Shown one piece after another: positions 1 through 64,000 of a stretch of DNA of 64,000 nt. The stretch comes from Telmatactis stephensoni. Its lineage: Eukaryota > Cnidaria > Anthozoa > Actiniaria > Isophelliidae. Within the stretch, counting starts at the first letter, position 1; each line of letters begins with the position of its first letter. Where the stretch lies: NCBI GenBank assembly GCA_029948255.1, contig JALIZF010001701.1:310001-374000 (forward strand), read 5' to 3'. The position numbers were made by a program, and so were the translations under genes. Under the pieces are notes generated by a model. The model was not told the origin of the DNA, did not search any database, and saw only the letters and a program-made list of their open reading frames with translations.

Positions 1-1053
1 AAATGTGTAAATATAATTAAAAAACCTCTTTCACGTTTACAAAAAGTAAAAATGAAATAATAATGCTAAATGATGAAAAAATATCAGGAAAATGTCTGAA
101 AATCTATAAATTTTCCTATGGCATTTCTAGGCCACCATAGTACACTTCCCTTTTCTCAGTAGTTTAAACCATTTGGAAAATTTGCGTTCCATATTTGAGG
201 ATATTGAAAACCAGTTAGTCGCAATTAAGTGTCTAAGTTACTGGTGATGTTTTGACTGACCAAAACGAAAGTCGTTCGAGCCGCACGAGGTGACAGCTTA
301 TCAAAGCCAAAAAAAGACAAAAAATGTTGCAACGGTTCAACTCATTGAAATAAATAAATATTTTAGCTCGAGCAAAATGAGTTAAAACGAATATAGTATT
401 TTTTTTGTGTGTGAGTGATTGAAGCACATGCATTTTTTTTTCCAAGAATTTTTTCACAGGATTGTCAAAAAGCAACTGACCGTGAGCGGGGATATCCCCG
501 GCTCATTTGGGGCTTTTTTGAGTCTATTAAGACTTAAGTTCCGGTTAAAATATTTTTGTCTTGTAAAACTGACGGCAATTTAAAACTGAAATCTGTAAAT
601 ATAATTGAAATTAGCGTAGATGTTTCGGGATAATATCTCAAACTCTAAGTATAACTGGTAATGGTCGGTAATGTTTACTCATTTGAAATTTCCGGACTCT
701 GTTTGGAAAAGAGATTCCGAGATTCCTGACATAATTTTGGTTTTCTTCAGTCATTCCTTTGCAAAATGAAATCACGCGAAAATATTTAATTTTTGTTTTT
801 TTGTTTTTTTTGTTTTTGTTTTGTTTTGTTTTTTGTTTTTTCACGCGTCACGGATAATTAAAAAGCCTCTTTCACGTTCACAAAAATGTCAAAAGCGCGA
901 CGCAAAAAGATTTTAGACTTTAAATCACGTTTCACGTCACTGATAAATCAGCCATTCACGTTTCACACAAAAGGCATAGGGGGACCCTTAACTTTGATAT
1001 TGAATGCTCGCAAGCATTTCAAATATACTTGATGTAATTACTCACAGTCTAAA
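1..1053. other. AT-rich non-coding stretch
   Basis: No gene is supported. The region is AT-rich with a degenerate poly-T/GTTTT tract near 785-842. The short open frames have no recognisable motif or splice context. Confidence 0.6.
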
Positions 1054-1170
1054 CGAGGTTTATTTCTATCTTGCTCTTGACGCTTGTAATATTTAATTCT
1101 GACAGTTAGATCTTTCTCATCTAACTGTCAGAATTACAGGCGTCAAAAACAAGATAGTAATAAACCTCTG
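1054..1170. repeat. short foldback element
   Basis: An inverted repeat. The left arm (GAGGTTTATTTCTATCTTG, then a TGACGC stretch) is mirrored by the right arm, and a stronger inner stem (TTCTGACAGTTAGAT and its complement) closes the loop. The form is that of a small MITE or foldback. Confidence 0.7.
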
Positions 1171-1992
1171 GTTTCCAGGGTTGGAAATTATCGTTTAGTT
1201 TGCGAAGAGGCTTAAAGAAAGCATATTTTAAAAATGAACAGCTGATACGGCCCGAAAACACACAAATAGACGACGCGTATTTAGTTCGCAGTGTGTTATC
1301 TCTTTTCGGGATGATTAAATCAAAGAACAACTCACCGAAGGTTTTCAAAGGAATTTGAACATTTATTTTTGCCAATACCGAAAATATTTTCTCCCAACTA
1401 GCCATCATTATATACCGATAATGCCGTCTCAAAATCGTGTTTAGTTTATAGAAATCTTTGTCTATGAATACACAAAGTAACTCTGTGTACTAACCTTCAG
1501 GTCACTTATTCCAATACGATAAATGAGATAAACTGATCGAGGTTACTGAGAAGTTAATCCAAAGATATTTCCCAAGCTATTTTCATCAAGAAGCCAGTGA
1601 CTGTGGCCGGGGGTTTCCCTGGCTACTTTGGGGCAGGTGTTCTTTTGTTTTGTTTTCATGGCGAAAAAGGCAGTTTTGAATAAACTTTCAGTGATTTAAA
1701 AAAATGTCTTAACATAATTATTTGGTGAGTAAGTTTGAAATTTGAATAATTTGAAATTTCCGGAATAGACTGTTCTTGACATTATCACTCGTGCCCAGGC
1801 CATAGGCCGAAACTTGCATTGTGGTCATTCTCGTCTCCAGATCCCACTCATTCACCCCACTCTCAGGATCGGGGCAACCCTACAAACCGGAAGCAAGAAT
1901 TCTGCCGAGTAAGTCCTCACATCACATGCTTGAAAATTAAAGAGTCCCAAGGGAGCAAAATGTTGACTGTGATTGGTTGTTAGTTTAGTATA

Positions 1993-2155
1993 GGAAATAA
2001 TATGGTTACGAGTGCAATTTAGAATAAATTTGCACGAGTGAGTTTTCAAAGAGTTCAAAATTGCACGAGCCCGTAGGGCGAGTGCAATTTGTGCTCTTTG
2101 AAAACTCACGAGTCAAATTTATTCTAAATTGCACGAGTAAACCATATTATTTCCT
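1993..2155. repeat. foldback repeat (TTGCACGAG-rich)
   Basis: A near-perfect hairpin. GGAAATAATATGGTTACGAG at the left is mirrored by the right end, and the arms carry GTGCAATTTAGAATAAATTT and its complement around a short centre. It is nested in the larger 1787-4346 element. Confidence 0.75.
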
Positions 2156-2156
2156 T

Positions 2157-2582
2157 TTAATAATATACATGCAAAAATTCAAGCAAAATTTTCAAGTTTT
2201 CTGTTGCTTTTCAGTTGAAAAATCAGGTTAGCGCGCGCTCAGTGTTCGAAAGTGACCTGACGATGTCGTCACCAAGCGCGCGCTCAAGGAAAAAATTCAA
2301 AACTTTTCACCCGAAACTTGGGCACTTTTTGATATTTTTCTTGCATATTTTCGACAATTTTGGAAACAAATCCCGCTAAAAGTGTTTTATAAATTGTTTC
2401 TTTGATGAATAAAAAGAAGAATTTGAAGTTTTAGTGCATTTTGAATGTTTTCTGCTGAAAGAAATTTGCACTAAATTTCCTTTTTTTGGCACTAAATTTC
2501 CTTTTTTCTGCACTAAATTTCCTCGAAACAGCACTGCTCTTAGCCAATCAGCATCGAGAAATTTTTGCATGTATATTATTAG
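2157..2582. mobile_element. MITE family M1, copy 1
   Basis: Terminal inverted repeats TAATAATATACATGCAAAAA and TTTTTGCATGTATATTATTA bound about 425 bp. Inside is a GCGCGCGCT palindrome pair (2231-2284) and repeated CACTAAATTTCCTTTTTT units. Related copies occur near 10977, 25845 and 44509. No transposase is encoded. Confidence 0.75.
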
Positions 2583-3551
2583 CAGAAGAACTGGAAGAAA
2601 GAAACGGTTTAAAACTAGAACGCCATCAGAAGATTGCCGTTGCTTTTGAAATATCATCCTGTAGGCCGTAAAAATGAATCAAAAGCCGCTTCACCACATC
2701 AGTCATGTATTCTGGAGGAGTCCTTGGATGAAGTTTATTCTTTGCTTTACTAGATTTCAAGTCATTTTGGTGAGAATTTAGCGTATTGTTGTGATGTCAA
2801 ATAAATATTACGTTACGATTGAATTTCAAACTGATTCAAACCGCGAATTAAGGAAACTGATAATTCAGTGTCTCATGCTATAATATAATGTATAATATTG
2901 TATCAAACATGTAGATGAATTTTCCATTCTCGAAATCTTTATAGTGATTCTAGAGCGCTAGCTAGCTAGTTTCGAAACTTCCAGTTTCTAGGTTTGTTTA
3001 GCCAAAGGACCAATGAAATTGCGGGAATTCGTTGTCCAGAGCCTCCGACGGGGAATTCCCCAGGGGAACGACAACCGAGGAGGATCTGGGGACGAGTATG
3101 GCATTGTGGTTTGGGGATTGTGTTCTCTCGTTGTTCTTTGGATTCCGCCTTTGGTTACGATTATGGTGAAAATCTTTCCTGCAGGGACGCTCAAAATACA
3201 TACAAACGCACACGCCATTCACGGTGTTGCAGTGCTGTATCCTTTTATTATTGTATTTGTTTTTCTATTATTAAACCCTGTAGCTATTGGATCGGAATTC
3301 AGACACATGGGACTCGATTTCTGATCACGGAAAGTTTTTTTACACTCAAAAGCTGAGTTCTAACAAAGAGTACCTTACAATCAATGATTTTCCAGCAACC
3401 CTTCAAATATATGATGCAGATATCAGTGTTGCATCTAACTTAATCAAGGAAAACTATTATGCTTTGCAACTGAGACAAGCAAATTGGAACTCCAGAAGAT
3501 TATTGTAAATAATACAAATGGTAATACTGGATTTTTAGCTTGGCTGTTCAC

Positions 3552-3611
3552 TAGCCTGCGTGCAGCCGAACATAACGTAACCAGGGTTTTCGTTCGGCTG
3601 CACGCAGGCTA
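3552..3611. repeat. 60-bp perfect hairpin
   Basis: TAGCCTGCGTGCAGCCGAAC is followed by a roughly 20-bp loop and its reverse complement. This is a minimal foldback or MITE remnant. Confidence 0.75.
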
Positions 3612-4554
3612 CTGTTCACTTATTGTGTATGTTTGCTGCATTTTTTGCCATAAATCAAGGACCACTAACTTTTATCTTATGGTGTTAAATGTTGATGGAC
3701 GCTTTGATGTTTTTGAAAAAGTAAACAATATACCCTCCTTATACTAATACAGAAAATGCTCGATATTTCAACAAAAACAGTTAAAGGTAAGGCGCTAGAT
3801 TGTAACATTTTATTATGCTCAACTCAGCTGTCAAATACAAGACAAAATATTAAGAATTTAAAAAACACAAATCAAATGCCCCAAAAAGGGTTATTGCTCT
3901 GAAACGCAAATTAAACTATGCTAACATGGATCCTGCTCTTAAGAAACAATGCTTGTCACAAAAAGCAGAACAGTAGTATAGATCTATTGGAACTCCAGAA
4001 GATTATCCATTATTATTCCATTGTTAAGACCCTTGGGACACATCAAGTAATTCTGCAGTTGGAATATTCATTTCCTAACGAAGGCCTACAGGAGAGGTCG
4101 AAAATTTGGAACCTTTTACAAATTTTTAGGTCAGTTTTACCCATTTTTTCATTCTTAGTATAGATCTATGAATTCTGCAAAAAAAGAAAAGATGCGATTA
4201 AATAATGAAACTTGGCAACTCCTTGAATCTTGAAGAAAAAGAAAAACGTTTATCAGACATGCGTATGCACTCCAATTATCAAAATTGGTATCACTCTGGG
4301 TGCATTTTCAGTCTCGGCACGAATACACGCACTATTGTGCGTCTTGTTTGGGTTTTCTTATGATACCCTTTGATCTTGACTGCACAGAAGCTTTTCAAAT
4401 TACTCCGGCGATGTAATACTCAATGTAAATTTAGTATGAACAATACTCTAAAGCTCTGCTCGACGTATCCATCCTCTTCTGAACTGGTTTCATCACTTGG
4501 TTCACCTTCAATTCACTTGATGTACTCTTTCCAGTAAAGGAAAGAGTATATTTC

Positions 4555-5027
4555 AAGATCCTTGTGCTGACGTTTAAAGCCATACATGGTCTTGCTCCAG
4601 ACTATATCAATTGTCTCATATCAGTGCAGCGTCCTAGCTGTTATGCTCTTCGCAGAAATAACGAACTTCTTCTGAACCATTCAGTGCTAAGACTTATAAA
4701 ACTCTGGGTGATAGGGCCTTTGCTGCAGCCTCCCCGTCTCTCTTCAATGCACTGCCTCGCCATATTAGAGAAGAGAACAATAGGCCATTTGCACGATGGC
4801 GTCATTTTACTACAACTACCAGAATGCTCTACGATTTTTCTTTCTTATTTAGATTTTTATTCCCTTTTGAGAATAGTCGAACAATTGGCACTAATTATTT
4901 TACAAAAGAAAGTGGGCAAAGCATTCTGGTAGTTGTAGTATATGACGGCATCATGCAAATGGCCTATTACAACAGATTTAAGACTTTAGTAAAGACATTT
5001 TTATTTCGAATTGCTTATGAACACTGA
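4555..5027 (+). pseudogene. LINE reverse-transcriptase C-terminal remnant
   Basis: The translation begins VLTFKAIHGLAPDYI, the hallmark stretch near the C-terminus of non-LTR retrotransposon ORF2 proteins. After a frameshift near 4700, another frame gives LGDRAFAAASPSLFNALPRH (about 4708-4767), which is also typical of this region. The frame is interrupted by a foldback at 4780-4967 and resumes as FKTLVKTFLFRIAYEH before a stop at 5025-5027. Only the end of ORF2 is present, so this is a dead 5'-truncated copy. The clade (CR1/L2/RTE-like) cannot be settled by eye. Confidence 0.75.
4780..4967. mobile_element. foldback inserted in the LINE
   Basis: Inverted arms ATAGGCCATTTGCA and TGCAAATGGCCTAT continue inward (AACTACCAGAATGCT and its complement). 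The element sits inside the LINE reading frame between RHIREEN and FKTLVK, so it inserted after the LINE landed. Confidence 0.75.
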
Positions 5028-5055
5028 GTATTTATATTTAATTATGTATATAATT

Positions 5056-5135
5056 GCCATATTAGAGAAAAGAACACTTATAATAGATTTTAGATTTTAG
5101 TAAAGACATTTTATTCAGAATTGCATATGAACACA
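5056..5135 (+). repeat. second copy of the LINE 3' tail
   Basis: The segment repeats the LINE 3' end (CATATTAGAGAA...GAACAC...TTTAGTAAAGACATTT...CATATGAACAC) without the foldback. It is either a partial tandem duplication or a second truncated insertion. Confidence 0.6.
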
Positions 5136-5246
5136 TCCATTATCAATCTTCTAAATTATTTTAATTTATTTAGATTTATATATAGTTAGGCGCAGTTGAT
5201 CATTTCACATGTTACATGCGCGGTATAAAATAATAAATAAAGATTA

Positions 5247-5561
5247 TTAAGTATCCTCACTGGACATGTTTTCATCTTCTTCCAGACTATCTTCATAATG
5301 CTGATATGTCCCAGAACCATTGGCATGCTCAAGTACTCGTTCAATTAATTGCGGTTTGTTTCCCGATACCTTAAGACCTTGTTGTCTTAGATATAGTTTT
5401 AGTTGCTTATTTGTCAGTCTTTCAACGTCTTCTCTGCTCTCCCAGCATATATCTGGAATGGTGTTTCTTTCTAGTTTTCTTTTCTCTGCCTTTAACACAA
5501 GGAATTCGAGATGTTGAACATATTCTTTGCAAGAACTTTCGTCGATGTTTAGCTTTGAAAA
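5247..5561 (-). CDS. possible terminal exon with a SAP domain
   Basis: This minus-strand frame of 104 residues starts at a plausible acceptor (TTTGTAG|TTTTC at 5562) and ends with TAA-free coding to a stop at 5247. It contains LTNKQLKLYLRQQGLKVSG followed by KPQLIERVLEH, which fits a SAP motif (helix-turn-helix DNA-binding, with the conserved L..YLR..GL..SG.K..LI.R pattern). The C-terminus is acidic (EDSLEEDENMSSEDT). SAP domains bind AT-rich DNA in chromatin and RNA-processing proteins but also occur in transposon-derived proteins. No upstream exon was identified, so it may be a real last exon or a remnant. Confidence 0.45.
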   Translation of the reverse strand, partial: FSKLNIDESSCKEYVQHLEFLVLKAEKRKLERNTIPDICWESREDVERLTNKQLKLYLRQQGLKVSGNKPQLIERVLEHANGSGTYQHYEDSLEEDENMSSEDT

Positions 5562-5563
5562 CT

Positions 5564-8280
5564 ACAAACTGGACTTAGTTGTTGTCATAAATTCGACTCA
5601 GATACGCTACACTCCATCATTACTAGTATTCAGGAAAATATTGATGATTTGTTGAAAAACCTGGGTAAGGCAATGGACAAGTATAGTGCCACCTACATTA
5701 TTGGATCTAAAACGCAGTCATCAGTTTCAGGAAAGAAAAAGGAAAATAAAAAAAGCTGCAAAACGCAAAGCTCATGAAACAGAAATGAGAAAGAAGAGAG
5801 CATGCATAATATTCAGTTCGGTCATTAGGAGGAAGCCCTGTTGCCAATGAGTATTCTCCTGAAATCTACGGGATCCCACAACTAGATGATATTGACCAAG
5901 CTACAAATCCTGTTTGCGTGATCTACTTGCTTCCAAATGTTTTACAGGGGAAGCTGAGGAGCTTGTTTCTAACTTCAGTTAATGTATACATACAAGAGTT
6001 TAAAAAGACTGCTAAAACATATCAAAAACAGAAAATGTCACTATAAAAAAGCCATATTCACTGATTGATCATGAAATGATACATTATACATTTACAAAAG
6101 TTATAAACAAATTAATTACAAAGGACTTTGAGTTTGAATAAACTATGTATCATTTGAATATGGTTTTCAGAACAGTAACAAATATCAATGTATAACTTGT
6201 AACCCCCCCTCCATGCTTAACAAATTAACATCCAGCCTCCCCCCATCCTACACTATGATTTAAGTTTAGGCCCCCCATTAGATTTAGAACCTCACCTCCG
6301 GATAAATACTGCACAGTCCCTTATTTGTTATTATGACGTCATCAGCATTAGTGCAATACTTTATGACATCTTTTACGCCAACAATTCGCAAAATTGGCTT
6401 TGGTAACAGTTATATTCGGAATCAGCATGAAAAATCAGTTAAGAAAAATGGTGTTACCAGCTTCTACCCTAAAATGCCTCAAGATGTTTGATTTTCCGAA
6501 AATGCGCCTATAGTCTATTCCCCTTGATATATAAAAAAATAGCCCTCTATGAGGACAAGTGGTTACTGGCAGTCAAAACATGAAATGCAAAAAATCACAA
6601 AGAATTATAATGTCAACAACTACTATCTTGGAGAAATTGCTTTGGGAAATGCATGAATTCCTCCCCTCCTCTCTCCACTCAATAGTATAAGACATGCCTA
6701 GCTAACTTCTGCTAAGTTTGTATTCAGAATTGTGACTGCATGTGTACGGAGTGATTGCAAAAAACCCGTGAAATAGTTAGTAGACTAATAGACACTATAG
6801 TAGACCATATTTCCATTGTTTTCTTTTCTGTGTCTATTAAACTATTACACACTAGCATCAATTTTTAGTTCACAGTTTTTTCACTCTATACAAAAGCATA
6901 AATCTAAGCCATGTGATAAACAGAAATGAATAATGCAAAAGCACCCGGGGATTTGAAACTTCCAGCTTTATATATATCAACATATACAACAAACTTATAA
7001 TTAACATAACTGAATCAATTATTCACAATATACAATTAGTGCAGATATCTATATTATAAATGGAATATCTTGGTAACAGGAAAATCTGGAAAAATAAGAA
7101 AAAGATTGGTACAATAGTATTTGGAAAAAAACATACAAACAAGCAAACAGGACAACAACAGAAGAGCCTTGCACTGAGTTTACCAGTGAAACTTCATTGA
7201 GCTTCATGAATATTTTTAAATCTACCATGAATTTTGATAAAATCTAGCAAAACAAGCTAACACCGATTTCTCTTGCATCAGGATGAGGGGTATTGTTGTA
7301 AACTATAAACATTTTGTTACATTTTAGTTTACATCTAAATTTAAAGTAGGAATTCATGTCCTTTCAAGTCTCTTATTTAAACACACTGAATTTGTCCTAG
7401 TGCCCTTGGTAAGTTTATTTAAATTTCTATATAAGCAAACTCTATAAAATATAACTGATGTTATGATACACTTTTCCAATTTTAATTAGTTTTTAATTTA
7501 ATGGTTTACCGCGTTAGTTTTAATAATTTGGTGGTTTATAGTCTTCAGTTCGCTGTCATTTTGCTGACAAGAGTAATTTCAGTTTAGCTATAGCTAGAAT
7601 ATCAAAGTATAGAATATCAAAGTAGGGAATTCCCCTTGGCTTTAAGAAACAATAGATGGTTTTAACAAGATGTTTAGCTTAGATCGTATAAATAGAAATA
7701 TCATCGTTCTGGAGAAATTTGTTATTGTAATACGTAGAACAACCTAATTTAGTAATATATCCTCACTGAATACTCATTATCACGTCGCATGCAGTATTTA
7801 AGTTATGGGCGAGATCCGCGACTATGTGATACGGAGGTAAACAGCGAGGAAAGAACAAGGGACTACCGCCACCAGGGGAGGGGGGCGGGGCAAAGTCGAC
7901 TCTCGCAGCTCCGAACGACGTTGTGCAATAAGGCACGTGTGTGGAGCTAATATATACTGCTCCGTGCTCATTAATTATTCAGTGAGAATAGTATCCTAAT
8001 GTAATCAACTTATATTATACTAATTGAATTGGTACTAAATAAGCAATCTATTGTTCCTTTAACTTAAATAAACTTATATTATATTAATAGAATGGATATT
8101 AATTAATGAGATATTAGCAATTCAAATTCAACTCAAAAACTTAAGCGACAACTTTATAACTTTCAAATATGAACTTTGATTAAATAAGCTTAAATACTAA
8201 GTTACTTAAGATATAAATTCTTACAACAAAAATCAAATATATTACAGTTACAAATAAATTCCAGTGCACTTAGCTTAAGA
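5564..8280. other. AT-rich region without a confident gene
   Basis: Nothing firm was found. A plus-strand frame at about 5592-5778 reads like coding (IQENIDDLLKNLGKAMDKYS) but lacks a start or splice context. The stretch GCCCTCTATGAGGACAAGTG near 6543 recurs at 17174, so it is a dispersed repeat. A GC-richer patch lies at 7800-7960. Confidence 0.5.
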
Positions 8281-8616
8281 AAAAGGTCCAAGATAGTTTC
8301 CAATCCTTGCTTGCTTCACGGCAGGCCAAGGCTTTCGCTCCTCCACTTAGCTTCAAACCTTTCCTCCACCAATTGGTCAAGTTCAATCACTACTATGACT
8401 TCAGTACATACAATTGACCACTCTTTCCAAGCAGTTCAAAGATGATAATGCCTTGTAGCTAACAGTTCTCTCATCAAACTCAGTCCCTTGAAGGCTTTCA
8501 ACGTAGAACTTGAACTATTAGAAATTCTTCAAGAATCTTCAACCACGTATAGATTCTCAGTCTACTGAGACGATGGCTCAAAAGAGGGCGACGGTCGGCC
8601 AACTTTTCTCGATCTA

Positions 8617-8634
8617 GCCCCACATTGGGCGCCA
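8617..8634 (-). other. retrotransposon primer-binding site
   Basis: On the minus strand, two bases inside the LTR end, the sequence reads TGGCGCCCAATGTGGGGC. This is a classic tRNA-complementary primer-binding site. It fixes the adjacent LTR as the 5' LTR of a minus-strand element whose body lay toward lower coordinates. No gag-pol coding is visible there. Confidence 0.8.
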
Positions 8635-8636
8635 AA

Positions 8637-8946
8637 TGTAACAACTTCTTTATTCAAGTTACGGATAACTCTACAGGTCACTTTACAGATAACTAGATTG
8701 ACTCTTAGTTATCCCAGTTTGAGGTGTCTTTCCTTCTTCAGTGAACGAAGAGCAATAGAGTGAGTGCTCCTTGAGTTTTAGTATAACCTTTTGCGCCGCT
8801 CTCTTACTTTGGACCACGAGCCCCAATTCTCTTATCCGGTGAATGGCTGCGCTCTTAAATACGCCCAACCCACGTGACACACAAACAATACAATACATAA
8901 CACGTGACAAACAATACAATACACACACTAATTACGCTCTCTTACA
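8637..8946 (-). mobile_element. LTR of a retrotransposon (remnant)
   Basis: A 310-bp LTR begins TGTAAGAGAG and ends GTTGTTACA on the minus strand (TG...CA ends with TGTAA/TTACA inverted tips). It contains a TATTTAA promoter-like box and an AATAAA signal close to the end. The primer-binding site follows at once. No partner LTR was found in the window, so the element is truncated or recombined. It lies just upstream of the first SRCR exon. Confidence 0.75.
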
Positions 8947-9085
8947 GACAGTTATTAATTGATTTGTAAGTAAAACTACCTATATATAAACAAGCATAAA
9001 TAGCTAACATTTTATCTTGAAAGCTATCAGAGTTATAAGTGAAAAAATCCTTTCCATGTCAATTTTTATTGCTATTTCTTTTCAG

Positions 9086-9495
9086 AGGAAAAAGCGATTA
9101 ATGTTCGTCTAGTTGGAACTAATGTAAGCCATGTTGGTCAAGTGGAAATTCAGTACAACGGGACCTGGGAAGCAGTCTGTCATAGTTACTGGGATATAAG
9201 GGATGCTCACGTGATCTGTCGAATGCTTGGTTACAAAGCAGCTCTAAATTACATTAACTACATTGAAGGAGAGCCAACAACAAAGATTCTCATGGATAGA
9301 GTGGTATGCAGTGGTAACGAAAAGTCCATTGCAGAGTGTTCTCACAACGGATGGTGGAAAGTAATGCCTAATTGTGCACGTATAAAACCCTTGCTGGTGT
9401 GGTTTGTCAGGTAGATGGAGGTACGTATGCATGGTTTAATCTGTTAATATTTACTTCATGAGTCCTGCTGTTATCAAATTTCATAACGCTCCCTT

Positions 9496-9541
<46 letters not shown>

Positions 9542-12500
9542 CGTCGTCGTTTAATATTTTTCTGGTCAGCAAATCACAACTCCTTCTTGTGTGTAGCGGT
9601 CATTATCAAAAACTGAAAACCAAAACACCAGACAGATGAAAGGCTGGGTCGCTTTGTTTCAGGAGTGTTTCTTGGACTTGCTAGAATGCAATTGCTATTA
9701 CCCTTATATTAATTACAAAGCCCTGCTCACGTGTTACACTCGAGTATATTAAGGCCTGGGTCAATCACTAATTGTATAAATTTTGGATAAAAAAATATTT
9801 TGAAGACAAAGAACATCTAAATGAACGTTTTTCTTCTATAAGTTACTAAACTCGACGTCCTTAAATTTTTGAGGGTACTTTTAAGATGTCACGTGACCTG
9901 ATGACGTCACAGTGATGAAATATTGTATTGTAAACTTCAAAGCAAAATGCGGTCGTGGGTATAACCCCAGTCTTGAAAGTAACCATGCTTAACTATGAGC
10001 CTTAATGTGCTTCCAAACAAACAACCTGGAAAACCTGACTACAGTTTTTCTTTAGTGAGATAAAGCCCAAAACAGGTCACGTGACTTTTACATATTTCTT
10101 TTAAAAATGGAAAAACTCAACAATGTAAAGTGGATGACAAGTTTTTCGGGCTGTATGTTGTGAAGCACATCCAGGCTCACAGTTAAGCATGGTTACTTTG
10201 AACTCTTTAGTAATACCCGCGACCGCATTTTGCTTTGAAGTTTACAACACAATATTTGATCACTGTGACGTCATCAGGTCACGTGACATCATAAACGTAC
10301 CCTCAAAAAATTAAGGACGTCGAGTTTAGTAACTTATCGAGGAAAAAAGTTGATTTAGATGTTCTATGTCTTCAAAATAATTTTTATCCGAATTTTAAGT
10401 AATTAACGATTGACCCAGGCCTTAATATACTCGAGCACATGGGAATTTTCAGATTAAATATAACTTTCTTTGTCGCTCGAAGTAGAAGCACTTCTTTTTA
10501 CAACAAAGAAAATTTGTTGCGCGTGGGCCGGAGCGGTGATACGAGTAGCATTTGCTCTGCAATTTGCAACGCAACAATGTTGCGGGACTGATGTTGCTGC
10601 ACGAGTTTATTGTCGGTATAATTACTGCACATTGGAACATATAAATAAGTTCATCAGTTAATTGTGTACGTTGTGCTAACACTTTTGAGAGTTCAAATCA
10701 GTAAGTTCATTTTGAAAATATTATCATGAATAGCAGAAAAGGTGATTTTTGTCCTCGATGTAGAGCGTTTTTTAAATCTTTCGTCTATAAGGGCCCGAGT
10801 ACACATTATTTTATGGCTTTTACCATTTTCAATACAAAATCCTCTCAGAAAAGGCCATTATTTAAGATTCTAAGGTACAGGGCTTTTTGAAAGCCCCAGC
10901 GGAAAACAATGGTTGATCGTTTGTTTTGTTCATCTTTCCTCTACGCGATGCCAAGGGTTCATTTTGTTTTTACCTCGTAATAATATATATGAAAAAAATT
11001 ATCGATGCTGATTGGCTAAGAGCAATGCTGTTTCAAGAAAATTTAGTGCAAAAAAAGGAAATTTATATATAATTAGTGCAGAAAAAGAGGAAATTAGTGC
11101 AAATTTGAGTTTTCAAAAACAGCGTCGAAATCAAAGCTTTTTAGTTCTGCTGTTGTTCACATTATCTAGCATCAAAACTATGTACATTCTGATCACAAAG
11201 GCAAACGATTTTGATGGGGGAAAAGACGAAAAATGAATGAAATTTTCGCTGAAATGTCGGATAACATGAAGTGCGTTTGAACACATTTTCTGATTGGCCA
11301 ATGAAGGACAATAGTGTCTAATGTTTTCATTTGTCGTTCTAAAAAGACTATTGTTTTTTTTTTGAGTCATTGTTCCATCATGAAAACAGAATTAACATTA
11401 ACTCTTTTTGAACATCATTTTTATCGAATTCTTTCGATTAAAGTTATCAAACTGTTTGCCAAAAACGCCGCTTTTATTAGTCGCACTAATTAGTCAATAG
11501 TACGTAGCACGACAAATGTGATTCGTTTGTATTTGCACAAGCCAGTTTTGATAATTTTAGGTTTGATCAGAAAATATCGCAATTTGATCGTTCTTAAAAT
11601 ACCTCTTGCTATATCAGAAAAGCAGTACGGCTCGTGATTTTCAAACTTTTCTCGTGTGCCTCCCAACATCACGAATACTCGGCTATTTCACCGTTATAGT
11701 CATAGAAAACTATCTTCTATTGCTTAAATTTGATCTACCAGAACGTCGTTAATCTGGTCACCGTTTAGTGATTTACTTGTAGTTGTTTCAATCATATTCA
11801 AAATAAGTATGTCCTGCCATTCTGTGTGATGTATGTATTGGCTCTTGCAACGTTCCAATTACAATTAATGACTTTCCAATTGATGCTGTGATCGGGACAG
11901 TCTTTCAACCAGTCAGATTCAGTCAAGGAAATTGTAAAATCAGAGTAATGATTTGTAAAATACTTGATGAAAAGTATTTCAGTTTGCGAATTAAAGTGAA
12001 TGTCAAGAAATTCAAAGGCTTTTTTTGCAACTTCTAGATATCCCACCAGTTCAAGTTCGTTTAGCTGGAGGAACGTCACCCAATTCTGCGGGTAGAGTTG
12101 AAGTCAGGTACCATGGTGTGTGGGGTACTGTATGTAATTTAGGATGGGACAAGAACGACGCTGAGGTGGTTTGTCGTATGCTTGGGTACCCTGGAGTACA
12201 AGTTGTCAAACACACAAACTTTAGTCCTGTCAAAGGTATAGTATGGCTTGACTTGCTTGGTTGTTCTGGTACAGAAATGTCCATTGCCAACTGTAGTCAT
12301 TATGGATGGGGAAATTCAATCTGTTGGCATGTCAACGACGTTGGTGTCACGTGCACTGAGATGGGTAGGTTTTAAAAGCAACATGATTCAATGTTTGTTT
12401 GTTTGTTTTTCATGTTTTTCTATTGTTCTACCAACCTGTCGGGTTGAGGGCTAATGGTGCACTAGGCTGTTGCAATATAGGCCATGTTTGAACAGGGGGT

Positions 12501-14558
12501 CACTGCTGAGGATCGAAATTGTGTTGCTTTATTTATTGAGGAAGGAAATACCAGAGTACCTGTAGGAAAACCCCTGTGACAAAGGAGACAAGAACTAACT
12601 GAACTCACATATGGTATGAGCTGAGCTGAGACTCTTACACGGGGCCAAGGCGGTGTTAGTCTCCTTCGCAGCCGTTATTAGGGTCGGGTTCCCTGATGAC
12701 CACAGGGAACCCGACCCTAATAACGGCTGCGAAGGAGACTAAGGCGGTGTAAAGCCGTACAGTAACGCACCGCATAACGCATGTCATACTGCCATTAGAT
12801 AATATAATGTACCACCATTGTAATGATTTCAGTGCACTTCGTAACACACCACAAGAACATTTTATTTTGTTTGTGTTACTTTTGCAGTCGCTGCTCCTCA
12901 CTTTACAGTAAGCAAAACATCGGTTGGACGTCTGGCTTGCAGTGTTGATCTTTTCATTAATCATACTTCAATGAGCGCCGAAGAAAAGAAGTTAATAAAG
13001 TAGGTCAAAGAAATCAGTTCAAAGTACTTAATTCACGTGTAATTTGTTGAAATAAATAGTTCGGTTTGTTTATTAGGTATTATGAAATACAAGTTAATAA
13101 ACGTGGAGGCTACAACACTTGGATCATTTCTGCTTATCCATCTATTTCTAACGTCGCGATTGGAGATGGTCATCAAAACGTAACATTAAAGCCTGGTACT
13201 ACCTACAATATTAGAGTGAGAGCTGTGACCAAGGCACAGAATGGGGTGAGTTTTAGATATAGGTCTGAACTGAATGTTGCATGTACATATCACAGGACTC
13301 ACTTTGTCCCATTTACAAAGCAGGGCAGTGGTTATGGACAAATGACAACTAAAACTTTTACAACAAGAAGTGACTGCACAAATGAGAAAGGTAACTAAAA
13401 TTAAAGTTTATCAAGTAAATGACTCAACTCAAAGTGGCAGGATTGAAGGCGCACTATGTTGCCATATCAACCACGCTTGATGCACTCACTCACTCATGCA
13501 GGTTCGAAACGGCCGGTGTTCATGTTGATTTTACTGAGGGAGAAAAAAACAAACTAATAAAAGCCCTTGCGACAAAGAAAACATTTACTAATTTAGGTCG
13601 CGCGTGATCCGAGCTGAATTGATCACATGAGATTTGCATGAGATTCGAACCGGGCAAAGGCGGTGCAAAGCTGTACAGTAATGCACTGCGCAACCTATAT
13701 GCCATCAGTTAATATACTTTTTCACCACATTTGACGTCATCTGTGCATCTGTTATGGTATCAAATGCACGGTAAAATGGAATCTCTTTGTTAAGTACCAT
13801 AATTTTGAAACCTTTTGTCATTCATAACCATTACTGTCAAAATTCTTACAGGGCATAGGAATGCATCCATCACGACCAAAAAAGGTATTCTTTTGAAACA
13901 AGTTTGTCATTTATTTATTATTTTAAAAGTAAATAATTATGCAATAAGACAAACGCGCTCTGATTGGATTTGCTTTTCATAAATATATGCCGTTTATATA
14001 TCTATGACAAGATATTCAAAGCGGGAAAGAGGGAGTAAGGCAGTGGGGGGAGGGGAGGGGACATTTTACAGGTAATATGATATATATTGGTAAAGTAGAG
14101 TGGTTATGGTGAATCAAAGGATATCATGCACTGAACCAACAAAAGTCATCATCAGAAGAGAATGCAAAGGATATAAAGGTAAGGAAACTACCTTTTTTCC
14201 GTTAAATATTGGATTCATTTTAATTTGCCTTTCTTTCAATAGTATTCATTCTTACCTTCATTTCTCGTGAGATCATTAGTTGCTATTTATTTCCGGAAAA
14301 AGTAGTCCACTGGAATGCTGACAGAACTGGTGGAAACTCAGCCGATACGATTGTAAATACAGAAATCTTACCAGCACGTTTAGGTCCGTATACGTTTGAA
14401 CTAATTCTAAATAAGCTAATAGAGTAATTGTACTTAATTGTATCGTGGCGGTTTCCTTGAAAAACCGAAAAAAATAAATAACTTCCTCAGGAGCCCAAAG
14501 GTATTATTATGTGCATGTGTTGCTCATTTCTCACTCCAAGGGAAGATATCCCTGGAAA
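9086..14558 (+). CDS. SRCR-SRCR-FN3 extracellular protein (partial, frameshifted)
   Basis: Exons inferred from GT-AG sites with matching phases: 9086-9420, 12038-12364, 12888-12999, 13077-13245, 13324-13390, and more tentatively 13852-13884, 14303-14383 and 14491-14558. Exon 1 encodes an SRCR domain (GQVEIQYNGTWEAVCHSYW, ICRMLGY, CSGNEKSIAECSH). Exon 2 encodes a second (RVEVRYHGVWGTVC, VVCRMLGYPG, DVGVTC). Exons 3-5 form a fibronectin III domain (YYEIQVN, LKPGTTYNIRVRAVT). The last exon (QRYYYVHVLLI) resembles a membrane-proximal segment of receptor ectodomains, but no TM or enzyme domain was found, so both ends are missing. SRCR/FN3 proteins are cell-surface or secreted recognition molecules. 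Exon 1 ends out of frame: the canonical AGVVCQVDG is one base out of register after about 9391, giving a stop. The junction G|AT to exon 2 is correct only in the shifted frame. Either a recent pseudogenising mutation or an assembly error is possible. Confidence 0.72.
9496..9550. repeat. (TTG)n microsatellite
   Basis: About 14 GTT/TTG units followed by a short GTC run, in the intron after SRCR exon 1. Confidence 0.9.
9753..10421. mobile_element. TTAA-flanked foldback element
   Basis: The arms begin GGCCTGGGTCAAT and end ATTGACCCAGGCC, each next to TTAA (9749-9752 and 10422-10425). They run about 250-300 bp inward (GACGTCCTTAA, GTCACGTGACCTGATGACGTC, TGCGGTCG) to a short centre. The mirror symmetry also continues outside TTAA (CTCGAGTATA), so the true boundary may be wider. 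It lies in SRCR intron 1. Confidence 0.75.
10977..11260. mobile_element. MITE family M1, copy 2 (truncated)
   Basis: It starts TAATAATATATATGAAAAAAAT and carries the TTAGTGCAAAAAAAGGAAAT and CAAATTTGAGTTTTCAAAAA blocks found reverse-complemented in the copy at 44509-44841. The second terminal repeat is not recognisable. Confidence 0.65.
12657..12741. repeat. 85-bp perfect hairpin MITE
   Basis: TAGTCTCCTTCGCAGCCGTT continues through GGGTCGGGTTCCC and is mirrored exactly around a loop of about 10 bp. The perfect arms suggest a recent insertion, in the SRCR gene intron. Confidence 0.85.
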
Positions 14559-15011
14559 GTATAAAACAAAACCTAGTACTATAACCTACAAAATTTCATA
14601 TATATTTTTCTTAACTTTCAGAAACGTACTGCACTTTGGTCTAAAGGTTTGTCCGTTTTTTAGCTCTGTTTATGGCGGAAGTATGTTACCTAGCAACCTA
14701 TGGCGTATTTCAAATAAATGTATAAGTAAAACAACATATTGATTCAGGCACCCCAAAAAACTGGCCAGTCCAGGTGAAGATTTCTTCTCGAGAAATCGGC
14801 CGTTTTAATTTTATTACCTGTTAAAGTCCATTTACATGACATATCAACTTTAACTACAGGTCCTTTACAGTAATTTCCAATTTGATAAAGTTTGCATTTA
14901 CGGCTACATTCGTCCCTTCAAGCACTGCAATGTAAGTATTACCCAAGTAATATTTTTGACACATGCTTTCCTCTGTACATTCTTCAAGCGCGCCAACTTT
15001 ATTCTCAAAAC

Positions 15012-15042
<31 letters not shown>

Positions 15043-15373
15043 GTTTTGTTTTGTTTTGTTTTGTTTTGTTTTGTTTTGTTTTGTTTTGTTTTGTTTTGTT
15101 TTGTTTTGTTTTGTTTTGTTTTGTTTTGTTTTGTTTTGTTTTGTTTTGTTTTGTTTTGTTTTGTTTTGTTTTGTTTTGTTTTGTTTTGTTTTGTTTTGTT
15201 TTGTTTTGTTTTGTTTTGTTTTGTTTTGTTTTGTTTTGTTTTGTTTTGTTTTGTTTTGTTTTGTTTTGTTTTGTTTTGTTTTGTTTTGTTTTGTTTTGTT
15301 TTGTTTTGTTTTCAGTGTTTTGTTTTGTTTTGTTTTGTTTTGTTTTGTCTTGTTTTGTTTTGTTTTGTTTTGT
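15012..15373. repeat. (TTTTG)n pentanucleotide microsatellite
   Basis: About 70 tandem TTTTG units run almost uninterrupted, with one break (TTTCAGTG near 15311-15318) and one variant unit (TTGTC). Every frame stays open, so long FVLFC/NKTKQ reading frames appear on both strands. They are not genes. Confidence 0.97.
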
Positions 15374-17707
15374 AAAAAGGCGAGTGTACATAGTCCTCTC
15401 GGCCCTCTCACCCTTACTTGAATTACTATAATAGCGCAGAAATCTCCTGTTGAAGTTTATTCAAGATGGATTTGCAATCAAACTTAACTATAATTTATTG
15501 CATTATTTCAATAAATTAACATATGCATTTTTACATGTTTTAGTCTCAACGAGCCTGAAAACTAAGGAAGTTGGACCTGTGAAGTTGGTGTGTTCTTTCT
15601 CAAGTCCTTATTTCTCATTTCATTTAGTGTTTTAGAACATTATTAACTAACTTTACGTTTAAGTTCCTTGAAAATACTGAGCAACTGAACTACTTGGACC
15701 TGCTGTGTGAAAATAATAACCTTAGATTAAGAACTTTAGTAGAACTTCTTACAAAGACATATTCAGTTAGAGACGGACCATTAAGGTTTTTAAGAGATGG
15801 ATCAAAGATCTTTGATTTTTTTTTTCTTTCTTTCTTTACTTTTCTTTTCTTTTCTTTTTTTTTTCTCTCTCTTTCTTTTTTTTTTTGAAAAAGGAAAACA
15901 CTTCAAAACAAAGCAAATGTTTGCAGGACTAAAACAGCTTGAAAAAGAATTGTTTTAATAATGGCGAGCAGTACGTACGGGATTAGCAGAAATTGGTATT
16001 TTTACAACACGTTGCAATATGCTCGTGCGTGTGTACTGCGTGCGGTCATAGAGTTGCATCTAAATATAGGTTCTGGCCGTGTGTTAGTTGTCCACGATCA
16101 ACCTCGTCGTTCACTGTTTTGTCTAACTTTACCTAACATTTTATCCCCTAGAGTTTATCATATAAATTAGTTTATGGATTGTAAACCTTAAAACCCCAAA
16201 GGTTACATCATAGCATTGGTTGGGGGTACACGGTCCCTTTTTCCATGAAGTGGTTTTTGGGTTTACGTGTCCGGCTATGATGTCTAGGTTATCACTATTG
16301 TCCTTGCTGTTATTACAATAAACGATTGTGGGCTTGGCTGACCAACCTGCCCAAGCATCAAAGCTTATGTGTCTTTTATAATTTGTAGTGGAGTCAAAAT
16401 GAAGCATAGTAGAATTGTTGCGCTGTTGTAAACTGTTATGAAAGAGCATCATGGGGAACAAGGAAATTAAATGGACCCTCATTTATGTTTTCTCATGGCT
16501 TATGATGCGGGGTAAAGAGAGCATTTGACAGGTGAGCATTCAGTACTCGCAAATATTAGGATTTGATATTTTGTAACTATATTTAGTGCATTGTCTTTTC
16601 TTTAAAATGGAATAATACCCTTCAATTTTGGGTCCCCTAATTAAACAAATATACATCTTGTTCGATCCCTTTTGAGTTGCTTTGTAATTTTGCTTCATAA
16701 AACGTTGAAATTACATTTGCTTATGTACGGAGACTGACGAACGATTTGGGAAGAAGAAGAAATGCATGGTCCTCAAAAAATAGGGAAGAGGAATAAGTCA
16801 GAAAAGAATTGGTTTGGAAGGAGAGAAAAATAAAAATACAACAAGCCGACGAGGAAGGAATACGTGGAAAGAAATATATATGGAAGGGGGAGAAATTAGT
16901 TCAAAAAGTATTTGCTATTATCCAAACTAGTCTCCTTCTAAACGAACACTTTGGGTTTCCTTTGGCTAGCCGCTTCATAGAGGGACTGGAAACAAAAAAG
17001 CGAAAAAAATATCAGAGCCCTCCCCTCACCCTGAGAAACCCCAAACCCAGGTCTAAGAGATCTAAGTATCATATATTTAGAAAATTTATAAGAAATTAGC
17101 AAAATGAAAAATAATCTTCAGAGCACAATAACAGATCAAAACTTGTTAGTGAAGATGCATTAAGTTAAATAGAAGCCCTCTACGAGGACATGTGGTTACT
17201 GGTAGTCAAAATATATAGCATCCACAATCATCACCATGTCTACTATCGTAGATTTTTAGAGTTATGGCCTAGTTTGCATTGATATATGATCACTCTCAGT
17301 ACATATGGCCAACTGCATGGTCTTAGTACTTGATCAAGTCCCAACCATCATCTAATGTATAAGTGTCCATTCCAAGACTGCCTATGGATGCCCCCACTGA
17401 CAAATCACAGTGCTGAAATGCTGAATGCTGAATGCTTTATTGTGAAATACCTTGCTGCCAGAATGCGTATTAAATACATTGATTGATAAAATCTAAAATT
17501 TGGAGTTATTTACAATATAGAAATATGGAATTGACTAAATATTGTATTTAAGCTTGACAGTTTTATTAATTTTCGTGTGCCCTTTCCAACTGTTGTGAGC
17601 TGCATGTGGTAATTTCTGTCAGTTTCGGAGACTTATGGACTCAGTGATAAAAGCTCATTAGGGCGGAGGAATTAAGAAGTAATGTAGAAAAAGAAATCTA
17701 GTTTATT

Positions 17708-17903
17708 TATCAATTAGACAACAGAAAGCCGCGCGCCCATGGCGTTATAGACGCACGAGAGAAAATATAAAGAACGATTAACAAACGTAAGAGTGGCACG
17801 AGGCGTAGCCGAGTGCGACTCTAGTTTGTTAAGAGTTCTTTATATTTTCTCAAGTGCGTCTATAACGCAATGGGCAAGCGGCTTTCTGTTGTCTAATTGA
17901 TTT
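17708..17903. mobile_element. foldback MITE
   Basis: Arms ATCAATTAGACAACAGAAAG and its complement, then GCGTTATAGACGCAC and AAAATATAAAGAAC with their complements, enclose about 50 bp. Confidence 0.75.
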
Positions 17904-17934
17904 ATAACAGAGCCTAGAACGTTAAAAACGGAGC

Positions 17935-18105
17935 CGTGCAGCCCATGGGGAAATAGTTCATAGATTTTTCAGCCAATCAGAGCGCGCGTTATATGTGTCG
18001 CCATCTTAAAAACGAACAATTTGAAAAAGACGATGACGAAGATAGAGCGCGCGCAGTGCAGCCCATGGGCAAATAGTTAATAGCTTTCTGGCCAATCAGA
18101 GCGCG
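17935..18105 (+). repeat. 120-bp-spaced direct duplication
   Basis: GTGCAGCCCATGGG, AAATAGTT, ATAG, then CCAATCAGAGCGCGC occurs at 17935-17985 and again at 18055-18105. Confidence 0.7.
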
Positions 18106-18237
18106 CATAAGATTGTAGCTATGTTATAAATGTTTCTAATTTCTTTTGTTGAAGCCACTGGATCAGAAGATGATTTTTATTATGCTATTATTATGTTATT
18201 ATGCTAATCCCAGTCACTAGTCACGCAATAAGTTTGA

Positions 18238-18380
18238 AGAGAAGAGAGGAGAGCAGACGGGAGAGCAGAGGAGAGGAGAAGAAAGCAGAGGAGAGGAGAG
18301 CAGAGGAAAGCAGAGGAGAGGAGAGCAGAGCAGAGCAGAGCAGAGCAGAGCAGAGCAGAGCAGAGCAGAGCAGAGCAGAG
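18238..18380. repeat. GAGAG/AGCAG purine microsatellite
   Basis: A GAGAGGAGAGCAGAG-type degenerate stretch passes into about 12 pure AGAGC units at 18320-18380. Confidence 0.92.
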
Positions 18381-18600
18381 ACAAGAACCGAAAACAAACA
18401 GATTAAAACTAAACAAAGTTAAAAGGGATTACCCCTTTTAGGATTTTCCATGTAAAGGTTAAATTAAAAGTGGACAGATTAAAGAAAGCCGTAAAACGAT
18501 GTTCTAAAAACTGAAACCGGCAGTGGAAAATTTCACATTACAAAAGTTTACAACTTAACTAAGGCCACTATTTTATAGTGACAGAATACATATTTAACAA

Positions 18601-18835
18601 ATTGAAGATGGTTTTGAGTTGTCTGTCCAGAGTCAAGAGTGCGTCAAGAGTGTGTCAATAAGAGAACCGTCTTCAATTCTTTTTTACAACAATCATTTTA
18701 GATAAAAGTTTAAAAATCCTTTTCAAACGGGGCAACAGAACGAGCGCGACGCCGTCAGCAGTGTGTCTGTCCTTTTATTGACACACTAATCAACCAATCA
18801 GATCGCGAGATTAGTATCTAGTGTTGTAAAGCTAT
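18601..18835. repeat. dispersed repeat D1, copy 1
   Basis: The segment from TTGAAGATGGTTTTGAGTTG to TAGTGTTGTAAA matches 53409-53710 block by block (AAACGGGG, ACAGAA, GAGCGCG, GTCAGCAGTGT, CCAATCAGAT). Confidence 0.75.
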
Positions 18836-19093
18836 ATTTAGCGAATTTTAGTGAGTTCCTCAACAACGCTAATGTTTGTACTCGCTAAAATTAATATATA
18901 TTCTTAGGTATTCTTGGTCAATTGTAGTAAAAATTGTCATCCCCCCGACACACATACACACACACATACCTCTAGCTCCGTATTAAACCCCTCCCTCCGA
19001 AAAACAACAACCCAAACCATACACCCCCGGCCCATCCCCACACATTACCTTTGATACAGAACATCGTATATATTATATTACTCACACTAGCTT

Positions 19094-19099
19094 TTTATT
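19094..19099 (-). terminator. poly(A) signal of the ZP-domain gene
   Basis: AATAAA on the minus strand, about 60 bp past the stop codon of the ZP gene, is correctly placed for 3'-end processing. Confidence 0.6.
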
Positions 19100-19160
19100 G
19101 AATTGGTATTTGACATTTGTTTGTATCAGCTTACTATATATAAGAGTTCATTCATTGCCT

Positions 19161-20128
19161 CTAAGCATCTGATTGAGAAATTAGCGCTGGCGGGCTCACA
19201 ACGTACTTTTTCAGCTGCAAAGGCTGTATCTCCTTCGTACGATGGACAATCTTCCTTCTCCTCCGCTTCTCTCTTAGAGCTAATGCAACTGCTATTCCAA
19301 TGAGCACCGCGAAAAGGGTACCCAGAAATGATGACACCGCTGCAATGATGACCGTTCGAGGCTCAAACACAACATCTTCTGGTTGGTCATTGTCACTCTT
19401 CACACGCTTATAACGCATCAGAGGTCCTGATGACAAATGATAGAGCTTGGACTCATCCGGGAAACTCCTTGCACGGGTAATATCTCTCCTGATTTTGTTG
19501 TTCTTAGCGCACCCAATGGCACATTTAGATTTTTTGGAGCTTTTGTGACAGACCATAAGTAAGCAATGAAGGTAGACAATGGGATTGTCGCCTATGAATC
19601 TAAATGCTTTGATGGAGAATTTCTGTTTTCTGCTGACAGAGTACTTGTACACCATAGTGTCATCAAGAGGACATCTAAAAGCAAAACAAAAGAGAAATTA
19701 TAGCATAGCCGTACGATATAACGCGCGTTCTGATTGGTTCAACAGCGTGCACCTAATCTCTACACTACCCCACACTCGTGCACCCGGAACTGAAAATTAA
19801 AAGAGCGCATAAGTTGTCCTTTTGATCAAATTTTCAACAAGAAAAGGATCGACCACATATCAGACGATATTGTGAACTTTTTCGGTTCTTCGTGCTCAGC
19901 CATTAATTAACCTGTTGCGTGCATCCTTAACTAGAAAAGGGAAAACGTAAAAGGGATCAAACATAAATGGAAAGCATAAATGAAAAGGAAAGCGATAGGA
20001 AGGAAGAAAAAAATAAGGGATCAAAAGACTACAGAGAGAGAGAGAGAGAAAAGAAGGATGAAAAAAAAAAAAAGAAAGAAAGAGAGAAAGAAAGAAAGAA
20101 ATTAAAGAAAGAAAGAAAGGAAGGAAGA

Positions 20129-20175
<47 letters not shown>

Positions 20176-23100
20176 AGAAAAACAGGGTCAGATTCGGCCT
20201 CCTCCGGAGACGACTTTGAGCCCTTTTTTCTCGATATTTTTCACAAATATCCTTTCGGCAGTTTCCATTTTATGATGGTGCACCCCTTCCTAAAGACGGT
20301 ACACCCCCTCCTGACGATAATCCTGAATCCCCCCTGAAAAAGAAGGAAGAAAGGAGGGAAGGAAGGAATAAAGCAAGGAAAGAAATATATACATTAAATC
20401 CCCCTACGGTATTTATCTAATCTTAAAGCTCTTACCCATTATCAAGGAAGACGTAACTTGGTTGTGTCAGCTCACTAGTCGTTGTAGTCGCCAGGCATTT
20501 CTCAGCAAACACCACCAAACCTGCGTTTTTCGACATTATTTCAAATTGTATGTTTATAGGGTCTCCAATCTGGATCTTTAATGGATAATCACTGGGCCTG
20601 TGTGGCGCGCCCTTTATCGAAATTAAGTCCATTACGAACGTGAAGTTGCCAAGGGCGGGTTCTGCAGCCTCGACTTCTCTAACTGCTTGATAGCTTGTCA
20701 CATACCTGGCGTATTTTTGTCTACGATAGCTGCAGTTAAATGGCAAAGTGAGGTCAGCCCTTCGTGTTACTACTGCTCCAGGAGCTGAATTTATGAGATT
20801 GTATGCTCTGACTTCATTCATGTAGATAATGGTGTCTTCTGTTTCCTGGACGGTTGTTCCGCAGCTGTTCAAAGGTGCTCTAAGGTGAATAGAGTTCCCA
20901 GTTGTGTTAGCAAGACAGCTTTTGTCTTTTAGGTGAAATTTGGATGGATCAAGATGTGAGTACATTTTGGGGTTAATCTCAACATCCATGTAGTCCTCCT
21001 TGCACATGATCTTTGTTGCTCTTGTTGTTCGTTTGGTCTTGGGTTTTGAAGTTGTTGGTATGGCTGTTATGGTGGGCTCTTTACTTGTTGGAATGGTTGT
21101 TGGTGTGCTTGATTCCGTCTTGCTTGCAGTTGTAGCAGATCTAGATGTTGGCCCTATAGTAGGATCTGGGTTAGGTGGACCTTCAATATCTTTTGTTGGT
21201 AATGGCGGACTAACTGTAGAATCAGGTCGATCCGAGAATGGGACGTCGTCAGTCGGTGGAACCGGTGGGACCGGTGGAACAGGTGGACCCTCAATATCTT
21301 TTGTTGGTAATGGCGGACGAACTGTAGTGTCAGGTCGATCCGAGAATGGGACGTCGTCAGTCGGTGGAACCGGTGGGACCGGTGGAACAGGTGGACCCTC
21401 AATATCTTTTGTTGGTAATGGCGGACGAACTGTAGTGTCAGGTCGGTCCGAGAATGGGACGTCGTCAGTCGATGGAACCGGTGGAAACGAAGGAACATAC
21501 GTAGTCGGTGGGACCCATGGTACGTCTGGAGGCCAGCCTGGCGGTGGAAGGTGTGGATAACCTGGATTTAAACAATAATGAATGCATTTCTATCAGTATC
21601 TAGGACATTTCAGATATACTTAAGGAATATAAACCGTGCCCACATGTCTCTGTACTGTGAAAATAAATTACACGATGGAAGATGTAGAGCAAGAGAAAAG
21701 CAAGCTGAGGAACTTACCTCCCCTCCCCTTTCCCCTCCTTCCCCCTCCTCGTCCTTTCCTTTGAGAGCCAGCAACGCAGGCTAGCCTTGGACAGGATTAA
21801 ATTCCACGATGCTTTGCTACACTGATTCAAATGCGCTAGCAACTAAACTATCAGGCTCAGGCTCTCTTCAGTTGCTTTGAAAAGCTCATTTCAAAGCTTA
21901 TTTTTGAAATACAATGAATATTTGTTAGATCAAAACAAAACTTGCTATGAGTACGCAGTAGTACTAGAGTTTTGGGTTTACATTAATAAAACAAACAGTT
22001 ACCATAGCAACGTAATTCTTATCAAAAACTCTCTCATTCTTCAATTTTTAATTTCTTGCTAAGGTTTCTACCTTAAGGGTTGAAATTCCACTATATGAGA
22101 TATAAGAAAGATCATGATATGCACTGAATCATTAATTTTATGATTTTCCTAATTTTAAGATCGATATTTTAAGCGGGATATTAGCCATCACCATGGTAAC
22201 AAGAGCAAAATTCATAATTACCAAAAAATAATAATTCATTGCATAAACCTCTTGATTTGAACTGTTGCTAAAAATTTCACACAAAAATATAGAATACTGC
22301 ATGAATTATTTTCAGGCGGGAAAATTCAAATGTGTTATGAAAGACCGATAATTGTTGCACCGAATGAAATTATATTTGGAAAATAGCTGAATTAAATATT
22401 TTTGCTCATTTGTAGAGTTAAACCCCAACTTAAAATGCTTGAATATGGCAAATTTGTAGTTTTAAATATCTGGCCTCTGTTGGTTGGGATAGCTAGAATA
22501 CCACTGGGCATAAAAAATAAATATCCAGTAGTTTATATAATCACCTTTTATCATATAATTATTTATAAAATACCTATATATATTTCTTAATTTCGAAAAC
22601 TTGTTCTTTTCACTAGTGAAAATAACATGTTCTTTTCACTAGTGAAAAGATCGTTACCATGGTTAATTGAGCGCATTTACTCTAAAGATAGTTTGTTGTC
22701 TCTTGATTTGATAGTTATATGATAAATAGAATATTACATGCTCGCTTGGAGATACGGTTTTATCTTCTCTTGTTCGCTGCGCTCACTCGTGAGAGATCTT
22801 TTCAACACTCGAAGATAAAATCCGTATCTCCGCGCGCCCATGTAATATCCTCTATTTAATTAAGTTAGAATTATATATCCTCAACGACTTATATACAAAG
22901 TAAAGATATTGATTACCTTTCAAGAATAAATTCAAACTATATTTTTATGATGATTATTATACTCCGTCAAAAATGTATTGCAATTCCACTATATATCAAC
23001 ATCTTTTTCTCCTTTTTCTTCCACTTTTTCTTTCCTTTTTTTCTTTCTCTTTTTGTTACTGTTATTCCACAAAACCTAATGACAAATCTTTCTCAGCGGA

Positions 23101-26100
23101 TCATTTTTACTTTGTAGCTTAGCTCCAAATTTTAGAACTGAAACTAGCAGCCATTTCGAAAGCCTTTGCAACTTTGGTTGCTACATTAAACTTTAGTGAA
23201 ACCTACACATATATTTTCACAGACACAAAATTCTTATATATTTTACTAAAGAAATCTGTATATGTATAAGTATATGTATTGGAAAAACTGAATCTGAATC
23301 ATCTCAGTAGCTTTAGACAACATTTAGAGTTTGCTTTATCTTACCTGGATATGGGGTGAAATCTGGAGGCGGAGTTATCATTGTCCTTCGACGCGTTATT
23401 CCCAATATTGTTCTCCTACGACGGCTGGTGAAAACCGTTCTCCTTCGACGGACGGTGAATATTCTCCTACGTCGGGTTGTCCAAGTGGTTCTCCTTCGAC
23501 GGACCGTGTAAATTCTCCGACGACGGGTGGTCCAAGTGGTTCTCCTTCGACGGACCGTGTAAATTCTCCGACGACGGGTCGTCCAAGTGGTTCTCCTTCG
23601 ACGGACCGTATATATTCTCCTACGGCGGGTAGTCCAAGTGGTTCTCCTTCGACGGACCGTGTATATTCTCCTACGGCGGGTAGTCCAAGTGGTTCTCCTT
23701 CGACGGACCGTGTATATTCTCCTACGGCGGGTACTCCAAGTGGTTCTTCTCCTTCGACGGACCGTGTATATTCTCCTACGGCGTGTACTCCAAGTGCTTC
23801 TTCTCCTTCGACGGACCGTGAATATTCTCCTACGGCGTGTTGTCCAAGTGGTTCTCCTTCGACGGACGGTGTATATTCTCCTACGGCGGGTAGTCCATGT
23901 GCTTCTTCTCCTTCGACGGACGGTGAATATTCTCCTGCGGCGTGTTGTCCAAGTGGTTCTCCTTCGACGGACGGTGAATATTCTCCTACGGCGGGTAGTC
24001 CAAGTGCTTCTCCTTCGACGGACGGTGTAAATTCTCCTACGGCGGGTACTCCAAGTGCTTCTTCTCCTTCGACGGACTGTGAATATTCTCCTGCGGCGTG
24101 TTGTCCAAGTGGTTCTCCTTAATAATAATAAAAAATGAGTCTTTATTAACCACAAGATAAATACACATATCATATGTTACAACAATGTGCTAGACTGAAA
24201 CTACTACCTTCGACGGACGGTGTATATTCTCCTACGGCGGGTAGTCCAAGTGCTTCTTCTCCTTCGACGGACGGTGAATATTCTCCTACGGCGGGTAGTC
24301 CAAGTGCTTCTCCTTCGACGGACGGTGTATATTCTCCTACGGCGGGTAGTCCGAGTGCTTCTTCTCCTTCGACGTACGGTGAATATTCTCCTGCGGCGGG
24401 TAGTCCAAGTGCTTCTCCTTCGACGGACGGTGTATATTCTCCTACGGCGGGTAGTCCATGTGCTTCTTCTCCTTCGACGGACGGTGAATATTCTCCTGCG
24501 GCGAGTAGTCCAAGTGGTTCTCCTTCGACGGACCGTGTATATTCTCCTACGGCGGGTAGTCCATGTGCTTCTTCTCCTTCGACGGACGGTGAATATTCTC
24601 CTACGGCGGGTAGTCCAAGTGGTTCTCCTTAATAATAATAATAAAAAATGAGTCTTTATTAACCACAAGATAAATACACATACCTTATGTTACAACAATG
24701 TGCTAGACTGAAACTACTACCTTCGACGGACGGTGTATATTCTCCTACGGCGGGTAGTCCAAGTGCTTCTTCTCCTTCGACGGACGGTGAATATTCTCCT
24801 ACGGCGGGTAGTCCATGTGCTTCTTCTCCTTCGACGGACGGTGAATATTCTCCTACGGCGGGTAGTCCATGTGCTTCTTCTCCTTCGACGTACGGTGAAT
24901 ATTCTCCTACGGCGGGTAGTCCATGTGCTTCTTCTCCTTCGACGGACGGTGAATATTCTCCTACGGCGGGTAGTCCAAGTGCTTCTTCTCCTTCGACGGA
25001 CGGTGTATATTCTCCTACGGCGGGTACTCCAAGTGGTTCTCCTTCGACGTACGGTGAATATTCTCCTACGGCGGGTAGTCCGAGTGCTTCTTCTCCTTCG
25101 ACGTACGGTGAAAATTCTCCTGCGGCGGGTAGTCCAAGTGGTTCTCCTTCGACGGACCGTGTATATTCTCCTACGGCGGGTAGTCCATGTGCTTCTCCTC
25201 CTTCGACGGACGGTGAATATTCTCCTACGACGTGTTGTCCAAGTGGTTCTCCTTCGACGGACCGTGTATATTCTCCTACGGCGGGTAGTCCAAGTGGTTC
25301 TCCTTAATAATAATAAAAAATGAGTCTTTATTAACCACAAGATAAATACACATATCTTATGTTACAACAATGTGCTAGACTGAAACTACTACCTTCGACG
25401 TACGGTGTATATTCTCCTACGGCGGGTAGTCCATGTACTTCTTCTCCTTCGACGGACGGTGTATATTCTCCTACGGCGGGTAGTCCATGTGCTTCTTCTC
25501 CTTCGACGGACGGTGTATATTCTCCTACGGCGGGTACTCCAAGTGCTTCTTCTCCTTCGACGGACGGTGTATATTCTCCTACGGCGTGTTGTCCAAGTGG
25601 TTCTCCTTAATAATAAGAAATAATGAGTCTTTACTAACCACAAGATAATTAAATCTTATGTTACAACAATGTGCTAGACCAAGAGAGCATAAATAAGAGA
25701 GTTAAACTTGTTAATGGGGCGCGCGCCGTGATGATTCCCATCTGTGCTATTTTTAGTAACCGGATACAGTTTAATTTTCGTCTTACCCAACTCCCGTATG
25801 TCATGATTTGATACTTCTGGACCCAGAGAACCGTTTAGTGCAGATTTGAGTTTTCAAAAACAGCGTTAAAAACAAATTTTTCTTAGTTCTGTTTTGTTCA
25901 TATTATCTAGTATCAAAAGTGTGTACTTTCTGATTACAAAGTAATGATTGTGATGAAAAAAAAAAACAAAAATGTCGAGGATTTTGTTCGGTTTTTGAAT
26001 GAAATTTTTTGTGAAAATGCGCGCGCTACTGGCGCATCACACTTCATCGAGCGCGCGCTTATACGTTTATTTAAACATTTTCGCTTTTTTTAGATGAGAA

Positions 26101-26834
26101 AAAGTCGTTTCTTTCTGAAATTTTTTTATGCATGCTACTAGTAGATATCTTATATGGCATTTCGTGGAATTTAGAATAAATTTGATATCGATTAGGTGAT
26201 TTTATGAAGCTCAAATCGCCAAATTCCACTCGTTCAAATTTTCGACGCACGGGAGTAGGGTATGACGAAAATTAAAATGCATCCGGTTACTAAAAATAGC
26301 ACAGATGGGAATCATCACGACGCGCGCCCCATTAACAAGTTTCCCTCTCTCATTTGTGCTCTCTTGGCCAGACTGAAACTACTACCTTCGACGGACGGTG
26401 AATATTCTCCTACGGCGGGTTGTCCAAGTGGTTCTCCTTCGACGGACGGTGTATATTCTCCTACGTCGGGTACTCCAAGTGGTTCTCCTTCGACGGATCG
26501 TGTATAATCTCCTTCGGCGGGTTGTCCAATTGGTTCTCCTTCGACGGACCGTGTATATTCTCCTACGGCGGGTAGCCCAAGTGCTTCTTCTCCTTCGACG
26601 GACGGTGTATATTCTCCTACGGCGGGTACTCCAAGTGCTTCTTCTCCTTCGACGGGGGGTGATTATGGCTCTCCTACGACGGATCGTGAATATAGTTCTT
26701 CTTCGACGTGCTACACTGGTGATCGTTTTACTTCGATTTGTAGGAGGCTTCTTAGATTCTGCTTCCCATGAAAATAGCACCACAATTAGAAGCAAAATCA
26801 GAACCAGTCTTATGCACCCACAAGTCTGCCACAT
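19161..26834 (-). CDS. Arg-rich-repeat ZP-domain transmembrane protein
   Basis: Seven exons on the minus strand: 26834-26386, 25605-25393, 25302-24721, 24627-24208, 24117-23345, 21561-20436 and 19674-19161. All junctions are GT-AG and in phase, totalling 4077 nt or 1358 residues. Order: signal peptide (about 1-27, MWQTCGCIRLVLILLLIVVL); about 41 repeats of RRRR-TTWTT-RRRR-IYTV (S/T, Y/F and 4/5-Arg variants, residues about 45-800); Pro/Thr linker with VPPVPP units (812-990); ZP module (998-1260) with four ZP-N and six ZP-C cysteines and the hallmark NGCPLDD; a furin-type RYKR site (about 1275); a TM helix (1296-1321); a 37-residue basic tail. ZP modules polymerise into extracellular filaments after release at the basic site. 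The N-terminal arginine region is unlike any ZP protein I know. Its role may be a polycationic coat, matrix or peptide precursor, which is inference. An in-frame upstream ATG (26927) exists, but 26834 gives the signal peptide. Confidence 0.88.
20030..20182. repeat. GAA/GAAA purine microsatellite
   Basis: Degenerate GAAA/GAGA leading into pure GAA units, in the intron between ZP-gene exons 6 and 7. Confidence 0.9.
21160..21480 (-). repeat. 108-bp tandem repeats coding the Pro/Thr linker
   Basis: Three copies of a unit of about 108 bp lie within ZP-gene exon 6. Each encodes TDDVPFSDRPDTTVRPPLPT plus KDIEGPPVPPVPPVPP. Unit length is a multiple of three, so copy number can change without breaking the frame. 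Confidence 0.8.
21562..23344 (-). other. ZP-gene intron 5
   Basis: A 1783-bp intron between donor CCAG|GTAAGA (minus) and acceptor AAATCCAG|GTTATC. It contains only AT-rich DNA and one foldback (22723-22860). Confidence 0.75.
22723..22860. mobile_element. foldback MITE in ZP-gene intron 5
   Basis: TAAATAGAATATTACATG and GGAGATACGGTTTTATCTTC are mirrored by GAAGATAAAATCCGTATCTC and CATGTAATATCCTCTATTTA. Confidence 0.75.
24118..24207 (-). other. duplicated short intron, copy 3 of 3 (intron 4)
   Basis: A 90-bp intron, CGAAG|GTAGTAGTTTCAG to TTATTATTAAG|GAGAACC (minus). Near-identical introns lie at 24628-24720 (93 bp) and 25303-25392 (90 bp). All are phase 2 inside an Arg codon, and splicing rebuilds CGT-CGA-AGG-AGA exactly. 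Confidence 0.88.
24628..24720 (-). other. duplicated short intron, copy 2 of 3 (intron 3)
   Basis: A 93-bp intron with the same donor and acceptor as its neighbours. It differs mainly by one extra TTA in the acceptor-side tract. Confidence 0.88.
25303..25392 (-). other. duplicated short intron, copy 1 of 3 (intron 2)
   Basis: A 90-bp intron almost identical to those at 24118 and 24628, showing that exon-plus-intron units were duplicated together. Confidence 0.88.
25676..26371. mobile_element. foldback enlarging ZP-gene intron 1
   Basis: Arms of about 125 bp (25676-25802 and 26245-26371) match closely: CTTGTTAATGGGGCGCGCG, GTGATGATTCCCATCTGTGC, TTTTTAGTAACCGGAT. They enclose an M1-type MITE fragment (about 25845-26070). 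Intron 1 uses the same donor and acceptor as the 90-bp introns, so this insertion explains its 780-bp length. Confidence 0.75.
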
Positions 26835-28650
26835 GATGGGTGATTGAGTCGGTTCTTGTAAACTTGAAGTACAACCAAACTGGCGAAGCCTCCTTCGATT
26901 CTTCCATGAGAAAATGACTTGGATCATGAGTGCTATTGCCTAATGTATGTGGCTTTTCCAATTCTCTTGAGAGACTTGAATCAATGAGGCTGCTCAGTTT
27001 ATGAATGCAAAAAGTATGCAATTGGTTCTTGACATTCGCACGAGCTGTTTTCTTACCGAAGTACTTAGCTTCACTTAAATTGAGTTTGAAATTTCAAACG
27101 ATATCAGAACAATAGCGGCAAAGTCGCGTGTCCACGCTTTTGAAAACGCATCTTTTTTGTTATGCTTTCGCTTTTAATTCTACACTGAAACAGAGTTTAA
27201 GTTTCTTAGACAAAATAGGCGCGCCTGCGCACGTGACCGTGTTCCAAATATCCTGTGTCACACTCGAAGAAGCATGCATTTATTACTAAAATCTTTCCGA
27301 GTGACAATTCCCTTCATAATCCTGTGTCTCATTTGATTCGGGCAATACACGACCACAAATATTGGTTCCGAAAAATTTGAAGTGCGTTCTTTCTGAATGT
27401 GCTGTGTGAGGGACAGGGAGTGGCGATGGAGTGAGGCTGTGTCACTCGACAAATGTTTATATGGAGAACTCGCGATCGGATATTTATAATTGGTATATTA
27501 CGCGCGCTCTGATTTGCAGAGAACCGTGTGTGATTATAGTACTCACACATAGATAATTAATATCATTTAGTGAGTACACGCGCTGTGATTGGTTGAAAAT
27601 GTTTCAATGAGTATTATTTTAAACACAAATAGATTGCATTCTCCCGTTGGTCTGTACTCTAATACGAGTTCGTCTCGTGTCGTACGTTTTTGTTCGCACC
27701 ACATTTTGACGTCATCTGTGCACTATTAGAGTACAGACTCACGGAAAAATGGAATCTATTTGTTAAAATTAATATGTAATTATTTAATTTTTTACTGCTA
27801 GCGGCAACGTTAATAAGATTGACTATATCATGTCATAGAAAATGGTTCCCATTCATATAAAATCGGGTATCTCTTTTTATTTAATTTCTAATGTGATATT
27901 GAATTATGGCACAAAGCTAGTACTTCCGGTGAAATCGCTCGCTCTGATTAGCTAAGAGCATGTAAGAGCTTTGAAAGTCGGCCGATTATTTTCCTGTAAT
28001 CGACCGAACCGGATTACGGATTCAAAAACTATCGGCTTGTTGTACATCACTTTGTATCATTGTTATTATTATTTTTTCTATAAATTTTAACCTTATTTGT
28101 TTCATGAGTTCTAAATCAATGGCAATCATTCCCAAGAGAGTGAATTGAACAAAAGACAAGGCAGACATGTTGGTGGACTTGACAAAAGAAAACCAATTCA
28201 CTCTCCTGCAAATGATTGCAATACAATAATAAAGCTTTAAATATATGAAAACCAGCTAAAACCAGTGTACTTAACGTCTGGTCTTAATGATTTCCCGGTT
28301 TATAAAATTATCTTTCCAGGTGATGGAAAAATATATGTATTGCACACATTCTCTTTACCGCAAGCGAATTTCCATTTTTTGTTTTGACGATTTTCGTTGC
28401 GTTTTCCCCTCGAATTTTTTTTTTTTGGGGGGGGAGGGATAAAGATAACCCTTTTGTTCGTACGAAGCCTCCCCTCCCCTCCCTATTAGTGTTCTTTTTT
28501 TGCTGTTGATTTTTAACAATTTACTTCAAATTTCAATCATAAACTAAGAAATATCCCTAAACTTCCAGCGATTATCTCAACATTTTATCCTTCATATTTT
28601 TCCTTCAATGTATATTGCCATTCTTTGCATAGTTGATTAATTATTACAAA
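26835..28650. other. interval between divergent ZP and RRM genes
   Basis: Non-coding in appearance. It should contain the ZP-gene promoter just above 26834 (minus) and the RRM-gene promoter near 28650-28800. A foldback at 28118-28222 (GCAATCATT...AGAGTGAATTG and complement) is the only clear structure. Confidence 0.5.
28118..28222. repeat. 105-bp foldback
   Basis: Arms GGCAATCATT/AGAGAGTGAATTG and CAATTCACTCTC/AATGATTGC enclose about 45 bp. Confidence 0.6.
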
Positions 28651-28657
28651 GGTCGTG

Positions 28658-28719
28658 ATTGGTCAACTTAATAGACCTAGTACGGAGTTTGTCATTGGTC
28701 AAACTCTAATAACCACGTG
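28658..28719 (+). promoter_or_regulatory. CCAAT and E-box promoter elements of the RRM gene
   Basis: Two inverted CCAAT boxes (ATTGG at 28658 and 28694) and a CACGTG E-box (28714-28719) lie 215-280 bp upstream of the start codon. This spacing is typical of a TATA-less housekeeping promoter. Confidence 0.45.
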
Positions 28720-28935
28720 CGTTGGCAAGCGTTCGGCCATTTCCTTGTGGTTTGGAAGCTGAAGAAGGTTGAGTTTTGCTGTATTTCTCGAGGTATTTTA
28801 GACTGATATTTCATAATTACGATCAAATTCTCCTTCCCAGATATCCAAGATGTGTCATTCTCTCTTTACCGGCATAATATATCGCCATTATGCCTAATTT
28901 CTTGAGCTGTTTTCAGGTCTGTCGAAGCTCGCGTC

Positions 28936-31900
28936 ATGACTGGCGGTGGAAAACGAAAACTCTTTGTCGGTGGATTACCAAGCGATTGCGACGAAAAAGC
29001 TTTACGAAACGCTTTCTCTCACTGGGAAACTGAAGATGGTAAGACTTCGTCTTTATTGTGATATTTCATCTACGTTTTAGATCGTTGAAATCTTAATTTC
29101 AAGCTCGAAAAAGTGCCTATTGTGTTAGTACCCTGCAGAGTTGACAATGCCATTGAGAACGCTGGAAATCATGCCGTTTGCATTTGTTTTTAGTTATTGT
29201 AGTATATGATCGTGAAACTAGAAGAAGCAGAAACTTCGGTTATGTGACGTTTATGGACGAGAGAGACGCTTCTGATGCTATGAAGCAAATGGCGGGGGAG
29301 AGTGGCAAAGGAAAGGTAAGGTCCATGAATTATGGTCCTCAAATACTGGCTTTGTTAGATCCTGAATGATTAAGTTGAAGTTCAAATTATGTTCTATTCC
29401 GGTGATAGTTTGTTTGCTGAGCATAAATCGATTAGCCTGTTCAGTTTTAACCGTAATTTGACATTTGTGTCAGAGGTAACTTATCTTCTGATTTTCAAGA
29501 TTTTCCCAACAAATTGCTTTTAACTTCCAAATGCAGGACAGCTGAACCAAAATGTTTTGCTTGAGAAACCTTTTCACCCATCAAGTCAAGCACAAAATTC
29601 AGTTGTAGCATCAATTGGTTACAAATGTATGTCACTTAAGGGAATTTGTGCTGTGTCTTGGTTAAGGTTATGTTAGAAATTGAATCAGTACATGAATGTT
29701 GTCTAATACACACAACAGGACACCAGTTGCTGGCAATGGCTCAATTTCTGTTAGTTTGTATGAGTGCGAAACAGACCCCACTGTGCCATGGTCGTGTCAG
29801 TGCCGTGTTGTCTATAAAAACATTTGAAGTTCCTGCTGTAACCATGCCATGACTGTGCGGTACCGTTTTCACAGTCATAGGAGATCTACATAGTCTATTA
29901 GGAGGTTCCATTATCCTTTTTACAAGGAACATGTAATTGATGGACCACACACACCCCAGGGGGGAATCCTATATATTTTGGATAAGGATGATATTTTTCG
30001 TGTGCCTCTTATGTCACAGATCACAAAAATTCAAACTAAAATCTAATTTCGAATCCTATCAGTATTATTCTATCATATGTTGTAGAAAATTGTGATGTGA
30101 GTTATTTTGTAGACTTACATTCAGATATTTTGATGGACTGGATGTTTTTTAGTCGAGTTGTAGAAGCCCTAGTTGGTCACACAATGCAAAGTCATGCATC
30201 TAAAATGCCGTGGAAATCAATATAATTGTGTCAAATTAAATTAGTTTGGTTTTATATATACTTAAAAATGCTATCCATAGTTAAATTAAGTGATATTTAT
30301 CAACTTCATGCTTGATTTTATGTTCTGAATTTTTGGCAGCCATGGTGGAAGATAATGATATGTCCTCCAAGATGGCACCGCCATGCATTTACCCTATAAT
30401 TTGAGAAACTTCATTCGCCAATAACTCGGTAAAGAATCCCTCTTGTGCTCCAAAAATTGTCGCAGAGGTGTTGCTTTAATTTATTGCTCTACAAGCCCAT
30501 AAGCATCTTTATAGTTATTTTATATAGCAAAAGTAATAATATTTTAAAATTCCAAAACATCAATATACCACGTGGTTGCAAATGAAGAATTTATACTCAG
30601 TCAGACAGTATTTTTTTGGAAGTCAGTTTAAGTCTGAGATTGTTTTATATGGTTTTATTGTTATCTTTAGCCATAACCGTGTCAGTGCCGTGATATCTAT
30701 AAAAACATTCGAAATTCCTGCCGTAACCGTGTCGTGACCGTGTGGTGCCGTTTTAACAGTGATACGAAATCTACTCTAGGGCAGCATGGCTTGACATCAC
30801 AACTTAGACAAACCAAATTTTTCATCTTCTTGAGTCTGATTTGACAGTGTTTTATTTTCGTGCCATTTTTGAAAATAAGCGATGTTTACATGATAAAATA
30901 TGTTTTGCCATGTTCTTAATTTCAGTACAATGACAGTTTCATGATCTTTGTCTGAGTCATTTATCTGTTATGTGAGCTACCATATTTTCCGGTGTATAAG
31001 TCGACCTTTTAACACCTGAAAGTTACCTTAAAAAATTGACCCCGACTTATACACCGAGTACACAAGTTGACATCCTAGGTCACCAGTCAATACACAGAAA
31101 AAAGATAGTTGTTGACATTTTAAAAGACCTGTTTGGCTTAAGGTGAATCTCTACAGTTTTTGGATAGCCATACCAGACATTTTGAAATGACTTTTTCACA
31201 AACTTCCAGAAGTTCGATTGGAATGATGCTTACACCACTTGTCAGTCTTAGTTTGAAGTTTATAATGATGCACATATGAGGGGGACATGGGGGTGTGCTC
31301 AAATCCGCAAATCCGCAAGAAAAATCGTTTAAATCCGCAAATCCGCATGATAATTTTACGAAAACCCGCAAATGCGGCAATTTCGGTTACAAACGTACTT
31401 AGAATGCTAAAAATTGCTTACTAGCACATTTACATACGTGATACTTTGATGTTTCTGTTGTTTCTTTTTTCTTTTACGAGTTTTAAAAGAAACTTACCAT
31501 TTGTACCGTTTAGTAAAGGAAGCGGCTATTAAAACTTGTAAAACTTAAGTTTTTTATTGGACCAGTTCGCCAAATCCGCACTTTTTTACATTGTGAGCGA
31601 TCCGCAAATCCGCAATTAAAAATATCGAAAATCCGAAAATCCGCACTAAAAAATGGCTGAATCCGCCGATCCGCAAACCCCCATGTCCCCCTCACATATC
31701 AGTCCAGATTACGTTACTATGGCAACGATAAACAAGAAATATTGAAATCAGTCGAGCTCGAATTTTAGGCGATCCTGATCAGTTTAAAAAAAGAGAATAC
31801 CAGCACGTCAAACTATGACATTAGGCCCTCAAAATATACAAGAATTAAAAAAATCTGTATGTTTGATTTTGAATAAATCGCAGGAACAGATTTTACGCGC

Positions 31901-34900
31901 CATTTTGGAGGTTGCAAAGAATTGCTTATTTTGATTTAAACTTACTGGATGAAATGCTTTCAAATAAAGCCTAAACGTATCTTGTACTTATTTGTTTTAA
32001 AGTGTGCTGAGTTTGGAGGAATAGTTCGTGTTCAGTTTTGAGAATTATTTTTTCTTCCGAGGTGACTTGTGCTTGCCTAATTGAGACAAACTCCAATTCA
32101 AGCGCTATTCTAGAAAGAAAGAAAACGACGCCTACGATATTCTTATAGATTCGGTAATCTATTTTTCAAATATTAAGGAATTCTATTTAATTGTTTCATT
32201 TTGATTGATGCGTCTAACGCGGTCAAAAAAAATTCTGAAGTTGGCTATATAACGACGCTCATATTTTGTGCTGTTCACGGTCGATGGTTATGCAAATTTG
32301 TGCTACACTGCAATTGTCACGACACATTACTTCGTGACGGGTTTGAGTCGAACACCACTTCCGGTACAAAGGATCGAATGGAAGAGAGATTGGGATTTGA
32401 GCTTCTTTGCAATTGGTTTCATCACGGGACAAACTTAAATAATCAACTAATAATGTGTGTTCTTTATTAGTTGATTATATTTAAGTTTGTCCCATCACAC
32501 AGTAATGTGTCGTGACAATTGCAGTGTAGCACAAATTTGCATAACCATCGACCGTGAACAGCACAAAATATGAGCGTCGTTATATAGCCAACTTCAGAAT
32601 TTTTTTTGACCGCGTTAGAACGCATCAATCAAAATGAAACAATTAAATAGAATTCCTTAATATTTGAAAAATAGATTACCGAATTTATAAGAATATCGTA
32701 GGCGTCGTTTTCTTTCTTTCTAGAATAGCGCTTGAATTGGAGTTTGTCTCAATTAGGCAAGCACAAGTCACCTCGGAAGAAAAAATAATTCTCAAAACTG
32801 AACACGAACTATTCCTCCAAACTCAGCACACTTTAAAACAAATAAGTACAAGATACGTTTAGGCTTTATTTGAAAGCATTTCATCCAGTAAGTTTAAATC
32901 AAAATAAGCAATTCTTTGCAACCTCCAAAATGGCGCGTAAAATCTGTTCCTGCGATTTACTCAAAATCAAACATACAGATTTTTTTAATTTTTGTATATT
33001 TTGAGGGCCTAATGTCATATTTTAACGTGCTGGTATTCTCTTTTTTTAATCTGATCAGGATCGCCTAAAATTCGAGCTCGACTGATTTCAATATTTCTTG
33101 TTTATCGTTGCCATAGTAACGTAATCTGGACTGATATGTGCATCATTATAAACTTCAAACTAAGACTGACAAGTGGTGTAAGCATCATTCCAATCGAACT
33201 TCTGGAAGTTTGTGAAAAAGTCATTTCAAAATGTCTGGTATGGCTATCCAAAAACTGTAGAGATCCACCTTAAATAAGTATTTAAACTAAGTTTGTTTCA
33301 ATAAATAATATGTTATTTGTAGTGAAAAGTGAATAAAAAGTCATTTGTTTAACGAATCTGTTTCTGCTCTGCTTTTCTGTTGCCATGTTGGTTAATAGTC
33401 ACATGACTTTGTTGTTACCAGTCCAAATTACCGTGACCTAGTTCCAAAAAGTACCAAACATGAACTGTTACATGTGAACCCTCCAATCATTGTTTTATGT
33501 CGAATCATATTTAAAATAGGATTGGCATTTATATTTGGAAGATTTATTGGGATGGCTATAATTATTTTGTTTGTAATAAATTGAAGTAGGCGTAAGCGAA
33601 ACTTGACAACCAACAGCTGTCGTGATACCAACTGACACTAATCAATTAGAAACATAAACAACCAGCATCAATAAGTGTGACATCGCACTTTTGATTACAA
33701 CAAAACTATTGTATTACTTGAAGTTGTGATACCAATGCTTGCTGAATGAATGAGTTTCTTATACAGTTGAAGCTCTACTTGCTCTACTAAACTGTCTCAA
33801 GAGAACAGCTCTATTTTTGGACAACTTTCCTAAATCCCATTTTCACTCTGATACAAACACTGTATTTACGCATGATCCTGTAAGTGAACATTCTTGTAAG
33901 TGGATGCAGGCACTTTTGAGGGTATACATTTACCATCAACATTTTTCATTGATCTCAAGCTCCCTTAAGTGGACAATACCATTTTCTTAACAAATAAGCT
34001 ATCCATTTGATATCAAAATTAATTTTTTTTGTCATCTTACTTCTAAATAATTCTTGTTTGGGTTCAAAATTTAATACAATTGATTACACAGATTCAAAAT
34101 TGAATGCACTATCAATAAACACAGAACCCAGACTATTTGATGATGTAGATCCCTAAAAAGTAGCCTTTAGTTAACGCTCTCATAAGGGGACGCTGACCCA
34201 TTTCATGCTATGTGACCCGCTTACGGGAACTTTTCTTGTAGGCAGGCAGCTCTACTAACAGACACTATTATTTTTCATTTCCTGAGGTGTCTGTTCACAA
34301 GAGCTTTGACTGTAATTAATAAAAACAGCCTACCTAGCTTAGCTTAGCTACCTGCATGTGGTTTAGATTCTTTGTAATTATTTATATCTGTTGATAAATA
34401 AAAGTGTATGTGTAAGTGTATGATGAGTAGAGTAGATTTCGTATGACTGTGAAAACAGCACTGCACAGTCACAGCACGGTTACAGCAGGAATTTCAATTG
34501 CTCAAAGACAACACGGCACAGACATGGACACAGCATGGTACGGTGTGTTTCAAACTCCTACCAAATCATCACTAAATTCATTACCAATGTGTAATGAACT
34601 GTGAATCGTAACTTCAGGTTGTCACATTTATCATTGTTCATATGGATCATGGAAAACCTGGAAAGTCACGGAATTTAGATTAAGGTCATCTAAGATAATA
34701 GAAAATGCCATGTAGAAAAAAATGGCAGCATAATTTTAAAAAATATAAAAAGAGAAAATTTGTTTTTTTGTCAATGGAAAGTAATCCATTTTCATGAAAA
34801 GCATCAGCTAAATTTTGGTCATGGAAAATAGAAAATAGTCATGGAAAAGATCATGAAAAGTCATGGAATTTTGATACTCCAAAATAGTATGAACCCTGAT

Positions 34901-37342
34901 TTACAGCGAAAATCATTGCATCATGACCTCCAACGTCGGTAAGATTTTGATCCGTCCATCATTCTTGGGGGCAGAGCTTACACGAACTCGTTCAGTGATT
35001 CGTTGATTTTAAATAAGCTCTGCACCCAAACTGATTGACCGCTCAGAGTGACCCAAAATCAAAACAAAATTTGTAATTTGCTGGTCACGATGCAACGATT
35101 TTGGCTGTAAAGTGATGGGTTATTACAGTGATGGTTAATTTTTGCTACTTTTGTGGTTCTTTGACTTGGCTCAGACTTCAAAACCATGGCAGCCAGCCAG
35201 GTGTACATGTAGTGCTGCCACCAGATATAAAAATTTGATAATTAACCCTTTTGATGAGTTACTGTACTCAATCTTTATGTTAAAACATGAAGCATGATAG
35301 TGAGTGCTTGAAAAAATGATGTTCTAGCTGTATTTTTTTAAAAATTTACATGCAGAGTTGAAATGTATTCTTTTCTTGCTGAATTGTATTTGGTTCACAT
35401 TGTCTACACTGTGTACTCAGAGTTTCCCTTTTTCCTTGAACTGCACCAGGCAAACAGAGGTTTCAGTTATATGCAGTTACTGATTGGTTTACTGCTAAAT
35501 ACTTTACTTCTCATCGCTGGCTATATGGATTCCGTACTTTGTTTTTACAAACAGCCAGCTATTTTTTCAAATCCAGCTTCTGAACTTAAAGATTACAGAA
35601 ACCCCTGGGCAGAGACAATCGAGAATGTGTGTAAAATTTATTTCAAACACCAAAAATTCATGACAGCAGGGATTCTTGCTAGCTGTTGCTAGTGACAGCC
35701 ATTCACAGGCAGTGAAAATTGCCAATTGCCAGCAGAAAATTAAAAACCTGCATTGTCCCTACCCTTCAGCTTTGCCATACCACACTTAATTTGGTTTGCA
35801 ATGTGTTTTCTCTTCTCTGGATGTTCATAATTTTGCGATTTAAACAAAGTACATGCTACCATTGAAAGTTTTCAAAGGGATTTGCTTTGCAAAGAGGTAT
35901 AAAGAAAGTGTATTAATGAACAGCTGATAGCCTGAATACACACGATAGATGATGTATATAGTCAATTAAAAACTTTGTCGGGTCTAAAAACATAAAACAT
36001 AGAAGCTGAGACCAAAATGGTGCATGGGATGTGAATAATTATATTTTGATTTATTCATTTACACTGCAACTGATAAAAATTTGAAGCCAAATGGCCCGCC
36101 AATGCAGGTCCTGCATACGCTTTCAGCATTTTGCATTGAAGGCACAGAATGTAATTATTCACATCCCAAGCACCATTTCCGTCTCAGCTTCTATGTTCTA
36201 TGGTTTTAGACCTGACAACGTTTTTTCAATTGACTATATATATTCAATAATGCTAAGCAAGTTTAAATAGAGCAAGAAAATTTACATCATAAATTTACCT
36301 GGTTAAATTATAGAAAGGTTTTTATGTTTCTTTTAATGTTGTAGTTAAGACCAGGGTCCACAGACCTTCAATAACAGTTTTTAAAATGTTTGAGAAGCTG
36401 CCATGAAAACTAGCCTGTGTTATTTCAGCTGTGTAATGCAAACTAATTAATGTACTGAAGCTGAACTTGAGCTGCCTGTGAACTGCTTGGTAATTTGACT
36501 TAGTGCTCAATTGAGCATCTTGTTATCAGTGGTCTGTGTAAATATGATAATATCAATATTTAGCTTTGATACCTTTATCATTTCAACAGGAAATCTTTCA
36601 AAGAGCTCTAAACATTGAATATGCACAGAATAAAGAAGATGCAAGACCATCAAGACGTGGTGGGGGAGGAGGTGGAGGACCACGTGGACCACCAAGAGGA
36701 CCTCCACCACGTGGACCACCCCCAGGAAGAGGCCCCCCATTCAGAGATGGTCCTCCCCCAAGAGGTGGCCCTCCACCCCCACGCAGAGGTCCACCACCAC
36801 CAGATAGGGATGGTCCAGGCTATGAAGGCTATGACCGCTATGACAGACCACCTCCAGACCGCAGAATGCCACCACCTGATCGCAGTGGATATCCACCCCC
36901 AAGGGACTATGATCGTGGTGGCTATGATCGTGAAAGAGAAAGACCACCAAGCTATGGAAGTGAAAGGGGTTATGGTGACAAGTACCCACCCCCTGAGAGA
37001 AGTTACTCTGGAGGTGAGCGTGGTTATGGCCCTCCTAGCGATCGATATGAGGGAGCTGCTCGTGGTGGCTATGGAAGTGAAAGATCATACCCAGATCGTT
37101 ACAGCAGCGACAGATACCCACCTGGAGAGAGAGCTTATGGAGGAGCTGACCGAGGTGGCTATGAGCGAAGTGGTAGCTATGGTGCTGGAAGTGGGGATAG
37201 AAGCTACGGAGCATCTGACAGGAGCTATGGAGGTCCATATGGTGAACGCTCAAGCTATGGTCCTCCACCTGAGCGAAGTCCAGCAGGAGCAAGCAGACCA
37301 GGATTTTCATCACCAGGAAGCTACTCATCAGGAGGTCAGTAA
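28936..37342 (+). CDS. RRM / Gly-Arg-Tyr-rich RNA-binding protein
   Basis: Three exons: 28936-29038, 29194-29315 and 36590-37342. GT-AG sites are in phase (1, then 0), giving 978 nt or 325 residues. Residues about 7-88 form one RRM: RNP2 KLFVGGLP, RNP1 RNFGYVTF, last strand ALNIEYAQ built by exon 3. The C-terminal 230 residues are low complexity: GGGGGGG then PRGPP repeats, PPPDR units, and GYGSER/SYGA motifs like the RGG/YG tails of hnRNP, CIRBP and RBMX-type proteins. These bind mRNA or pre-mRNA in nucleus and cytoplasm and can phase-separate. The start MTGGGKRKLFVGG puts RNP2 at the N-terminus as in CIRBP-like proteins, but exact orthology is not resolvable by eye. Intron 2 is 7.3 kb and full of transposons. 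A possible donor near the 3' end (GGAG|GTCAGT) could give an alternative tail. Confidence 0.88.
29786..29905 (+). repeat. dispersed intronic repeat D2 (copies also at 30668 and 34428)
   Basis: GTGTCAGTGCCGTG, CTATAAAAACATT, AAATTCCTGC and TAACCGTG blocks occur here and at 30668-30780. They occur reversed at 34428-34550. All three copies lie in one intron. Confidence 0.7.
30988..31057. repeat. short MITE (GGTGTATAAGTCGAC hairpin)
   Basis: TTCCGGTGTATAAGTCGACC is mirrored by GACCCCGACTTATACACCGA around about 35 bp. Confidence 0.7.
31142..33269. mobile_element. 2.1-kb TTAA-flanked foldback
   Basis: Ends GGTGAATCTCTACAG and CTGTAGAGATCCACC each abut TTAA (31138-31141, 33270-33273). The arms are about 800 bp and nearly identical once a 415-bp insertion and an extra segment of about 85 bp in the left arm are removed. 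The centre is near 32451-32465. No transposase frame is visible. In the RRM pre-mRNA this would fold into a very long hairpin. Confidence 0.85.
31278..31692. mobile_element. MITE nested in the left arm of the foldback
   Basis: TIRs AGGGGGACATGGGGGT and ACCCCCATGTCCCCCT, flanked by a CACATAT duplication (31271-31277, 31693-31699). The right arm of the palindrome keeps the empty site, so this insertion is younger. Inside are repeated AAATCCGCAAATCCGCA motifs. A 7-8-bp target duplication suggests a hAT-type mobiliser. Confidence 0.8.
35955..36240. mobile_element. foldback MITE in RRM intron 2
   Basis: TATATAGTCAATT, CATAGAAGCTGAGAC and GGGATGTGAATAATTA are mirrored on the right side. About 285 bp. 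Confidence 0.75.
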
Positions 37343-37760
37343 CTATATCATGTAGGTTTGTTATTATCACTGAGAAAGGAAGCTGGGTGTGGGTCTGGTT
37401 GTAGCAAGGGTGGCATCCACTGGCCTCTCACCGCTGTGGCCTGGTGTACAAGCCCCTGCTCAGATGCTTGATCATATGTGAGTTGAGTTTGTTTGATGTG
37501 GTGTTCTCTCCCTTGCCATGAGGGTTTTTCTCTGGGTACTCCAGTTTTCCTCCCTCAGCAAAAATTAACCTGTGAGTCAAGTGATGTTTGTAAAAAATAT
37601 TAAAGTAGAGGTAGTTAGTGTGAGAATCAGTGTCCCCTAATTAGTGTGCAAGCCCTAGAACACATGGGCACATTACTTTTTATTTTATTTTGTTTGAAAG
37701 CGGGTTAGCATTATTCCAGGGTTAACACTAATTCTTTTAGATCTGTTACCCTACTTTTAA

Positions 37761-37899
37761 GGCCATTCTCCACTCATCGCAGAAATTACTCGCAGCGAAC
37801 CAGCGAGTACTCGTTCAGAATAAAATCTGTTGTTCAAAATTTTGCAGCGAGTAAAAATGGTCACTGCGAGTGCTTTCTGCGATGAGTGGAGAATGTGCT
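37761..37899. mobile_element. 139-bp TTAA-flanked foldback
   Basis: GGCCATTCTCCACTCATCGC and its near complement are next to TTAA on both sides (37757-37760, 37900-37903). Inner GCAGCGA/CTCGC motifs repeat. Confidence 0.75.
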
Positions 37900-37903
37900 T
37901 TAA

Positions 37904-40069
37904 ACAATTGGGCCCTGGGTGTGATTCTTACATGTGTAGGGCATGTTTAGACTTGAGAATTTAACTCTGGTGCAATTCAAGTTCAAAACATTTAAAAAGT
38001 GCTAAATAGTTAGCAGTCAAAGGTTGAAATTGAACAAAGGCCAGGATAATACTCAAGTCTACATGTTAGCACAATCTTAGATGAAGTAACTAATGTGACT
38101 TGAAATTGTCAGTTCATTTAAATTAATTTTTTTTTATTTATTTATTTTTATATTATTCATTGTCTCCCTTGCTTTGAGAGTTTTTCTCCACATTCTTTGA
38201 TTCAGACAGGGTTATCAGTCCTGGAAAGACATGGAATTTCCAGGACTATAAGGGTGTTGGAATTTCGAAAAATTGTCTAAGTCGTGAAAAAAAGTCACAG
38301 AAATATCTTGGAATTTTGTTTCTTAGTTTCTGTATAGGAACCCAGGTTTCACACTGAGGAATTTGCTCGAGACAAATACATTAGTTTTGTGATTCGTGTT
38401 CTAAATCGTTGGATTTGTTGGACTGCAATCAAATTTTCTCAAATATAGCCGCAATCAACATCACCTTAATCGAAAGCCATTTTGTCAACTTCCTATTTAT
38501 GTGAATACTTCTATAAACTTCTGTGTTATGATTTTGCTTGAGATTTTTTCTTAAACTTACAAAAGACTTTACTCGATTTTATGTGAGCTGAAGTCTCCCT
38601 TGGAATTCGAAAATTCTGTAGAATTTACAGAATGACTGATCTAATCAAGTTCGAACTGCGGTTTTGCGTGACTAAGACTCCCCCAGAAAAAATGTAGTTC
38701 GTTGCCATGGTAACTTTAAAAGGCTCCTAGAATCCTTACTAGGTTGCCATAGAAACATGGTATATTTCTCAAGGGTGTGTCTCGTTATTATATCTATATC
38801 CAAGTCTAACTGTTGTTGCAATTTTGTTTCGAAGGGCGAAACTGGTGAGCCGTTTCCGGACCGAAGTCGCTGTTCCTGCCTGAGAATCCACCTTCGACTT
38901 GAGCAAAAACTCTTATTTTCTACTGCGTTGAAGCGAAAAATCTCTTCATATGCCGATGGACCAACTCTCTAGCTGCAAAAGATTTACGTAAAGCGATCTA
39001 ACGATAATTTATGCGTGTACACCTTGATTAACGATATTAGAAGAGGAGCTGCTTCACAGCGGTGAAGTTTAAGTAGATTACATTTTAGTATTTACATCTC
39101 GAACACTATACTTCTACCGGCCTGGCCGTCTATCGATTGTATATTCTATATAGTAAAGTTTCGTTTATTCGAACGTGTTTTCTGGGACCACAAGGTCAGT
39201 TCGTTTGAGGGGCTTTGATTTTATTCTTTTAGTTTGATAGGCAATTTTAAGTTTGTTGCATTGTTGTGGAAATAAAGTACCGATTGTCAATCCGTGTTCT
39301 ATTCCGTATTCACTTAAAGCGATTAATCGCATATAAACATTTAAATTCAACACCGCCGTAGTTCAAAGGGGTCGAAGAACTTGGAAGCCCCTATGTAATA
39401 CATGTAAAACCGTAATATGGTGTATATCATTAAAATATACTTATTCGAGAATAGCGTGACCATGAAAACACGTCTGACACCTTCATTATTTCTTCATAAG
39501 TTCTTAAACGTGGTTTCCATGTGACCGTAAATCATCTCAGATGATGACCTGCGATCATTGCCGGATGTCAGGCCGTGAGGGGAATGGGCACGAGTTTCTA
39601 AGTTTGTGACAATCAACACGAGACCCACATAGCCAGATAGAGCATATTGAGCTTTACAAAATCCCGAAGTTTGGCGTTAATCGGGTCAATATTGAACGAC
39701 TTACAGTCATTTTAAAATGCTACATTTATGGTTACTGGACAGTCCGGACAACGAACATCTCTGTATAAACTTCGGGATTATCTAAATCTCGATATGCTCT
39801 ACGATGTGAGTCCCTTGTTGACTGTCACAAATTTAAGGACTCATACCCATTCCCCTCGCGGCTTGAAATTCGGCAATATGGAAACTCTATCCTGCGATCA
39901 CTGAAGTCTTACTGTTACATTCATTTGAAAGATTGATTGTCCATTCTGTGTCTCATTTGATGTTGGTGTTCTAATTCTGATATACGTAACAAACTTGGTT
40001 CTTACGCATCATGACAATTTATACCGCACTGGTACGAGTGATCGACCCAAACTAAGAGCGAAAAGTATC
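37904..40069. other. non-coding interval
   Basis: No gene is supported. The region holds one imperfect foldback (39551-39900) and AT-rich DNA. Confidence 0.5.
39551..39900. repeat. imperfect 350-bp foldback
   Basis: TGCGATCATTGCCGG, GGGAATGGG, TTTGTGACAATCAAC and AATCCCGAAGTT are mirrored in order on the right side. Confidence 0.65.
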
Positions 40070-41530
40070 TCGGATTGTTTATACACACACCATTGTATGC
40101 TCTTCTGGGTATTCCAACTGCGTTTGCATATACGGTTGCGCAAATCAATGCGACACGGTTTGATATAACTCAAAATTTGAGGTTTATCCGTACCCACTTC
40201 GTATGCAATTGTGCGTATTCTAACTGCGTTCGTCGATGTGGATGCGCCAATAAATTACTCAAAATATGAGGTTCAGTCGTGTGCGATTCTGCGTTTTCTA
40301 ACTACGTTTGCAGATGTGGATGCGCAAATGAGTTACTCAAAATATGAGGTTAATTCGTGTGCGATTCTGCGTTTTCTAACTACGTTCGTAGATGTGGTTG
40401 CGCAAATAAGTTACTCAAAATATGAGGTTTATTCGTGTGCGATTCTGCGTTTTCTAACTACGTTCGTAGATGTGGTTGCGCAAATGAGTTACTCAAAATA
40501 TGAGGTTTAGTCGTGTGCGATTCTGCGTTTTCTAACTACGTTCGTAGATGTGGTTGCGCAAATGAGTTACTCAAAATATGAGGTTTATTCGTGTGTGATT
40601 CTGCGTTTTCTAATTACGTTCGTAGATGTGGTTGCGCAAATGAGTTACTCAAAATATGAGGTTTAGTCGTGTGCGATTCTGCGTTTTCTAACTACGTTCG
40701 TAGATGTGGTTGCGCAAATGAGTTACTCAAAATATGAGGTTTATTCGTGTGTGATTCTGCGTTTTCTAACTACGTTCGTAGATGTGGTTGCGCAAATGAG
40801 TTACTCAAAATATGAGGTTTATTCGTGTGCGATTCTGCGTTTTCTTACTACGTTTGCAGATGTGGTTGCGCAAATGAGTTACTCAAAATATGAGGTTTAT
40901 TCGTGTGCGATTCTGCGTTTTCTTACTACGTTTGCAGATGTGGTTGCGCAAATGAGTTACTCAAAATATGAGGTTTAGTCGTGTGCGATTCTGCGTTTTC
41001 TAACTACGTTCGTAGATGTGGTTGCGCAAATGAGTTACTTAAAATATGAAGTTTATTCGTGTGCGATTCTGCGTTTTCTTACTACGTTTGCAGATGTGGT
41101 TGCGCAAATGAGTTACTCAAAATATGAGGTTTAGTCGTGTGCGATTATGCGTTTTCTAACTACGTTTGCAGATGTGGTTGCGCAAATGAGTTACTCAAAA
41201 TATGAGGTTTAGTCGTGTGCGATTCTGCGTTTTCTTATACGTTTGCAGATGTGGATGCGCAAATGAGTTACTCAAAATATGAGGTTTATTCGTGTGCGAT
41301 TCTGCGTTTTCTTACTACGTTCGTAGATGTGGTTGCGCAAATAAGTTACTCAAAATATGAGGTTTATTCGTGTGCGATTCTGCGTTTTCTAACTAGGTTC
41401 GCAGATGTGGTTGCGCATTTGAGTGCGAGAATCGATTGTTTATGCATACTCGATTCGTATGCTTTTCTGCGTATTCTAATTACGTTCGCGGATGCGCAAA
41501 TAAGTGACATTAATCGAGTAGAATTGGTGT
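40070..41530. repeat. 78-bp minisatellite array
   Basis: About 15 clear units (40211-41410) with degenerate units at both edges. The unit is CGTGTGCGATTCTGCGTTTT, CTAACTACGTTCGTAGATGTGG, TTGCGCAAATGAGTTACTC, AAAATATGAGGTTTA. The length is 26 codons, so a frame (CAILRFLTTF) stays open until TAG variants. I see no gene signal. Similar degenerate units return at about 42465-42530, so the TTAA element at 41639-42346 split the array. Confidence 0.9.
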
Positions 41531-41638
41531 GAGGTAACTTAAATATGAGATCCTTATTCGAAGGTAAAGTGGAACAGTTTCTTGGTATGTTTAATTCTAA
41601 GGAGAACTGACTTCTATCATGTCGAGTCGTTCTGTTAA

Positions 41639-42346
41639 GCCTGGTTCGCACTAGCGACATAAACACACAGAAGCAACATACACAGACTTAGTAGAGTGAT
41701 GGCACTTAATCCGTGAAATAGAATCTAATAGTCAATGTCTAAAAGTCGAATCAAAACGAAAGAAAACAATAGAAATAGTGTTTTCTAATGTCTGTTAGAC
41801 TAATATCTATTTCACGGATTAAGTGCCATCACTCTAATGTACTGCTCATTAGCAGTGCTTGTCTTTTCACTAGTGACATAAGCATAACCACAAGCAACAT
41901 ACACAGACTCAGTAATGCACTGCTCATTAGCAGTGCTTGTCTTTTCACTAGTGACATAAGCATAAGCAACATACACAGACTCAGTAATGTACTGCTCATT
42001 AGCAGTGCTTGTCTTTTCACTAGTGACATAAGCATTAAGCACAAGCAACATACGCAGACTCAGTAATTACTGCTCATTAGCATTGCTTGTCTTTTCACTA
42101 GTGACATAAGCATAACCACAAGCAACATACACAGACTCAGTAATGTACTGCTCATTAGCAGTGCTTGTCTTTACACTAGTGACATAAGCATAAGCACAAG
42201 CAACATACACAGACTCAGTAATGCTAGACTCTGTTTATCAATGCTTATCAGTGCTTTCGTTTTTAACGTTTACGTGGTGAATTCGCTACACTGAGTCTAC
42301 GTATATTGCTTGCGCTTATGCTTCTATCGCTAGTGTGAACCAGACT
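41639..42346. mobile_element. TTAA-flanked element carrying its own tandem repeats
   Basis: Ends GCCTGGTTCGCACTAGCGA and TCGCTAGTGTGAACCAGAC, each next to TTAA. Inside are five tandem units of 72-78 bp (41837-42225: CTGCTCATTAGCAGTGCTTG, TCTTTTCACTAGTGACATAA, CAACATACACAGACTCAG) and a nested foldback at 41692-41836. Confidence 0.75.
41692..41836. mobile_element. foldback nested in the TTAA element
   Basis: TAGAGTGATGGCACTTAATC and its complement, followed inward by CGTGAAATAGA, enclose a centre of about 65 bp. Confidence 0.75.
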
Positions 42347-42602
42347 TTAACTGCTGATCGAAATGTAAGTAAAGACCGGTCGTTTCCACCTGTCTCGTTT
42401 GCTGTTAGTGTTCTAATTGTTGCGCTGCGTATCAAGATGCAATGGCGAGAGCTATAAACCGATACGATCGCTATTCTGCGTAATCCAACTGCGTTTGCGG
42501 ATCCGTTTGCGCAATCAAGTGTAATATTGGAATGATACTGCGGTTACGTGGTCGTGCGTGCTCAATATGCAAATGAAACGCAGCTCATTTAAGAAGAACC
42601 GT

Positions 42603-42714
42603 TTCTCACTTCTGTTCGTGCATATGACATACAATCTAAAGAGTACTGCATACGGATATTCTCACTTCTGTTCGTGCATATGACATACAATCTAAAGAGT
42701 ACTGCATACGGATA
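42603..42714 (+). repeat. 56-bp perfect tandem duplication
   Basis: TTCTCACTTCTGTTCGTGCA through ACTGCATACGGATA occurs twice in a row without visible mismatch. Confidence 0.9.
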
Positions 42715-42962
42715 GGGCCGTCAGGATCCGTTTTTTTCTTTTTTTGGAGGATGGAGACGGGGGAGTGCTCGCAAATTTGGTAAAACTGGTTTTGGGACAA
42801 AACTGATGAATTTTCCGATGACAATAAAACACCCTTCAAAATACACTTTTTCCTATGTAGCATTGGTAAATAAGGTTTTTCCGGTTTTGGGGGCATTTCC
42901 CGTCTCCGCTCTGAGCGATGACTGTTTTGATCAATGATCCCTAGTGCTGGGGATACGTAGCC

Positions 42963-43288
42963 CTGACTAGGGTTGTGCAGGCAATGACCTTCACCTCCCG
43001 TGAGGTACAATAGGGAGCTTAAGCAAGAGACGTTTTCGTCAATACGGACGTAACACGTACGTTTTCGTTCATCTGACTAGGGTTGTGCAGGCAATGACCA
43101 TCACCTCCTGTGAGGTACAATAGGGAGCTTAATCAAGAGACGTTTTTGTCAATACGGATGTAACACGTACGTTTTCGTTCACCTGACTAGGGTTGTGCAG
43201 GCAATAATCTTCTCCTGTGAGGTACAATAGGGAGCTTAAGCAAGAGACGTTTTTGTCAATACGGACGTAACGTACGTTTTCGTTCATC
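42963..43288 (+). repeat. 110-bp unit repeated three times
   Basis: Units start CTGACTAGGGTTGTGCAGGC at 42963, 43073 and 43183. A fourth, inverted and diverged copy lies at about 43385-43475, making the cluster a partial foldback around 43340. Confidence 0.85.
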
Positions 43289-43475
43289 CGTTCGCCGTCA
43301 TAGATGAGGTTGCTGTTCTGTTGCTGTTTTGGTAGAAGGTGAAAAAGCCTTAACTGACCTGCTGCTTAACGAAAACGGACACATCATCTATGATGGCGAA
43401 TGGATGAAGAAGAACGTACACTGTGGTGACGTAGGTGGTGACAAAAACGTCTCTTTCTTAAACTCCCTAATATCC

Positions 43476-44508
43476 ATTCTGCGACAACATGTATTTTGGC
43501 TGGTCGTTTATGAGAGGTTCGACTCGATTACCGCTTGTGTTTATCATTTGACTTTTTGGCAGACATCTTGATCAGGAAGTTAAGAATCTTTAAAACTTTA
43601 CCATGTGTTTAGGAAAACATTTGGTGATTTCAATGTATGAGAACCTAATGTTGAAGGGTTATTTCTGTAATACTTATTACACGTTTTTACTGGATTTACA
43701 CGACCATCGAAAGGTCATGAAAAAGTTTTAAAACAAAATTCTATATCCAGGCCCGGAAAAGTCATAAATATAGGGAGGGAAAAAATACTAAAGGACATGG
43801 AAACGCCATGGAATTTTAGATTTCGTTAAAAACGTTTTCAGCTTAAAGTTAGAAATGAGGACATCTTGACATTTTAAGTTGAGCAGGAAAATCTCTTGGT
43901 TGTTGTCTGTAAATTCTGAGATTCTTTTTCGTGACCAAAAGTCACGAAAAAGACATGGAAATATCATGGAATTTTGTTTCCTAGTTTCTTTGTGAACCCA
44001 GTTTTTATCCTGAGCACAATGTGTCGCATTTTGTGGCGAATTGGCGGACGAAAAAAGTTGAATATTACTATTCGGCTGGCTAAATCCGAAAAATTAAATA
44101 TTTCTTACGAAGTTTTTTAGCCAAGTTTCACTACATAAAAATTGGAGATGTTGTACCTCCTTAAGCCATACTTGTCATTACTGATCACACACCTTTCTGA
44201 TCTTGAACGGCGTAACAGAAAAACGCCAAAGATGCTGTTTTCACAATATTTTCATGTTGAACTGGGCATCATATAAGCATCAAAACTGCAAAGGTTACGT
44301 TTGTGTTAACTTTTAGTGTAAACTAAAATTATTATTTACACTTAAGTTTCTGACTATAAATAATAGTATAAGCGATAGTCGACGTTTCGATCTCGCTGAC
44401 ATCATTTTCAAGACTTAAGCTAAGGTCCTTCCACTTGGGCCAATTTTACTGATAAATTTTCTTTGACGCATTATTTTTGCTCGTACCAGAAAGCCATATG
44501 ATTTCCTA
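43476..44508. other. non-coding interval
   Basis: Nothing recognisable apart from AT-rich DNA and a stretch resembling low-level repeats around TCATGGAATTTT. Confidence 0.45.
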
Positions 44509-44841
44509 TTAATAATATACACGAAAAAAATGCTAGAAACAAATGAGTTTCTTCTCTGCAAAAGAGCGCGCGCTTGATGATGTGTGATGGCTTCAGTAGC
44601 GCGCGCACATTTCATTCAAAAACACAAAATCTTCAACTTTTTCGCATTTTTCCCATCATAATCATTCTTTTTGATCAAAATATACATAGTTTTGATCCTA
44701 GGTTATGTAATCAATCGCAGAACTAAGAAACTTTGATTTTGGCGCTGTTTTTGAATACTCAAATTTGCACGAAATTTCCTTTTTTTCTGCACTAAATTTC
44801 TCTTTTTCTGCATCGAGAAATTTTTTCACGTATATTATTAG
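44509..44841. mobile_element. MITE family M1, copy 3
   Basis: Terminal repeats TAATAATATACACG and CGTATATTATTA, with an inner GCGCGCGC palindrome pair (44568-44606) and the AAATTTCCTTTTTTTCTGCA block shared with 2157-2582. Confidence 0.75.
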
Positions 44842-46532
44842 CCATGACGTTTTTTCGTGTAGACGGAGAAAAACCATTTTTCATAGAAACTTTGTTCGTG
44901 TGGAAAAGAGTCTTTACGAAAAGATGTTTTGTTTGCTGATCAAAATGTCACCTCTCCCAAAGTACAGTATGTAATATCTCAATGACGCATTCACAAAACT
45001 TTAGTGACATTAGATATTTTGTTCTATGGCCCTTGAAGGGCTTGTATACAAAACATTGAGCTTATCTAACTATAGGTGTCCTTATTATGAGCGACCACAG
45101 ACCTTTTTCACGCCATGTTAACTTGAACACGACTGTTGCGTAAGATGCATCTAACGACCAACCTTCCATGTGGCTTCCAAGCGCGTGACTAGTACCTGAC
45201 CGATGTTAAATTTACTTCTTTTGTCACACTCATGGCTACCCGTTCGCTTACCTTTTTTATGATAGAACAATACACTCGTGTATGGATGAATACAGGATTA
45301 AGCCTGAGTTAAACGGCTTACTTGATTTCACGCGAGCCGTACTGAACAAAAGATAATTCGATGACATTTTCATTTGAGGCATTAAGCTAGGTTTCCTCAT
45401 GATCGTTACGATCGCAGAAAATTTGTTCAGTTCAGCGATCATATGGAAACGCTTCGAGAAAGAACTCTGGAATCTATCTCTGTTATTGCGATCTCTAGCT
45501 AGTGTGGTTTCCCTATGATTGCCGCGATAGTTCAACAAAGTTGTAGCGATCATGTGGAAACGCAACGCCTCGTTTTCGTAATGTTTTACGGCGCACGATG
45601 TGCGGACGGTAGATTTTTGAGCGTCTGTTAAAGCTCAAAGTTTCGGTAACTTGTAACGATTCGGCGCCGACTAGCCACCGAACTCGCTTAGTTATTTACA
45701 AAACCGTGGAACCACAGCCCACAATGATAAAGCGAAATGCTCTCTAGTATCATGAGTTATAATAATTATCTTCACCCTCCCTTGCTGGGTCAGGCTGACT
45801 TTTACTGGAAATTTCCAACTGGAGAATTGAGCTGACACGATAACTTGAAAGTAAGGATTTTGGAGTACATCTAGTTGAGAAATTTGTAACAAAATTACGA
45901 GAATATGTGTTAAAAATTTACCACAGGGATCCTGAAAGTTAGGAGTGGAGGGGAGGGTGAGAAAAATTGTAAAATTTACCATTCGAGTTTATTGTGTGAA
46001 ATTAGACAGCATTTCACTTTATTACTGTGGTCCGCCTGTGGTGCAATCTCGTTTACTTGTCTTTGTGTGAATCCGAAAGTTGGCACAACGTAACATCTTC
46101 GTTTGCGAATTAAGTCCACCAAATGTGTGTAGACTCCAACAAAAATGGATTGTGTTAATGCAGGTACCCAATTGTCAGTTATATCCGAAGAAAATAAAAA
46201 TGTCAACTGCTGTTTATTAAAATTGTCGGCTTTGAAAACGATGACAATCTTCAATAAAATTCCCACTGTTTACCCCACCAGACAAAAGGCTCGACCGAGA
46301 ATTGGGCAATAAGCTACGGTGCAGCCAACAAAGTGCTCAGACATTAATGGTGAAAATTCCGCTTCTGTCTAAAAATTCAGTTGGATTTTTGGTAACCTAT
46401 CAACTAATTCCAGTCGAGACTTTTATTGACTGGCGGGGCGCGTCATTATACAAGCGGTGGTAACAATTGACTACTTTGATTTCACAATTTTGGGTTATTT
46501 GTTAACTAATGTTTAGGCCATATGTCCGTTAT
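44842..46532. other. non-coding interval
   Basis: No gene supported. A short inverted pair (GATCGTTACGATCGC ... GCGATCATATGGAAACG) lies near 45400-45560. Confidence 0.45.
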
Positions 46533-46700
46533 AATGCATACCAACGTGGGTAGTCTGACTTCTAGATGTTTCATCTTGGCCAAGAGACTCATCAGAGACC
46601 TTTCGCGATGGTCGACGAGTTGGCGAACCCAAAGATCTCTGATGAGTCTCTTGGCAGAGACGAAACGTCTAGATGTCAGACCAGCCACGTTGTATGCATT
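46533..46700. mobile_element. foldback MITE
   Basis: AATGCATACCAACGTGGGTA, TCTAGATGTTTC and AAGAGACTCATCAGAGA are mirrored by the right half. Confidence 0.8.
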
Positions 46701-48862
46701 ATTATTGAATTATCCTTGTTTATGTTTTACCCCTCCCCACCCCTCTACCTCCAACAATATGTGCCTTCTCTGTGAACGACCTGAACTTACTAGCTGGGCA
46801 TTTTTAAAATTCTGATATGTAGTAAAATCTCAAACGTAAGGTATTTTCAAAAAGTTTTTTTCCGCACAAATTTTATTGGCCTAGTTTTGATTGCATTATT
46901 AGTTCTCGAAACATCGTGTCCCTCCCCAGAAATATGGGGAAGGGGTACCGTTAAGCGTACATTTATAAAAGTGAGTTTATTATGTGGTTCCATGGCAACG
47001 GATGCAAAACTGGCTACAATGAAAAACAATGCACCAAACAGTCCATTAGATACAACTCATTAAGTTCTATTTGAGGTTCATCATATTCAGCACACCTCAT
47101 CAAAGTGCATAAAGACTGCTCATTCATTCACTCTGTGTTTTCCCAAACATAAATCTACCTACCTACCTCAGAGATTATTCCAGAACTCTCTGATCTTTTG
47201 GATCACAAAGTAAAGTATTAGGCAAAAGCTGTGTGTTACTAGGAGGCCGGAAAATTCTAGTAACAAAGGGCTAACAGCATGGAATGCAGAAAGGTGTTAA
47301 TTGTCGGTGGTTGTGTTTAAACGGTGTACCTCATTGGTTGAAGCATGAAAATCGCTTATATCTCTATCCGTAATTTATTATCTGATTCCCTCTTACTGAA
47401 AATGTGGAATCTGGGGAGCATGGCAAATTAGAAGCATCAGCTATTGGTCAATGATTTGAATGACCGTGATTGGATGAAATCTTTCAACACAAAGAAACTG
47501 TTTCAAAGAGCAGTTTTTGTACATTTTATTTTAAAAGTTCTTGTATCCATCGGTTGATATATTTTCGTTCCGAAGCCATTCTACCGTGGGGACAACGAAA
47601 TGCCGTTGAACAGTGAGACTCGCCTAGTTCTTACTCTTGTTACTTAATACTATGGTCATTTGAGTCTGCTCAAACGAATCACAAACGTGTGAAACTAGCG
47701 ACAGTAAAAACCTGAACTCGTTGTCATTTCACTAGCGGTACATATTCACTTTTGCTCTCCATTGTACTAATTACAGACCGCCACAGCCATATTAGGAAAC
47801 TCAGTTTCACTTCGCACTCATTTGCATCTTGGGGTTTACGTTTTGTCCCACAAAGTACCTGCCGTCCCGCTACGACGACGCAGCGGTAAAATCGTGTCAT
47901 GAGTGGAATTCGCTGCGGGTGTTGTCTTCTTTTTATAGCTACGAGCTTAATTTGTACATATTTAAGTCGATTGCGATAAAGTGTAATGGGTCAAGATGGT
48001 GCTTGGGTCGACCAAATACACTTGATGAATATTGAGAGTAATTCCGCCTTGTTTTTTGACTTCGTGTATAAGTTTTAGACACTTTGAAAAAGGCTGAAAA
48101 AATAGGTGAAAATTCAGAAGCTTTGACTGGAAACTATAATCTTGTCAAAATTGTTAAGACGATTGAACATTTTCAACCGTGCGTATATATTGTAATTGAT
48201 CCTCTTGTATTTCTAGCTATTCCCGCACCCTTCAAGCCATGTTGTGAAATCCATGACATAACGGATCGGGTTTTTTTTTCATCCAACACACCACCTTGTC
48301 TGCCTAGAAACCGCAACTTTGGACAGGGGGATGTGGGGGAATGCAAAAGACTAGCCATCTCACAAATTTGAAATACACCAGAAACTCTGCCAAATGTTAT
48401 CGTGCCAATACGTTTTGGCAAGGATTGTAGTTACAGACCCTACTCAATGTTCATCTCGAGGACTTGAAATCCCCGGAAATCTTGCGATTGTAATCGAATT
48501 GCTATTCAATATGTTTGATATTAAAGAGGCTGAACTTAGATCTTTGGATGTTTTACTTGACGTCCGAATAAACCTCAGAACGATTGATGTATCGCCGGTG
48601 AAACTCTGTTAATAAAACTCGTACGACTCCTGGATGGTTATTGAAACGTTTTGTTTCTGGGCAAAATTGTACCTTTCTACAGACTATGAAAAATTTATCG
48701 TGATCACGGAAACCTATGCTTGAATCTTTGTGGTACAAAAATGGCTAAAAAATAGTTAATGCAGAATCTCAAGCCGAGCAGATCAGTGCAGATGTTTTCT
48801 TCCCTTCTCGTTAGAGAAGTAATAAGGAAAACTCTACCAAATTACACGATAATCTTGATTTT
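46701..48862. other. non-coding interval
   Basis: No gene or clear repeat supported; reading frames here lack motifs and splice context. Confidence 0.45.
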
Positions 48863-49072
48863 GTGGCGCGGCACTCCTAAATCTGGGGTACGCGGACCGA
48901 TTATTTTCACACTGACCCTATAATTATTATTATCACACCTTAGAGGATATTCATTTTTGCACTGTCCTGCGTGCTTTTTGTTTAAATTTTCCAATTTATC
49001 ACTAACAGACTTGCATCACAGTGCGAAAAATGATCGGTCGGTTCCGCGTGCCCAGAGTTAGGGATGCCATAG
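48863..49072. mobile_element. foldback MITE upstream of the HES-type gene
   Basis: TGGCGCGGCACTCCTAA, GTACGCGGACCGATTATTTT and CACTG are mirrored imperfectly at 49020-49072. Confidence 0.65.
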
Positions 49073-49411
49073 TATAAAATGGTTGGTCCAAAGGATGCTT
49101 AAGCTTGTTTCGTTCTTTTGTTTCTTTTTTCTTTTCTTTCACTGATGACATTTCCTGAATTCAAACCTTTTAACTGTGATTCAAACGAACGTTGATCTTC
49201 ACACGCTTCTATTTATTTTAAATATTGCAGCAAAACGGACAGCGGCAGTCTAAAAACAAAAAGAATTAACGTCTTAGAGCAAAACAAAGAAAAGTAAAAT
49301 GTTCGCGTTTGTTCGTTGTCCACATTACGCTTCAGAGCTTGCAAATCTCTTTGTTTAGTCTCAGTCTAGCTTCGTCGTCAAGATTTGTACACACTTAGTC
49401 TAACACTGGAG

Positions 49412-49421
49412 CGTGGGAAAA
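49412..49421 (+). promoter_or_regulatory. CSL/RBPJ (Su(H))-like site, distal
   Basis: CGTGGGAAAA matches the CSL consensus YGTGGGAA. It lies about 0.8 kb upstream of the HES-type start codon. Confidence 0.4.
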
Positions 49422-49526
49422 ACTCGAGTCATTGTAATCGACTTGAAATGTCACTCATCGATTCATTGTTCTTAAAGCATCTGCGAGCGTCTCGTTGAAT
49501 GGTCATTTGGTGAAACAATGGATTAA

Positions 49527-49532
49527 CACGTG
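49527..49532. promoter_or_regulatory. CACGTG box upstream of the HES-type gene
   Basis: A palindromic CACGTG about 0.7 kb upstream. HES proteins can bind such boxes, so autoregulation is possible but unproven. Confidence 0.25.
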
Positions 49533-50015
49533 CGGAGTAGTTCAAGCACCTAATTCCGTATTTACCGTTTTCTTTGTGTTTTGATAAAACTGTTGGATAA
49601 TAGCGTTCCTCTATGAGTGTGAGTGGGGTTCCAGTTACACTTGGGCGCAAATACTAGTATTTATATTTTGAACCAATCGCTGTCTTGCATTCTCACGGTT
49701 ATCTCCGGGATACCTGCCCAAAACGAGAGTTTAATCTGCCCTTAAAAGATCAATTTATTGGTACCTTTTATATACAGCTGTAATGGCTAGAAATAATCTG
49801 GGCAAATTTTAGTCTTGTTTGAACTAGTGTGGGTTTGGGATGAGGGAAAAGATGAAAGATTTTTAGTTGCTGCTTATGGATGAGTCGGTGAGGTTGTGAT
49901 TTGGGTCTTTGTCGGTGTGGACGCGCTTGAATAAGACTCATCCAAGCATACAATCACAGTCACTGCAAGACACAATAGCACGGCTTGTGAATTGTTGGGA
50001 ACATTGAAGGCCCTC

Positions 50016-50025
50016 TTTTCCCACG
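50016..50025 (-). promoter_or_regulatory. CSL/RBPJ (Su(H))-like site, proximal
   Basis: The minus strand reads CGTGGGAAAA, 190 bp upstream of the start codon. Notch-responsive HES genes characteristically carry such sites near the promoter. With the distal site it gives two matches in opposite orientation, but about 600 bp apart rather than as a close SPS pair. Confidence 0.5.
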
Positions 50026-50211
50026 GTCCAAACAGTAAATAATTAAGGCCGTGTGATAAGGCGCTTCCAAACCACTCGTAGCGAACACTTGATCAGTTAT
50101 TCCAAACGAGATCAATCGCTCCAAAGCCTTGATCGGTCATTCCAAAAGACTTGATCAATCGTTCCAAAAGCATTATCTATCGTTCCAAAGCCGAACATCG
50201 TCCAAAGTCAC

Positions 50212-52675
50212 ATGCATTTCGGTGAGAAAATGGTTCAGGATTCCTCTGCACTGTCTACGATGAGCGAAAGCGAAGGGAGAAAGGTACCGTTGTTTTCGAC
50301 TCGATCTACCATCCGTACACTATTCCAGCTCTGTATTTTGCAGCATTTGTATCATTTGTTTTATATTCATCGAAAGTACACAAAACGAACCTGATAATCG
50401 AGCTATTATTATGATTGATTAATATAGAATTTTGTAATTGGGTGTTTAATTTAATTAATGTTCATTAGAACTAAATCCTGAATTCCTCTGGTGTCTTTCA
50501 GTGGTCTAAACCCATCATGGAAAAGCGACGACGCGAAAGAATCAACAAAAGTCTAGAAGAATTAAAACGACTAGTTCTAGAGGCCCAACATCGGGATGTA
50601 AGTACAGAAAGAAACAATTAAAGTGTTCAGTAGTTATGAGGTGCCCAGGAGGTGGAGGAGATACCCTCTTCGATCGACAGAGGTTTTGTTTACAAGGACA
50701 TGTATAACATTCTAGCTGTCGTGACAGATAGTCCTGTCCGTTGTAAAGAGGTGTCCGTATTATGGAAGTGTCCATATTATGGAGGTGCCAATAAGAACGC
50801 TGTGGGGCGCATCACAGCGTATCATCATATCTGCAGTAGGCTATTCATTATATCTGCAGGCTATCATTATATCTGTAGTCTAAGACACCTGAGTCTCGAA
50901 AAACGAACGCTATTTTCCCGTTGTTTTCCAGAATTCTTTATTATTGCGTGCGAGCGAGGTCAGTGGACAAAAATATTAAGAAACGATAGCATTTATTAGA
51001 AACGAGAATTTCTTCCCATGCACTTACATGTGCAAACGAAGGTACCACGCTCGTTTTTTGATGAATTTTTGTTGTATTGCTTGTGCGCACCATACATGAT
51101 GTATTCTGGGAAATTACGGGAATATTTTAAGATATTTGAACAAGTTTTGAATTTGGCGTCTTTCTTTTTCCTGCAGAGCTCAAGGTATACTAAACTAGAA
51201 AAGGCAGATATTTTGGAAATGACGGTGAAGCATTTGCGATCCTTGAGGAATCGCCAGAAATCTGGTAAGCCATGGATATGCACTTGTGAAACATCTAGCC
51301 CGGAACAGGAACTGCCTGTCAGTGACACCTTCCCAGAGTATCAATACTTCCGTAACCATCATCTTGTTTGTCAACTAAAATTCACCTCGATGTTGCCAAC
51401 AAATCATTATGACCCAGCGCGCTCAAGTGAGGCCAGAGGGCAAAAATATAAAGCAAGCCAGTTCAGGATATCTCTATATACTGAACACATGCAACAGAAA
51501 ATGGGTGGAATACCTTCATCTGATAAAAGTGCCTAGAATGACTAACGAAATCTCCTAAAGTTTCTGTTACACTAGCTCTGATATAACAATCAATGTTTTT
51601 CTCATATAAATGCAATGGATCCCAATGATATCATTTCTTAATTTTTTTGTTCCTTGATCTCGCTTTTGTGCGCACGAAAGAGAGCGAAAGAGAGAATTGT
51701 GGGAAACTTTGGGAAGGAAAATGAGCTTTTATCATGTAATTCCAAAAATCACAGTACAGAAATATAATTACCATAGCTGGAAAGAGCACGTCAAAATTAA
51801 TAAAACTGTGAAGTTTGAATGAAGCAACTTGTAAACTCAGGAAGATATGAATTTTCCGAAATCGAAATTTTTATCAGTGAAAACATTCGCTGGTAGACAA
51901 GAGATGCCTACCAGCAAAGGTTTTCTTACAAATTCACACTTTTCAAAAATTCATATTCTCGCGAATTTTGGATTTAGTTCCTTCAAACTTCACTGTCTTG
52001 CTAATTTTAGCATGCTCTTTCCAGCTATAGTAATTCTGTTTTACGAATTTAAAAATACCTGATAAAAGCTCATTGTCATAAAGTAGGACTGAAATTAGAT
52101 TTTTTTTAGTTCACCTGACTACTGTTTCCTTAGCAGGGTTTTTTTGTCAACCAGATTCTGCATTCCCCTTACACCTATCGGTCTCGAACTAACGAATGAA
52201 CGAAAAAATAAATATTAATTGGCCGATTCATTTCTTGATTTTGTTGTTCTTAAAATTTCTCTTTAAATGAAGCTATTGCCCTTTGCACTACGCTCCCAAT
52301 TGATTTTTAAAGTAACATCATTCTTGCACGATTTCAGTTTCGTCTGGTCAGCTGCTGAGCCAATCACTTCTCCCTGGTGTATCTGTCGGCTGCTTTCGTT
52401 GTATCCCAGACATTGACCATAGCGTCACAACACCCAATAGCGTCGTTATGGATACAAATCGAACACCAGTGTCACGCCATCCAGGTCTTGTTCCAGAACG
52501 CGAGAGAAGTGTCACGGTACCTTCAGATCTAGGCCCCCTCGGTCTTTCGCCCCAACGTGTTCATCCTGTTCATCTAAGTACCGCTGTCCAGTTTATACCC
52601 GTGTGCTCAAGTGAATATGTTAATGTATGTCCGCCCGGTACGGAATCAAGTCGGGCATTTTGGAGACCGTTTTAA
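50212..52675 (+). CDS. HES/Hairy-type bHLH repressor ending in WRPF
   Basis: Four exons: 50212-50283, 50502-50597, 51177-51264 and 52338-52675. All are GT-AG and in phase, giving 594 nt or 197 residues. Exon 2 opens with KPIMEKRRRERINKSLEELK: a basic region with the HES-family proline, then helix 1. Exon 3 holds helix 2 (KLEKADILEMTVKHLRSL). The intron positions inside the bHLH match the usual HES layout. The last exon ends FWRPF-stop, a variant of the Groucho/TLE-binding WRPW tail. The Orange domain that normally follows the bHLH is not recognisable; exon 4 goes straight to a Ser/Pro-rich linker. HES proteins act in the nucleus as Notch-induced dimeric repressors; the upstream CSL-like sites agree. 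ATGs at 50212, 50230 and 50257 are all in frame, so the start is not fixed. An unseen Orange-encoding exon between 51265 and 52337 was looked for and not found. Confidence 0.87.
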
Positions 52676-52677
52676 GA

Positions 52678-52838
52678 GAGGCTCGGCATAGCTTCCTCTG
52701 CAAGCAACACTTGCGGTTTTTTTGGGAAAACTGTCTCTCGGGTTTCCTTTGTCGAAAACTTCGAACACAGGAAACCTACGAGACAGCTTATTCCCAAAAA
52801 CAGCCAGTGCTTCCTGCAGACGAGGCTCGGCTCGACAT
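52678..52838 (+). repeat. imperfect hairpin in the HES-type 3' UTR
   Basis: GAGGCTCGGC...CTCTGCAAGCA...CACTTGCGGTTTTTTTGGGA...CTGTCTC...GGTTTCCT is mirrored, with bulges, by AGGAAACC...GAGACAG...TCCCAAAAACAGCCAGTG...CTGCAGACGAGGCTCGGC. The arms are about 70 bp. It starts 3 bp after the stop codon and precedes the AATAAA, so it should be transcribed. Confidence 0.7.
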
Positions 52839-52910
52839 AGGTTTTAATTTTTAAAGTGGTATTTCACCAATGTACAGACGGGACAGGTTATTGTAATTCC
52901 ATGAAAAATT

Positions 52911-52916
52911 AATAAA
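52911..52916 (+). terminator. poly(A) signal of the HES-type gene
   Basis: AATAAA 236 bp past the stop codon, the first canonical signal downstream. Confidence 0.5.
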
Positions 52917-53334
52917 GTAAGTTTTAATATTTTTTTGGTCTTTTTGTGCTGTTGGTATACACCTATTTCAAAAAACGTCGGACTAAAGACCCCAAGCATA
53001 CGCGACTCGCCAGAAAGGGAGTATGGGAAGAAATTATTAGATGTCAAGACGACATCTACATCAGGCTTGCTATACCCTTATACAACACAGAACTTCGGTT
53101 CATTTCTTGATGCCTAAAATCAGTGTCGAAGCCGAAAAATGAGTTAAGTTTTGCATCTACCCATGCTCCCTTTCGGTCTAGTCGATAGTGCTTTAGGTCT
53201 CTTGTCCGACAACCTTTTGTGAAACAGGTGTATCTTATAACAACCCTACCTAACACTAGAAATTAAAGCATTCTAGTATGTATATATAGCGAAGTTTTAA
53301 AAAATCGCATAGGTAAGCGGGAAGAAACCGAAAT

Positions 53335-53406
53335 GATGCTATCACGAGAAATCAAAATCCCACTTTAGTTTAGTTCCTTTGAAGGTGATATTGAAGTTTA
53401 AATTAA
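53335..53406 (+). repeat. dispersed repeat D3, copy 1
   Basis: TATCACGAGAAATCAAAAT, then CACTTTAGTTTAGTTCCTTT and GAAGGTGATATTGAAGTTTA recur at 63933-64000, the very end of the window. Confidence 0.8.
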
Positions 53407-53408
53407 TT

Positions 53409-53710
53409 TGAAGATGGTTTTGAGTTGTCTGTCCTCTTATTGACGCACTCTTGATGTCAAAAATGTTCAAAACTTACGAGCGCAGCGAGTGATTTCACTG
53501 CAAAGTTTTGAACTTTTTATGGCGTCAAGGTTGTGTCAATAATTGTTTTTTACAACAGTAATTTGAGATAAAAGTTACAAAATCCTTATCAAACGGGGTA
53601 ACAGAATGAGCGCGCGCGCCGAAACGCGTCAGCAGTGTATCTGATCCTCTTATTTACGCTCTAATCGACCAATCAGATTACGAGCTAGATTAGCATCAAG
53701 TGTTGTAAAA
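53409..53710. repeat. dispersed repeat D1, copy 2
   Basis: A longer copy of the element at 18601-18835, with an extra inner hairpin (GTTCAAAACTT ... AAGTTTTGAAC) around 53468-53515. Confidence 0.75.
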
Positions 53711-54875
53711 TACCAAATGGAGATTTATTCAACAGCATACTGGTGCGTGGTGTCAACGTTCATAAGCATGTCACTTCTCAACCGCAACTATACAGAGAGT
53801 TTTTATCATACGATATTCCCTACTTTTATAAGAACAAACGAGTAATGAATTGTGGTTCATATCAGGGAGCATTGTGTTTAATATGGAAAAGGTTTTGAGT
53901 CCTATATATTGTATGTTTTAGAAATGGGAGTTACCCATTTTTGCGCGTCACTTTTTTGCGTCCAAGAAATGCGAGAAAAAGGCAATAACAAAGAGCTTGA
54001 GAAATGTAGAACGTGAGAGGTGTGCTGTATGGCAAAAATAGACTTACGTTAACTAAAGATATTTTTAAATTATAGTTTATTTTTTAAATCATTACAAAAC
54101 CGACGTTCGCTGTATAACCTTTGTGAGGTAGTGGCAGGGTCCACATGGAATTTGAAATAAATTCGTATTTTCCTGATTTAAGTAGGAAAAGTACTCGCGT
54201 CGTGGCATTTTCACCAAAAATGTTTTCAACTAACAATACATTTTACAATGTATACTTCATCAACAGTAGCAACGTATAGTTATATTTTACCAATTTGCCA
54301 ATGTATATTTAACCAATTTTACATGTAACAATGCAAATAATAGGCTTTATTTCCAGAGGGTAAAAACACATGACAGTAGTTTGACAGCATGCAGTATTTT
54401 ACCAACTTTACAATAGTGATGCATTGCATATATACATAAAAGAAAACTGAAAAGACGACCCTTCGTTTGGTGGCTAAATATATTATATTAATCAGTAATT
54501 TCTGTACATAATGCTTTAAGCTTTGGCAAAAATCACGTAGAATTCCCAGTTAGAATTCCCAAACATTTGTTCATTCCGCCAAATTAACCGACCTACAAGC
54601 TGGAGTCCTGTCGACGCCCCAATACTAGACGCATCAGTATCGCATCGCTTTCCCTTGAGCATTTAGATACACTGTGCTGGCCGAATTCGTGTAAGCTAGC
54701 GAAGCTTAGATAGCTAAAAACCTCTTCTAAAACTAATTTACAGGAGATTTACCCTGTACATGTACATATGGCTCAGTAAATCGATCAGCCATTATTCCGA
54801 ACTCTGCATGATGGATAAGGGTCTGCCTCTGTCCAATATCTAATATTACACATAGTACCAACAATTGCCAGTTAT
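53711..54875. other. non-coding interval
   Basis: AT-rich; no gene supported. It lies downstream of ART copy A. Confidence 0.45.
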
Positions 54876-55960
54876 TTACATTTCGTCATAAGTTATTACT
54901 ATGGTCAGATATTCGCTAAGTTCCTCTGCAAAATCATCGCTGATGATGCAGAGTTGGTGGGATTCAAGTTTTGCCTCACGATTCTGTTGTTCACAGTTGT
55001 CGTCGGTTCTAGATGAAACAGATATAGGGCCCTCGATGAAATCATACTTCCTCAAGAAACTTGCGCATCTTTTTCGTTGGTTTTCCTGCACGATTTTGAG
55101 AGACAATTTCTTGCCACTGACTTTGTTTTGACTCATCTTTAAGATCCAAACCCTTTGCTTGCTTGAAGCATGAATTAGGTATTTTGTACCCCAAAACCAC
55201 GGGTTTTTGTGTTTGGCTGAAAGCCCAATCTCTTGCATGAAGATAACTTTTGGTCAAATAAAACCCTGCGCCATCGCTAAAATCTCGCCTTCGAAAGCCA
55301 CAGTTCACCTCAATTCCATCGGAACAAATATCTTGTGCGCTTTGAAGGTCTGTTCCATGGAATAGCACAGTGTGTAGCTCATCTTTGCATAACATGGACA
55401 AAGATTTGGAGAATTGTACTCTCGAGCTATCGTCCTCGATGATAGTACGCCCATCACTAGAAACATTCACATCAGGTAAGTTTAAAACATGGACGCCAGA
55501 ACGCCACTGCGGTTTTGAATCAAAACTGCCATACACGCTCGACAAAACAGGGTTGTATTTGAATTCGTCGATTACAAAGCGCATAGGCAGCGTCGATGGG
55601 GTCAACATGATCGGGAACCAGCTTCGAGCGTTTCAAAATTGCTTTCACTGCGTCACTACCTTCTTCAAACCCAACATTGACCAAAAAGTCTTCGTTCAAT
55701 TTGTTTTTCAGTGAAATATCCTCAATTTCTTTTAAGCTATTTTCCAAGAAAATGAGTAGCCAGTCGTTTATGGGTTCGTGATTCCTTATGTTTTCTTCAA
55801 AAGACTCGAGTTTGTCCAAGAAGCCATTTTTAATGTTTAGTAGATAACAAAGGATGTTTGACTGTTCTTTGGGATCGATCGAAGGCGAGGATAGCGCTTT
55901 TTTGAAGTCGTTCCCCCCTGAAAAACCTCCGTTTCTTCTGAAATTCGAATGTTTTATCAT
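54876..55960 (-). pseudogene. ART-fold (DUF3990-like) gene, copy A, two frameshifts
   Basis: A minus-strand single-exon gene of about 360 codons broken into three frames. It starts at MIKHSNFRRNGGFSGG. An extra base near 55585 turns the DAAMRFVIDEF stretch seen in copy B into another frame. Another extra base near 55060 breaks RKFLRKYDF. Reading across both restores alignment with copy B to the end (YDEM-stop). The catalytic-type motifs are present: LFHGTD, DFSDGAGFYLT, ARDWAFS and SHQLCIISDDFAEEL. These fit the ADP-ribosyltransferase-like DUF3990 fold. Two independent +1 changes in otherwise well conserved coding suggest a young pseudogene or assembly indels. Confidence 0.72.
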
Positions 55961-56021
55961 GGCACGATAAAAGATGATTCCGCTTAGTCGTCTTGTTTGT
56001 AACTAAAATGATTGTTTTCAC

Positions 56022-57380
56022 TGACTTTGCTTTGCGTTGTCCGCTTTTGTTCGAAGAATTAGTACGCCTACTGAAACCGCATTATTCGACGTCACAAATA
56101 ACACCATAAACTCAATCCACAAGCCTTCCAAACACGAAAAAGGAAACGGTTCTGAATTTGAGACGTGTACTTTTTCGGCTTGGAAACCAACAGCACTACC
56201 GAGACAGCGTATTGAAACAACGCCACAGTTGTTTTCCCTTTGCTCGATAACCTGCTTAGACTGATGTCATACGAAACTGTTAGGGATTGGTTGAAGAAAA
56301 TTCCGCCCCTTGTACCGAGTTGAACTGGATTGGTTGAAGTCGAACTCGATACTAATACCGTGTCATGACTCATGCAAATCGATCGAACCGTTTGAAAAGG
56401 CTTTACATAATCAATGACCATGTTCCTATATTTGGAGAACAATGTCGTAAGCGGAAGTTGCTGACCTTTAATCGAAGCTTCCTTAGCTGATGAGGTATGA
56501 TATGTGAAAATAAATACTGAGGGTGACTAAGTAACCTTAAGCTAAGTAGACTGACACAAGTATTCATATCAAAGTGACTTTAATCGGGAGTAACAGTGCA
56601 ATCACTGTACATCTACAGGCTAAAGGGCGTCCTTTTCCCCAGTGGCCAACTCGTAGATTGTATATAATGATTGTCTTGATGGTAAAACATGGCTAGAATC
56701 CTGGAATCACCGCGTCAGTTTCCACATACTTTCAAAGTTTTTCAAAACTGTTAGGACCTTTCCGCTACGCTACTAGCTATCTTTACACCTTGTTCTTTCG
56801 TTGGTCAAGCTGTGGTTACAGAAAAAACGGTATGCACCCCTTCGAATTCTTGGTGCTGTTTCAAAGTATCAATTAAAGCTTGCTCAGTCCGGCGGTGCCT
56901 TACCATCAGACAACCTCATGTAAAGATGTCTGGTATGTTGACATAAAATCCATCTTCGGAAGCTCGAATAAGTTTAAGGTATTATCTCAAACTCAGTTAA
57001 ATCTACGACAGATGTCTATTTCCAAAAGTGACGGCATTTGTACACTGTCAACACTTAAAATACCGCTGAACAGTTTTTGTGAGTCGACTTCTTGGAATTG
57101 ATCATTGAGTGAGTCCGAGAAAACGATTGTGGCATTGCTTTGCTCAGTTGTATGGTATTGTTAGGAGTGTCTACAGCATTCAAAGCCAAGGAATGGCGTT
57201 TTCATGACCAACAGCTAAATGTAATTAACGTGTCCTTACTACAGTGCCTCCCCTTTTGGGACAACAAAAGGCTGAAATAACGACTTTCAAATCCGTGCTT
57301 CAATCAAAATCTACGTACGTTGTAATATCGAAAAGAGATTTTCTACTTGCATTGAATTTCTCAATCAAGATTACAGAAGG
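56022..57380. other. interval between divergent ART genes
   Basis: Its left part (56040-56330) resembles 63690-63880, extending the A/B segmental duplication. A coding-like stretch (56925-57100; YVDIKSIFGSSNKFKVL, ending at a stop) lacks a start or splice support and may be a gene remnant. Confidence 0.4.
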
Positions 57381-58388
57381 ATGATGTCTGAGAAGCTGAG
57401 TATCTTTTACAACGCGGTTTCCGAGTTTGTAGGAACGACATCCGAAACAATCAATGATTCTCTTAACGTATACGCGAAGAATCTTGATCTTGAAATCCAA
57501 AGCTTTGGTCCTGGACCTTGGAGTGTTCATGAGTTTAACTACATTTGTAGTGGATATAGTGGCGAGGAGTTTATTCCATTTAGTTGTGTTTTGCTCTACG
57601 GACTGGTTGAGAGGCGTTCTCTGATTAGAAAACAAATCAATTTGGGCTGGGATGGTTTCTTCGGTCTATTTCTACGAGAACAACGAGGATGCAGTAGATA
57701 CCCTTACCAAGAATCCATTACAGGAAAATGGTGCACGCAAGAAATCCCTCAATCTGGAGATTCCACAAGCGTGGAAACAGATTCGAAAACCGTAGTTAAC
57801 ATATTGAACATGCAAGGAAAACCTAAGAAGGATCATGCGTATCCTTTGTTGAATGGTAAGGCCTTCCCAAGCGCTCTAAAAGAAGACGGTTTTTTAGTAT
57901 TGTTCCACGGGACGGGTCATGATGCTGCTGTTAATATCATAGAACAAGGAATAGACACAAAGAAGAGCCGTGCAAAGCAAGACTTTAGTAATGGTGGGGG
58001 ATTTTACCTTAATGATGATTACAAAGACACCGAAAACTGGGCCTTTCATAGAAATCCAAAATGCCAAGCAGTTATAATTTTCAAGATTCCACTAAATGTG
58101 TTTGATGAGTTTAGAGCATCATCTATTAATCTGCAAGGCGATGCTCGCAAGAGAAAGTGGAGGGAAATCACTTCTCAGTGCCGCTCTGGAAAGCTAGAAA
58201 AGGAATTTCGAAAGAAACTGAAATCTGTGTCTTACATAGAAGGCCCTATGGCCAGTATCAACGAAAGTATACGTACTGGAAAGATTCGCGGACAAAAAGC
58301 GGGAAGCTATCAAATGTGCTTGCATTCTGAAGCACTAGCCGAAGTGTTTAACAGGCATTTACATTCTGCGGTGTTTTTTAAAGTTTGA
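57381..58388 (+). CDS. ADP-ribosyltransferase-fold (DUF3990-like) protein, intact
   Basis: An uninterrupted 335-residue frame, apparently a single exon. The N-terminal 150 residues are not recognised. From about 172 the protein has LVLFHGTG (the HG dyad of ART folds, 175-178), HDAAVNIIEQGID, DFSNGGGFYLN (201-211), ENWAF (about 218-222), VIIFKIP, and a C-terminal SYQMCLHSEALAEVF (309-323). The two minus-strand copies have the same motifs in the same order, so these are the conserved core. Members of this superfamily use NAD to modify proteins or small molecules. Whether this one is catalytic is unknown: the third residue of the usual H-Y-E triad would be in the SYQ stretch and reads Q, as in some divergent or inactive members. 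No signal peptide or TM is visible, so it is probably cytosolic. It differs much more from A and B than they do from each other. MM at 57381 is the first ATG of the frame. Confidence 0.78.
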   Translation: MMSEKLSIFYNAVSEFVGTTSETINDSLNVYAKNLDLEIQSFGPGPWSVHEFNYICSGYSGEEFIPFSCVLLYGLVERRSLIRKQINLGWDGFFGLFLREQRGCSRYPYQESITGKWCTQEIPQSGDSTSVETDSKTVVNILNMQGKPKKDHAYPLLNGKAFPSALKEDGFLVLFHGTGHDAAVNIIEQGIDTKKSRAKQDFSNGGGFYLNDDYKDTENWAFHRNPKCQAVIIFKIPLNVFDEFRASSINLQGDARKRKWREITSQCRSGKLEKEFRKKLKSVSYIEGPMASINESIRTGKIRGQKAGSYQMCLHSEALAEVFNRHLHSAVFFKV

Positions 58389-59352
58389 ATGTCCCCATGG
58401 TTGTTCACAAGAACTATTCTGTATGAATGCCTGAAATTTTTCTTCTAGTTTGGGCCCATTTAGGATAAAACTTTGATTGTTAGATTGGAGATACAGAAGT
58501 AATTTGCAAAAGTTCGATCAGCTTTATTTTATAGTTACTGTACTGTCCACGTCTTTCGTACGCAATGTATCTGGCAGCTGTAAATATATATAGTCATCCA
58601 CTCTAAAAGTTTTCGGCTAAATATCACACCAAAAAATATTTGATTTGTAGTGGATGGTCATTATGCTGAGTAAAAGTAAATTTCATAAATGTTCTCATGC
58701 GTTTTTATTTCTCCAGTCCATGTGTTACAATGATTAACCGAAGCAAACAATATAAGCGAATTGTGCTTAGCACTATTTGACAATTATTTACAATTTTACA
58801 ATCTAGTTACAACATTCACATTGGTAATCGGACAGTGCATGATATATATAATAAAAGCAATCCGTTGAAAAAACCGCCTCCTTTTGGATCTTCTTACACA
58901 ATAACCGAGGGCTATCAGAAACGGCAGTCCTTAACGCTCTAATCATTTGCAAAAAGTATAGATTTGCGAGTGAGCCCCCTTCAAGCTCAAAAACATCATA
59001 ATTTATCTATTGTCTGGTGGCTTTGGGAGTAGAACGGTAATTAAGTACACTGAAGTGTAGTTTGAGTCGTGCCGAATGCCGACGCCCAGTGTCGTAGAAG
59101 TATAACACCGTATCGCCATCCAATTCGAGCATTCAAGGCACCATGTTAAAGAATTCAAGCCAACGTTAAATTATAGATTTACTGAACTGACTTGTAGGGC
59201 ACGATTTATCCTATAAGATGATTTAACCCAATGCTGGTTGAATAAAACAGCCGAGTACTATTATTCTAAATAGTTATCGAAGGGATATCAGTCTTTATAA
59301 CGCACATCTATATAGTAATATACTGAGTATAAACCAAAAATTGTAAATTTAT
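58389..59352. other. intergenic between convergent ART genes
   Basis: No gene supported. It should contain the 3' ends of the intact gene (plus) and of copy B (minus). Confidence 0.5.
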
Positions 59353-62095
59353 TTACAACTCGTCATAAGTTAATATTATGGCCAGATATTTGCTAAGTTC
59401 CTCTGCCAAAGTCATCGCTGATGATGCAGAGTTGGTGGGATTCAAGTTCTGACTCACGATTCTGTTGTTCACAGTTGTCTTCGGTTCTAGATGAAACAGA
59501 TATATGGCCCTCGATGAAATCATACTTCCTCAAGAAATTGCGCATCTTTTTCGTTGGTTTTCCTGCACGATTTTGAGAGACAATTTCTTGCCACTGACTT
59601 TGTTTTGACTCATCTTTAAGATCTAAACCCTTTCCTTGCTTGAAGCATGAATTAGGTATTTTGAACCCCAAAACCACGGGTTTCTGAGTTTTGCTGAAAG
59701 CCCAATCTCTTGCATGAAGATAACTTTTGGTCAAATAAAACCCTGCGCCATCGCTAAAATCTCGCCTTCGAAAGCCACAGTTCACCTGAATTCCATCGGA
59801 ACAAATATCTTGTGCGCTTTGAAAATCTGTTCCATGGAATAGCACAGTGTGTAGCTCATCTTTACATATAAACATAGACAAATGTTCTGAGACTTTCAGT
59901 CTCGAGCTATCGTCCTCGGTGATGGTACACCCATCACTAGAAACATTCACATCGGGTAAGTTTGAAACAGGGACGCTAGAAGGCCACTGCGGTTTTGAAT
60001 CAGAACCGCCATACTCATACACGAACGACAAAACAGGGTTGTATTTGAATTCGTCGATTACAAAGCGCATAGCAGCGTCGATGGGGTCAACATGATCGGG
60101 AATCAGCTTCGATCGTTTCAAGATTGTCTTCACTGCGTCACTACCATCTTCAAATCCAACATTGACCAAAAAGTCCTCGTTCAATTTGTGTTTCAGTGAA
60201 ATATCCTCAATTTCTTTGAAGCTATTTACTCGTGCCCAGGCCGTAGGCCGGCACGAGTCTAGGTTTACCGTTCAATCTATCTATCTATCTATCGTCGTAG
60301 TCGCAAATGTGTATGCAAATTAGGCAGGCATGGAAACGAGGCCACGCACGTTCCATCGCGACAACATGACTCAGCTCAGTTTGACTTGCATCAAGTAGTA
60401 AACTTTCTGAGCAAAACAGAGTTATTTTCACGAGTCAGGAATGTTTAGTAACTTAAACTTCACTATAAATGCAGTCGGATCGAGCCATTGCGTTATAGGA
60501 GTCTCTCGTGAGTCTCAATCAAGGTAAATTCAAGCTTCTTCATTCAAAATTGACTTACAAATCGACGATAACTTATATTCAAATGTTAGCTTGCAAATCT
60601 CGCTTAGTTTCTAAAACATGACTAAGCTGGTTTGAGACATATATTTATATCCCTCTGTTGTTTAGACTTTTGGAATTTTTAGATGACTGGCATTTTCATG
60701 TTACTGACAAAACTTTCTTGATTCGAGGCAGTTGAATTATATTTCCATGTTCGATTTGATTTACTAAAAGCCGGCTAAAGTGTCTTTCACTCGTCAAGAT
60801 ATTTGTGTTTGGTGCTAATAATCTCTTTGGTACTTAGAGAATAATTTGAAGGATTCAAAGCGTTATCAGTTCTGGAATTATATTCCTTGTGCAGTCAAGA
60901 GCGTTCATATTTCCAGTTTGCTGATTTTGAAAATAGGCAAACACAGGGAGCCCAAACCAAGAGTTTGGTTGTACTTATCAAGAATTTATGTCTTTTATTT
61001 CATTTTGATATTCTACCTCTAAGCTATTATAGTACATTTTTGTGTTAAGTCTTTGTTGCGTACATCTATTTGAAACTGTATAGAAATTACTCACACAATA
61101 AGTTTTCAGGGAGGTGTATCTCATTTATTAGCCAAGTTTGTATGATAACCTCTGTCTTTCATGAGGAAGATGTATAAAAGGAAGATTGGTGCAATAAATC
61201 ACTTGATGAGAAACTTAAATTTTCTGCCTTGTTTCTGGTGCTTTTCTCCAGTAATACACTGCGGTCAGAACAGTGCTTGTGATTTGTTCAAGTAACAAAG
61301 AATGGTAAAACAAAAAAAAGGAGAGAGATTAAATGTAGAACAAAAGGCATTGTTCATCATAATCCACATATTTTTTTTTACTGAAATGTTTGAACAAATC
61401 ACAAGCTTCATTCTAATGGTAGTGCAGGATTACCCCTTTTCTCTGGATTATCCTGTTCTCCCATCCCCAGAAAAAATTAGTCAGCAGGAATGTGTGTGCA
61501 TAGAAATTTTGATTTATTGTTCCCCAAATTGATGCTTAGGCAATCGAGCACATTCCTTTGCTAGTAAAAGAATTGGCTAACTAATAGGAGACTAAATCTT
61601 TTTGTTTTCTTTTGTTTTCAGTAACAACATTACTAATACAAACCAAATAGTCCTTTTTCTTTCATCTGCAAAGTAACTCTAGAATACATTAGACACCTAA
61701 ATTTTATTATTTGAAAATATTACAAATTGGATGGGCAACCAAGCAAATAAACTGATGGCTGGCATCTAGCTTATGTAAGACCACAGGTATCCCAAGCTGG
61801 CTCAATTCCTTGGGCTGGGCACGAGTAAACGCACCATTGTGCGTCTAGTTTCTAAGAAAATGAGTAGCCAGTCGTTTATGGGTTCATGATTTCTGATGTT
61901 TTCCTCAAAAGATTCGAGTTTGTCCAAGAAGCCATTTTTAATGTTTAGTAGATTACAAACGATGTTTGACTGTTCTTTGGGATCGATCGAAGGCGAGGAT
62001 AGCGCTGTTCTGAGGGATTTGAAGTCGTTTCCTCCTGAAAAACCTCCGTTTCTTCTGAAATTCGCTTGAACTTTTATCATGGTTGAATTTGGCAA
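59353..62095 (-). pseudogene. ART-fold (DUF3990-like) gene, copy B, split by an insertion
   Basis: Minus-strand coding starts at MPNSTMIKVQANFRRNGGFS (62095) and runs to NDWLLIFLE near 61849. There a 1.6-kb element (60228-61848) interrupts it. Coding resumes near 60227 with NSFKEIEDISLKHKL and continues through LFHGTD, DFSDGAGFYLT, RDWAFS and SHQLCIISDDF. An extra base near 59405 shifts the last codons, so the current frame stops early at 59393; the ancestral stop is at 59353. The insertion has no minus-strand GT-AG borders, so it is unlikely to be spliced out. Protein identity to copy A is very high by eye, so the duplication is recent. The gene is almost certainly dead as drawn. Confidence 0.75.
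60228..61848 (+). mobile_element. Helentron-like non-autonomous element in ART copy B
   Basis: The 5' end is ACTCGTGCCCAGGCC, with its inverse GGCACGAGT 20 bp inside and GGGCACGAGT again near the 3' end: an asymmetric terminal inverted repeat. The 3' end is a GCAC-CATT-GTGC hairpin followed by CTAG. It sits between T residues of GCTATTT|TTTCTAAG (copy A keeps the empty site). A CTAT microsatellite lies near the 5' end (60274-60293). These are the marks of Helentron/HINE elements. No coding sequence is recognised in its 1621 bp. Confidence 0.75.
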
Positions 62096-63932
62096 GTCAG
62101 TGCATGTGGAATGATGATAAGATTCCGTTTTAGTCTTGATTTGTTGTTTCTAAAGGACGGACGTCGTCAAATAGCTTGTTTTCACTTTCACTTTGCGAAG
62201 ACCGTTCTTCTTGCTAAAATCTTGTATTAGTTCCAGCTGAGTTGAATGCATTCCTCGAAAGGGATTATGGGTCAGCTATTTTGGTTAGCATTTCTAATCT
62301 GATTGAAATCTGATTTGAGAAAGTGAAATAGTTCGTGGTTTTCATAAAAAGACATTTTGTGATATTACCAGTTGAAAATCTATTTTTGTATATCAATATC
62401 AACTAATGGTACATCATGCCCACGTTGCAGCATAAGCAAAAGTCCTAAACACAAGCAAATTTATCCATTTTGAACTTAATTAACTCAGTTCGCTGAAATT
62501 AAACTACGGTAAGATCAGCTTCCATACAAATAGCTTTGAAAAAATATACGATTTATAAATCATCTCTTTAGAAATAACATCGCCAAAAATAAGAACTTAT
62601 TTCTACATAATGAGTTTTCTTTTCGTTACCTTGAAACGCTGACTAGATTTTCTCAAAAACGGTCTGCTTGATGCATGCTCTGACTCTCGTAAAAACGCAG
62701 GAATCAGCCAAGAGAAAACGTCGCTTACATCCTTGGAAACGCTTAGAGTTTCTCAACATGATGATCAGTAGTTTCGATAGCCATTCAGTCTTTGTTTGAA
62801 TTGTGGACTTCAAGTGCCTCGGTTTCACATTTAAAGTAAAATTCTGCTCAAGACTGTACCTCCTCGGCTCGCCAACCACAAACATCCACAGTCACAAACT
62901 CAGTGTTGTTTACTCCTCCAAACTCCTCCACACATGCTTTTCCATTCAAAGAGAACATCATATTAGCAAAGAGATCGGCAAATTGAAGCAATGGTGTAAT
63001 TTTCTGTCGTATTTCTTTACGTTTAGTTGGAAACAAACTTACAAGTTGAAGGACTTTGGCTGAGCGTTTTGTCAAAATAAATGCTTTTTCCCGCCACTTG
63101 GCAGCGTGGACGCAGCGCGTCCGCTAACAGAAAAGGCGCGAATTTCTCGTATTTTTTTATTTGACTCGGAAATATTTTAGTGAAACTCTCTATTATGTCT
63201 TCTATAATAGCAAAATGGTTTTACAACATTCTAGAAAATGAGGCATTCGTATTTTATCCATTATCTTTTATGGTAGGTATGAAGCTAAGTATTACAAAGA
63301 AATGCTAATCAAAATAGCATTTCAAATCCTCGATTCTGATTGGTTGACCTTGGGATTGTTGCGAAGGTCAACTCAGCTGGTTGTTTGGTCCTTTTTTGTG
63401 GCTCTGTAGTTTGGTCGACAAGGTTTAGCTTAGCTTGATCTGTTCCAATTTTTAAATGAAGGAAGTCGCTTAAGAATAAGCTGAGTTCTGAACATTTGAA
63501 GAGAACGTATCTAATCCGGCTGAGCTTGGAAGAAATGTACGTGTTGCTGAAAGCGCGGGATTCTTGTTTTTGAGAGATCGACGATAGAACACCCTTATAC
63601 ACAAACTCAATAGTCCTCAACTGGTTCAGTTCAAGACACGCGCTCGACTTTGGTTTCTCAGAAAAAGTAAACGTTTTTGAGTTAAAACGATTACTTTTTC
63701 CAGCAGTTCGTGGACATCAACAGCACGGGTTGAGGGAGCATATTGAACCAACGCCACAGATATTCCCTTTGATTGACAACCTGTCCTGTAGACAATGTCA
63801 TACCAAAGTAATATTCGAGTCAGTGATTGGTTGAACAATTTCGACCCCAACTGAAAAATTTCGTCGGATTGGTCGATGTTGACCTTGATGTCAACCTCAC
63901 GCGCATAAAACTTTGGTGGTGAAACTTTGGTG
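62096..63932. other. duplicated flank of ART copy B
   Basis: The first 170 bp resemble the region upstream of copy A (55960-56050). 63690-63880 resembles 56180-56330 (GTATTGAAACAACGCCACAG-type text). No other gene is supported. Confidence 0.55.
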
Positions 63933-64000
63933 TTATCACGAGAAATCAAAATTAATCCTACTTTAGTTTAGTTCCTTTGAAGGTGATATTGAAGTTTAAA
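63933..64000 (+). repeat. dispersed repeat D3, copy 2 (cut by window end)
   Basis: Matches 53335-53406 apart from small differences and runs off the window. Confidence 0.8.

Follow-up and report, generated by a model that had tools for sequence, protein, structure and literature searches.

A predicted zona pellucida-module gene with a long arginine/aromatic repeat arm in an anthozoan-like animal

Within the window, the whole 64-kb stretch of DNA that was analysed, a sequence-based gene model on the minus strand joins seven exons in phase into a 4077-nt frame of 1358 residues with a single terminal stop, and all six introns of the chain are bounded by GT-AG (Table 1). The product carries in order a signal peptide, a long array of arginine repeats, a Pro/Thr linker, the ZP-N and ZP-C halves of a zona pellucida (ZP) module, a transmembrane (TM) helix and a short tail. 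The exon architecture proposed by the first-pass annotation, seven in-phase exons uniting a signal peptide, repeats, a Pro/Thr linker, a complete ZP module, a TM helix and a tail, is thus borne out by the 4077-nt frame, the six introns and the Pfam matches, and its placement of the repeat and ZP gene on the minus strand is likewise favoured by the exon chain and by the frame test described below. An additional in-frame ATG is found upstream of the exon 1 start, at 26927. No Rfam family reached gathering scores anywhere in the window.

Table 1. Features of the gene, in positions of the window
Feature	Coordinates	Strand	Basis or remark
Exon 1: start codon and hydrophobic signal peptide (residues ~1-26), then the opening Arg repeats	26386..26834	-	splice GT and frame, hydropathy
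Exon 2: Arg repeats	25393..25605	-	frame and splice sites
Exon 3: Arg repeats	24721..25302	-	frame and splice sites
Exon 4: Arg repeats	24208..24627	-	frame and splice sites
Exon 5: final Arg repeats, start of Pro/Thr linker	23345..24117	-	frame and splice sites
Exon 6: Pro/Thr linker, ZP-N, most of ZP-C	20436..21561	-	frame and splice sites, Pfam
Exon 7: end of ZP-C, KIRR, LSSGP patch, TM helix, cytoplasmic tail, stop	19161..19674	-	frame, Pfam, hydropathy, alignment
Repeat array, residues 41-803, broken by introns 1-4	23373..26714	-	40 regular units, each 17-18 aa long; 87 runs of Arg
KIRR, likely processing site	19485..19496	-	counterparts in the alignment: RVRR in Actinia, RRRR in Montipora, basic sites in fish ZP proteins
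Segment 3' of KIRR and 5' of the TM helix	19419..19445	-	alignment; corresponds to strand 367-377 of the modelled Actinia relative
Predicted TM helix, residues 1293-1323 (approximate)	19269..19361	-	hydropathy
AATAAA	19094..19099	-	~60 nt 3' of the stop codon
Mobile-element-like insert in intron 1	25679..26367	.	124-nt terminal inverted repeats, 91% complementary

The membrane-proximal part of the protein is that of a ZP protein. Both ZP-N (4.9e-17) and ZP-C (1e-26) exceeded the Pfam cut-off, and no further Pfam family was found in the first 186 residues or from residue 806 to the end, the parts scanned. The conserved cysteines of a ZP module are represented by ten residues between positions 999 and 1243, aligned with the Actinia relative. 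The Pro/Thr linker that precedes them in exon 6 contains about three repeats of 36 aa (108 bp) at 21173-21484. Downstream of the module, KIRR is followed by LYHLSSGPL and then by the TM helix, which is the ZP-protein order of basic site, external hydrophobic patch and membrane anchor. The first-pass annotation pointed to RYKR, a motif downstream of the patch; in the relatives, however, the aligned basic site is the KIRR/RVRR upstream of LSSGP, and cleavage is therefore likely to occur at KIRR rather than at RYKR.

The closest relative that we found outside this genome is the Actinia tenebrosa 'ZP domain-containing protein-like', isoforms X3/X4 (P0002, P0001), 49% identical over 96% of a query made of the ZP module, TM helix and tail. 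This match also bears out the first-pass annotation's guess of a cnidarian source. Relatives P0001-P0003 were compared as sequences and P0004-P0007 as alignment rows. The Actinia proteins share the order, the basic site and the patch, but they are only 461-475 aa long, with a short Ser/Pro/Thr repeat region instead of an Arg array or any cationic arm. Among proteins between 0.55 and 1.75 times as long as the complete product, the ZP part gave four matches, one from Montipora and three fish ZP proteins, and a basic site with an LSSGP-type patch is common to the Actinia, Montipora and fish alignment rows. Relatives of the ZP part among PDB sequences include ZP3 and uromodulin. Membership of the ZP-module proteins is in itself ordinary; the new element is the arginine arm.

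This arm comprises 763 residues, of which 369 are Arg (48%), 183 Thr, 39 Trp, 24 Tyr and 19 Phe, in keeping with the hyper-basic, nearly half-arginine N-terminus first described; the ectodomain is not dominated by Ser/Thr/Pro-rich repeats as a mucin-like one would be, its Pro/Thr-rich part being only the linker. Not one Lys, Asp or Glu occurs in the array, and Asp and Glu are missing throughout residues 27-803. Its layout, 40 regular full units plus seven irregular half-units, agrees with the initial estimate of about 41 RRRR-TTWTT-RRRR-IYTV repeats over some 750 residues. The 87 Arg runs of at least three residues (66 of four, 20 of five and one of three) are separated by spacers of 4 or 5 residues, with one exception of 6, and exactly one aromatic residue, Trp, Tyr or Phe, is present in 82 of the 87 half-units. 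Moreover, 191 of the Arg codons are AGA or AGG, each a single step from a Lys codon, and since Lys is nevertheless absent the guanidinium group seems to be kept, although a recent homogenisation of the array could also be the source of this absence.

A frame test on the 22 distinct variants among the 40 regular units, with all units in register, found 17 that are synonymous in the Arg frame, against an expected 27% (P 1.2e-6); 16 of the 22 variants lie at codon position 3. The other five frames gave from 0 to 14 synonymous variants, the best of them (14/22, P 0.004) lying on the opposite strand and tied to neither the signal peptide nor a ZP exon. This test superseded an earlier one in which the RRRRR units had not been brought into register and 20 of 25 variants were synonymous in the Arg frame and 16 in one opposite frame. 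The Arg frame is shown to be under coding constraint.

Searches with the repeat returned little beyond the locus itself. The repeat-DNA pattern matched this locus only in the 483.5 Mb genome, in a search that passes over very common words. Against 5.8 billion proteins, the array had no match at E<=0.001 among the 7999 scored candidates sharing most words with it; as a control, phmmer still scored a 50%-mutated copy of the array below 1e-130, while the word-based choice of candidates could miss relatives. A typed piece of the repeat found nothing at E<=10 among PDB sequences. One match on another contig, C27 (E 2.5e-5, 41% identity), was set aside as a satellite-like array with a different unit and 18% Arg in that frame, and the remaining 10 of the 11 matches in that search were the array locus. 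Among the literature matches listed, judged by titles and abstract openings, we recognised no ZP or cnidarian matrix protein that is rich in Arg or polycationic and no sea-anemone matrix ZP protein, and the words zona pellucida, arginine, polycationic and cationic do not occur in the main text of a paper on the Nematostella matrisome (PMC12549020).

The closest paralogue in the same genome, on contig C505, has ZP exons about 53-65% identical to those described here, directly preceded by a 428-residue polycationic block of the KKPT type with 192 Lys, no acidic residue and a net charge of +192. Its splice donor, of phase 0, is in phase with the ZP acceptor, and its 65 KKPT units vary at third positions only. 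Further upstream lies a larger block, open for up to 1775 residues and made of acidic TTxPTTEEPKE repeats (net -125); no signal-peptide exon was found in the stretch examined. In this gene Lys-Pro-Thr takes the place of the Arg-aromatic repeat, and both blocks are long, in phase and adjoin the ZP exon. By comparison of their sequences, two sister ZP genes bear cationic arms that are chemically alike yet unrelated. Four other paralogues (C538, C473, C102 and C215) also have a variable arm upstream of their ZP exons, with matches to D8C_UMOD (9.7e-22), SRCR (3e-30) or EGF (3e-8; one below cut-off) and not with cationic repeats, so that the position before the ZP module is the variable arm of the family.

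With about even confidence, we favour the reading that this is a membrane-anchored precursor of the uromodulin or egg-coat type, from an anthozoan-like animal, whose ZP filament displays polycationic side arms that bind polyanions. Uromodulin shares the ZP module, the cleavage site with its EHP and an N-terminal region that, as reported in PMC7737619, makes up the branches of filaments that capture bacteria. It differs in its EGF and D8C arm, in its GPI anchor and in having no such polycation; here the scanned parts contain no Pfam match of that kind, and a TM helix and tail stand in place of a GPI signal. By this analogy, a cut at KIRR would free the propeptide bearing the patch, the ZP module would then polymerise, and the Arg array would be placed where uromodulin bears its branches. 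Each subunit would then expose 87 Arg clusters with about +370 charges in all, 82 of the clusters being paired with a single aromatic residue, and could bind extracellular polyanions such as sulfated mucus glycans, microbial surfaces or nucleic acids. The alternation of Arg and aromatic residues may add cohesion, contacts between them making the arm self-cohere into a cationic coat, gel or glue, and the sister gene's Lys-Pro-Thr block would do the same job with other residues. The possible polycationic coat or matrix suggested in the first-pass annotation gains unexpected support from this separate, Lys-based block. Counting against this reading are the Actinia relative, which has no cationic arm, six other paralogues in which no comparable arm was recognised in the ~4.8 kb that precede the ZP-N exon, and, in the sister gene itself, the acidic block upstream and the signal-peptide exon that the examined stretch did not yield.

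A less probable reading, although the most serious of the alternatives, is that of a polyprotein whose RRRR runs are cut by proprotein convertases during secretion, releasing many small cationic Trp/Tyr peptides, predicted for instance to be 17-mers of the STWTTRRRRIYTV-RRRR kind with an antimicrobial or signalling use, while the ZP part anchors them or times their release. Many-copy precursors are known for cnidarian neuropeptides, and the array has the makings of one, with many convertase motifs between short repeated peptides of regular spacing behind a signal peptide. As 86 of the 87 Arg runs match the furin-type motif R-X-[KR]-R, with Arg never swapped for Lys, the arm may not come through secretion intact, and a suitable protease is likely present because maturation of the ZP precursor itself would require cleavage at the basic KIRR site. 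On the other hand, Ile, probably a poor P1' residue for furin, directly follows 40 of the 87 runs. Among the array half-units, no spacer ends in a Gly suited to amidation, and the array lacks the acidic spacers or pro-parts that typically, though not necessarily, balance basic peptides in multi-copy precursors. The cationic block of the sister gene has no RX[KR]R motif in its 428 residues and a Pro after KK in 65 places, and multi-copy peptide precursors are not known to carry a ZP-TM end.

It is rather improbable that the interval between signal peptide and ZP module is a fast-drifting, low-complexity spacer, evolving freely in this subfamily and charged to no special end. That interval is indeed wholly different in the relatives, being Ser/Pro/Thr in Actinia and TTxPTTEEPKE plus KKPT in the sister gene, and exon-intron duplication is visible here in the nearly identical introns 2-4. 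However, the strong synonymous bias and the absence of Lys across the 191 AGA/AGG codons speak against free drift, simple codon slippage is ruled out by the mixed Arg codons, and a strong cationic charge was reached by two sister genes. Very improbable is the absence of any working fusion, with a satellite-like repeat left open by accident or transcribed from the plus strand: several frames of the array are open because its unit lengths are multiples of three, and the opposite-strand frame has the milder synonymous excess given above, but the test favours the Arg frame, which is shared by the signal peptide and the linker across six consistent introns with an AATAAA after the stop, and the array pattern matched one locus only, very common words aside. 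Least credible of all, and rejected, is a folded beta-solenoid in place of a flexible polycation, since the regular strands that AlphaFold2 gave for exon 3 alone (mean pLDDT 65.8, pTM 0.57) match no fold in the PDB at E<=0.001, mean pLDDT ranges from 31 to 66 across five models, and AlphaFold2 is reported in PMC11795689 to turn repeat sequences into spurious beta-solenoids in which uncompensated charges are stacked.

The extracellular matrices of animals are for the most part regarded as acidic and sulfated. If the arm-bearing filament is real, a secreted ZP protein of about +370 net charge whose arm has no acidic residue would illustrate how animals could make and tolerate a large extracellular polycation, and the unrelated Lys arm of the sister gene makes the idea testable by comparison; should the two arms share their polyanion partners, the selected trait would be the display of charge. 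Tentatively, and with some doubt, anthozoan ZP filaments may have served as a scaffold for repeated origins of long polycationic arms, once from Arg-aromatic and once from Lys-Pro-Thr repeats; these would be a kind of gene-encoded extracellular polycation of animals, a cohesive matrix that binds microbes and mucus and is based on Arg/aromatic contacts. Both arms hint at a little-known route to positively charged extracellular coats, and the Arg/aromatic repeat lends itself naturally to wet adhesion, coacervation or antimicrobial coats.

Parts of this design have counterparts elsewhere. Mesoglein of Aurelia is also a cnidarian ZP matrix protein, and the passages of PMC13361971 considered here make no mention of an Arg array in it. 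Outside the ZP proteins, Arg clusters with short neutral spacers, cations combined with aromatic residues, or Lys/Pro/Thr repeats are features of fish protamines, Arg/Trp antimicrobial peptides and mussel adhesive repeats.

The seven minus-strand exons (26834-19161) join with GT-AG at every junction and agreeing phases, as the first-pass annotation had read them, into 1358 residues ending in one stop, with an AATAAA ~60 nt downstream of the stop codon, and the gene is very probably real. Hydropathy marked both the signal peptide at the protein start and the single transmembrane helix (residues ~1293-1323) described in that annotation. A second in-frame ATG upstream, at 26927, would add 31 residues if used. 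The C-terminal half of the product is an ordinary ZP protein, whose complete module was recovered by Pfam as ZP-N (residues 999-1092) and ZP-C (1117-1239), with ten Cys; ZP3 and uromodulin are among its relatives by sequence in the PDB. The protein search originally proposed gave Actinia tenebrosa ZP domain-containing protein-like isoforms as the top match (49% over 96% of the query) for this half. These isoforms (461-475 aa) bear Ser/Pro/Thr repeats and lack the Arg array of our gene, for which none of the 7999 database proteins scored matched at E<=0.001.

The first reading of a hyper-basic Arg/Trp repeat region was also borne out. Residues 41-803 (763 residues) comprise 369 Arg, 183 Thr, 39 Trp, 24 Tyr and 19 Phe, and residues 27-803 contain no acidic residue, for a net charge of +373. 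The array consists of 87 half-units. Each has an Arg run, four residues long in 66 cases, five in 20 and three in one, and then 4-6 residues of other kinds, the commonest sets being IYTV, IFTV, TTWTT and STWTT; exactly one aromatic occurs in 82 half-units. Its edges are irregular (TIFTI, AIITP; TVFTS, TILGIT, TMIT), as expected if the array was homogenised in its middle. AlphaFold2 modelled exon 3 alone as a beta-solenoid-like series of strands (pLDDT 65.8), which matched no PDB fold at E<=0.001; PMC11795689 reports beta-solenoid-type predictions as a type of artefact.

Open frames prove little in repeats whose units are multiples of three, since several frames stay open, and therefore the 40 regular units were aligned, leaving out 7 irregular half-units, and each distinct variant was counted once. 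Sixteen of the 22 variants fall at codon position 3 of the Arg frame, and 17 of the 22 are synonymous in that frame against 27% expected (P 1.2e-6), compared with 3 and 1 in the other two frames of the gene strand and 3, 14 and 0 in those of the opposite strand (P 0.004 for the 14), P values that serve as a guide only because the units are related to one another. The opposite-strand value is probably a partial echo of the Arg frame, with which it may share wobble positions. Moreover, none of the 191 AGA/AGG codons has changed to AAA/AAG, which argues that Arg itself, and not charge alone, is kept, unless recent homogenisation wiped out such changes.

Our searches of the same genome (483.5 Mb, 1782 contigs), in which the window is C249:310001-374000, gave 79 exon-level matches to the ZP-C family. 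A 33-base array pattern, with 3 mismatches allowed and very common words skipped, matched 41 times, always at the array locus. The arm is new, without match in the searches made. A tandem array on another contig (C27:985387-986471, L047), several frames of which are open (among them NCRGGYTVR and VDTQCAIAG), matched the Arg array weakly and was judged unrelated.

The nearest paralogue lies on contig C505, and a small tree with an open fork and a long-branch warning groups both genes with Actinia (89/94). Upstream of the C505 ZP exon, on its strand, a 428-residue block holds 192 Lys, 119 Pro, 105 Thr and no acidic residue (net +192), and its 65 KKPT units vary at third positions only. Its donor (AAGAGT/GTAAGC) is in phase 0, as is the acceptor of the ZP exon (TTTTGACAG/AGA), suggesting that the two are spliced together. 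Farther upstream, an open TTxPTTEEPKE-type block has a net charge of -125 and a length of 1775 residues at most, its 5′ boundary not being fixed; no exon for a signal peptide turned up in the ~1.4 kb scanned beyond that block, so the gene model is incomplete. Such a Lys-armed sister turns the Arg arm from a curiosity into a testable pattern.

Six further paralogues were viewed over ~4.8 kb upstream of each ZP-N, and five of the exon-like frames picked out by eye, with one further frame, were submitted to Pfam. Matches were D8C_UMOD on C538 (L033:496-1050; 9.7e-22), a uromodulin-like arrangement, SRCR on C473 (3e-30) and EGF on C102 (3e-8); an EGF on C215 fell marginally under the cut-off, neither an EGF-like frame at locus L036 nor the additional L033 frame had a Pfam match, and nothing was recognised on C366. 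The C473 locus (L032) also has purine-rich frames, rich in basic and acidic residues alike. Within these seven paralogues, C505 included and only part of the ZP loci of the genome, the domains found mark the slot before ZP as the variable arm of the family, some members carrying true uromodulin-type domains there.

In uromodulin, according to PMC7737619, the N-terminal region forms filament branches, the filaments capture bacteria, and cleavage before the external hydrophobic patch (EHP) releases the propeptide and begins polymerisation. The four aligned rows, from Actinia, Montipora and fish (two from one species), share a basic site that precedes a conserved L-[ST]-x-GP patch, with KIRR and LYHLSSGPL as the window counterparts. 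Both points favour KIRR as the likely processing site, in place of the RYKR first put forward. For the Actinia relative, an AlphaFold2 model with a mean pLDDT of 55.8, higher in the ZP part, places a strand (367-377) over the patch, after the RVRR of that protein at 352.

By analogy with uromodulin, the Arg array could form a branch on the ZP filament. That the two sister genes carry cationic blocks unrelated to each other suggests selection for the display of charge. Arg and aromatic residues cohere through cation-pi contacts, and their alternation here would fit such cohesion. The main doubt about an intact arm is that it might be cut into cationic peptides, as 86 of the 87 Arg runs hold furin-type motifs; the C505 Lys block, however, has no R-X-[KR]-R motif, which tips the balance, not strongly, towards an arm that stays intact in the family. 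As for the origin of the array, simple codon slippage is ruled out by its mixture of all Arg codons.

Introns 2-4, of 90, 93 and 90 nt, have almost the same sequence, and both ends of intron 1 match them, flanking a 689-bp insert, which indicates that exon-intron units were duplicated; from this arrangement, the insert probably arrived afterwards. Read-through past the exons into introns 2-4 meets an immediate TAG. Intronic polyadenylation there, if used, would yield a secreted arm without ZP, although the repeated AATAAA is possibly chance, from one intron in three copies.

Coordinates of the sister gene and of the intronic features
Feature	Position	Location	Remarks
Paralogous ZP gene (L029)	C505:258448-265621		TTxPTTEEPKE block up to 1775 aa; KKPT block 428 aa
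Mobile-element-like insert	25679-26367	intron 1	124-nt terminal inverted repeats, 91% complementary; not in introns 2-4
Introns 2-4	25303-25392, 24628-24720, 24118-24207		AATAAA in each at equal position

Elsewhere in the window, three frames matching DUF3990 cluster at 55042-60184, two above the Pfam cut-off and the third slightly under (31.9 vs 32.2), and a frame at 51018-51536 matches a helix-loop-helix domain over its second half, with a score at the cut-off (20.8 vs 20.7). Neighbouring 78-bp tandem arrays occupy 40198-41424 and 41835-42223 (15.7 and 5.1 copies), and 72 copies of TTTTG lie at 15014-15373.
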